A stretch of 38,597 nt of DNA from Mesorhizobium sp. ZC-5 (GTDB lineage Bacteria > Pseudomonadota > Alphaproteobacteria > Rhizobiales > Rhizobiaceae): positions 1 through 38,597 of the forward strand of contig NZ_JAOWPT010000022.1 of NCBI RefSeq assembly GCF_025753855.1, in the 5' to 3' direction. Below, in pieces: positions 1 to 38,597 of the stretch; positions within the stretch are counted from its first letter, which is position 1; every line of letters starts with the position of its first letter. The translations under genes were made by a program, and so were the position numbers. The notes below the pieces were generated by a model. That model had not been told where the DNA came from, did not search any database, and saw nothing but the letters and a program-made list of their open reading frames with translations.

Positions 1-55
1 CATGTTCCTTCAAAATTCCGATGATCTGCTCTTCAGAGAAGCGGCTACGTTTCAT
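1..55 (-). mobile_element. 5' end of an IS3-family transposase (OrfA), cut by window edge
   Basis: Reading leftward from an ATG at 55-53, the 18 visible codons begin MKRSRFSEEQIIGILKEH, the typical N terminus of the helix-turn-helix OrfA subunit of IS3-family transposases common in rhizobia. The gene runs off the window, so its completeness cannot be judged. Its position beside nif genes fits a symbiosis island rich in insertion sequences. Confidence 0.75.
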
Positions 56-126
56 GTCCTGGTCCTCTCTATGGGCCAGAACGAACTTCAAACCGGATTA
101 GATCAGAGGGGCAAGGTCATGACAAA

Positions 127-444
127 TCAAGGCAGCAGCAGCGATATGGCTAGCATTTGATGGAGTAAATCTGCAGATTCATTCGTCACCTCGTCATGGT
201 CTGACGGCTGGGACCCAACCTCCTTGCAACTGCCGACATGCTCAGCCATTCGGCCATTTCTGCTAGCACAGCCGGACCGCCAGATCAGAAAGAGCACGCT
301 ACCGAAATAGCCTACCTGGAGGAGCAGCCAACAAGCCAGCGTTGTGACGACAACTGCGCGGATGGAATGAGAAGCCACGTAGACGGTCAGAGCGTTGCCG
401 CACAGGACCAGCCACAGGACGCGATAAAAGATTCTAAGGGGCAA
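127..444 (-). CDS. SyrA-like small membrane protein (exopolysaccharide production repressor family)
   Basis: A 105-residue protein with two hydrophobic stretches (about residues 5-25 and 29-54) followed by a polar tail. The N-terminal half resembles the SyrA family (rhizobial small inner-membrane proteins usually annotated as exopolysaccharide production repressors; S. meliloti SyrA modulates succinoglycan). The start is a TTG at 444 with a strong AGGAG eight bases upstream. It begins 27 bases after the fdxB stop on the same strand, so it is probably the last gene of the DUF269-DUF683-fdxB transcript, placing a surface-polysaccharide function under nif expression. The C-terminal 45 residues are not recognisable and may vary between strains. 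Family assignment is fairly secure; direction of the effect on polysaccharide is not readable from sequence. Confidence 0.7.
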   Translation of the reverse strand: MPLRIFYRVLWLVLCGNALTVYVASHSIRAVVVTTLACWLLLQVGYFGSVLFLIWRSGCASRNGRMAEHVGSCKEVGSQPSDHDEVTNESADLLHQMLAISLLLP

Positions 445-471
445 CGCCGTTCTCCTGGTTTGTGCGCCATA

Positions 472-792
472 TCATGCAGCGACCTTGTCGGCCGCGACAT
501 GGGTCTGGCAGTTCTTCGGGCAGACGCGGGCGCAGGCTCCGCAGCCGATGCAGCGGCCTTCATGGTCGACGACCATGATCATGCGATTGAGCTCGCCGTC
601 GAAGTCGTCGTCGTCCTCGCCGTCACAGGCGCCGAGGATTTCACCCGCGTCGTCGACGCCGTAGAGGTGCATGATCTCGCGCGAGCAGACCTTGAAGCAG
701 CGGCCGCAGCCGATGCAGGTCGTGCCATCGATAGCGGTGAGATACTCCGGCATCCATTTGGAGCCGTCGCGGGTGACGAAAGCGCTGCTCAT
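472..792 (-). CDS. fdxB: Nif-specific ferredoxin III (FdxB), two 4Fe-4S clusters
   Basis: Electron carrier of 106 residues if translation starts at MSSAF (792), the ATG that overlaps the stop of the upstream DUF683 gene (ATGA). Two cysteine motifs are visible: CIGCGRC-x3-C (C26 to C36) and CIGCGAC-x3-C-x3-C (C81 to C95), separated by an acidic insert (GEDDDDFDGE) typical of the FdxB family found behind nifX in proteobacteria. It probably delivers electrons to nitrogenase or to cofactor assembly. An ATG-less longer reading (to 837) is possible but adds residues without family resemblance. A degenerate second copy lies at 21146-21484 before nifQ, so this is the only intact fdxB seen here. Confidence 0.92.
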   Translation of the reverse strand: MSSAFVTRDGSKWMPEYLTAIDGTTCIGCGRCFKVCSREIMHLYGVDDAGEILGACDGEDDDDFDGELNRMIMVVDHEGRCIGCGACARVCPKNCQTHVAADKVAA

Positions 793-992
793 CGCGCATT
801 CTCCAGTGCAGCGAGGTCCTTCTTGGCTGCGTCCCACTCAGCAAACACGGTGAACGTTTTCTCGGCAACCGCCTTGATCTCAGTCCAGTTGACCGGGAGG
901 TCCTCGGCAAGGTCGTGCAATTCCATCTTCGCTGTGCCCGCACGGGACTGCAGCTTGCGAACTTTCTTCCGCAACGCCTCAAGGTCTGACAT
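789..992 (-). CDS. NifX-associated DUF683 (Rop-like, CCE_0567-type) protein
   Basis: A 67-residue helical protein starting MSDLEALRKKVRKLQ at 992, behind GAGGA about eight bases upstream; an alternative ATG at 1022 overlaps the stop of the DUF269 gene. It matches the DUF683 family, a small coiled-coil protein almost always found with nifX, DUF269 and fdxB in nif operons; the cyanobacterial homologue was described as a metal-binding four-helix assembly. Its exact role in nitrogen fixation is unknown. The overlap with fdxB downstream and the tight junction upstream indicate one transcript. No second copy is seen after the other DUF269 gene at 6143, where only the first bases of homology to this gene's leader remain. 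Confidence 0.85.
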   Translation of the reverse strand: MSDLEALRKKVRKLQSRAGTAKMELHDLAEDLPVNWTEIKAVAEKTFTVFAEWDAAKKDLAALENAR

Positions 993-1018
993 TGATCGTT
1001 CCTCGCAAATTGGTTTCA

Positions 1019-1489
1019 TCATGCCCGCGCCACGTCGGGACAGGCTTCAGTGGCTGCGGTCGCATCGTCGACCAGTTTCGTACCGGCCTCGGCGAGTTGC
1101 CGGAACGTCTCGAAGCCGAACTGATGCAGGTCTGGGCAGAACGACCAACTGCCCGCCCCTGAAAAGCACGCGCCCGAAGGCCTGACTGGTTTCATCTCCA
1201 CGATTGGCGATGTCACCGGGCGGAAACGCTCCGCGATCGCAAGCCCGACAGCGGTGTAAAACATATCGAGCCTCCACAGCACGTCCGGATCGGAATAGCC
1301 CATGCCAGGGAACACATGGCGCTTTTTTCTGGTGACGATGAAGTCGGCCAGCAGCGTGGCGTCCGATCTGCCTTCCCATAAGCAGTAGGATTCCTGAGAA
1401 CGGATCAGCCGCACGAGGCATTTGACGAACGGGGCGGCAAGGGCCGCCACGTCCTCGTTGGCAGCGGGGCTAACCGCGGCATCAGACAT
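1019..1489 (-). CDS. Second copy of NifX-associated DUF269 protein, with a locally frameshifted segment
   Basis: A 156-residue DUF269-family protein (about 150 residues in most nif clusters) starting MSDAAVSPAANED, with GGAG ten bases upstream. It is a paralogue of the gene at 6143-6619: both share [29 protein letters not shown] and QFGFETF-type segments. Between about 1130 and 1190 the DNA of the two copies aligns, but this copy is read in a different frame (KPVRPSGACFSGAGSWSF instead of [16 protein letters not shown]), then frame is restored, so two compensating indels changed roughly 20 residues. The copy may be damaged or neutral, with the 6143 gene as the functional one. Biochemical function of DUF269 is unknown; it is nif-specific by context. 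Confidence 0.8.
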   Translation of the reverse strand: MSDAAVSPAANEDVAALAAPFVKCLVRLIRSQESYCLWEGRSDATLLADFIVTRKKRHVFPGMGYSDPDVLWRLDMFYTAVGLAIAERFRPVTSPIVEMKPVRPSGACFSGAGSWSFCPDLHQFGFETFRQLAEAGTKLVDDATAATEACPDVARA

Positions 1490-1500
1490 TTCATATCTCC

Positions 1501-1550
1501 TCAATTTCTGTCCTCTTCCGCGAAGAACTCTTTCTTTTTTCGAAGACGGT
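1501..1550 (-). pseudogene. Remnant of the nifX 3' end
   Basis: The last codons read RKKKEFFAEEDRN-stop on the minus strand, matching the C-terminal AEKKPSFEDED of the intact NifX at 6646. As with the intact nifX-DUF269 pair, it sits just upstream of a DUF269 gene. It is joined directly to a nifH-like scrap, so the segment between nifH and the end of nifX was lost after duplication. Confidence 0.55.
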
Positions 1551-1559
1551 TGCCTCGGG

Positions 1560-1690
1560 CACACTTGCGCAGCCGACGCCCGGCTCGGGGCGGCCAATTC
1601 CATGGAATTGATGCCTCGGTGGCCGAGCTTGGTCGTGTCTTCGACTGCAAGGCCTTCCACGCGGATCCGCGTCGAGCATCCCTTCCACCG
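1560..1690 (-). pseudogene. Degenerate nifH fragment
   Basis: On the minus strand, EDTTKLGHRGINSMEL and, one frame over, [10 protein letters not shown] align with [21 protein letters not shown] and [10 protein letters not shown] of the intact NifH (residues 70-100). The DNA also aligns with 13925-14040 base by base over about 110 positions. The fragment is frameshifted, lacks the P-loop and the second half, and cannot encode a reductase. Homology fades above about 1690. Confidence 0.7.
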
Positions 1691-1829
1691 TGATGCGGCC
1701 ACAGGTCACCGCAAGATTCGAGCCTCGACCCCGCTGCAAACAATCCATCCGGTGCTGCACGGGGCCTGCTTGCGGCCACGCCAGGGAAATGGACGAATTG
1801 GCCAGTGAACATCCCGACCATCCTCCTTT

Positions 1830-2990
1830 TTATGGACTCTTCTCGCGCGGCCGCGCTTTGGCACCTCCGGGAAGCTTGTTTTGCGGAGCCGCACAGAGAG
1901 CGCCGTAACAAACCTTGCCACCCCTGTAGTTGGCCAGGGCCTGCAGGAGATCCGGTAGAAGGTGCTCTTTCAGTTCGTCCGGGATAGGCTCCGGACCGTC
2001 CAGCGACGTCAGTGCCAGTTCGACCAACTCGATCGCGCGATCGTTGTTGCCGTTCTCGTGATAGTACCGGGCGACTGCCGGATAAGACTGGGACTTAGGG
2101 CTGTCGCCGTGCGGAGGATTCAGTGCCAGGATGTGTTCGGACAGCTCCTTGCCCATCGCGAAGCGTTCAGCAGGGGGAAGGCGCGAATGGTCATTGGCCG
2201 GATGGAAAAGTTGGTCTAGCGCCGAAACCATCCAATCCTCGGAGTTTTTGTCGATCGCGTCGCGAACCAATTGGCGTATGACGGGCAAGCCGGTCCACAT
2301 GTCTTGGATTTTGTGCAGCAACAGATGCGCATGAGCCAGGCGGAAATTGATGTCGTCCGGCATCAAGGCGATGCCCTCTTCGATTGCCCAGAGCGCCGTC
2401 TTCCAATCTTCCAACTTCACCGCCGCCCAGAATCTGTCATCGATCGGCTTTTTCAACGCTTGCTCGCGCGCCATAGGTTCGCTTGTGGCGAGCCGCTCCG
2501 TATCGGCGGCTTTAGCTTTATCGCTGGTGCGCCAGCTGCCGTTCAGCACTTCCGGCAAAACCTCATCGAGTTGGCTCGGATGACCGATAAAAGCGATGTG
2601 GCCGTCTCGGTCGACCACGAACGAGGTCGGAATCCCGACGGAAAAGCTGGGTTCCCTCCAAAGCTTCTTCATTTCGCCTGTGAAGTCGAACCCGATCCGA
2701 TAGTTCAGATTCGAGCACTTGTCGGTCAACCATGCGTCCAACTTGCTTCGGGCCTCAACTTCCGTTGGAGCGTCTTCATCCGCCGCTATCCCGACGACCT
2801 CAAGTCCGCTGTCCTTGTATATTTCCTGGAACAGCATCAGTTGGAGCATCTCCGTCGAACATGGTCCGCACCAAGTTGCCCAAAATTCAACGACATACAC
2901 TTTGCCGGACTGGAAGTTCGCAAGGGGCTCGCCACGCAGCCAGTTCTCCACTTTGATCGAAGGAGCCGGTGACTCCATCCGCAATACCAT
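1830..2990 (-). CDS. TlpA-like thioredoxin-fold protein with C-terminal helical repeat region
   Basis: A 386-residue protein. Residues about 10-165 form a TlpA/AhpC-TSA-type redoxin domain with the active site WATWCGPC near residue 40 and a typical GIPTSFVVDRDG strand, the cis-proline element of thioredoxin folds. Residues 200-360 are helical and TPR-like. No signal peptide is visible, so it is probably cytoplasmic, unlike classical TlpA. The start at 2990 (MVLRMESPAP) has GGAGAG five bases upstream; a GTG at 3026 is an alternative. It sits behind a sigma-54 promoter and two NifA sites, and is the first gene of a possible transcript running to the SyrA-like gene. A nodule thiol-redox or metal-centre maturation role is inferred, not shown. 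Confidence 0.75.
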   Translation of the reverse strand: MVLRMESPAPSIKVENWLRGEPLANFQSGKVYVVEFWATWCGPCSTEMLQLMLFQEIYKDSGLEVVGIAADEDAPTEVEARSKLDAWLTDKCSNLNYRIGFDFTGEMKKLWREPSFSVGIPTSFVVDRDGHIAFIGHPSQLDEVLPEVLNGSWRTSDKAKAADTERLATSEPMAREQALKKPIDDRFWAAVKLEDWKTALWAIEEGIALMPDDINFRLAHAHLLLHKIQDMWTGLPVIRQLVRDAIDKNSEDWMVSALDQLFHPANDHSRLPPAERFAMGKELSEHILALNPPHGDSPKSQSYPAVARYYHENGNNDRAIELVELALTSLDGPEPIPDELKEHLLPDLLQALANYRGGKVCYGALCAAPQNKLPGGAKARPREKSP

Positions 2991-3159
2991 CTTGCTCTCC
3001 AAAGCTGTTGCCGCAGGTTTCACCACCTAATGCCCGAGCTTGTTTCCCTCTTAGAGAGGGGCACAAGGGTTCAAAGAAAGGAGAGCTATCGTCTCGCGCA
3101 TATGCATGCAGTCAGCCTTCACTCAGTGTTACCACATCACAATCTGCAACAGTCAATTA

Positions 3160-3174
3160 GCAAAGGCCGTGCCA
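3160..3174 (-). promoter_or_regulatory. Sigma-54 (-24/-12) promoter for the TlpA-like gene
   Basis: Minus strand reads TGGCAC-GGCCT-TTGC, a perfect match to the RpoN consensus TGGCAC-N5-TTGC. It lies 170 bases upstream of the ATG at 2990. The leader contains a small hairpin (CCCTCT-CTA-AGAGGG near 3046-3062). Confidence 0.85.
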
Positions 3175-3243
3175 GCGCGCACAGCGCGCGTTAAGCGCAT
3201 GATTTCGCATTGAAAAACCTTCACAGCGTCCAAGATGGCCGGT

Positions 3244-3288
3244 TGTAGCGAACCTGACATGTTGTCTGTCGCTGTCAGGTTTTGGACA
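3244..3288. promoter_or_regulatory. Two NifA upstream activator sites (TGT-N10-ACA)
   Basis: TGT-AGCGAACCTG-ACA at 3244-3259 and TGT-CAGGTTTTGG-ACA at 3273-3288 both match the NifA consensus exactly, 70 and 99 bases upstream of the -24 element. The first differs from the nifH site at 14420-14435 at only two of 16 positions, suggesting a shared origin. Confidence 0.8.
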
Positions 3289-3289
3289 A

Positions 3290-4342
3290 GCACCCCGCGT
3301 CGCGGTCAGAAAAGTGTGGCTACGGACGACGCAACATATAATTTGGGTTAAGGGACAAGCAGAAGGCCATGATGACTGTCTTGGCAACCATCAGGATCGT
3401 CATCATCCTCTACTAACGCCACCTCGCTTGAGCTTCTTGCCGTTCCGGTCCGGAGGCGGTAGCGGACCTCGCCACTTGCAAGGGGCCGCTTCATCCGTGC
3501 CCCTCCTGCGCCGCCTCCCCCGCTTGCGATTGAATTCCTGGCTGGCGGCATAGGAGTTCTTTACGACGAAGCCGGTTCAACTGCGGCTCGTGAATACCGA
3601 ATCGTCAGATCTGACGACCATGATCGGGGCGAAAAGATCAGGATGAGAGCCGGCATGTGCCTGCCGGTGAACTCTGCGGGAATCCTGCTTTGTGTCTATC
3701 TTCTGTATTCCCGGTGCTCAGGTGCAACGGGAATTCATGGTGGGAATGTAAGCGTTGGCGAAATTGACAACCCAAAGACCGCTCTGTCGCCAAGCGGGGT
3801 CGGGCCCGACCGACCGAAAACGAAGATGCCGCCGTCCGCACTAACCCGGGCTACCATCCTAGGCGATGACATGGGATTGATGCCATCGTTCGCGCCGACG
3901 CCGGCAAGAGCCCGACCGTCCCGACTCGAAGGTCGGTGCCTTGGCCACTGCACGGTCGTTGCGGTGTTCAGCTCCCGGCCAGTGATGAGGGAAATCGTGA
4001 TAACGCCAATACGATGCGGCTAAGGTCCGAACGCGGCCTGCCGCGCTGAAACGACTCTCTTTCTCGACCTGACGTCGACCTGCGAAGCGGTGGTTTTGAG
4101 CGCATTGAGGCGCCTGTACCTGTGCGCGGCCGTTGGTCTGCGCGTCACCGGTCATCTCGGGCGTGCAGAAACCCCGAGCGCGCTCGAGACGTCCGGGATG
4201 TTCTTCGCGATGGCGCGTGCAAATTCGCTCGAGGAGCTTCGCGAAACCTGCGTGTTTGCCGCGATCTTTCTGCGACTTGGCGTCAGGATACATAACGCAG
4301 GGGAGTAGAGCTTCGAACAGCATGCTGCACCTTGGGAACCCG
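3290..4342. other. Gene-poor stretch between the TlpA promoter and the usp gene
   Basis: No open reading frame here has a convincing start, codon pattern or family signature. The right half (about 3860-4030) contains scraps that may come from a transposase, listed separately. The rest looks like decayed DNA. Confidence 0.5.
3860..4030 (-). mobile_element. Possible IS110-type transposase remnant
   Basis: In different minus-strand frames the pieces IGVITISLIT, KAPTFESGR and GRALAGVG occur in the order expected for the C-terminal half of IS110-family transposases (P-G-I-G-V-I-T-A ... F-x-S-G-R-x-L-A-A-W-x-G-L). Frames change between pieces and no intact gene exists. The match is by eye and short. 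Confidence 0.3.
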
Positions 4343-5224
4343 TCAACGAGCCAAAAACAGCGGCAATGGCGGCTTGCGAACGATCCATCTCGTCACGCCA
4401 CCGAAGAGCCGCTCGCGCAGCCGACGGCTGCCGTACGCGCCCATGACAATCATGTCGGCAGACGTGTCGATTGCGTGCTGCGCGAGCACTGTGGCCACCG
4501 GTTTGCCGGCACTCGCTAGCCGGTCAACCGACACCCGAGCACCGTGCCGAGTGAGATAGGCAGCAATGTCGGCTCCCGGCTCGTCGCCGCTACAGGTCGC
4601 CTCCGGATCGACGAGGGCGACACGAACTTCCTCTGCACCGGATAGCAGATCCAGCGCTTCCCGAACCGCACGGGACGCCTCGGCTCGCGCATCCCATCCG
4701 ACCAGCACGCGCCGTGGCGACAGAGTAGCCTCAGAGCCGTTCGGCACGACAAGCACCGGCCTTCCGGTGTCAAACAAGCTGCCGTCGATAACTAAAGGTC
4801 CGAGACTAATGTCGTTGAGAAGTGCGGGGCCGACGATTGTCAGGTCGGTACAGAGCGCGCGCTGTCGCACCGCCTCACCGACGCTGGCCCGATCGCAGTT
4901 GGCAATATCGACATCATAGCACCGCCACGTGGCTCTCAGCAGTTTATGAATTTCCCTGGATGTTTTTTCCAGACTGGCCATGTCCTGGGAAAATGTCTCG
5001 ATTTGCCTGTAGCGTTTTTCCAGTCTGGCAATGGCCCTTGCGTGTTGTTCAGGCCATTCGGGGATGCCATCGCATGGCGGCGGAGGCGACATAACGAGCC
5101 GAGGAGGCGACATAATCAGAACGGACAGATATGCGCCGACCTCGGCGCACAAGCCGGCAGCTGTTCTGACATCCCGATCGGAGTGGTCAGCTCCCATTAC
5201 ACTGAGTAGGCTTTTGAAGGCCAT
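4343..5224 (-). CDS. Universal stress protein (UspA family), two-domain
   Basis: A 293-residue protein starting MAFKSLLSVMGADHSDRD at 5224 with AGGGAGAGG upstream. The C-terminal half has the Usp nucleotide-binding signature: a MGAYGSRRLRERLFGG segment (G-x2-G-x9-G type) followed by TRWIVRKPPLPLFLAR; the central RRVLVGWDARAEASRAV begins the second Usp domain. The N-terminal domain is more divergent and carries a PPP-rich loop. It follows the response regulator by about 105 bases on the nif strand and may be the last gene of the extended nif transcript. A stress function in low-oxygen nodules is plausible from family and context only. Confidence 0.88.
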   Translation of the reverse strand: MAFKSLLSVMGADHSDRDVRTAAGLCAEVGAYLSVLIMSPPRLVMSPPPPCDGIPEWPEQHARAIARLEKRYRQIETFSQDMASLEKTSREIHKLLRATWRCYDVDIANCDRASVGEAVRQRALCTDLTIVGPALLNDISLGPLVIDGSLFDTGRPVLVVPNGSEATLSPRRVLVGWDARAEASRAVREALDLLSGAEEVRVALVDPEATCSGDEPGADIAAYLTRHGARVSVDRLASAGKPVATVLAQHAIDTSADMIVMGAYGSRRLRERLFGGVTRWIVRKPPLPLFLAR

Positions 5225-5329
5225 CTGACTGCCTCTCCCTGAGTTTGTCGTGCCCGCAGGCGCGTTTCGAAGCCGCAAGACTTACCCTGGCCAGGACGCA
5301 GACGGGAGTGGCACCCACCCCTGCCCTGT

Positions 5330-6034
5330 TTAGTCGTCCGGCTTCTCGAGCGAGTAGCCGGCCGACCTGACGGTGCGAATGATGCTGCCTGGCGAAGCCG
5401 CCTTCAGCGCCTTTCTGATCCGGCTTATATGGACGTCGACGGTGCGCGCACCGATATGGATATTGTCCGGCCAGGCCGCGTCGATCAGCTCGTCTCGGCT
5501 GAAGACCTTGCCTGGAGTCTCAAGAAACTGCCGCAGCAGATTGAACTCGAGAGGTCCGAGATGGATGTCGTGGCCATTGCCGCGAACCCGGTAGGCATCG
5601 AGCTTCATCTCGAGCCCGCCGCAGCGGAGCCAACTGCCGTTTTCAATTCCGTTTGAACCTGGCTTCGGCAGCGCCAGCTTCGTCCGCAGACAGTCAAGCA
5701 GCGTGGCCGGCGCGATCGGCCGCACAAAGCTCTCGTCAATGCCTGCCTTCAACAGATCAAGGTGCTGGTTCTCGGCACCTGGCGCGATCAGGGCAATAAC
5801 GGGCAGATCGCCGGTCCGTGGCTCGCCCTTGAGCCGGGCACAAATTGTGGAGCCTGTCGCGCTTGTTGGCCCGCAGTCCAGCACGACCGCCTGGAGCTCC
5901 CGATCATCGGCCAATGCGAGAGCGTCGTCCACGCCGCCTGCCGGCTCACTTGTGAAGCCGTCCACCCCCAGGATGTGGCTGAGGAACAGATACAACTCCG
6001 CATCTTGCGAACAGATCAAGACCAGTGGCTTCAT
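5330..6034 (-). CDS. OmpR/PhoB-family response regulator with an atypical receiver
   Basis: Residues 1-120 form a CheY-like receiver and residues 135-234 a winged helix (LGPLEFNLLRQFLE ... SRDELIDAAWP ... RTVDVHISRIRKAL ... VRSAGYSL), typical of PhoB. The start MKPLVLICSQ at 6034 fits the receiver; an ATG at 6115 with AAGGGG ahead of it would add 27 residues. The receiver keeps the acceptor-type aspartate in VVLDCGP, but the acidic pair after the first strand is reduced to SQD and the usual K-P near the end reads R-P. No histidine kinase is nearby. It follows the nif DUF269 gene by 108 bases on the same strand, so it may be co-transcribed with nif and regulated by level rather than phosphorylation. 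The target is unknown. Confidence 0.85.
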   Translation of the reverse strand: MKPLVLICSQDAELYLFLSHILGVDGFTSEPAGGVDDALALADDRELQAVVLDCGPTSATGSTICARLKGEPRTGDLPVIALIAPGAENQHLDLLKAGIDESFVRPIAPATLLDCLRTKLALPKPGSNGIENGSWLRCGGLEMKLDAYRVRGNGHDIHLGPLEFNLLRQFLETPGKVFSRDELIDAAWPDNIHIGARTVDVHISRIRKALKAASPGSIIRTVRSAGYSLEKPDD

Positions 6035-6142
6035 CAGCGCTACCCCAAGAACCAAATCGGCCTCGACCGCCTCGGTGGAGTGGGCTGGCCATTGCCTGTC
6101 CTCAGAACCTGACATGATCCCCTTGCTTGAAAATCGGTTCCA

Positions 6143-6619
6143 TCACGCCCGTGCCACCTCGGGATAGGTTTCAAGGGCTGCGGTCGCATCGCCGGCCAGT
6201 TTCGTACCGGCCGCCGCGAGTTTCCATAACGTCTCGAAGCCGAACCGGTGGACGTCGCGCAGGGTCTTCGACAGAACGACCAACCGCCCGGACGTCAAAA
6301 CGACGCGCCCGAAACCCTCATGGCTCATCTCCATCATCGGCGATGCCATCAAGCCGGAGCGCTCCTCGATGGTTAGCCCGACGGCGGCGTAAAACATGTT
6401 GAGCCGCCACAGCACGTCCGGATCGGGATCGCCGATGATCGGGATCGCACGGAGCTGTTGCTTGGTGACGATGAAGTCGCCCAGCAGCTCGGCATCCGGT
6501 TTGCCTTCCCATGACCCGTAGGAATCCTGAGCACGGATCAGCCGCACGAGGCATTTGACGAACGGGGTGGCAAGGGCCGCCTCGTCCTCGGCGACAGCAA
6601 GGCTAACCGCGGCATCCAT
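6143..6619 (-). CDS. NifX-associated DUF269 protein
   Basis: A 158-residue DUF269-family protein starting [16 protein letters not shown] at 6619, with AGGAG eight bases upstream, 26 bases after nifX. Family members are found next to nifX in most diazotrophic proteobacteria and their function is unresolved. This copy keeps a continuous frame through the segment that is scrambled in the copy at 1019-1489, so it is the better candidate for the functional gene. Homology to the other locus stops just after the stop codon, where only the first bases of the DUF683 leader remain: the DUF683 and fdxB genes now exist only at the 472-1489 locus. Confidence 0.88.
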
Positions 6620-6645
6620 TTCGCGTTCTCCTCATTTCAGTCCTC

Positions 6646-7143
6646 TCAGTCCTCGTCCTCGAACGACGGTTTCTTTTCGGCGACGCCTGCCTCCGCCAGC
6701 ACCTTGCGCAACCAGGGGGGAGGACATGTCCTCAGCATCATCTGCGTGCGCAACAGCACCTCCTGGATGGTCTGGGGCTTCGGCACTTTGATTGGGTGGA
6801 TTTTTGCCGAAACAACCCTGGCTGCCGACGGTCCGCCGATAGCCAGACAAAACAGGAGATGACAGCCCCTCAGCGCCTCGACTTTCGGGGTGATGCGATC
6901 ATCGCCGTCAGTCCGATGCTTCCCGCTCTCATCGGAAACATCATCGAAGGCCACGGCTTCCACGAGACCCCACTCCTCGCGCGTGACATCGTAGACAGCA
7001 AAGCGCCTGGCCGACCCGAAATGGGCGTTGAGGCTCTTCATGTCTTGCGTGGCGATCGCGACGCGCAAGGCGCCGGCTTGCCGTTCCGGCACCGATGCGT
7101 GGACTTCGTCAGTGACGAGTGAGAGGCGACGAACGGAGCTCAT
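6646..7143 (-). CDS. nifX: NifX, iron-molybdenum cofactor carrier/assembly protein
   Basis: A 165-residue NifX from MSSVRRLSL at 7143. The NifX/NifB-C/NafY-type domain spans about residues 25-130: LRVAIATQDMKSLNAHFGSARRF is the hallmark start, followed by KVEALRGCHLLFCLAIGGPSAARVV. NifX binds NifB-co and FeMo-co precursors and passes them to NifEN. The tail carries the RNA-like extension LLRTQMMLRTCPPPWLRKVLAEAG common to rhizobial NifX. The chosen start overlaps the end of nifN by 35 bases with GAGA upstream; translational coupling is likely. Confidence 0.93.
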   Translation of the reverse strand: MSSVRRLSLVTDEVHASVPERQAGALRVAIATQDMKSLNAHFGSARRFAVYDVTREEWGLVEAVAFDDVSDESGKHRTDGDDRITPKVEALRGCHLLFCLAIGGPSAARVVSAKIHPIKVPKPQTIQEVLLRTQMMLRTCPPPWLRKVLAEAGVAEKKPSFEDED

Positions 7144-8491
7144 CTGGCATGTCTCGCTTACGGAGTGGATCAAGCGCCTCAGGTGTCGGCGCGTGGCGGT
7201 TGGCCTGGAAGATGTTGGCAACCTCGAAGATCAGGTCCCGAGTCCCCTGATAGAGGATTGTGAGCTTGTGCTGGCTGCCGAGCCGGTCGAAGATCGGGAA
7301 GCCGACGTGCATGAGCGGGATGCCAAGGCGCTGCGCCGCCTGGCGGCCGTGGGAATGAGTAACGAGAAGATCAGCGTCGGCGCCAAGCGCTTCCAAATCG
7401 CCGAGATCGCCGACTTGAACCGACTCCGCCGGTATTTTCTGCAGAATTTTCGACATGTCGGTCGTGACGACCGCCGCCGCGATGTCGGAGCCCATGTCGG
7501 TGAAGAAGGTTGCGAGTTGGTAGAGTTGGTCTGGTTCAGCAGCGATCGCAATTTTCTTGCCTCCGAAATGGAAATGTCCGTCGAGCAACGCGTCCTGCAA
7601 TTGCGCCCGGCGACGGCGCACCCCGGCCGGCACCGCCACGCCTGAAATCGCAGCCATCAGTGAGACGAACCGGTCGGCGCCCCGCAATCCCGTCAGCGAC
7701 TGGAACAGCACGTATGGCATGCCGGTCACCCTCTGCAGCACCTCCGCCGGGCGCCGCATATGCTCCCCGATGACGATGCATTGCGCGGCCGTGCCAAGCT
7801 CACGGATATCCTCGACGCTGGTGCCGCCATAGGTGGTCGTGATCCAGCGGTCGGGCACCGTGCCGTCGAGCGAGCCGGAGATGTCGGGCAGGATCACCGG
7901 CTTGAGCCCAAAGCTTTCAACCATCTCGCGCAAATGCTCGATGTCAGCCACAGTGAGGTGCCAGCCGGGCAGGATTGCAATCTTCTTTGATTGCCGCGCC
8001 TGCTGGCCTGGCCGTGTAATCCCTTCGATCATCGCGGTGACGGCTTTGGCCCAGCCCTCTTCGATCGCGCCGTCGAAATCCGGCGTGTTGGCCAGTACCA
8101 CCTCCGTACCCGCGATGTCTTCCGCGCGCTTCAGCTTGATGGTGGCGATTTCTCCAGCACAGTCTTCGCCACGGGTTTCCACGAGCGCCGTCGTGCAGAC
8201 CCCGATCAGCGTTGGCTTTGTACGGGCCTTGAGGTTGAGGATCGCTTCTTCCAGACGGTCCGCCCCGCCGAGGATGGTCGCCACCTCGTCCATCGCCGTT
8301 GTCTGCAAGGGGATGGCTTCCTTGAAATGCCGCACGAAAAGCACGAGCGCGAGGCTGGTGCAGCCCTGGCTGCCGTGGAACAACGGCATCGCACCATCGA
8401 CCCCAAGAAAGGCCAAGGCGGCGCCGAGCGGCTGCGACGACTTCAGCGGATTGACCGCCGCTGCTTTGGTCTGGGGAAGGATGCGGACCAT
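7109..8491 (-). CDS. nifN: NifN, FeMo-cofactor scaffold beta subunit
   Basis: 460 residues, the usual length for NifN. It is a NifK homologue: NPLKSSQPLGAALAFLG near residue 14 and HGSQGCTSLALV near residue 39 correspond to the cluster-binding regions of NifK, and GVCTTALVETRGED to the third. With NifE it forms the scaffold where NifB-co matures to FeMo-co. ATG at 8491 has AGGAAAG upstream and starts nine bases after the nifE stop, so the two are coupled. The end of the gene overlaps nifX. No damage is visible. Confidence 0.96.
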   Translation of the reverse strand: MVRILPQTKAAAVNPLKSSQPLGAALAFLGVDGAMPLFHGSQGCTSLALVLFVRHFKEAIPLQTTAMDEVATILGGADRLEEAILNLKARTKPTLIGVCTTALVETRGEDCAGEIATIKLKRAEDIAGTEVVLANTPDFDGAIEEGWAKAVTAMIEGITRPGQQARQSKKIAILPGWHLTVADIEHLREMVESFGLKPVILPDISGSLDGTVPDRWITTTYGGTSVEDIRELGTAAQCIVIGEHMRRPAEVLQRVTGMPYVLFQSLTGLRGADRFVSLMAAISGVAVPAGVRRRRAQLQDALLDGHFHFGGKKIAIAAEPDQLYQLATFFTDMGSDIAAAVVTTDMSKILQKIPAESVQVGDLGDLEALGADADLLVTHSHGRQAAQRLGIPLMHVGFPIFDRLGSQHKLTILYQGTRDLIFEVANIFQANRHAPTPEALDPLRKRDMPDELRSSPLTRH

Positions 8492-8500
8492 CGGCTTTCC

Positions 8501-9991
8501 TCAACACGCGCCGAAGTCGACGGCTGTCGCGCCGGCGAATTTCTTGAAAGCCTGGACAGTCGCGGTCGCGCTCTTTGTGCTCGACAGTTCGTCCTTTACC
8601 GCAGGCGGGCGATCCCACGGTGCGGGCTCACGCACCTGGCGCCAGATCGGGTTATGAATGGCGAGGTCGATCTGGCGCACGAGTTCCACCATGCCGTCAT
8701 AGCCGGCATAAGGGTGTTGGCGCTCCTGGTTGATGTCGAGCCAGGGTGTCTTGGCTTTCAGCGCGATGAATTGCGTGCGCCCGCCCGAGAGCATGATATC
8801 GGCCTTGTGTTCTGACAGCATGGCGTAAAGCTCGCGCGCTGCCATCTGCTCGAACATGTGGTTGTCGTCCTTGAGTATCTGCTTGATGCGTTCCTTGTCT
8901 TTGGCCGTGGATTTCTTGACCGAGGTGCCGACGATCTCGATGCCGATTTCCATCAGCGCATGGACGAGCGACCAGGACTTCACACCGCCGGTGTTGAGCA
9001 GCACGCGCTTGCCTTGGAGCCGCGGCCGGTAGGCTGCGAGCTTCTTCCACGCAATCCCCTCCTCCTGTGCGATCAGCGTCTCTGTGCGGTCAAGGATCTC
9101 TGGATCCGCTCCCTTCTTCACGAGCAGCGCAGAGATCCGCCGGAGCGCTTCGGAGGTCTCGGTTATGCCGTAGAAGGAGCCCTCGAAGAATGGGATCTCC
9201 CAGCGCTCCTCCATCTTGCGGGCGAGATTGATGAGCGCGCTCGAGCACACCATCATCGCCGCCCGTGCGCGGTGCGCGCAGGCAACGTCGAGATAGCGCG
9301 CGTCGCCCGGAATGCAGGCGCGCACCCTGATGCCGAGCCGGTCAAGGAGCGGCTTCACCAGCCAGAACTCGCCCGCGAGATTGAATTCGCCAAGGATATT
9401 GATGTCGTAGGGTCCGGCATCGTCGGGCTCCACCGTGCCGATGACATGATCGAGCAACGCCTCGCCGGCAAGCTTGTTGCCAAGATTCTTGGAGCCGACG
9501 AAGCCTGGTGCATCGACCGGGACAACGGCCAAGCCGAATTTTTCCGCTGCGCGCTTGCAGACCGCCTCGATGTCCTCGCCGATCAGCGCCGTCACGCAGG
9601 TCGAATAGACGAAGATCGCCGGCGGCCCATACGCTTCCTTGATCTCGCGGATCGCTTTGAAAAGCTTTCGCTCTCCCTGCCCCATCACCACGTCGAGTTC
9701 GGTAAGGTCCGTCGTGAAGCTCGTGCGCCACAGCGTTGGCCCGGACGAAGCCGCACCGCGATTGTCCCAGGAATTGCCCTCGCAGGCGAGCGGCGCATGG
9801 ATCAGATGCGCGACGTCGGTGATCGGTTGCAGCACAATCTTGGCGCCGTCAAAGGCGCAGCCGCCAGCCGCCGCGCCGGGGGTCAGCGGCTTCGAACAGC
9901 CCTCTTTGCGCGCCTTGGCATCCTTGCCGCGGTTCCTATCACAGGCGGGCTCGTTGAAGACATCCTGGATTTTGGCACTGAGCGAGGACAC
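8501..9991 (-). CDS. nifE: NifE, FeMo-cofactor scaffold alpha subunit
   Basis: 496 residues if translation starts at the GTG at 9991 (V-SSLSAKIQDVFNEPAC), which has GGAG about nine bases upstream; a TTG at 10006 would add five residues. It is a NifD homologue with KPLTPGAAAGGCAFDG, LACEGNSWDNRG and STCVTALIGEDIEAV as the cluster-ligand regions and YAGYDGMVELVRQIDLAI near the C terminus. Together with NifN it binds NifB-co and builds FeMo-co. It follows nifK by about 60 bases and precedes nifN by nine, within one operon. Confidence 0.96.
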   Translation of the reverse strand: MSSLSAKIQDVFNEPACDRNRGKDAKARKEGCSKPLTPGAAAGGCAFDGAKIVLQPITDVAHLIHAPLACEGNSWDNRGAASSGPTLWRTSFTTDLTELDVVMGQGERKLFKAIREIKEAYGPPAIFVYSTCVTALIGEDIEAVCKRAAEKFGLAVVPVDAPGFVGSKNLGNKLAGEALLDHVIGTVEPDDAGPYDINILGEFNLAGEFWLVKPLLDRLGIRVRACIPGDARYLDVACAHRARAAMMVCSSALINLARKMEERWEIPFFEGSFYGITETSEALRRISALLVKKGADPEILDRTETLIAQEEGIAWKKLAAYRPRLQGKRVLLNTGGVKSWSLVHALMEIGIEIVGTSVKKSTAKDKERIKQILKDDNHMFEQMAARELYAMLSEHKADIMLSGGRTQFIALKAKTPWLDINQERQHPYAGYDGMVELVRQIDLAIHNPIWRQVREPAPWDRPPAVKDELSSTKSATATVQAFKKFAGATAVDFGAC

Positions 9992-10054
9992 TGCGTATGT
10001 CTCCAAAGTCCATTGGGGGGACGGACGGCGGCGGCGGAAAGCCGGCCGCCAACC

Positions 10055-11596
10055 TTAGCGGGTGAGGTCATAAGAATAGTCCGTCACGCCCGTCTCGCTT
10101 GTCTCGCGATCAAGCTTGTCGAAGATCTTGTCGAGGATCGTCGTCAGTACACGCAAGCCGCCTTGGTAGCCCATGAGCGCAAAGCGATGGTGATGGTGCC
10201 GGTCGAAGATCGGGAACATCAGCCGGATCAGCGGCGTGCCGGTGTCGCGCTCCAGGTACTTGCCATGGGAATTGCCGATCAGCAGATCCACCGGTTCTGT
10301 GAAGAGCAGCGAGCGCATCGCCCAGAGGTCCTTGCCCGCCCAGACCTGAGCATCCTTGCCGAAGGGCGATGATGCAAGCAGTTGCTTCAACTCGGATTCC
10401 CATGCCGAGGTGCCGTTGGTGGCGAGGCAATGCGTCGGCTCGCCGCCGGTCTCCATGACGAAGCGGGCCATGGCGTAGACAAAATCCGGATCGCCGTAGA
10501 TCGCGTACTTCTTGCCGTGCAGCCAGGATTGGCTGTCCGCCATGGCGTCGACAAGTCGGCCGCGCTCCAGGCGGATTGTCTCGGGGATTTCCTTGCCGGA
10601 AATCGCCGAGACCTTCATCAGCAATTCGTCGGTCGCCTGGACGCCGAGCGGGTAGTGAAACGAGGCCGTAGCCTGCCCGACCTCCTCACAATATTCAAGC
10701 GTTTTTCGAGTGTTGTAATGCTGGAGCGAAAGTGTCGCTTCGGCGTTGAGGGCCTTCTTCACGTCTTCGATCTTCGTGCCGCCGTCGTACATGCGGTATT
10801 CGCCGTCCGACGGCGTGTCGAACTGGTCAGAGGCGTCCTGAATGAAGGTATAGGACACGTCCATCACATCGAGCAGGCGCTTGAGTTCCCGGTTGTTGCC
10901 AACGCAAAAGCCGTCGAAACCCGGAATGATGTTGATGGTTCCACCTTCTTCGGTTCGCTCCGCGCCTTTCCAGAAGTGTTCCAGAATGCCCTTGACCGTG
11001 CCGTCATAGCCGTCGACATGGCTGCCGACGAAGGCCGGCGTGTGGGCGAAGGGCACGTCGAAGTCGCGCGGGACCGAGCCTTCGTCCCTGGCGTTCTCGA
11101 TGAAGCTGTGCAGGTCGTCGCCAATGACCTCGGCCATGCAAGTGGTCGAGACGGCGATCATCTTCGGGTCATAGAGCTTATACGTGTTGGCCAGCCCGTC
11201 GACCATGTTCTTCAGGCCGCCGAACACTGCCGCGTCCTCCGTCATAGAGGACGAAACCGCCGAAGCGGGCTCCTTGAAATGGCGCGACAGGTGCGAGCGG
11301 TAATAGGCCACGCAGCCCTGGCTGCCGTGGACGAAGGACATGGTTCGCTCGAAGCCCGCGGCCGCGAACACTGCGCCGAGCGGCTGGCAGGCCTTGGCGG
11401 GGTTCACGACAAGCGCTTCGCGGGCGAGGTTCTTTTCGCGGTATTCCCATGTCTTGGTGAATTCGCGTTGATCGGTAACGACCTGGTCGGGGTGCGGACA
11501 CTCGAAATTCAGCTTCTTCTCGGCGAGCATCTGCCTGTATTCCGGCTCGCGGAACAGCGGAGCATGGTCAAGAACTTTTTCAGCCGACTGCGGCAT
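10055..11596 (-). CDS. nifK: Nitrogenase molybdenum-iron protein beta chain
   Basis: 513 residues from [15 protein letters not shown] at 11596. P-cluster cysteines are visible at C70 ([10 protein letters not shown]), C95 ([10 protein letters not shown]) and C153 ([12 protein letters not shown]), as expected for the beta subunit of the alpha2-beta2 MoFe protein. The spacing to nifD (127 bases) is longer than elsewhere in the operon and contains no obvious promoter. Sequence and length are normal for rhizobial NifK, so it should be functional. Confidence 0.98.
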
Positions 11597-11723
11597 GGTC
11601 GTTACCTCTTTTCCATCTGGCCGCGCCATAGGGCGGCACAGGGACAATCAAGACATTTTCAGGTCTCCCGCGGACACAGGGCCGCAGGCGTTCGCCGCCT
11701 CCCGGCCTCCGGGAGGCCAGGTT

Positions 11724-13226
11724 CTATTCGGCTGCGATTGCCGCCGACGGCTCGGGTTTGTTCTTCCAGGGGGCGTCGTAGAGGTCCCAGACCGGGTTGT
11801 TGATGGCCAGATCCATGTCGCGGGCGAAGATGGCGAAGCCGTCATAGCCGTGATACGGGCCGGAATAGTCCCAGGAATGCATTTGACGGAACGGTATGCC
11901 CATCTTCTGCACCGGGTATTTTTCCTTGATGCCGGAGCCAACGAGATCAGGGCGGATCCCCTCGATGAACTTCTCCAGCTCGTAACCGGTCACGTCGTCA
12001 TAGATCAGCGTGCCCTTCTTCACGTAATGGCCGGTGCGCTGATAATCGTCGCTATGGCCAAATTCGTAGCCGGTGCCGACGATCACCATGCCCAGGTCCT
12101 CATAGGCCGTGACGACGTGACGGGGGCGCAGCCCGCCGACATAGAGCATCACCGTCCTGCCTTCCAGGCGCGGCCGGTACTTGGCGATGACCGCATCGAC
12201 CAGGGGCCGGTATTTGGCGATGGCCGCCTCGGCCTTGTCTTCGATTTCCGGCCCGAAATGCTTGGCTATCTTGCGCAGAGAGGCTTCGGTCTGGGAGGGC
12301 CCGAAGAAATTGTACTCCATCCAGTCGATGCCATACTTTTCCTCCATGTGCCGGCAGATGTAGTTCATCGACCTGTAGCAATGGATGAGGTTGAGCTTGG
12401 CCTTCGGCGCGCGTTCTATCTCGGCGAGCGTGGCGTCGCCCGACCAGTTGCCGACCACGCGCAGGCCCATCTCCTCGAGTAGGATGCGCGAAGCCCAGGC
12501 GTCGCCGCCGATATTGTAGTCGCCGATCACATTGACGTCGAATGGGCCGGCCTCGAACTCGACGTCCTTCTTCTCGAAGACCCAATCGCGGATCGCATCG
12601 TTGGCGATGTGGTGGCCGAGTGATTGCGAAACGCCGCGGAAACCCTCGCAGCGCACCGGCACGATCGTCTTTTCGTGCTCTTTGGCCTTATTGCGGGACA
12701 CCGCTTCGGTGTCGTCGCCGATCAGGCCAATCGGGCATTCGGATTGCACGCTCATGCCCTTGTTCAGCGGAAACAGTTCCTCAATCTCGTCGATGATCTG
12801 TTCCAGCTTCTTGTCTCCGCCGAAGACAATGTCCTTCTCCTGGAAGTCGGAGGTGAACTGCATTGTGCCGAACGTGTTGATGCCCGTCGTACCGACGTAG
12901 TAGTTGCGCCGCTGCGACCAGGAATATTGCCCGCAGCCGACCGGACCGTGCGAGATATGGACCATATCCTTGACTGGCCCCCAGACCACGCCCTTAGAGC
13001 CGGCATAGGCGCAGCCGCGAATGGTCATCACGCCAGGAATCGACTTGATGTTCGATTTGACGTCGCATTCGGAAACGACCTCGCCTTCCTCGCCAGCCTC
13101 GTCTCCGCTCCTTGCGACGCTGAGGTGCTTTTTGCGGCGCTTGGCCGCCTTGTCAGGATATTGCGACAGCACCTCCTCGATAAGCTTCGCATGCAGAGCA
13201 CCGTCATTTTCGTATTCGAGGCTCAT
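11724..13226 (-). CDS. nifD: Nitrogenase molybdenum-iron protein alpha chain
   Basis: 500 residues from [14 protein letters not shown] at 13226, with AAAGGGG upstream. P-cluster ligands are C72 (RGCAYAG), C98 ([10 protein letters not shown]) and C164 ([12 protein letters not shown]); the FeMo-cofactor ligands are C283 ([10 protein letters not shown]) and H450 ([17 protein letters not shown]). It forms the catalytic alpha subunit of dinitrogenase. It starts 104 bases after the nifH stop. All key residues are present. Confidence 0.98.
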
Positions 13227-13329
13227 GGGACCCCTTTCAAGGTTCGCATGACGCCTCACGGACGAGGCGCCGTTGTTCGGAAGGCGCGCCAGCTCAAGGC
13301 CACGCCTCATGTTGGCTTGACAGCCGTCG

Positions 13330-14244
<915 letters not shown>

Positions 14245-14312
14245 CTATCAATCGCGGCTGCCCGCAACATGAATGCCGGTCGGCAGCTTTCGCCGCCTCG
14301 CACCAAAGGGTT

Positions 14313-14327
14313 TCAAGACTCATGCCA
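14313..14327 (-). promoter_or_regulatory. Sigma-54 promoter candidate for nifH
   Basis: Minus strand TGGCAT-GAGTC-TTGA lies 90 bases upstream of the nifH ATG. The -24 element is good; the -12 element has TTGA where TTGC is usual. No better RpoN site is visible between nifH and 14450, and a NifA site is correctly placed about 93 bases further upstream. Confidence 0.6.
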
Positions 14328-14419
14328 ATTTGGCTGACCGAGTCGAAGAATAGATTTCATGATTGCTTTTCAGCTGTTTAGCGTGAGGCGAAACAAGAGA
14401 TGGGCTAAACAAGCCCCTG

Positions 14420-14435
14420 TGTAGCGGACCCGACA
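14420..14435. promoter_or_regulatory. NifA upstream activator site of nifH
   Basis: TGT-AGCGGACCCG-ACA, an exact TGT-N10-ACA, 93 bases upstream of the nifH -24 element. Confidence 0.75.
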
Positions 14436-14784
14436 AAGGCGACAGGACGCGTCGGATGCCGTAACTTGCGACGCTGCTGACCTCGCCGGAGCCGGCCCTC
14501 TTCCCCGCGGAACCCCTGTTTTTTGTGCGAAGCGGGGATCCCGCAGCGAAATGGACTTTAAGTCATTGCGTTATCAAATTGAAATAATTACCATATTTTA
14601 TCTGCGCATGCGGCTATGTATAGGGTTCTGTGTAAATTTCGTGTCGAAATTACCGCAGTTTCCATAGCCGAAGGGCCTGAGGACCTGACAAAATAGGGGG
14701 CAAAGGACCCCGGCAGGAACCAAAGGGTTCCGCTTTTGGGGCAGAGGCTCCGACCGTTGTCCGGCTAGTCGGCTAGATAACCAC
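14436..14784. other. Intergenic region between nifH control region and the antitoxin gene
   Basis: No gene is supported. It contains an AT-rich patch (14560-14600), a palindrome AATTTCG-TGT-CGAAATT at 14635-14651, and a hairpin GGAACC-AAAG-GGTTCC at 14716-14731 that lacks a T-run and so is not a clear terminator. Confidence 0.5.
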
Positions 14785-15108
14785 TCATCGCAAAGCATGC
14801 ACGGAAACATGCCCCTCACGATCGTCGCGGCTAGGGCGGATGACGATTTCGACATCGCGGTTTTGCAGCGTAAGACAACCCATAAGCCGTTCGACGGAAA
14901 ATCCATCGAGGCGATAATTTACCAGCGCCGACACTTTGGATTGTGGAATGCCGAGTAACGTCGCTATCGCGACCTGGCGCAGCTTACGCGCCTTGACGAT
15001 CTCGTTAAGGGCGAGAGCAAGACGCGTCTTGGTCTGCCGGTCGACAGCATCGGGTAGCCCAAGATCAGCAAAGACGTTACCCGTCCCCTGTTCCATATCG
15101 ATTGTCAT
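14785..15108 (-). CDS. HigA-type XRE antitoxin, orphaned
   Basis: A 107-residue protein with a helix-turn-helix near residues 40-75 (RKLRQVAIATLLGIPQSKVSALVNYRLDGFSVERLM), typical of the short XRE antitoxins paired with HigB/RelE-like toxins. The start at 15108 has GGACGG upstream. In intact loci the toxin gene lies just ahead; here only its last codons remain (15124-15171), so the antitoxin survives without its toxin. It may repress its own promoter or the adjacent fic gene, whose upstream region contains repeated motifs. Confidence 0.82.
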   Translation of the reverse strand: MTIDMEQGTGNVFADLGLPDAVDRQTKTRLALALNEIVKARKLRQVAIATLLGIPQSKVSALVNYRLDGFSVERLMGCLTLQNRDVEIVIRPSRDDREGHVSVHALR

Positions 15109-15123
15109 ATCCGTCCGACCTCA

Positions 15124-15186
15124 TCATTTTGTTTCGTAGTCTTCCCGCGCCCGCTTCAATCGCTGAGGCATAGCAGAGATTGCTAT
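15124..15186 (-). pseudogene. 3' stub of a HigB-type toxin gene
   Basis: Minus-strand codons ending MPQRLKRAREDYETK-stop match the conserved C terminus of HigB/Gp49-like toxins (…RLKRAREDYE…), placed just before the antitoxin start as in intact higBA operons. Everything upstream of about 15186 is replaced by the fic control region. Confidence 0.6.
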
Positions 15187-15236
15187 AGCTCACTATTTGT
15201 GCAAGGATGAGCTATAGAAAGGTGCCCTATAACTCA
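15183..15236. promoter_or_regulatory. Operator-like repeats between higA and fic
   Basis: CTATAGCTCA at 15183-15192 and its exact inverse TGAGCTATAG at 15208-15217 form a 10-base inverted repeat with a 15-base spacer. A third, one-mismatch copy CTATAACTCA at 15227-15236 runs into the fic start codon. This arrangement suits autoregulation by a dimeric helix-turn-helix protein. Confidence 0.55.
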
Positions 15237-16351
15237 TGGCATGGAATTGGGAGCAGGCCGACTGGCCGCATTTTACCTACGATAAGAATATATTGGAACC
15301 GCTGGAAAGCGAGTTCCTGCTGCGATCAGGCGAGTTCCTGGGCGTCTTTCGGCACGTCGGTTCCGACGAGCGCGACCAGATCCGCATCGATCTCATCAGC
15401 GAAGAGGCATTGAAGACATCCGCGATTGAGGGGGAGTATCTCAACCGCGAGAGTCTGCAATCATCCTTGCGCCAGCAACTTGGATTGGGCAGCGAGACAA
15501 GGCGCATTCCCCCTGCCGAGCGCGGCATCGCGGAAATGATGGCTGATGTGTATTTGCATTTTGCCGATGTGCTCTCGCATCGCACCCTCTACGCTTGGCA
15601 CAAGATGGTGATGTCGGGTGAGCGGCGTATCGAGACCATCGGCAACTATCGCCAGCATGCCGCCGCCATGCAGATCGTTTCCAATCGGCTGGATAAGCCC
15701 AAAGTGCATTTCGAAGCGCCGCCGTCGGCGCGGGTGAGAACTGAAATGGACGCCTTCGCCGCTTGGTTCAACGATACCTCACCCAAAGGCAAGACACCGC
15801 TCCCGGCATTGACGCGTGCCGGTATCGCGCACCTTTATTTCGAGAGCATCCACCCGTTCGAGGATGGCAACGGCCGCATAGGGCGTGCCCTTTGTGAAAA
15901 GGCGCTGGCGCAAAGCCTGGGTGAGCCAACTCTCATCGCTTTGGCGTACACGATCGAGCGCCACCGCAAGGCCTATTACGATAGCCTGGAGGCCAACAAC
16001 AAGAGCAACGCGATTACCAATTGGCTGCTCTACTTCGCCAACACGATCCTTGAAGCCCAGCGCGTAACCCTCGCCCGTGTTGAATTCTCCGTCGCCAAGG
16101 CTAAGTTTTATGAACGTTACCGGGATCAGCTCAACGAGCGACAGGAAAAGGTCATTGCCCGGATGTTCCGCGAAGGCATCGACGGCTTCAAAGGAGGGCT
16201 CAGCGCCGAAAACTATGTCGCCATCACACAGGCATCGCGCGCGACGGCGACAAGAGATATGCAGGACCTCGTTGCCAAGGGTGCACTGACAAGAACCGGC
16301 GAACGGCGACACACCCGCTACGCGCTGAACATTCTTGATGGCCGCGCGTAA
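15236..16351 (+). CDS. Fic-domain protein (DUF4172 class), probable AMP transferase
   Basis: A 371-residue protein. The N-terminal DUF4172 region starts WNWEQADWPHFTYD; an inhibitory-helix motif T-S-A-I-E-G (residues 61-66) matches the (S/T)xxxE(G/N) signature that blocks ATP binding in self-inhibited Fic proteins. The catalytic motif HPFEDGNGRIGR is intact at residues 206-217. Residues 290-365 look like a winged-helix domain (SAENYVAITQASRATATRDMQDLVAKGAL). Fic enzymes transfer AMP to hydroxyl side chains; the target here is unknown. The start ATG overlaps an operator-like repeat, suggesting autorepression by the C-terminal domain or by the neighbouring XRE protein. It is intact and transcribed away from nif. 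Confidence 0.9.
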   Translation: MAWNWEQADWPHFTYDKNILEPLESEFLLRSGEFLGVFRHVGSDERDQIRIDLISEEALKTSAIEGEYLNRESLQSSLRQQLGLGSETRRIPPAERGIAEMMADVYLHFADVLSHRTLYAWHKMVMSGERRIETIGNYRQHAAAMQIVSNRLDKPKVHFEAPPSARVRTEMDAFAAWFNDTSPKGKTPLPALTRAGIAHLYFESIHPFEDGNGRIGRALCEKALAQSLGEPTLIALAYTIERHRKAYYDSLEANNKSNAITNWLLYFANTILEAQRVTLARVEFSVAKAKFYERYRDQLNERQEKVIARMFREGIDGFKGGLSAENYVAITQASRATATRDMQDLVAKGALTRTGERRHTRYALNILDGRA

Positions 16352-16570
16352 ACCACAACAGAGCAAGAAGAAGCAGCCTGCTTGCCCGAGATTTGAGGGG
16401 TGGCGCCTGCAACCCGGCAGGGGCGGCCCTCGTCCCCTCGCCGACCTCGCGATTAAAGCATTCGGCCGACACCTTCGGTTTGCCAATTGATGCCCTGTGA
16501 CGCTCTAGAAACGACTCCGACCGGTCCGGCGGCAGCCACGGCCTTGCCGGTGGCGCACGCCTGGAGGACA

Positions 16571-16788
16571 TCAGACTGGGACAACGTCTGCGTAGAAACC
16601 CTTTTCAGGCACAAAGTCCATCAGGCCCTCATGCGACCGCGAAACATAGCTTCGCGCACCGGGACAGGGCTGACGCCGAGAATTGTCGAGATCTTGCGAG
16701 CGCTTATCGGGACGCTGTCCGATAGTACGTTCCGCGTTACATAGCTCTTCACAAAGCGATACGCACGCCTCTGCGCACGTGGCGTCAC
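16571..16788 (-). pseudogene. GntR-type winged-helix gene, frameshifted and truncated
   Basis: From a GTG at 16788 the frame gives AYRFVKSYVTRNVLSD, ISARKISTILGVSPVPVREAMFR and stops at 16621; one frame over, the DNA continues SHEGLMDFVPEKGFYADVVPV to 16571. Together this is a GntR-family DNA-binding domain (A-x-x-L-G-V-S-x-x-P-V-R-E-A then E-G-L-x-x-x-P-x-x-G-F), with a single-base shift near 16640. The effector-binding domain is missing. The GTG overlaps the stop of the small ORF upstream (GTGA), suggesting former translational coupling, and both lie behind the NifA/sigma-54 promoter at 17073. Confidence 0.6.
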
Positions 16789-16937
16789 AGCCTCCTCCCG
16801 AGTGGGCGGCGGGCTGCGGTGAGGTCCTTGCGATTTTTGCTGGCGCGGACCGTCAGGACGGCGATCGTCTCCGCAGATCCGTGCATCGGCGCCGGGAATC
16901 GCACGAACTTCCGCGCATCAGTATGTCTGCCCAGCAT
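16785..16937 (-). CDS. Candidate 50-residue basic protein behind a NifA/sigma-54 promoter
   Basis: ATG at 16937 is preceded by a perfect GGAGGT nine bases upstream. The product begins MLGRHTDARKFVRF and ends TAARRPLGRRL, is rich in arginine and lysine, and has no family I recognise. It is the first reading frame with a good ribosome binding site downstream (135 bases) of the promoter at 17073-17087, and its stop overlaps the start of the GntR-type remnant by GTGA. It may be a genuine nodule-expressed small protein or part of a decayed operon. Confidence 0.35.
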   Translation of the reverse strand: MLGRHTDARKFVRFPAPMHGSAETIAVLTVRASKNRKDLTAARRPLGRRL

Positions 16938-17072
16938 GCTTGTCTTACCTCCACTCCGTCTATCCGGACGGACACATTTGTCATGGCTGCCGCACGAAGC
17001 GCTTCATCATCAACCGCCCTTGGGGCCAATCGGAGATCTACAATTGCCGCCCGGCGTGACAGAAGCATCGAA
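16938..17072. other. Leader of the 17.07 kb promoter
   Basis: The first part downstream of the promoter (TCGATGCTTCTGTCAC on the minus strand) resembles the leader of the P450-cluster promoter (TCGATGGTTTTGTCAC). An ORF starting at 16994 whose first residues (MTNVSVRIDGVEV) look like a 2Fe-2S ferredoxin N terminus does not continue as one. Confidence 0.4.
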
Positions 17073-17087
17073 GCAAGACGCGTGCCG
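17073..17087 (-). promoter_or_regulatory. Sigma-54 promoter, leftward
   Basis: Minus strand CGGCAC-GCGTC-TTGC, one mismatch from TGGCAC-N5-TTGC. A perfect NifA site lies 80 bases upstream. The whole module (about 17060-17190) is a diverged copy of the one before the P450 cluster (27670-27800). Confidence 0.7.
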
Positions 17088-17167
17088 AATTAATGTACCA
17101 TCTGCGTTGAACCACTCTTCGTTCCGGCGGCCCGCCCCCTCACCCTTTGGTCGGGCTTCCGACATTT

Positions 17168-17183
17168 TGTCCACCTTCGGACA
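17168..17183. promoter_or_regulatory. NifA upstream activator site
   Basis: TGT-CCACCTTCGG-ACA, an exact TGT-N10-ACA, 80 bases upstream of the sigma-54 promoter at 17073. It could in principle also act on the divergent promoter at 17751, though that is 570 bases away. Confidence 0.7.
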
Positions 17184-17750
17184 CAAGAGGTTTCATCGGA
17201 CTGTTCGATAGGGTTTTCATCTTTCCCGAGCATCGAACGTTTCGCGATGGCAGCTGCCGCCGCAAGGTTGCGACAAAGCGGCGCTGGGAAAGACATCGAT
17301 GGTCCAATGCAGAGGCTGTGGGTGCTGCAATCGCCGCGGCGGACTTGGGCTTCAACGTGATGTCGGCCGCCAGCCCGATGAGATCGCCATAATAGCCGGC
17401 AGGCTTTCCTTCGTGGCGGCTCCTCGTCCGCTGATCGTGGCCGCCGGCGCGGCGGCGCCGAGAACATGCCAGCCTATTTTCGAGCCGGTGCGCACGTGCG
17501 ACCAAATACGGGCATCCGCGAACATTCAGCTGCGATTTGGAAATTGGCAGCATGTCGTCTCTTCACGACACGGTCGGCGGATATCCCTTCGATCTCAAAG
17601 GGAACACCTTAGAATCCGGTGATGCAGTCGCAGGTCAGCACCTTTGCTCGGTGCGCGTGAGGCAAGCGACTATGGCGCGGGGTCTTGGCGAAGGCATGGT
17701 CCTTTCTCTAAGGCAAAAAGATCGCTTTAACCCGCTGCTTTCAAGTCAGA
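17184..17750. other. Gene-free stretch between two divergent sigma-54 promoters
   Basis: Several overlapping open frames exist on both strands (for example 17299-17622 plus and 17140-17553 minus), none with a recognisable family or convincing start. The minus-strand one runs through the promoter module. I see no supported gene. Confidence 0.5.
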
Positions 17751-17765
17751 TGGCATGGCGTTTGC
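17751..17765 (+). promoter_or_regulatory. Sigma-54 promoter for the irr'-prxS-rpoN transcript
   Basis: TGGCAT-GGCGT-TTGC, a near-perfect RpoN site, 49 bases before the first codon of the irr-like reading frame and 665 bases before prxS. No exact TGT-N10-ACA is seen in the 200 bases upstream; TGT-N12-ACA at 17553-17570 is a poor substitute. Confidence 0.75.
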
Positions 17766-17813
17766 AGCACACACTAGAACCGACAAAGGCACAGAGAAAG
17801 CTAAGAGCAACCC

Positions 17814-18427
17814 ATGGCCAACAGGCGACGTTCCAGACAAGCGCCTGAGGGGACCGGGCCCATTCCGGTTAAACATCGGCACGTCATCCTCTCCAGACAT
17901 CCGTGCTCGGTAGCTGTTCCCCGCACATCTGGCCCGACGCCAACATCCAAACGCAGGGCGCTCGCCCAATTGCTGCTTGTCGGTCCTTATCAGCAGATAA
18001 ATGCCGAAGAACTGCATCAAAGGGTCATGCATGCCTATGCCCGCGTGCCACTGGCCAACACGCCGGAACAGTTCCGTGAAGCGAGGCTCTTGCGCGACGT
18101 CACAGTTGAGGCGTCACACGCCTATTTCGACAACGACACTTCCGATCACCCCTGTTTCTTCCTCGCGCACAAGCAGGGGTCATCGATATCGCCTCCAGCG
18201 CCGTCGCCTTTGAAGGCCTGCTCGAGCCGTCTGAAGGCACCCAGATCACCCATATTGACCTGGCCGTTTTGGTCACAAAGACAACGAGCCAAGGCCTTCC
18301 CAGGCAACCGGATGGACAGAGAATTGGGAGCCGCAAAGGTCCGCATCTCATGTCCGCCATGCCGGCCGATGTTGCGTCGGCCCAAACCAGGAAACCATGC
18401 ACCAGTTTTCTTCCAAAGGAGCAATAG
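17814..18427 (+). pseudogene. Frameshifted irr-like (Fur superfamily) regulator
   Basis: The first frame encodes SGPTPTSKRRALAQLLL, NAEELHQRV, EARLLRDVTVEASHAYFDND, the DNA-binding half of Irr, the haem-responsive iron regulator of rhizobia. At the GGGG run at 18175-18178 the frame breaks; one frame over it continues VIDIASSAVAFEGLLEPSEG, the standard Irr C-terminal half, to a TAG at 18425-18427, three bases before the prxS ATG. Two more changes suggest loss of function: the turn that reads ATVYNTL in Irr has lost three residues (LANTPEQF), and the haem/metal HHH motif in TSDHHHFF reads TSDHPCFF. A base-calling error at GGGG could explain the frameshift but not the other two changes. Position behind a sigma-54 promoter suggests it was once co-expressed with prxS-rpoN. 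Confidence 0.75.
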
Positions 18428-18429
18428 TG

Positions 18430-18963
18430 ATGACCGTTACAAAGAAGGTTCCCTTCGTCACCTTTCGCACGCGTGTTCGTGATGAGAACGTTGAGGGGCC
18501 AAATCCATACCGCTGGGAAGACAAGACATCCGACGACTATTTCGGGGGCAAGCGGGTCGTCCTGTTCTCGCTGCCTGGCGCCTTCACCCCGACCTGCTCG
18601 ACCTACCAAGTGCCCAATTTCGAAAAGCTCTATGACGAGTTTGCGAAGGAGGGCATTGACGCGATCTACTGCGTCTCCGTCAACGATGCCTTCGTCATGA
18701 ATGCGTGGGGGAAGAGCTTGGGCCTGCAGAAGGTCGAGCTCATTCCGGACGGCTCAGGCGAGTTCACGCGCAAGATGGGCATGCTGGTCGCCAAGGACAA
18801 TCTCGGCTTCGGCATGCGCTCCTGGCGCTACGCCGCCCTGATCAACGATGGCGCGGTGGAGCAGTGGTTCGAGGAAGAAGGTTTCTCCGACAACTGCGAG
18901 GCCGATCCTTATGGTGTCTCATCCCCGCAAAACGTCCTTGAAACACTGAAGGCCGCCGCATGA
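18430..18963 (+). CDS. prxS: Peroxiredoxin (PrxS-like, Prx5 type)
   Basis: A 177-residue thiol peroxidase starting MTVTKKVPFVTF at 18430 with AAAGGAG ten bases upstream. The peroxidatic cysteine lies in LPGAFTPTCSTYQVP, the Prx5/TSA signature; the late LQKVELIPDGSGEFTRKMG and YAALINDGAVEQWFEE are also typical. It removes hydrogen peroxide and organic peroxides using glutaredoxin- or thioredoxin-type donors. In Rhizobium etli a homologous prxS is co-transcribed with rpoN2 and expressed in nodules by NifA and RpoN; here the same order holds, 71 bases ahead of rpoN. The NGR234 homologue is y4vD. No damage is seen. Confidence 0.92.
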   Translation: MTVTKKVPFVTFRTRVRDENVEGPNPYRWEDKTSDDYFGGKRVVLFSLPGAFTPTCSTYQVPNFEKLYDEFAKEGIDAIYCVSVNDAFVMNAWGKSLGLQKVELIPDGSGEFTRKMGMLVAKDNLGFGMRSWRYAALINDGAVEQWFEEEGFSDNCEADPYGVSSPQNVLETLKAAA

Positions 18964-19034
18964 CGGGGGCAACGTCTCGCCGATCCCATTACGCACGGCC
19001 AAGAGCCTCCCCACACCGGATATGAGGGCTAACC

Positions 19035-20519
19035 ATGCAATCCTCAGCAAGCCTGCTTCAACGCCAGAAGCAATCTATGGTAGCATCGCCTCAGCTGATT
19101 GCGTCGATCCGCTTGCTGCAACTGGCGCGTGCCGAACTGCATCAGTTCGTGGAGCAGGAACTCGAGAAGAACCCGCTTTTGGAGCCTGCTTCAAACGACG
19201 GCGAGCCTTTTGGCGATGTTTTGCCGATGTCGGGGGAGGATCAGATCGGCGCACGCGAAAACGACATTGATAGACCGACGAGCGCCGGGGCCTCCGAACG
19301 GCTCGGGGATTGGAAATCGCTGCGCAACACGACGAACAACCCGCCGGGTAATCGCCCTACCTTGGACGAGTTTACCACCTCCACCGAAACATTGCACGAC
19401 CATGTCGCTGGCCAGATCGCGCTCACGCCATTCACACCGCAGGAGCGGCTGATTGCTGGCCAGCTTGCCGCTCATCTGGAAGACACCGGCTATCTTCAGG
19501 CACACCTTTCGGAGCTGGCCGAGCGCCTAAAGGCCCGGGAGGCCGATCTGGAGCGGGTTCTCGCAACCTTGCAGCAATTTGATCCACCGGGGATTTTTGC
19601 TCGAACTCTCAGCGAATGCCTCGAGATACAGTTACGCCAGCGAGACCGGTTCGACCCGGCGATGGCAGCCTTGGTTGCCAATCTCGAGCTGCTTGCACGA
19701 CGCGATTTTCAGGCATTGAAGCAGCTTTGCGGCGTCGATCAAGAAGACCTTCTCGACATGTTGCATGAAATCCGTGCGCTCGATCCCAAGCCTGGAAACC
19801 GATTCCAATCCGGAGCGCCGGAATCCATCATACCCGACGTCTGGGTCACACCCTCGCCGGGAGGAGGATGGCAGATCGAACTTGATCCCGACACGTTGCC
19901 CAAGCTGCTGATCAACCAAACCTACTTGGCCGAAGTCTCGCGTCAAACCGACCAAAATCCGAAAGATCAAGCATTTCTCAACGAATGCCTGCAAAACGCG
20001 AACTGGCTGATCCGCAGCCTCGATCAGCGCGCCAAGACAATTCTTAAGGTTACGGCTGAAATCGTCCGACAGCAGGGTGCCTTCTTGGAACATGGCGTCG
20101 CCCATCTGCGGCCTCTCAATCTCAGGACTGTCGCCGAAGCGATCAACGTGCACGAGTCGACCGTGAGCCGGGTGACCTCAAACAAGTACATGCTAACCCC
20201 ACGCGGAGTGTTCGAACTGAAGTATTTCTTCACTGTCGCACTTGTCTCCTGTCAAGGCGGCGAGGCGCACTCCGCGGAAGCTGTCCGCCACCGGATCAAA
20301 GCGATAATTGCCGCAGAATCCCCGGGTGACGTGCTCTCCGACGATGACATCGCTGTCCGGCTGAAGAAAACCGGCATCGATGTCGCGCGCCGTACCGTCA
20401 CAAAATATCGCGAGGCGATGAACATCCCCTCCTCCGTACAACGGCGCCGGGAAAAGCGCTTATGGCTCAGCGGCAATCAGGGCACGGCGCCTGGTACCGC
20501 TGACCAAAGCGGCGCTTAA
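19035..20519 (+). CDS. rpoN: RNA polymerase sigma-54 factor
   Basis: 494 residues, the normal length. The glutamine-rich activator-interacting region I is at the N terminus (LLQRQKQSMVASPQLIASIRLLQ), the core-binding domain in the middle, the helix-turn-helix near residue 370 (LRTVAEAINVHESTVSRVTSNKY), and the RpoN box ARRTVTKYRE near residue 455. It directs transcription from -24/-12 promoters with NifA. The linker after region I is acidic and less conserved. It follows prxS and is likely the symbiotic second copy (rpoN2) of a strain with a chromosomal rpoN. Its stop overlaps the nifQ stop on the opposite strand. Confidence 0.97.
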   Translation: MQSSASLLQRQKQSMVASPQLIASIRLLQLARAELHQFVEQELEKNPLLEPASNDGEPFGDVLPMSGEDQIGARENDIDRPTSAGASERLGDWKSLRNTTNNPPGNRPTLDEFTTSTETLHDHVAGQIALTPFTPQERLIAGQLAAHLEDTGYLQAHLSELAERLKAREADLERVLATLQQFDPPGIFARTLSECLEIQLRQRDRFDPAMAALVANLELLARRDFQALKQLCGVDQEDLLDMLHEIRALDPKPGNRFQSGAPESIIPDVWVTPSPGGGWQIELDPDTLPKLLINQTYLAEVSRQTDQNPKDQAFLNECLQNANWLIRSLDQRAKTILKVTAEIVRQQGAFLEHGVAHLRPLNLRTVAEAINVHESTVSRVTSNKYMLTPRGVFELKYFFTVALVSCQGGEAHSAEAVRHRIKAIIAAESPGDVLSDDDIAVRLKKTGIDVARRTVTKYREAMNIPSSVQRRREKRLWLSGNQGTAPGTADQSGA

Positions 20520-21145
20520 TCCAAAGCGATCCCGTTCTTGATCCGTGCGAGGCGACTTTCGCCTTCTTCCGGGCCGAAGCAGCTTTCGAAATCGTTGCAT
20601 TCCCGGCAACTCGGTGTGGTGCATAGGGAAAAACCTTCAGCCTCGCAGAGCTTGCGGTAAAAGTACTTCTTCCATCTCATGTTTTTGGTATTGCCAGCCG
20701 CCAGCGTCGGGAAATGCGTGGCAAGCAAGCGGCTGACCTCGGCCCGATTGAAAAGGCCAAGGTCCTGCCACAGATGGTCATTGCGCATGGCACGCCGGGC
20801 GATGATCTTGGCGAACCGGACGCTCGCGAGGTCGCCCGGCCGGGCATGCGCCAAAAGCAGGCCGCACAGGAGTTCTTCCTCCAGATCCGGCTCGGCCTCG
20901 TCCACCTCTTCCAAAGCGAATGCTCCGATAGGGATAGCAGGGAAGCCGCCGGACAGGACATCGCGCAGCTCGGCGCGCGAAAGGCCGGTTGCTTCCGTTG
21001 CCGTCGCCTCGCCGGCCTCGAGTTCCTCGAGCGCACATGAAAGCACACAGGCAAGCACATGCTGGTCAAATCCGCTTTCCAGCTCGATCCGCAGCCGTTG
21101 GCGGTCGATGAACCAGCCATAGTGACGGGCGAACATAGGTGCCAT
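20516..21145 (-). CDS. nifQ: NifQ, molybdenum donor for FeMo-cofactor synthesis
   Basis: 209 residues from MAPMFARHYGWFIDRQRL at 21145. The C terminus carries the NifQ metal motif C-x4-C-x2-C-x5-C (CTTPSCRECNDFESC), preceded by MRWKKYFYRKLCEAEGF, as in all NifQ proteins. NifQ is an iron-sulfur-molybdenum protein that supplies Mo to NifEN/NifH. The reading frame continues upstream without a stop into a decayed fdxB copy, so a longer fusion product is possible. It is convergent with rpoN, the two stop codons overlapping by four bases, with no room for a terminator. Confidence 0.93.
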   Translation of the reverse strand: MAPMFARHYGWFIDRQRLRIELESGFDQHVLACVLSCALEELEAGEATATEATGLSRAELRDVLSGGFPAIPIGAFALEEVDEAEPDLEEELLCGLLLAHARPGDLASVRFAKIIARRAMRNDHLWQDLGLFNRAEVSRLLATHFPTLAAGNTKNMRWKKYFYRKLCEAEGFSLCTTPSCRECNDFESCFGPEEGESRLARIKNGIALD

Positions 21146-21484
21146 TCTCCTCTGGTTTGTCCCATCAAGCCATGCCGCGACCGGGTCCGCCGCAACAGGG
21201 CGTCTGTCAGTTCTTCGGGCAGACGAGGGCGCAGACTGGGCAGCCAATGCAGCCGCGCAGCGGTCGAGAACCATGATCATGCGATTGAGCTCGCCGGCGA
21301 CATCGCCCTCGCCGTCGCGGGCGCCGAGAATTTCACCCGCGTCATCGAAGCTGTAACGATGCAAGACCGCGCGCGAGCAGACGTTGAAACAGCGGCCGCA
21401 GCCCATCCAGGTCATGCCGTCGGTCGCGGTCAGATATCGCGGCATTCGTCTGGAGCCGTCGCGGGTGACGAAAGCGCTATGCAT
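21146..21484 (-). pseudogene. Degenerate second fdxB copy, in frame with nifQ
   Basis: From an ATG at 21484 the frame gives HSAFVTRDGSRRMPRYLTA, closely matching intact FdxB (SSAFVTRDGSKWMPEYLTA). The first ligand of cluster one is lost (TTCIGCGRC becomes MTWMGCGRC). Compared with the intact gene there is one base deleted near 21265, after which the second cluster is read out of frame as CAAALAAQSAPSSARR. That shifted frame has no stop and runs straight into nifQ. So fdxB' cannot make a ferredoxin, but a hybrid fdxB'-NifQ polypeptide of about 320 residues could be translated. Confidence 0.8.
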
Positions 21485-21570
21485 CGGGAATTCTCCGACG
21501 CACCGAACTCTCTCGCCCTTGCTGAGTACCCGTCGTGCGAACGCTTTGCTGAAGCCGGCATCCTCGCCGT

Positions 21571-21585
21571 GCGAGCGGCATGCCA
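21571..21585 (-). promoter_or_regulatory. Possible sigma-54 promoter for fdxB'-nifQ
   Basis: Minus strand TGGCAT-GCCGC-TCGC, one mismatch in the -12 element (TCGC for TTGC), 87 bases before the fdxB' start, a leader length like that of nifH. No TGT-N10-ACA is seen between it and the monooxygenase gene. Confidence 0.4.
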
Positions 21586-21771
21586 AACGCCGCCTGCGGC
21601 TAGGGGCCAGGGAACAGTCGACGGAGGCTGGGCACCGCATTCGTTTGAATTCCCTTTCTGACTTCGACCCCGAGTCTATCGCGAGCAGCGACCCCCAGAC
21701 GCTCCGTGCCCTGGTGTTGACCGCGCTTTGAAACGATCAAGCAGCAGAGGTGAGAGTTCAAGCCGTTGCGG

Positions 21772-22824
21772 TCAACCGCCGGCATGCGCGAGCGACTTGT
21801 TGATCGCTGGAATGATCTTGTCGCCCCAAAGCTCGATCTGCCGCAGCATCGTCTTCTGGTCGAAATCCCCCAATTGGGTCTGAATAGCGATCTGGTCCGG
21901 TTTCAAGATATCGATTTCTTCCAGCAGGCGATCAATCACGCGATTCACGCTGCCGATCGGCAGGTTCTGGCGCAGAGTTTCGAATGAGAGATCCTGCTGC
22001 GTGGGCGTTTCCTGCAGGAGATAACCGTCCAGGCTCTGCTGGCGGCGCTGATGCAGTGCTTCGGACAGCCGGCGCTGGAAGCGGGCATTGTCGAGATAGC
22101 TGTTGATCTCGGCCTCGTCGTCGCTGGCATAGCAGCAACGCAGCAGAGATAACTTGGCGTCCGTGACATTCTTGCCTTCGCAAGCCGCCGTCTTCTCGAT
22201 TGTTTCGCGCAGCGCGCTCAAGGTCTCCAAGCCGTTGTGGAATGCTGTGACAAAGAAATTGTGTCCTTCGCGATAGGCCCGGCCTATGCGTGCTGGCCCG
22301 CTGGCGATCCAGATCGGCGGGGTCGGCTTCTGGACGGTGCGCACCGAAATCGCCGTCGGGGGTATGTTCTGATACTGGCCGTTGTGCTCGAAGATGTCTT
22401 GGTTGAGGCCCTTCAGAAGGATGTCCAAGTGTTCCGAAAAGAGGGCCGGCGCCTCCTCAATATTCACGCCGAAGCGCTCGAACTCGAATTGCTGGTATCC
22501 CGAGCCGACGCCGAGCTCGAGACGGCCGTTCGCGACGATGTCGGCGAAGCCGATCTCGGAAAGCAGGCGTTGCGGTTGATAGAGCGGTAGCACGCACACA
22601 GCAGTGCCCAGGCGAATGGTGCTCGTCACGCCGGCGCAGTGCGCCACCATCATCAAGGGCGAGGGAATCAGGCTGTAGTTGTTGAAGTGGTGCTCCGCGA
22701 ACCACGCGGTACCGAAGCCTGCCTGCTCGGAAACGACGGTCTGTTCGATGGAGTTGCGGATGACGCTGTCGCACGATTGATGATAGCCGCGCTGGGCGGC
22801 CAGGATGAAGGTCGCGAATTCCAT
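21772..22824 (-). CDS. Luciferase-like (LLM class) flavin-dependent monooxygenase, y4vJ type
   Basis: 350 residues from MEFATFILAAQRGYHQ at 22824. It has the bacterial luciferase-type TIM barrel: EQAGFGTAWFAEHHF, LPLYQPQRLLSEIGFADIVANGRLELGVGSGYQ and KPTPPIWIASG. These enzymes use FMNH2 and oxygen to hydroxylate or cleave organic substrates. By order and type it corresponds to y4vJ of NGR234 (recalled, not checked). It is the last gene of the P450 cluster, separated from the SDR gene by about 308 bases. The substrate is unknown. Confidence 0.88.
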   Translation of the reverse strand: MEFATFILAAQRGYHQSCDSVIRNSIEQTVVSEQAGFGTAWFAEHHFNNYSLIPSPLMMVAHCAGVTSTIRLGTAVCVLPLYQPQRLLSEIGFADIVANGRLELGVGSGYQQFEFERFGVNIEEAPALFSEHLDILLKGLNQDIFEHNGQYQNIPPTAISVRTVQKPTPPIWIASGPARIGRAYREGHNFFVTAFHNGLETLSALRETIEKTAACEGKNVTDAKLSLLRCCYASDDEAEINSYLDNARFQRRLSEALHQRRQQSLDGYLLQETPTQQDLSFETLRQNLPIGSVNRVIDRLLEEIDILKPDQIAIQTQLGDFDQKTMLRQIELWGDKIIPAINKSLAHAGG

Positions 22825-23132
22825 GGTGTGTCCTTGTCTTACAAAGGGAGTTTGCCGATCGGAGGATGCGCTGGGCATGCGCATCAGGCGTTGGCCGCGA
22901 TGTCGATCCAGCCCTTCGCGTCGGCGTGGTCCTGCGGCAAACCGCGCGCCATTCGGCGGTTGCAGGCGCGCGCGGAGCGGTTGAGCTGCTTCGACCGGTG
23001 GGGACCTTTTCGTCATCGCCGAAGATGACATCTTCGATCGCAGGCAGTGCGGCGGCACGCTGCCGGGGCCTTTAGCCTGGACGTCCTTCGCTTCGATGAG
23101 CCGCAGCCCATGGCTTGGCGAAAAGTCGACAA
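22825..23132 (-). other. 308-base gap between SDR and monooxygenase genes
   Basis: The monooxygenase frame stays open back to a TTG at 23136 that overlaps the SDR stop, but the added 104 residues show no luciferase homology and have unusual composition. Another frame holds LPAIEDVIFGDDEKVPTG, which resembles coding sequence but matches nothing I recognise. It may be a relic of a small gene lost from the operon. Confidence 0.35.
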
Positions 23133-24734
23133 TCAACGCGCGGCCTCCGCTAAATACTCGCTATCGAGTTCGCTGGCGTTTCCCGCATCGCCGAACGAGG
23201 TCCAGCCGCCGTCGACGTAGAGGATGGAGCCGTTGACGTATGAGGCGTCAGACGAGGCCAGGAAGAACGCCGCCTCAGCGACGTCTTCCGGCTGTCCCAT
23301 CCTCCCCATCGGGATGCGTCGTCTGATCGCTCTCGCGTCGATGCGGCCGACCTTCGCCAACTGAGCAACCCCGGCCGTGCGGATGTAGCCAGGAGCGACG
23401 GTTGCAGTCCGAATGCCGACCGGCCCGAGTTCGGCCGCCATGCATCGGGTCAGAATGTCCAACCCCGCCTTGGAGGCGCCGTAGGCATGGCGCGACGCCA
23501 CTGGCAGAAAGCTGTTGATCGATCCAAGGTTGAGGATCACGCCGCCAGGGCACATCGCCTTGATTGCCTCGCGCATACAGGTGAAGGCGCCGATTAGATT
23601 GACGTCAAGGACGTGTTCGATCTGTTGCGGTATCTGTTGGGTTCCCGACAACGAGGTGTCGGTGACCGCAGCACCGTTGACGAGGACATCGATGCGCTCG
23701 AAGCGTCCTCGCACCTCCTCGAACAGCGCCACCACCTCGCTCTCGACGGTCACGTCCACGGATTTGGCCGGGTTCTCGCCGTCGAGCGCTGCAGCGAGCT
23801 CTGCCGCTGCAGCGCCATCTTTATCAGCAATCACGACGGTATCGCCGTTCGCGGCAAAGCGGCGAACGACCGCCGCCCCTATGCCGTTTGCGCCACCCGT
23901 GACGAGCACGATCCGCGCGTCGGTGCGTTCGGCCGGACGGCAGAGTTCGGCCAGGGGCGTCCCATCCACCGGCGGGTGCGCATCCCCCGGCTGGTTGAAT
24001 TGCACCCAGCCGCCGTCGACCGCCAGCACGGATCCGGTGATGTAGCGCGCCTGCGGGCTGGTCAGAAAACGCACCGCGAGGGCAATCTCGTCCGGGCGCG
24101 CCAAGCGCCCCATCGGCACCCGGCGCCGCACTGCCGCCAGGTCCATCTTGCCCACGCGTTCCAGTTTTGCCAACATCGGCGTGCGCACGTAGCCCGGCGC
24201 TACCGCCGTCACGCGAATGTCGCGAGAAGCCCACTCGCATGCAAGCGACTTGGTCAACGAGATCAGCCCCGCTTTCGAGGCTGCGTAAGCGTTGCGCTTG
24301 GGATTGGCGACCAAGCCCGACATCGAAGCGACGTTGACGATGGCGCCGCCCGGACTCATGCGCCTCGCCGCTTCGCGGGCCATGACGAACGGTCCAATCA
24401 AGTTTACTGCCAGGCCGAGCCGGAAGGCGTCAACACCAGTGTCGACCGTCGCAGCCATGGTGGGTCCCGTCGCTGCGTTGTTGATAAGGACGCCGATCCG
24501 CGCGAACTGTGCTTCGATCCGGCCGTAAAGCGCGAGGATATCCTCCTCTCGCGAGACATCGCATTCGATGCCGAAATGCGGGTGGCCGAGACGACGGGCC
24601 AGTTCAACGACGCCGCTGCCAGGAAGGTCCACCGCAACAACAGTGTCTCCATCCCTGGCATGAATATCGACCAGAGCACGGCCGATCCCGCCCGCGGCGC
24701 CCGTAATGACGACAATGCGTCCTGCCTGCTTCAT
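23133..24734 (-). CDS. Tandem two-domain short-chain dehydrogenase/reductase, y4vI type
   Basis: 533 residues made of two complete SDR domains. The first (1-250) has the nucleotide motif TGAAGGIG and catalytic Y-AAS-K; the second (270-510) has TGGANGIG and Y-GAS-K, each followed by a PMGR(L/M)-type segment and a G-G-W terminus. Each domain should bind NAD(P) and could oxidise or reduce alcohols and ketones. Fusion of two SDRs is unusual and matches the NGR234 plasmid protein y4vI (recalled). The ATG overlaps the TGA of the remnant upstream (ATGA), so translation was once coupled. It probably acts after P450 hydroxylation. Confidence 0.9.
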   Translation of the reverse strand: MKQAGRIVVITGAAGGIGRALVDIHARDGDTVVAVDLPGSGVVELARRLGHPHFGIECDVSREEDILALYGRIEAQFARIGVLINNAATGPTMAATVDTGVDAFRLGLAVNLIGPFVMAREAARRMSPGGAIVNVASMSGLVANPKRNAYAASKAGLISLTKSLACEWASRDIRVTAVAPGYVRTPMLAKLERVGKMDLAAVRRRVPMGRLARPDEIALAVRFLTSPQARYITGSVLAVDGGWVQFNQPGDAHPPVDGTPLAELCRPAERTDARIVLVTGGANGIGAAVVRRFAANGDTVVIADKDGAAAAELAAALDGENPAKSVDVTVESEVVALFEEVRGRFERIDVLVNGAAVTDTSLSGTQQIPQQIEHVLDVNLIGAFTCMREAIKAMCPGGVILNLGSINSFLPVASRHAYGASKAGLDILTRCMAAELGPVGIRTATVAPGYIRTAGVAQLAKVGRIDARAIRRRIPMGRMGQPEDVAEAAFFLASSDASYVNGSILYVDGGWTSFGDAGNASELDSEYLAEAAR

Positions 24735-25070
24735 GAGAATTTCTCCGCGACGAACCCCAGCGATCTCAGCCCATCAACGTTGGGCGGCAAATGATGCGTC
24801 GCGGGTAAGCAGCACGTCCTGATGACGGCCAGTTGCAGGCCCGGATAGACGACGTGCGTTCCGGCAGCGGCCCACTCCCGATTTGGCAGCCGAACCTGGT
24901 GAGGGACGAGGATAGGGCTGGCCTCGATGGGCGACGCTGCCGAGGTCCCGCACATCGATAACACAAGCGTCGGGGCCGGGCTCATGGTGTGGACAGAACG
25001 CTGTCACGATCACGCCGTCGCGGGCAGAAAGGCATGCTGTCGGACGTATCGTCATCGGCCAGGCTTGCAC
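24731..25070 (-). pseudogene. Remnant resembling the C terminus of a carotenoid/lignostilbene oxygenase
   Basis: One frame (from 25070) gives DGVIVTAFCPHHEPGPDACVIDVRDL, the other (to 24731) ASPILVPHQVRLPNREWAAAG. Joined by a shift near 24935 they resemble the last strands of RPE65/carotenoid cleavage dioxygenases (…VLDARDL…P-x-x-x-V-x-L-P-x-R-V). The N-terminal three quarters, including the iron-binding histidines, are absent. The end overlaps the SDR start by ATGA, typical of a former operon member. The family call is weak; the remnant status is stronger. Confidence 0.35.
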
Positions 25071-25699
25071 AGGGATCGGTGTGGCCTTGCAAAATTGTCG
25101 TAGTCTGTTGTTCCCCCCGGCGGTGCGGCGTTCGAACCTTTGAAGGCATCATGGCGAGAAGGAATGCGACGCTTCCCGAGCTTGTAGACCGGATCATCCG
25201 GATGTGGTGCTCCAATCGGCTGTCGAGGGCCGAACCGTTCTGCCTCAAGGACCGCTGGTGGGATCTGCTCCTCGAGCCAATCGTAGACCACTGTCCGTTC
25301 GGCAATGCGCCACTCTCCTTCCCTCTTCTGAAACAGATCGCAGTAACGGCCGCATAGGAGCGTCTGGCGCACTTCTCCGCTTTCGTCCGGTGCGCGTTGC
25401 AGCCCGGTAAAATAGCTCTCGACGGCCGCCTCTGCCGAGCCAATAAATTCGATCAGGATGTTCGTGATCTGATGGATGTTGCGCGGTCCGGTCTTGAAGA
25501 CACCGAGCGCAAACTGGATGAAGCCCTCTGCCGAGCCGCAATAGGCCCCGTGATTGTCATGTGCATCGGGCCAGTACGCGCTGCGCAGCGCCGCCTCATC
25601 CGCGCGGTCTATCCCGCGGCAATACCGATAGAGGCAGTCGCGGATCGCCTCACGGTGGAGTAGTTCGGTAATTTTCGTCTGGCCCATCGGCTCTGTCAC
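25052..25699 (-). CDS. NTF2/SnoaL-like protein of the P450 cluster
   Basis: 215 residues starting at GTG 25699 or ATG 25687. Residues 10-150 fit the SnoaL/NTF2-like cone fold used by scytalone dehydratase-type enzymes and ring-hydroxylating dioxygenase beta subunits ([58 protein letters not shown]). Such proteins catalyse dehydrations, isomerisations or act as binding partners. The C-terminal 45 residues (after YKLGKRR) lack family resemblance and may be a tail created by rearrangement. It follows the ferredoxin by 170 bases. Substrate unknown. Confidence 0.78.
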
Positions 25700-25867
25700 T
25701 CATTCTGTGATTGGAAAACGTGTTTCGCGAACCTCGCCCGGCCGTTTGCGCATCGTGGGGCTCACCTCTCGATGCCGGAGCTGCCGCCTGCACAGTTGGA
25801 TGAGGACAGTGATGGGACAGAGGCCGCGTGCCACCCTTTCTTCCGTGTGCGGTCACATGGTCCCCCT

Positions 25868-26113
25868 TCAAGCGCGCCAGGCTCTCGGTTGAATGACGTC
25901 CGATTCAACCCGAGCAGCCAGGGCGCGGCCGAGTTCCAGCGCACGTTCGGGGCAGGATCGCGCGCCTCGCGATGCAAGCAGTTCCTGGCCTTCCGCAACT
26001 TCAATGTCACCGGACAGGATGTAACCATCTTCATCAAGCTTGAAGATATCCGGCGCTTGCGCCGCGCATCGCGCGTGACCCTGGCATTTGGAATTTTGGA
26101 CGATGATACGCAT
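25868..26113 (-). CDS. P450-partner ferredoxin (3Fe-4S/4Fe-4S, single cluster)
   Basis: 81 residues beginning MRIIVQNSKCQGHARC. The motif C-x2-H-x2-C with a later C-P (GARSCPERALEL) is the pattern of small ferredoxins that donate electrons to actinobacterial and rhizobial P450s; histidine at the second position usually means a 3Fe-4S or unusual 4Fe-4S cluster. It lies 46 bases after the P450 stop on the same strand, so it is almost certainly the redox partner. No ferredoxin reductase gene is visible in the window. Confidence 0.9.
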   Translation of the reverse strand: MRIIVQNSKCQGHARCAAQAPDIFKLDEDGYILSGDIEVAEGQELLASRGARSCPERALELGRALAARVESDVIQPRAWRA

Positions 26114-26159
26114 GCCGCTGCCTCCATTGTCTGTGCCCCCGGCTCGGGGCGGGGCTTGG

Positions 26160-27377
26160 TCAGGACCAGTCCAGGATCAGATTTTCGATCCCGAACACAT
26201 GGCCGCCGCAGGTGATGGGTGCCGTGCCCTTCTTGATCCGGAAGGCCGGTATGCGCGCCAGCCACTCCTCCAGGCCGATGATAATCTCCCGCCGGGCCAG
26301 GTGTGAGCCAAGGCAACGGTGGGGACCATAGCCAAAGGCGGCGTGGCGGTTGTCCTCTCGCGCCAGATCGATCGTGTTTGGGCAACCAAATTCCGCCGGG
26401 TCACGATTGGCAATCATCGTGGCGCAGGAAACATAGTCCCCCTTACGGATCGGCGCGCCTTCGAAGTCGATATCTTTTGTTGCAACGCGGATCAACTGAA
26501 TGGGCGGATAGGCGCGCAGCAACTCTTCGGCTGCGAGCGCGATCCGGTCCGGTTCGCTGCGCAGCAGTTCCTGATCCTTGAGGTTGCGTGCGAGATAAGC
26601 CAGGTCAAAGCCTATCGCTGCTGCGACCGTGTCAAGTCCCGCGACGAACACAAGCACGCCGATGCCACGGATCTCCTCGTCGGTCAGCCGGCGGCCCTCG
26701 ACCTGTGCCTGCACGATGAAGGTCATGAGATCGTCTACCGGCTCCTTGCGGCGATTGGTTGCAAGTTCATCGATGAACGTCACAATCGTCCGGGCAGCCA
26801 CAGGTCGTTTCACACCGTCGCCGTGGAGCAGGTCTTTCGCCCATCCAACAAATGTGTCGAGCCGGTGATCCGGCAACCCCAAAAAGCGAAGGAAGATGCT
26901 GACCGTGAAAGGAAAGGCAAACTCCTTCATGACATCGCAACTTGTGCCCGATGCGGCGATACTATCGATCAGCGTGACCGCTCGCTCGCGGACAGCCGGC
27001 TCCAACACCCTCACCCGCTTTGGCGAAAGCAGCGGACTGAGCAGTGAGCGAAAGACGCCATGGGCCGGCGGATCCAGTTCAAGCGGGATCGTCGGCCAGG
27101 TTTCGCCTAGCACGGAGGAGAAGATGCTGCGATGGCTGGAAAAGGTTTCAGTGTCCTGCAGCACCTTGCGCTGGTCTGCGGCGCGGGTGATGACCCAGGT
27201 CCCCCGGCCATCTTGCGTGTTGTAGGGGGAATAAAAGATCGGCGGCCCGTCATGGGCGCAAGCGACAGCTGCATGCGGATCCCCGTTGGGCGTCGGTGAC
27301 ATGCCTGGTGACGTAAACAGGCTGAAGTCCCTCACCATTTCGGGCGGGACATGATCTGGAACCAGGTTTGTCGTCAT
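26160..27377 (-). CDS. Cytochrome P450 (CYP127-like, y4vG type)
   Basis: 405 residues, soluble bacterial class I type. Oxygen-activation helix AGLDT at 246-250, ExxR motif E-E-L-L-R at 284-288, haem-binding loop FGYGPHRCLG with C355. AGGAG precedes the ATG at 27377. The neighbouring genes (ferredoxin, double SDR, luciferase-like oxygenase) match those around CYP127A1 (y4vG) of NGR234, which is nodule-expressed; this is from recall. It would hydroxylate an unknown, possibly terpenoid or aromatic, substrate. The gene is intact, and a sigma-54 promoter lies upstream of the preceding small ORF. Confidence 0.93.
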   Translation of the reverse strand: MTTNLVPDHVPPEMVRDFSLFTSPGMSPTPNGDPHAAVACAHDGPPIFYSPYNTQDGRGTWVITRAADQRKVLQDTETFSSHRSIFSSVLGETWPTIPLELDPPAHGVFRSLLSPLLSPKRVRVLEPAVRERAVTLIDSIAASGTSCDVMKEFAFPFTVSIFLRFLGLPDHRLDTFVGWAKDLLHGDGVKRPVAARTIVTFIDELATNRRKEPVDDLMTFIVQAQVEGRRLTDEEIRGIGVLVFVAGLDTVAAAIGFDLAYLARNLKDQELLRSEPDRIALAAEELLRAYPPIQLIRVATKDIDFEGAPIRKGDYVSCATMIANRDPAEFGCPNTIDLAREDNRHAAFGYGPHRCLGSHLARREIIIGLEEWLARIPAFRIKKGTAPITCGGHVFGIENLILDWS

Positions 27378-27394
27378 TCGGTTTCTCCTGAACG

Positions 27395-27631
27395 TCAGGT
27401 GTACCTGCGCTCGATTGAGACTGCACGGCCGGTCATGAAGTCGATTGCCGACGGGTGGTAAAATTCCCGCTCAGGCGCGATGAGGTTCTGTTGCGAGGTG
27501 CAGCCGATCTGCGCACCGGCGCGGATGAGACCGGTCGCGAATTCAAGCGGCAAGGGCAACCACGTCGTCTTCAGGTCCTTGAGGGACCGCGCCGTCTTAT
27601 ACGCACTGATTTTGAGAGGCTGTTGTATCAC
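27395..27631 (-). CDS. Small conserved-looking ORF ahead of the P450
   Basis: 78 residues if translated from the GTG at 27631, which has GGAG nine bases upstream; contains LEFATGLIRAGAQIG and EREFYHPSAIDFMTG. It is 17 bases from the P450 start and 51 bases from the sigma-54 promoter, so it is the first reading frame of the transcript. No family is recognised. Predicted features: one amphipathic stretch, no signal peptide. It could be a regulatory or accessory peptide of the pathway. Confidence 0.5.
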   Translation of the reverse strand: MIQQPLKISAYKTARSLKDLKTTWLPLPLEFATGLIRAGAQIGCTSQQNLIAPEREFYHPSAIDFMTGRAVSIERRYT

Positions 27632-27681
27632 CGCTGAACTCCGTGAGGCCTTCTGACGTGCCGTGTGACAAAACCATCGAG

Positions 27682-27696
27682 GCAAGTTGCGTGCCG
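27682..27696 (-). promoter_or_regulatory. Sigma-54 promoter of the P450 cluster
   Basis: Minus strand CGGCAC-GCAAC-TTGC, one mismatch to consensus and the same first-base change as the promoter at 17073. Confidence 0.65.
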
Positions 27697-27783
27697 GATT
27701 GGCGCACTGACGGCGCTGCACGACTTCTGCGTACGAGCGGCCCGGCCCCGTGCCACCCTTTGGGGTCTGGCTTTCGACATTCT

Positions 27784-27799
27784 CGTCCAGTTTCAGACA
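27784..27799. promoter_or_regulatory. Degenerate NifA site of the P450 cluster
   Basis: CGT-CCAGTTTCAG-ACA, aligned with the perfect TGT-CCACCTTCGG-ACA at 17168 and 88 bases upstream of the -24 element. The first T has become C, so NifA binding may be weak. Confidence 0.45.
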
Positions 27800-28536
27800 C
27801 GGCATGGGTTGCGGGTAGACGCCGCACGGAGGAGCAATGAAAGGAACCTCAACCATGCAAACCCCGCGAACCGACTAGAGGAGCGGTGGGTGTGTAGCTG
27901 AAATATCATGCCTGCTGCGAGACTTCCTTGTTCGAGATATGGAAGGCTCTCCTATTCGGTTGACGAATGGAGGGGCTAGGCTGTGCCAAACGATCAAATT
28001 CCTAAACGGGATCGCCGAAAAACGGCGTCTCCACTTTCAAGTGCGCAGCAGCCTATGGGCCATGTTAGGTGACGCGGTTAGACACCACCAAAACGCTGAT
28101 GGCCGCTCCCCTCTACCGCCACTCTAGCACAGCGTTTCTATCCCCCATGGCGGGACAGCGCCCCGCGAGTGATTGGGTAGCAACCGCCACCGAGCCTCGT
28201 GAGTGAGTCGATCTATCCTGTCTGCACGGTCATGCGTGCCCCGATCCCGTCCGGACGCTTGAAAATACGCGGCTCAGTCGCCGTCCGGATTGAGCGGTGC
28301 GAAGTCCAGACGACAACCCAAAGGCCGGGTGCCTCCATGGCTCAATGCGCTCCCCCTCGATGGGGGAGCAGTGTTTTCCAGTCCCGGCACAGGCAACAAC
28401 GGCGCGACACCGTGGCGGTCAACGGAAGGCCACGCTCGGGTTCAGGTAACGTTGCGGACAGCGAAACGGCCGACGGCCTCGCCGAGGCGTTGCGTTTTAG
28501 GTCAGTGCTGTCATATGAGTCTCTGGATGGCCACGC
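27800..28536. other. Gene-poor stretch upstream of the P450 promoter
   Basis: Open frames at 28199-28645 and 28290-28925 (plus) have no family signature and overlap each other. No transposase, RNA gene or clear regulatory site is seen. Confidence 0.5.
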
Positions 28537-28974
28537 TTGTGCCCGGAGACGCCATGGGGGTCGGGCGGGATCTTGGCGCACCGAAAGCGATGTCTTTTCA
28601 GTGGCCTGTCCCGGCTTTGGTACTTTTTACTACCAAGCCGCTTGATGCTCGCTGTTTCCTATGCCTGGAGCGGCGCGCCAATGCCGTCAGCGAACACCTT
28701 TGCAACTTTGCTAGCGCTCGGGATTCTCCCCTCGATCTGCGGATTCTACTGCACAATTCGCGCTGTTCAGCATATCGAGGCTTACAAGACGCAAGTCATC
28801 GAATCGAGCGAGCTGTTCTTTTCCGCCCTCTTCGCAGCCGTTTTCTTCGGCGAATGGCTCACAGGTACAGGAATGCTTGCGGCATTGGCCATCATTGTCG
28901 GTGCGTTGATCACATCCATGCCTGAGCGCCGTGTCATCTCCAGGCAAGTTCGCCCAATTGCCGAAAGGGAGTAG
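28537..28974 (+). pseudogene. C-terminal fragment of an EamA/DMT-family transporter
   Basis: From about 28640 the frame reads as the last three to four membrane helices of an EamA transporter: TFATLLALGILPSICGFYC, then AYKTQVIESSELFFSALFAAVFFGEW and TGMLAALAIIVGALITS, the classic C-terminal pattern (E near S-A-L-F-A-A-x-x-x-G-E). The N-terminal half of about 170 residues is missing and the 30-odd residues ahead of it are unrelated. It cannot make a complete ten-helix carrier. Confidence 0.75.
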
Positions 28975-29066
28975 GGAACCGTCCTTGTGGCAGGCTCCAC
29001 GCAAAGCGAATAATGATCTACGCCATCGAATTGCGAACCTCCTTGATAGGGCCTCCGGAAACGCGC

Positions 29067-29975
29067 TCATCCTGATTCCAACCGTTTGGCTGGCGATTCC
29101 CCCGCCCCTGCCCGCTGTCGGGTCGGTTTCCAAAATACATCTAGCTCCGCAAGCTGGCGCTCAGTGTCTTTCACGACCTCATCGACATTCATCCCGGATT
29201 TGACAGCGATCAACGCTGCCAGGATCTCGCTTGCGGCCACAGCCGGTGCGATACTTTTGAAGAAGGATTGAGAGCTGCTGGTTACAATAACGCTTTCCTT
29301 GGCCGTACTGGCGAGCGGGGATACCCTGCTGTCGGTGATGGCAACGACAGCTATGCCTTGGCGCGCTGCATGCCTCACCGTTTCGATGGTTGCACGACAG
29401 TAGGGCTCAATCCCTACCGCCAGCACTGCGTCGCCTTTGCCAGCCCCTCGCAAGGCATCGATACCGAGACCCCCGGCCGCATCGAGAACGACCGCCTGCC
29501 GGCCAAGCCGCGACAGCGTGTAGGCAAAATGCTGCGCCACCGGATACTCTCCGCGAAGCCCAAGGCTGAACAGGTTTCGGCTCGCCGCAAGGACACTCGC
29601 AGCAGCCATCAGCTGCATCGCGTTCTCGACTTCCCCGAGCCTTGCGATTTGCGCTGTCAGCGTGGCCGCGACGACTCCAACCATCGAGCAACCGCCATCA
29701 CCATCTTCCCGACGCCCCGGCAGCGCCGGCTCCGCAGACGTGCGGATCGCCTTTGCATAAAGGCTGCGCATGTCCTCGTAGCCGTCCAGGCCGACCCATC
29801 GCGCCAGCCTCATCATGGTCGTGTGGGACACACCCGCCAAATGCGCCTGCTCGCGCATCGACATCAACGCAACGTCCTGCGGATGATCCAACACAAATCG
29901 GGCAGCCAGCTGGAGCTGCCGCGGCATCCTTTCGAACCGGTCGACCAAAACGCCGGCCAAAGGGCCCTTTTCCAT
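29067..29975 (-). CDS. RpiR/MurR-family transcriptional regulator
   Basis: 302 residues from MEKGPLAGVLVDRFERMP at 29975, with GGTGGAG five bases upstream; upstream in-frame starts at 30059 and 30164 lack support. Residues 15-80 form the RpiR helix-turn-helix (LAARFVLDHPQDVALMSMREQAHLAGVSHTTMMRLARWVGL) and 120-260 a SIS sugar-phosphate-binding domain (LFSLGLRGEYPVAQHFAYTL, DAVLAVGIEPYCRATIETV). Such proteins control sugar or amino-sugar catabolism. No catabolic operon is adjacent; the only neighbour is a decayed EamA transporter on the opposite strand, so its original target may be lost. Confidence 0.88.
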   Translation of the reverse strand: MEKGPLAGVLVDRFERMPRQLQLAARFVLDHPQDVALMSMREQAHLAGVSHTTMMRLARWVGLDGYEDMRSLYAKAIRTSAEPALPGRREDGDGGCSMVGVVAATLTAQIARLGEVENAMQLMAAASVLAASRNLFSLGLRGEYPVAQHFAYTLSRLGRQAVVLDAAGGLGIDALRGAGKGDAVLAVGIEPYCRATIETVRHAARQGIAVVAITDSRVSPLASTAKESVIVTSSSQSFFKSIAPAVAASEILAALIAVKSGMNVDEVVKDTERQLAELDVFWKPTRQRAGAGESPAKRLESG

Positions 29976-30242
29976 ACCGCTCCACCGCGTTCGCCCGGCC
30001 GAAAGATCCTTCGATGTCGTGGAAGGAACACTCGATGTTAGTCTCAAATGAACTTTCATCCTGAACGCACCACCCTGATGCCGAGCTACCCAACCCATTT
30101 GGGAGAGCAATTTGCATTCCTTTCGACGAAGCTTGTTCGCACTGAGTTCGGTGTCGTGAGGCACTGCGGGGCGACAGGGGCTGATGACAAGCTGCTGCGA
30201 AGTTGTTAGTCGTGTGCGGTACGGTTCCGAGCCAATGCCAAG

Positions 30243-30791
30243 CTATAGCGTTCGGGCTGACGCACTCGGTTCGGCCGTCCCGTCAAGCGCGAGCGACAGG
30301 TTGAGATTGTTACGCAACATCTGATTTCCTGGTTCTGTTTTGAGGGCTTGCCGGTATAGTGCTTGTGCCGCGTCGTGCCGGCCCTCAAGATCGAAGACAA
30401 CTCCCTTCGCGTTCAATGCGCGCAAATTATTTGGTGCCGCAAGCAGGACGTTGTCGAGTATCTGAAGCGCCTCACTCTCGCGTTTCTGCGCCACCAGGGC
30501 CTTCGTAAGACGGATCGCCGCATCGACATTGCCCGGTTGCTGCTTCAGCTCATCCTGCAAAGCTCGCTCGTCAGTATCTGGACCAACAGCGCGCGCAATG
30601 CGTTCGCGCATAGCCGGATCGATATCCTTGGCACCGAGCAAATCCGGCGGCGCCGCCTCCTTCACTGACAGACCTGACTTATTCCAGCTTGAGCAAGCGC
30701 TGAGAGGCACTATGGTGAGTATAGCGAAGACAATCGAGGCCAGACGAAATGACCGCAGCCGTATTGCGTGTAAATTTTGGTATGACTTCAT
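30243..30791 (-). CDS. TPR lipoprotein of the T3SS operon (y4yS-like)
   Basis: 182 residues with an N-terminal hydrophobic signal and lipobox V-P-L-S-A-C (cysteine near residue 33), then tetratricopeptide repeats (VDAAIRLTKALVAQKRESEALQILDNVLLAAPNNLRALNAKGV, HDAAQALYRQALKTEPGN). A lipid-anchored TPR protein fits the pilotin- or Flp/TadD-like factor downstream of rhcV in NGR234 (y4yS, by recall). It begins 35 bases after the sctV stop. Its last codons are repeated as a fragment at 38001-38054. Confidence 0.78.
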   Translation of the reverse strand: MKSYQNLHAIRLRSFRLASIVFAILTIVPLSACSSWNKSGLSVKEAAPPDLLGAKDIDPAMRERIARAVGPDTDERALQDELKQQPGNVDAAIRLTKALVAQKRESEALQILDNVLLAAPNNLRALNAKGVVFDLEGRHDAAQALYRQALKTEPGNQMLRNNLNLSLALDGTAEPSASARTL

Positions 30792-30826
30792 GCTATTCTC
30801 ACCTGTGATCGCGTCCTTTGTTCTTG

Positions 30827-32932
30827 TCAGCTGGCCGAAGCGCGCGGGTTACGACGTTCGTCTGACATTACTTTATTCGGTTCAGCCATGAGCTTGACGG
30901 ATCCAATGGGCTGAATCGTAAAGTCGGAGGCGAGGTCCTGATAAGACAACACAGCGAGATCGATGCCGTTGCGGGTGAGAAAACCACGGACGAAGCGTCG
31001 GACATCCATTGAAGCCAATATGACGGCGCTGGTCTGCCCTGGCGCTATGCTCGACTGGATCTGACGCATTTGCGACACCAGCATCTCGCTTTGCCAATCC
31101 TCGAGTACCAGGTACGGCCCGACGGCCGAATCGCGTATCGCACCGCGCACCACATCCTCAGTTTCACGTTCGATGATGAAGGCAGGCACAATACGCTGGG
31201 CATTCGCATAGCGGTGGCAGATCTGCCGTTTCAGACCGGAGCGAACATATTCCGTGAGAAGCGCAACGTTTTGCTCACGTTCGCTCCATTCGGACAAAGC
31301 CTCCAGGACCAGCCGTGTGTTACGGATCGGGATGCCCTCATCCAGCAGGCGGCGCAGCACATCGGCAATCCGGGGGATCGGCGTCGTGCGTAGCACCTCC
31401 TTCACCAGCTCGGAATATTCCTTCTCCATTCGACCAAGCAATTCGCGCGTCTCCTGGATACCCACCAAGCGTTGTGCATAGCGCATTAGCGTCGCATGGA
31501 CGCGCAAGGCGAGGAGTTCACTAGGACGGTGATGCCCGATACCGGCGGCATTGAGAGCCGGTGCATGGCTTTGTTCGATCCAAATCCTGTCCGTCTCTGG
31601 GTCATGCCGAAACGGGATGTCACTCAATTCAATGTTCGCCAGATCGTCGGTAAGCGCGAGCTGCGTCGGATCAATCAAACCCTGTTCAACCGGCACGCCC
31701 TCAACATCTATCCGGAATTCCGACTCGGGCAACTGCTGGTCGGCCGTGAAACGGATGGGGGGGACGATTATGCCGAGATCAGCAGAGACCAGTCCCGAAA
31801 CGCGTGCGATGTGCTGTTGCAATTCGTCCTTGTCGAGAGCCTGTGTCAGGCTAGGCGCAAGGAATAACGCGATCGGACGTGCCTCCGCAGGTGCGGCTTC
31901 GGTGTCAGGCTGCGCTGGACCTGTCGTTGTGGAAATGACCTTGTCGGCGCCTTGGAGATCACCGCTGACAAAGCTTGCCGCCGCGAAGACCGCGGCCAGG
32001 ACGAGAAAGACGAGCAGCGGAAAGCCAGGAACAAAACCCATCACAACCAGGACGCAGGCCGCCAGCCGCAACGCTCGCTTACTGGCGGTCAGCTGGTTGA
32101 CTATGTCGGCACCAAGATTGAGTCCCGCCCCCCCACTGACACGAGTGACCATGGTCGCCGCTGTAATTGAGAGCAGCAGCGCCGGAATCTGCGAGATCAA
32201 CGCATCACCGATCGTCAGTAGAGTATATTGATGCAGTACATCGCTAAAGGACATGCCCTTCGAGAGAAGGCCGATGGAGATACCACCCAGCATGTTGATG
32301 CAGATGACCACCAGCCCGGCGATGGCATCGCCCTTCACGAATTTCATGGCCCCGTCCATGGCGCCATAAAGTTGGCTTTCTCTCTCCAATGCGGCGCGCC
32401 GCCGGCGAGATTCGTTCTGATCGATATGGCCGTTCCGTAGCTCCGCATCGATCGCCATTTGCTTGCCCGGCAGAGCGTCGAGCGTGAAGCGCGCCGCCAC
32501 TTCTGCCACGCGTTCGGCGCCCTTGGCGAGGACCATGAACTGCACCATGGTCACGACCAGGAATATGACAACGCCTACGGCGATATTGCCAGATATGACG
32601 AAATCGCCGAACGTGTAGATGATGCTGCCGGCCTCCCCCTCAGCCAGAATTAATCGCGTCGTTGCGATGGTGAGCGCCAGACGGAATACCGTGGAAATCA
32701 AAATGACGCCCGGCAAGGAGGAAAAATCAATTGGCGTGGCCACGTACAGCGCAACCATCAGCAGCAGTATGGCGAATCCCAGATTGAATCCGATCAGCGT
32801 GTCGATCGCTACAATCGGGATCGGAATGATCATCATTCCGATCGCCAGAAGCAGTATCAACGCGACCATCAAGTCCGGGTTGGCCGGCGCTCGCGAGATG
32901 AAGTTACGCAGGACGTTGGTTATGGGGACCAT
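30827..32932 (-). CDS. rhcV: Type III secretion export gate protein SctV (RhcV)
   Basis: 701 residues, the full length for the FHIPEP/SctV family. Seven or eight membrane helices occupy residues 20-330 (ALILLLAIGMMIIPIPIVAIDTLIGFNLGFAILLL and onward), with the family signature RLALTIATTRLILAEGEAG and the cytoplasmic ring domain from 350 to the end. It forms the nonameric export gate at the base of the injectisome. It starts two bases after the upstream gene's stop, within an operon behind the tts box at 35601. No damage is visible. Confidence 0.96.
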   Translation of the reverse strand: MVPITNVLRNFISRAPANPDLMVALILLLAIGMMIIPIPIVAIDTLIGFNLGFAILLLMVALYVATPIDFSSLPGVILISTVFRLALTIATTRLILAEGEAGSIIYTFGDFVISGNIAVGVVIFLVVTMVQFMVLAKGAERVAEVAARFTLDALPGKQMAIDAELRNGHIDQNESRRRRAALERESQLYGAMDGAMKFVKGDAIAGLVVICINMLGGISIGLLSKGMSFSDVLHQYTLLTIGDALISQIPALLLSITAATMVTRVSGGAGLNLGADIVNQLTASKRALRLAACVLVVMGFVPGFPLLVFLVLAAVFAAASFVSGDLQGADKVISTTTGPAQPDTEAAPAEARPIALFLAPSLTQALDKDELQQHIARVSGLVSADLGIIVPPIRFTADQQLPESEFRIDVEGVPVEQGLIDPTQLALTDDLANIELSDIPFRHDPETDRIWIEQSHAPALNAAGIGHHRPSELLALRVHATLMRYAQRLVGIQETRELLGRMEKEYSELVKEVLRTTPIPRIADVLRRLLDEGIPIRNTRLVLEALSEWSEREQNVALLTEYVRSGLKRQICHRYANAQRIVPAFIIERETEDVVRGAIRDSAVGPYLVLEDWQSEMLVSQMRQIQSSIAPGQTSAVILASMDVRRFVRGFLTRNGIDLAVLSYQDLASDFTIQPIGSVKLMAEPNKVMSDERRNPRASAS

Positions 32933-32934
32933 TC

Positions 32935-33345
32935 TTATGACTGTTCGACAAGAACTGTGCTGCCACGCAGTGAGACGTAGCTTTGGAAAACCGCGCGCGC
33001 CTCTTCCATCCGGCCGGCCCGCCGCAGGGCATGGCTACGCATGAGAGTCAAAGGGAGGCGCGAAGACGGCTGCTCATCAAGTATGTCCAGTCTATCCAGG
33101 ATCGTTAGTGCTTCATCGCCAAGACCCTCCGAGATGAGGGCGTACGCGAGAATGCGCAGCAGATCGACCTCTTGAGAATTGGCGTGAGCGGCAAGCCGCA
33201 ACAGAGCCAAGCTATGTGCGCTCTGCCCACATGCAAGGTGAACATAGGAAAGTGCACAGAGCAAATCGCGCGCCTGCTCGGAGATCAAGACATCACCGGT
33301 TTTGGAAACGTCTATTGGCGGGAGTGTGCTTCGTTCGACTGACAT
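32935..33345 (-). CDS. T3SS-associated TPR protein (SctY/SctG-like)
   Basis: 136 residues, mostly helical, with TPR-like repeats (ALSYVHLACGQSAHSLALLRLAAHANSQEVDLLRILAYALISEGLGDEALTILDRL). Small TPR proteins of this kind serve as chaperones or escort factors beside sctV in many type III systems. Start codon overlaps closely with the end of the preceding gene (TAG-CG-ATG). Exact homologue not identified. Confidence 0.7.
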   Translation of the reverse strand: MSVERSTLPPIDVSKTGDVLISEQARDLLCALSYVHLACGQSAHSLALLRLAAHANSQEVDLLRILAYALISEGLGDEALTILDRLDILDEQPSSRLPLTLMRSHALRRAGRMEEARAVFQSYVSLRGSTVLVEQS

Positions 33346-33347
33346 CG

Positions 33348-33881
33348 CTAGCCCTCGATCAAGCTGTTCCGGTTCTGCCGGAGCAGGATCAGCCGCTGCA
33401 ACTCGTCTTTCAGGACGGCAACGCCGTCACGCGACACCAAATCCTCAGGAGCGGCCGCCAGCGTGTCAACCAAGCCTTGCAGAAGAACACAATGCTTCTC
33501 CGCGCGCAGCACGTCCGGATAACGCAGCCGTGGCGTGACGAAGGAGAGTTGCTCTTGTGCGAGATTGTGGCCATCAAGGGGGACCAATTCCGCGCGTGGG
33601 TTGACCACGTTGATCCGGGCGCGCAATTCGTTAGGACTGACGCGCGTGATTGCGTCGACACCACCAACCTCCGGCACACCGTTGATCGCCAGCGGAAGAT
33701 CCCGCGTGTGCGTTTCCCGCCCAATCGACGCGTGCTTCTTGTCGCCATTTGAATGAGCACCATTGATCTGCTTGTCAATCGCTTGACGGATGGCAGGCTC
33801 TATTGTTGATTCACGGTCATCGATGTTGAACCTTTGTGGAGAGGTGCCGGGCCCGACAGGGTGGCTAGGCAGCTTGACCAT
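33348..33881 (-). CDS. Hypothetical T3SS operon protein
   Basis: 177 residues from MVKLPSHPVGPGTSP at 33881, preceded by GGAAG. The first 80 residues are polar and probably disordered; the C-terminal 90 are helical (RYPDVLRAEKHCVLLQGLVDTLAAAPEDLVSRDGVAVLKDELQRLILLRQNRNSLI). It lies between sctD and the TPR gene, 50 bases from sctD. No family recognised; the composition suits a substrate or regulatory subunit of the secretion apparatus. Confidence 0.7.
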   Translation of the reverse strand: MVKLPSHPVGPGTSPQRFNIDDRESTIEPAIRQAIDKQINGAHSNGDKKHASIGRETHTRDLPLAINGVPEVGGVDAITRVSPNELRARINVVNPRAELVPLDGHNLAQEQLSFVTPRLRYPDVLRAEKHCVLLQGLVDTLAAAPEDLVSRDGVAVLKDELQRLILLRQNRNSLIEG

Positions 33882-33931
33882 GACATCTTCCTTAATAGGC
33901 CTGCGAAAATAAGGTCTCCGAATTGGAGACT

Positions 33932-34828
33932 TTAATAGGGGAGAGCAGCAAACTGGCCATTTCGGCTCAGCAGCACACGACTCTCCTCGATTCGATCGAT
34001 AATCCATCCATCATCTAGGAGGGCACCGACGAAATACTTTTGGCCACCGATCAGGACGTACGGCAGGACTCCACGCCAAACAGCTTCAACGGCGATTGAA
34101 GATGGCGCCTTCTCCTCTTTGATAGCCACTCCGCTCACCAGTGTCAGCTCACCATTCGTACGATGATCGAACCACTGCTGGACCTTCTGCCATCTGGCGA
34201 CCAAGGCAGGAATAACTGTTCCGTTGGCGGTCACAACACCGTTTGCGGAGGCGATTTTTATATTGAGCAGGCCCGCTCTTTCAACTTCCTGCTGCAGCGC
34301 CTGTGCCGCCGCCTGGGCGGCTTGACCATCAGGGTGGTTGATGGTTGGCTCGGGTGCAGGCTCGGCGTCGGGTGAATTGGTGCTCAATGCATCGGCGCTG
34401 CCGTAGTTGAAGAAAATGGTTGAGAGAATGCCGACCCCGAGCAAGCCGACTATCAGTATGGCGAGCAGCGGAATTGAAAGGCGCGGTATGCCAATCGAAC
34501 CGGGTTGTGCTGCATCCGGTGCCGACCAGAGAATGGACATCGTGCCCGCATGAATGACCACAGGAAGAGGAACGACAACGCGCTCGCCTGCGGCAATATC
34601 GTCGCGCCCCTCGATGCTGATTCCGGCCGCAACGGCCTCGACCTCAGCCTCGATAGAATTGCGAAGAAAACTGATGCGAAAATGATGCGGCTCGAGTCGT
34701 TGCTCGACGAAGACCATATCGGCATCGAGGCCACTGCCGATCAGGTTCGCTCCAGAAGCGGAATTTCCGGTCAGTCCGGAATAAAGTCCGGATAGCACTT
34801 CGAAATGAAGGGAAGCGGCATCATTCAC
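33932..34828 (-). CDS. sctD: T3SS inner-membrane ring protein SctD (y4yQ-like)
   Basis: 298 residues from a GTG with AGGAG eight bases upstream. An FHA-like cytoplasmic domain (residues 5-100, FEVLSGLYSGLTGNS ... EPHHFRISFL) precedes a single membrane helix at about 115-140 (LSIPLLAILIVGLLGVGILSTIFF) and a periplasmic region with a BON/ring-building fold (GLLNIKIASANGVVTANGTV). This is the architecture of SctD. In NGR234 y4yQ occupies the same place between nopA and rhcV. Confidence 0.85.
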   Translation of the reverse strand: MNDAASLHFEVLSGLYSGLTGNSASGANLIGSGLDADMVFVEQRLEPHHFRISFLRNSIEAEVEAVAAGISIEGRDDIAAGERVVVPLPVVIHAGTMSILWSAPDAAQPGSIGIPRLSIPLLAILIVGLLGVGILSTIFFNYGSADALSTNSPDAEPAPEPTINHPDGQAAQAAAQALQQEVERAGLLNIKIASANGVVTANGTVIPALVARWQKVQQWFDHRTNGELTLVSGVAIKEEKAPSSIAVEAVWRGVLPYVLIGGQKYFVGALLDDGWIIDRIEESRVLLSRNGQFAALPY

Positions 34829-34939
34829 CGATAATCTCCTGAACAGGAGAGAGCCGCACGGCAGCTGCCATGCGGCTCATTTGACTTCATACAGCGCACC
34901 GCCGCCAGGACGGCATATGCGGGGCGCCCACTTCCAACA

Positions 34940-35149
34940 TCACTGAACCCGCTCGTCGGCCACCTTCTTGATTGACCCGAGTTCGGTCGTGACAGTGCGC
35001 ATCGTCACGCTCCTCTGCGTCGCCTCCAAGCTGACAGCCGTCAGCTGCGCGATTTGCGCCTGGAAAGCGAGTTCACCAGCGCCCTTTGCAGCTATATCCG
35101 TTCCAACTGCAGCGGCCGCGCCGGCTACGGCACCAACTTTACCAACCAT
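34940..35149 (-). CDS. nopA: NopA-like T3SS pilin
   Basis: 69 residues with ATG at 35149 behind AGGTGA. It is small, alanine- and glycine-rich at the N terminus and helical after residue 20 (GELAFQAQIAQLTAVSLEATQRSV), as in the needle/pilus subunits of the Hrp and rhizobial type III systems. Size and position between nopC and sctD match NopA of NGR234 and S. fredii. Identity is supported more by context than by a hallmark motif. Confidence 0.65.
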   Translation of the reverse strand: MVGKVGAVAGAAAAVGTDIAAKGAGELAFQAQIAQLTAVSLEATQRSVTMRTVTTELGSIKKVADERVQ

Positions 35150-35220
35150 GTTGCTTCACCTTTCTGTTTCAGATTGCCGCCATTGACGGCTTGCGTCTCC
35201 TGACGTCGGACCATCCGGCG

Positions 35221-35523
35221 TCAGGCACCTTCTTCTGTTTCCTCCAGAGCATCGTCGAGATCACCCATGGAGTCGTTCACAATTTGAATTGCCACCGACC
35301 TGAGAGCCGCATCGAAGGCTTCCTTTTGAGCTGCACCTTGCCAGTCATTCCCGGAAACGGCCGCACCATCTTCATGGCCGCTTGCGCCATGACCGCGCGT
35401 GTCACCCGGTTTACTCTGGCTAGAATGCTCGGCGGGCGCGTCCTGCCGTGGTCCATGAGCACCTCCGTGACCCGTTCGGGCCAAGGAAACACCAATGCCA
35501 CCAACCCCTCCAATTCCAATCAT
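35221..35523 (-). CDS. nopC: NopC-like secreted T3SS protein
   Basis: 100 residues starting MIGIGGVGGIGVSLARTG at 35523 with AGAGGAG upstream. The first half is glycine/histidine-rich and unstructured, the second helical (WQGAAQKEAFDAALRSVAIQIVNDSMGDLDDAL). It is the first gene after the tts box, in the position of nopC ahead of nopA in S. fredii. NopC is secreted through the system and acts inside plant cells. Assignment rests on position, size and secretion-type composition. Confidence 0.6.
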   Translation of the reverse strand: MIGIGGVGGIGVSLARTGHGGAHGPRQDAPAEHSSQSKPGDTRGHGASGHEDGAAVSGNDWQGAAQKEAFDAALRSVAIQIVNDSMGDLDDALEETEEGA

Positions 35524-35589
35524 CGGGCGCTCCTCTGATCTTCGTTTGCATGGCCATCAACAGACGGCGAAGCCATGTGACGTTTTGAT

Positions 35590-35622
35590 GATACGAGCGC
35601 CAGCTTTCGAGAAGCTGACGAG
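35590..35622 (-). promoter_or_regulatory. tts box driving nopC-nopA-sctD-…-sctV
   Basis: Minus strand contains GTCAGCTTCTCGAAAGCT at 35602-35619, the core of the TtsI-binding tts box, about 75 bases before the nopC start. TtsI is induced by flavonoids through NodD, so this operon is expected to be on early in infection. Confidence 0.8.
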
Positions 35623-36890
35623 TTTCAGAAAAGTCGGCGCTGCGACAAAATGGTGGTTGTGCGCAAGCTGGGGCCTCCACACATGAGGCTTCTTCAATGA
35701 CCCCTCTAACGGGCCTCATTTGACCTACAAGGAGCGAAAATCACCTATCTTCGACGAAACAATCAACGCGATAACGCGTACCAAATTCGAAGACCTCGTG
35801 GCGGGGAAAAATATTCCCGCGCATCACCAGTTTCGCGGACAAGCGACACGTCGATGCCCAAGCCGCGTTCAGACATGCTGTCTTGAGATCGCGAAGGCCG
35901 AGGCCAGGGACCAGCGCACGCAAAGCAGCACACACGGTCAAGCTGGCCTCCCTTATGCGGGTGGCGACTGGCAATGCGCGAGGTCGCCGATCGTCAGCAG
36001 TGCTGACGGGTGTCTCACTATGAGCTTCTCCGTTACTGTGGGGTGCCAGATTGACAGCCATGCGCTGTGGCGAGCATGCCGGAACACTCTCATCCTTCGC
36101 CTCGTCGACGGAGTCGATGGAAAACCAGCAAACCGATCCAGTTGTCTTCCTCCAGGTTTCGAACCTTCGAATATCTTCGGTGCCAAGAGCATAGGAGCTG
36201 CAGAGTAACCTGCAATCGGTATGATTGCGCCCAATGGAGTGGGGGACATCACGAGCAGGGAGAACCCCTTCGGCGACCATAGCTCGCTGACACGTACGAC
36301 CTTATGATCGGCGGAATGAACGCATATCGCTCGCGCCAAACCGCACGGCAGCGGCTTTGGCGGTTTTTGTTCGGAGTGTCACACCGGCGTTGCACTTGGA
36401 CATTATTCGGAAGACGCGCTGTTGGTGAACGCAGGTTGACGCGCGTCCTCCCAAGACTTGCCCCTCCGGTCCCTGTCGGAGGGGTTTGTCCTGTTTCGCT
36501 TTGAGAGTTGCAATATCTCGATTGCATCCGTGGCGTGCCGCCGAGGCACCCAGTTCCCGCCATACGCAACCTCTTCATTCCACCTCGCGCAAGACGCTCA
36601 GCGACTCAGGATCCATCTTCATCGTCTGAACGCAATGGCGGAGTGGAAGGCCGCGAGTGCGGTCAGCTGACAGAGCACACCGCTTCAGCGCGTTTATACG
36701 CAGACAACGTGAGAGCGCCCGGCTATCCTCAGCGCTCTCGCGCAGCCGCCACCAACACGGTGTCCGCACTGCCGCAGATCCATATCAGCTAAAAATCTGC
36801 CAAAGCAGTGCTAGCGCCCGGAACGCTCGTACCCCGAACTTTCACGTCTCGTCTATTTGACGTAATTCCTATAAGATCCCATTCGGCGGT
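35623..36890. other. Stretch without supported genes between tts box and nopP
   Basis: Frames at 35741-36280 (minus), 35720-36208 (plus) and 36249-36578 (minus) have no recognisable product or convincing start. A stem-loop CCCCTCCG…CGGAGGGG at 36461-36484 is followed by TTTGTCC and TGTTT on the plus strand and could be a weak terminator for rightward transcripts. Confidence 0.45.
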
Positions 36891-37784
36891 CTACATAAAG
36901 TCATCGTCGCAGGAATCCGCCGCCGTGGTTACGACACTCTCGGTATCGCTGCCTTCACTATCGTCCGCCTTGGAGAGGTACATGGCAGGTTTGCCCGCAC
37001 GCTGCCATTCACCGTCACTGTTCTTCGTCCACTTATCGGGATGCTGGGTGGGGTCTAGTACCATGTTAAAGTCATCCACCGCGACAAAACCCATCGCCAT
37101 TGCGCGCTCTTTCGCTTGTGGGTTTGCGGGGCAAGAATTGAGCAATGGTCTGTCGCCGTCGAGTCGAAGTTGATGCTCCAGCAGAATGTCTCCTGCGTTC
37201 TCGACAAGCGGGTGCGTAACCCGCAAATCTACGATGGATGTCACCTCAGTTCGCCCAGGAAAAAGTTCTCGCCACTTTTCCCCCTCGAACAGATTACCCA
37301 TGCTATCTCCGCCTTCGGTTCTAAGAAGCCCGACACTTTGGCTGCCCAATTGATAGCTGAAATACCGTGCCTGCTCTGTATCAAACCTGGTGGTGCCGTA
37401 TTGGTCAGCAATTTCCACCGTTCGCCTGGCTTTGGAGGAAAGGGAAGTCGAGTACTCTTGTGGCTTCGACGCGATATGCACCATTTCATCGCCATAAAAG
37501 GCCTTCGCTTTTTTCTCGAATGAAGAGCGAGATATCTCCACCACAGGAGGTCGGGGAACGAGGGCATACGATGGCGTTGCCGCTGATGAAGAAGACAGGG
37601 GCGCCGCTGAAGAAGAACTAGCGCGGGACTCCCGTGCTTCTAAGTGCATAACTGCAAGTATTTCGGCAAAGCCGTGGCCGCCGCTACCGGCTTGCGCAGA
37701 GCTGGTCGCCGACCATCTCGCGTTGTCAACGTCGCCTGCACGCGCGGATTGGGTATTGGATGAACAACTGATCCGGCTATGCAT
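36891..37784 (-). CDS. nopP: NopP-like type III effector
   Basis: 297 residues from MHSRISCSSNTQSARA at 37784, behind AGGA. The N-terminal 80 residues are rich in serine and alanine, the usual secretion signal of T3SS effectors. The rest (KKAKAFYGDEMVHIA, QARYFSYQLGSQSVGLLR, LLNSCPANPQAKERAMAMGFVAVDDFNMVLDPTQ) resembles NopP, a rhizobial effector phosphorylated in the host and a determinant of host range. Its own tts box lies about 75 bases upstream, and it sits beside nopC-nopA as in NGR234 (y4yP). The C terminus is acidic. No enzymatic motif is recognised. Confidence 0.75.
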   Translation of the reverse strand: MHSRISCSSNTQSARAGDVDNARWSATSSAQAGSGGHGFAEILAVMHLEARESRASSSSAAPLSSSSAATPSYALVPRPPVVEISRSSFEKKAKAFYGDEMVHIASKPQEYSTSLSSKARRTVEIADQYGTTRFDTEQARYFSYQLGSQSVGLLRTEGGDSMGNLFEGEKWRELFPGRTEVTSIVDLRVTHPLVENAGDILLEHQLRLDGDRPLLNSCPANPQAKERAMAMGFVAVDDFNMVLDPTQHPDKWTKNSDGEWQRAGKPAMYLSKADDSEGSDTESVVTTAADSCDDDFM

Positions 37785-37850
37785 GCTTCGCGTTCCTATC
37801 GGCAGAGTTTTCCACTGAGTGGGGGGTGACTCCAGCGGAATGATAGTCAG

Positions 37851-37885
37851 CCTTGCTGACCGCAAGCTGACCACAAGCTGACGAT
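37851..37885 (-). promoter_or_regulatory. tts box candidate for nopP
   Basis: Minus strand GTCAGCTTGTGGTCAGCTTG at 37863-37882 matches the tts box core GTCAGCTTnTCGAAAGCT in most positions. The element contains GTCAGC three times in direct orientation, an unusual arrangement. Confidence 0.6.
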
Positions 37886-38000
37886 ACGCGTTGAGCGTCT
37901 GCATCACGCTTCTGCGCGATGGTCAGGTTATGGCGATCCCGCCAACGCACTCCGCTCACGTGACAGGGGTTGCAGATTGCTTTCGCGGGTGTAGGCCTTC

Positions 38001-38054
38001 GTCGAGCGCGAGCGACAGGTTGAGATTTTTGCGCAACATGTGATTGTCTGGGCC
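38001..38054 (-). repeat. Fragment duplicated from the T3SS TPR lipoprotein gene
   Basis: About 50 bases match 30282-30335 with few mismatches; the minus strand reads HMLRKNLNLSLALDEG against QMLRNNLNLSLALDG of the intact protein. It is a relic, perhaps of a second copy of the operon end. Confidence 0.7.
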
Positions 38055-38205
38055 TATTCAAACAGGCGGTGTCACAGGCTGAAGCCAGGCCGGACGCGCA
38101 GTGGTCAGGGTCCGCAGCGCCCCGGCCTGGCGTTCTGATGGGCCCCGACATGACCACGATCAGAAGCAAGCTCTCCGCGGTAACAACCGGCCGATTACCC
38201 TGCCA

Positions 38206-38330
38206 TTCCTAGTCCAGGAGCCAGTAATCCGCGTTAATATGGGCGTCGGTGAGCCAATGGGGCCGAGCGCGAGCCCGCTGCGACCGTGGAGCGACGCGAT
38301 CGGGACCCAAAGCCCCGACCTGAGCGTCAG
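38206..38330 (-). pseudogene. Possible remnant of a Ulp1/C48-type effector (NopD-like)
   Basis: Minus strand HWLTDAHINADYWLLD followed by a TAG resembles the W-L-x-D-x-H-I-x-x-D-Y-x-L-L segment at the start of the C48 peptidase domain of NopD/XopD effectors; reading past the TAG gives EWQGNRP. No catalytic His-Asp-Cys region remains. Short match. Confidence 0.3.
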
Positions 38331-38387
38331 ACGGTGTGCGCGGGAACCCGGGAGCATGATTGGCAGCTTCATGCCGCTCCCTTGATG

Positions 38388-38597
38388 TTAGCGGGTGCCT
38401 GCGCGGTTGTCGCCCGCCTCGGGGCACAGGTGGGCGTGCAGGGCGCTCACGCATGGATCGACGTTCTTTCTATCTTGCTGGTGGGGTGGGACGACGGTGA
38501 TATCGGCTTGTGCATAAAACGGCCTGCGCTCGCTCAACAGTCTGGCGATCTTCTGCTCCGGGTTGGGGCCTTGCAGCAGCGGGCGGCTGGTATCGTT
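38388..38597 (-). CDS. 3' end of a shikimate kinase-like gene, cut by window edge
   Basis: 69 residues beginning NDTSRPLLQGPNPEQKIARLL and RRPFYAQADITV, the conserved C-terminal LID-to-end region of shikimate kinase (R-P-L-L, R-x-x-Y-x-x-x-A-D). Stop TAA at 38388. The last 35 residues (QQDRKNVDPCVSAL onward) are less typical. The ATP-binding P-loop would lie beyond the window. An extra aromatic-pathway gene beside a T3SS suggests an accessory role, but it may equally be a relic. Confidence 0.65.
   Translation of the reverse strand, partial: NDTSRPLLQGPNPEQKIARLLSERRPFYAQADITVVPPHQQDRKNVDPCVSALHAHLCPEAGDNRAGTR

Follow-up and report, generated by a model that had tools for sequence, protein, structure and literature searches.

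Related operons

Among described systems, the one nearest to the gene cluster considered here is the nifQ-dctA1-y4vGHIJ operon of Sinorhizobium fredii NGR234. There, nifQ and dctA stand ahead of the P450 gene (its product is named CYP127A1), a ferredoxin gene is absent, and a sigma-54 site with a perfect NifA upstream site (UAS) precedes nifQ. Work of Fumeaux from 2011 reportedly found the operon dispensable for nitrogen fixation on the hosts that were tried.

The nifQ-fragment-msi332-msi331 locus of Mesorhizobium loti R7A has a P450 and a possible ferredoxin, the only two genes that the published table gives for it, behind a -24/-12 promoter, TTGGCACGACTTTTGAA, that differs in sequence from the one described below (PMC3538637). 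Its expression is nifA2-dependent: an msi332::lacZ fusion gave 446.6 Miller units, vs. 14.6 in a nifA2 deletion, where the no-fusion background was 10.0 (PMC3538637). This dependence may be partly indirect, since genes without NifA promoters also fell in the mutant (e.g., aatA, from 2455.8 to 16.2; PMC3538637).

A third relative, on pMHb of Mesorhizobium huakuii 7653R (MCHK_RS32340-32355), has the same five genes as the cluster described below, with a shorter leader and a P450 83% identical to ours. Its nodule expression is coordinate with nif/fix genes: in abiEi-mutant nodules the P450, NTF2, SDR, LLM, and nifQ genes were down 7.1-10.2 log2 units alongside fix/nif genes, with one sample per strain. 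(An LLM gene in a bacteroid table, MCHK_4854, was considered and set aside; the cluster's own is MCHK_8187.) Together these expression data fit NifA/sigma-54 control, with indirect effects possible.

The cluster in Mesorhizobium sp. ZC-5

The window, meaning the whole 38,597-nt stretch of Mesorhizobium sp. ZC-5 DNA that was analyzed, contains these features:

27784-27799, minus strand: NifA upstream site with one mismatch, TGT-N10-ACG, located 103 bp before the sigma-54 site
27764-27779, minus strand: another NifA-like site with one mismatch, TGT-N10-ACC; M. huakuii 7653R has a pair of this kind too
27682-27696, minus strand: predicted sigma-54 -24/-12 promoter, CGGCACGCAACTTGC, its position conserved in relatives
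27378-27681, minus strand: probable untranslated leader, holding a "small ORF" (27395-27631); no family match, poor conservation
26160-27377, minus strand: P450 (CYP127A-type), first gene (Pfam p450 PF00067, 2.6e-23)
25868-26113, minus strand: ferredoxin, P450 partner, CxxHxxC...CP type (Fer4_15, 2.3e-12)
25052-25699, minus strand: SnoaL_4/NTF2-fold protein, probable dehydratase/isomerase (SnoaL_4, 3.5e-19)
23133-24734, minus strand: tandem SDR with two SDR domains (NCBIfam PRK06484, 716.8 bits, above the curated cut-off of 713)
21772-22824, minus strand: LLM class flavin-dependent monooxygenase, luciferase-like (Bac_luciferase, 5.3e-60)

The cluster adds one more member to the operon already known as y4vGHIJ in NGR234 and as msi332-331 in M. 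loti. Orthologs of the NGR234 P450 (74% identity), SnoaL (75%), SDR (63%), and LLM (81%) proteins are encoded in the same order on one strand, with a candidate NifA/sigma-54 promoter upstream whose UAS is one base off; this confirms the match to NGR234 pointed out in the sequence-only reading of this DNA. That reading called the pathway unassigned, which holds for its substrate (no physiological one is named in the literature found), while the operon itself had been published before. The nifQ-dctA head of the NGR234 type, a mark of the subtype rather than of the family, is not present: nifQ lies downstream of the cluster, a ferredoxin gene is present, and dctA had no match in the cluster or in the loci of the two closest strains.

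Five of the six linked genes originally listed are confirmed by family matches, and all five reading frames are intact in the window; dN/dS for the cluster genes is about 0.12-0.51 (window vs. five relatives). The LLM start is placed at the ATG at 22824, matching the M. amorphae annotation, rather than at a TTG further upstream. The sixth, the 78-residue small ORF, is not conserved. It matched no family in profile searches, and in tblastn searches of 94 related loci two had a full-length match, 8 a partial one, and 84 none; both full-length matches are in the strains closest to the window. Lacking a family and conserved at full length just in these two, it is probably better read as leader.

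Promoter

The promoter lies outside the interval originally assigned to the cluster, which ended at 27631; the proposed combination of a sigma-54 site and a degenerate NifA site is nevertheless present, and positionally conserved. The window by itself proves little here; the promoter pattern with one mismatch allowed occurs 25 times in it against 13.3 expected (four matches are exact). The real evidence is conservation at one position across relatives. A sigma-54 site was found in 35 of 41 non-redundant rhizobial upstream regions, and in 29 of the 41 it was accompanied by a perfect TGT-N10-ACA; over 200 shuffles the corresponding means were 0.66 (maximum 5) and 0.015 (maximum 1). Two loci were left out of this comparison, L039 (a second, broken copy in genome G455) and L084 (282 bases upstream). 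The sphingomonad loci discussed below served as a control, and neither of the two having upstream sequence carries such a promoter (0/2; the third, L119, begins at the P450). The UAS is one base off in the window's lineage, and a perfect TGT-N10-ACA stands at the place aligned with 27784-27799 in three genomes (G455, G514, and G438). By this comparison, predicted NifA/sigma-54 control of the operon is well supported.

Distribution and gene content

The P450 gene was found in 13 of 258 family genomes (12 full, 1 broken) and nifD in 17, with both in 12; five nifD genomes thus have no P450, and one P450 genome no nifD. One genome (G532, 37% identity) was dropped from this tally.

Of 101 relatives, 80 were kept. 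All named loci were found via the P450, so that its constancy is by construction; that of the ferredoxin is not. Complete loci number 48 of the 80 named ones if the ferredoxin is counted when present, or 46 if an uninterrupted one is required. On the first count, 32 do not keep all five genes under the criteria applied, although some SnoaL failures merely reflect a variable tail. Nothing beyond the P450 and ferredoxin is kept in Rhizobium tropici CIAT 899 or in three Mesorhizobium loci; one catalytic motif is missing in 23 of 65 SDRs; and copies are broken in genome G431, in R. beringeri, and in S. medicae, as is the SDR of R. etli. The P450 and ferredoxin are thus a constant core, with downstream genes often lost or broken, a pattern that is new here. 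Several findings speak against a fixed six-gene pathway: the P450-ferredoxin-only loci, the NGR234 type without ferredoxin, and the unconserved small ORF indicate that later steps are dispensable or variable.

A constant core with variable extensions is what might be expected if the P450 destroyed a host defense compound in nodules, the other genes being optional. Decay in some symbionts (clover, Medicago) could then track host chemistry, and work on bean bacteroids has put forward a role of this sort for P450s in nodules, which may be other P450s than this one. Decay does not simply follow the host, however: the full set is kept in M. mediterraneum, M. muleiense, and S. meliloti 4H41, and Rhizobium sp. 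T1470, a Medicago sativa isolate, has a full-length P450. We regard detoxification as rather unlikely. We also asked whether decay goes with the clover-medic-chickpea legume clade, and gave the idea up, since M. mediterraneum and M. muleiense, both chickpea strains, have the full set and T1470 a full-length P450.

The broken copies, and the Fix+ phenotype reported for NGR234, might also be explained if the operon were a relic linked to nif, of no current use and breaking down in many strains. The intact frames and dN/dS values in the window, and the strong expression of orthologs in nodules, argue against this, and it seems very improbable.

Enzymes and possible role

With barely better than even confidence, we read the cluster as a bacteroid-expressed, NifA/sigma-54-driven operon for P450-led oxidation of a hydrophobic compound supplied by the plant. 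NifA would bind about 100 bp upstream and activate sigma-54 polymerase at 27682-27696, so that the cluster genes would be made together with nitrogenase. The P450, with electrons from its ferredoxin, would hydroxylate the substrate, most likely terpenoid- or steroid-like. As judged from the protein families, which also suggest the order and chemistry of the steps, the tandem SDR would oxidize the resulting alcohol. The Asp-His pair of the SnoaL-like protein would serve to eliminate water or to shift a double bond, and a second oxygen would come from the LLM. That all of this concerns one substrate and includes a rearrangement, as the sequence-only reading had it, is likewise an inference. The P450 and ferredoxin would form the core, with the SDR, SnoaL, and LLM proteins as extensions of the route that most lineages have and some do not. 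If bacteroids do modify a host metabolite under NifA, the chemical traffic in nodules would comprise more than ammonia and carbon, by way of an operon found in many rhizobia and turned on with nitrogenase in the strains studied.

Properties of the individual proteins are as follows. The P450 has its heme motif, FGYGPHRCLG, at residue 348 and AGLDT at 246, and putative substrate-contact segments are conserved. One listing has CYP127A3 as hydroxylating testosterone; CYP127A3v1 is the name given to the M. japonicum P450 in PMC8197338. The ferredoxin is of a single-cluster type, with CxxHxxC in all 83 sequences examined, and its solved relatives include the ferredoxin of a P450 143 fusion. The SnoaL protein weakly matches LinA (2.8e-5) and a scytalone dehydratase-like chain (1.6e-4); its D31 and H76 are invariant (26/26). 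The tandem SDR has Ser-x12-Tyr-x3-Lys at both 137 and 405. The LLM is LuxA-like, with E44-H45-H46 invariant in 21 of 21. Predicted structures were poor for the SnoaL protein (mean pLDDT 47.4) and the LLM (35.2).

Camphor-type oxidation uses P450cam, a dehydrogenase, and a luciferase-like Baeyer-Villiger enzyme. The cluster has a similar P450-dehydrogenase-LLM logic, and the nearest solved structures to its P450 are P450cam/CYP101. Its ferredoxin, however, differs in type from the 2Fe-2S putidaredoxin, and its LLM matches 3,6-diketocamphane monooxygenase just weakly (4.4e-6), so a camphor-type reading was rejected.

The P450-ferredoxin pair might instead serve oxygen handling or low-oxygen adaptation, and not a specific metabolite. 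A comparative regulon study files a NifA-regulated cytochrome P450 (cpx), maybe another P450, under microoxic adaptation. This would leave unexplained both the co-expressed SDR, SnoaL, and LLM and the conserved putative substrate-contact segments, and we consider it highly unlikely.

In the rhizobial gibberellin operon, P450s, a ferredoxin, and an SDR act together, and there are prenyl synthase and terpene cyclase genes. The P450, SDR, and ferredoxin of the cluster resemble its tailoring enzymes. Family searches found no terpene cyclase or prenyl synthase among the cluster's genes, and a gibberellin-type operon with a polyprenyl synthase and a terpene synthase is present separately on contig C7 of the same genome, upholding the distinction from that operon first made from the sequence. 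These likenesses, that second operon, and a symbiosis-linked distribution would be in keeping with biosynthesis, in which the cluster, like the gibberellin operon, would provide the plant with a bacterial signal or a hormone-like compound, starting from an internal precursor that genes elsewhere in the genome supply. Against this, a scaffold-forming enzyme was not found in the cluster, and two Sphingobium genomes have the same P450-ferredoxin pair next to an acyl-CoA catabolic operon; biosynthesis is, we think, an improbable role.

Sphingomonad relatives

The P450-ferredoxin pair also occurs in sphingomonads without the remaining cluster genes, the active-site segments of the P450 being near-identical to the rhizobial ones. 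In a P450 tree, three sphingomonads fall among rhizobial sequences; the branch that puts them there has modest support (87/90) and the outgroup branches are very long, which is why we read no direction of transfer from the tree. A search for nifD in the three, run with no positive control, was empty.

Both Sphingobium loci have the pair next to genes for an acyl-CoA dehydrogenase, a CoA-transferase, a dehydratase region, an aldehyde dehydrogenase, and an MFS protein. Together with the shared pair and its near-identical segments, these catabolic neighbors favor a plant-derived substrate and offer a route to it. It is possible, although we put this forward tentatively and would sooner doubt it than not, that sphingomonads and rhizobia share the pair for one widespread plant compound, which the former would degrade for growth; the latter would have put the first step under NifA and joined to it a dehydrogenase, a dehydratase, and a flavin monooxygenase. 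Bacteroids would then clear or alter a host metabolite at just the time when they fix nitrogen. The sphingomonads make the substrate question testable in culturable free-living bacteria, nodule-free. Their P450 is divergent from the neighboring acyl-CoA operon, and may serve another route.

Remote homologs of the LLM and SnoaL proteins, at about 27-32% too distant to build on, are adjacent in sphingomonads.

Gene content and known relatives

The operon is a further member of an already known rhizobial kind: as the sequence-only reading had noted, a cluster of the same type exists in Sinorhizobium fredii NGR234, where it adjoins nifHDK. In the window the five enzyme genes, P450 first, are intact:

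21772-22824, minus strand: LLM monooxygenase, intact
23133-24734, minus strand: tandem SDR, intact
25052-25699, minus strand: SnoaL_4 protein, intact
25868-26113, minus strand: ferredoxin, intact
26160-27377, minus strand: P450, intact
27395-27631, minus strand: small ORF, no family match

The same reading counted six linked genes, of which the small ORF is doubtful. Among 94 related loci, tblastn with its 78 residues gives a full-length hit in two, from the closest strains (L040 and L041), and a partial one in eight, and a 54-residue piece is matched in one plasmid record, of M. amorphae CCNWGS0123; 27395-27631 is better read as a leader than as a gene. The closest named P450s are those of Mesorhizobium sp. 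YC-39 (100%) and M. amorphae CCNWGS0123 (99%). Across the five cluster genes, dN/dS is about 0.12-0.51 for the window lineage against five relatives (four for SnoaL). The window is one 38.6-kb contig of a 6.3-Mb genome.

In the NGR234 arrangement dctA lies upstream of the P450 gene and the promoter is ahead of nifQ, whereas the window has a sigma-54 site directly upstream of the P450 gene's leader; the window cluster also includes a ferredoxin, for which none of the five examined loci of the dctA type (L008, L021, L035, L036, L037) gave a match. A functional study of the NGR234 cluster, Fumeaux 2011, reportedly found polar mutants to be Fix+ on several hosts. The proposed difference from the rhizobial gibberellin operon is borne out: another contig of the same genome (C7) carries P450-P450-SDR-P450-prenyl synthase-terpene synthase genes, in the order of the gibberellin operon, so that the window cluster is a separate system.

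A NifA-regulated cytochrome P450 (cpx), which may be another P450, is listed for several Rhizobiales in the available part of PMC4999443. The open-licence full-text literature searched, as far as its accessible text goes, names no physiological substrate for the operon; nor did we meet in it a core that stays constant while its extensions vary, the sphingomonad pair with its neighborhood, or a promoter set conserved in position across genera.

Two neighboring frames may be noted. A short EamA-transporter-like ORF (28537-28974, plus), oriented opposite to the cluster and upstream of it, has one domain matched and may be a truncated gene. A single open frame at 20516-21640 (minus) combines a partial, below-cut-off match to nif-specific ferredoxin III (residues 57-131) with NifQ (196-356), and may represent a remnant of fdxB joined to nifQ.

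Distribution and constancy

Among 258 genomes drawn from the window's family, the P450 (counted at at least 63% identity) occurs in 13 (12 full, one broken) and nifD in 17; 12 genomes have both genes, five have nifD but no P450, and one (G281) has the P450 without nifD. Among 297 genomes of the order, four including the window's own have a P450 at at least 79%, and two more match at 36-37%; nifD is present in 47, of which 44 are outside the window's family. Taken together, these counts indicate that the gene set tracks symbiotic rhizobia rather than nitrogen fixation in general. At E 1e-60 the P450 matches 115 plasmid records, 14 with an identity below 60%.

Gene content was compared in 80 named loci, all found via the P450, whose constancy is therefore by construction. 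The ferredoxin comes after it in 80 of 80. Intact P450, SnoaL, SDR, and LLM genes all accompany it in 48 (46 if the ferredoxin must be uninterrupted too), a count in which some SnoaL failures reflect a variable tail only. Three Mesorhizobium loci, three sphingomonads, and R. tropici CIAT 899 have only the P450 and ferredoxin, and R. etli CFN42 has these with SnoaL and an SDR remnant. In the clover symbiont R. beringeri TP37 the P450, SnoaL, SDR, and LLM are each matched in more than one frame, and in S. medicae ml29 the P450 match starts only at residue 161; sigma-54-like sites persist upstream in both. Host-linked decay has counter-examples: S. meliloti 4H41 retains all five genes, and the P450 is full-length in Rhizobium sp. 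T1470, an isolate of Medicago sativa.

One genome (G455) carries the P450, ferredoxin, and SDR a second time in broken form (L039), about 160 kb from the copy whose P450 is intact and roughly 6 kb from nifH.

Upstream sites

The window sites are as follows, a one-off NifA upstream site (UAS) being one base away from the perfect TGT-N10-ACA:

27682-27696, minus strand: sigma-54 site, CGGCACGCAACTTGC
27784-27799, minus strand: one-off UAS, TGT-N10-ACG, 103 bp upstream of the sigma-54 site
27764-27779, minus strand: second one-off UAS, TGT-N10-ACC

Such pattern matches prove little within one window alone; the real evidence is their recurrence across relatives. Upstream sequence usable in 91 loci reduced to 43 non-redundant stretches, 41 of them rhizobial (Microvirga included). 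A sigma-54 site lies within 700 bp of the P450 in 35 of the 41, and in 29 it has a perfect UAS 60-200 bp upstream of it; 200 dinucleotide shuffles gave means of 0.66 (maximum 5) and 0.015 (maximum 1), respectively. The NifA/sigma-54-type promoter claimed for the cluster is thus well supported by comparison, but the window's own UAS is one-off. Three relatives have a perfect palindrome at its place, and a one-off pair like that of the window recurs in M. huakuii 7653R (TGT-N10-ACG at 101 bp, TGT-N10-ACC at 77 bp). No sigma-54 site or UAS was found in the two Sphingobium upstreams scanned.

Three of the six site-less rhizobial upstreams (L035, L036, L037) show the NGR234 arrangement, in which dctA immediately precedes the P450; NGR234 has its promoter, with two perfect UAS, ahead of nifQ. 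A fourth (L108) has nifQ directly upstream and a sigma-54 site at 948 bp, without a perfect UAS. The remaining two are L067 and L068.

Two further sites lie elsewhere in the window. A perfect sigma-54 site at 3160-3174 (minus; TGGCACGGCCTTTGC), with two perfect TGT-N10-ACA (3244-3259 and 3273-3288), reads toward a redoxin-like ORF (1830-3026); an identical promoter in M. loti R7A is listed as facing no annotated genes (PMC3538637, available part). At 17073-17087 (minus), CGGCACGCGTCTTGC has TGTCCACCTTCGGACA about 96 bp upstream (17168-17183) and reads toward the opposite strand of a Fic-domain gene.

Nodule expression of orthologues

In abiEi-mutant nodules of M. huakuii 7653R, the accessible text of PMC8436566 gives changes, from one sample per strain, of -10.19 log2 units for a P450, -8.59 each for an NTF2-family protein, a short-chain dehydrogenase, and a flavin oxidoreductase, and -7.12 for nifQ; fixA, nifT, nifZ, and rpoN drop with them, as do many other genes. 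These five genes, MCHK_RS32340 to 32360, were assigned to the cluster by gene order and product, the M. huakuii sequence record examined bearing different tags. So far as that text goes, the data show coordinate nodule expression, as distinct from NifA binding.

In M. loti R7A, where msi332-msi331 (P450 and possible ferredoxin) are the orthologues, msi332::lacZ nodules gave 446.6 Miller units in the wild type, 273.5 without nifA1, and 14.6 without nifA2, the background there being 10.0 in strains that lack a fusion (PMC3538637, in part). In the same paper, loss of nifA2 also lowers aatA, which has no NifA promoter (2455.8 to 16.2), but not msi083; the fall of genes without NifA promoters counts against a direct reading of the msi332 dependence. 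Since the fusion left msi332 active, the study, in the part available, is silent on the need for it.

Predicted chemistry

The window P450 has the motifs FGYGPHRCLG and AGLDT; the strict heme pattern fits 79 of 93 P450s examined, the other 14 reading FAxGPHRCLG. Among solved structures, P450cam and other CYP101 enzymes come nearest to it. The ferredoxin belongs to the CxxHxxC...CP type. The SnoaL protein gives weak matches to LinA and to a scytalone dehydratase-like protein; its D31 and H76 line up with the catalytic Asp and His in LinA and do not vary in 26 of 26 sequences. Both halves of the window SDR have Ser-x12-Tyr-x3-Lys; one such motif is missing in 23 of 65 SDRs, always from the C-terminal half among the 53 listed. 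The LLM resembles LuxA, and its E44-H45-H46 is unchanged in 21 of 21 sequences. From these families we infer the reaction order P450, SDR, SnoaL, LLM. Agematu 2006 reportedly screened activities in E. coli rather than assaying physiological function. It is cited where the available part of PMC8197338 lists CYP127A3 with hydroxylation of testosterone, which hints at steroid- or terpenoid-sized substrates.

Sphingomonad relatives

Sphingobium sp. 15-1, S. chlorophenolicum NBRC 16172, and a Rhizorhabdus MAG have the P450 at 77-79% and the ferredoxin at 66-69%; SnoaL, SDR, and LLM genes are absent from the three stretches examined, and in whole genomes of the Sphingobium relatives SnoaL and LLM homologues are remote only (at most 43 and 35%). 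Putative substrate-contact segments, placed by alignment to P450cam, are nearly the same in these three sphingomonads and in rhizobia (e.g., SIFASALGESWPMIPLELDPP, YPTVQMIRVAT), making the same or a similar substrate likely, with identity to the window there of 0.78-0.81, about the same as in the rest of the P450. In the P450 tree, whose root is unreliable, the sphingomonads fall among rhizobia with modest support.

In each Sphingobium locus, acyl-CoA dehydrogenase genes (three in L118, one identified in L116) run divergently from the pair, together with genes for a class III CoA-transferase, a dehydratase-region protein, and a reductase of the alkenal type. The other flank has aldehyde dehydrogenase and MFS transporter genes, and in L116 the ferredoxin is followed by an M20-peptidase-like gene. 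The Sphingobium P450 may serve the adjacent acyl-CoA operon or another route.

In three sphingomonads (loci L135, L136, L137) remote LLM and SnoaL homologues adjoin each other, hinting that the two families may work together; in L135, CoA-transferase and enoyl-CoA hydratase genes lie beside them.
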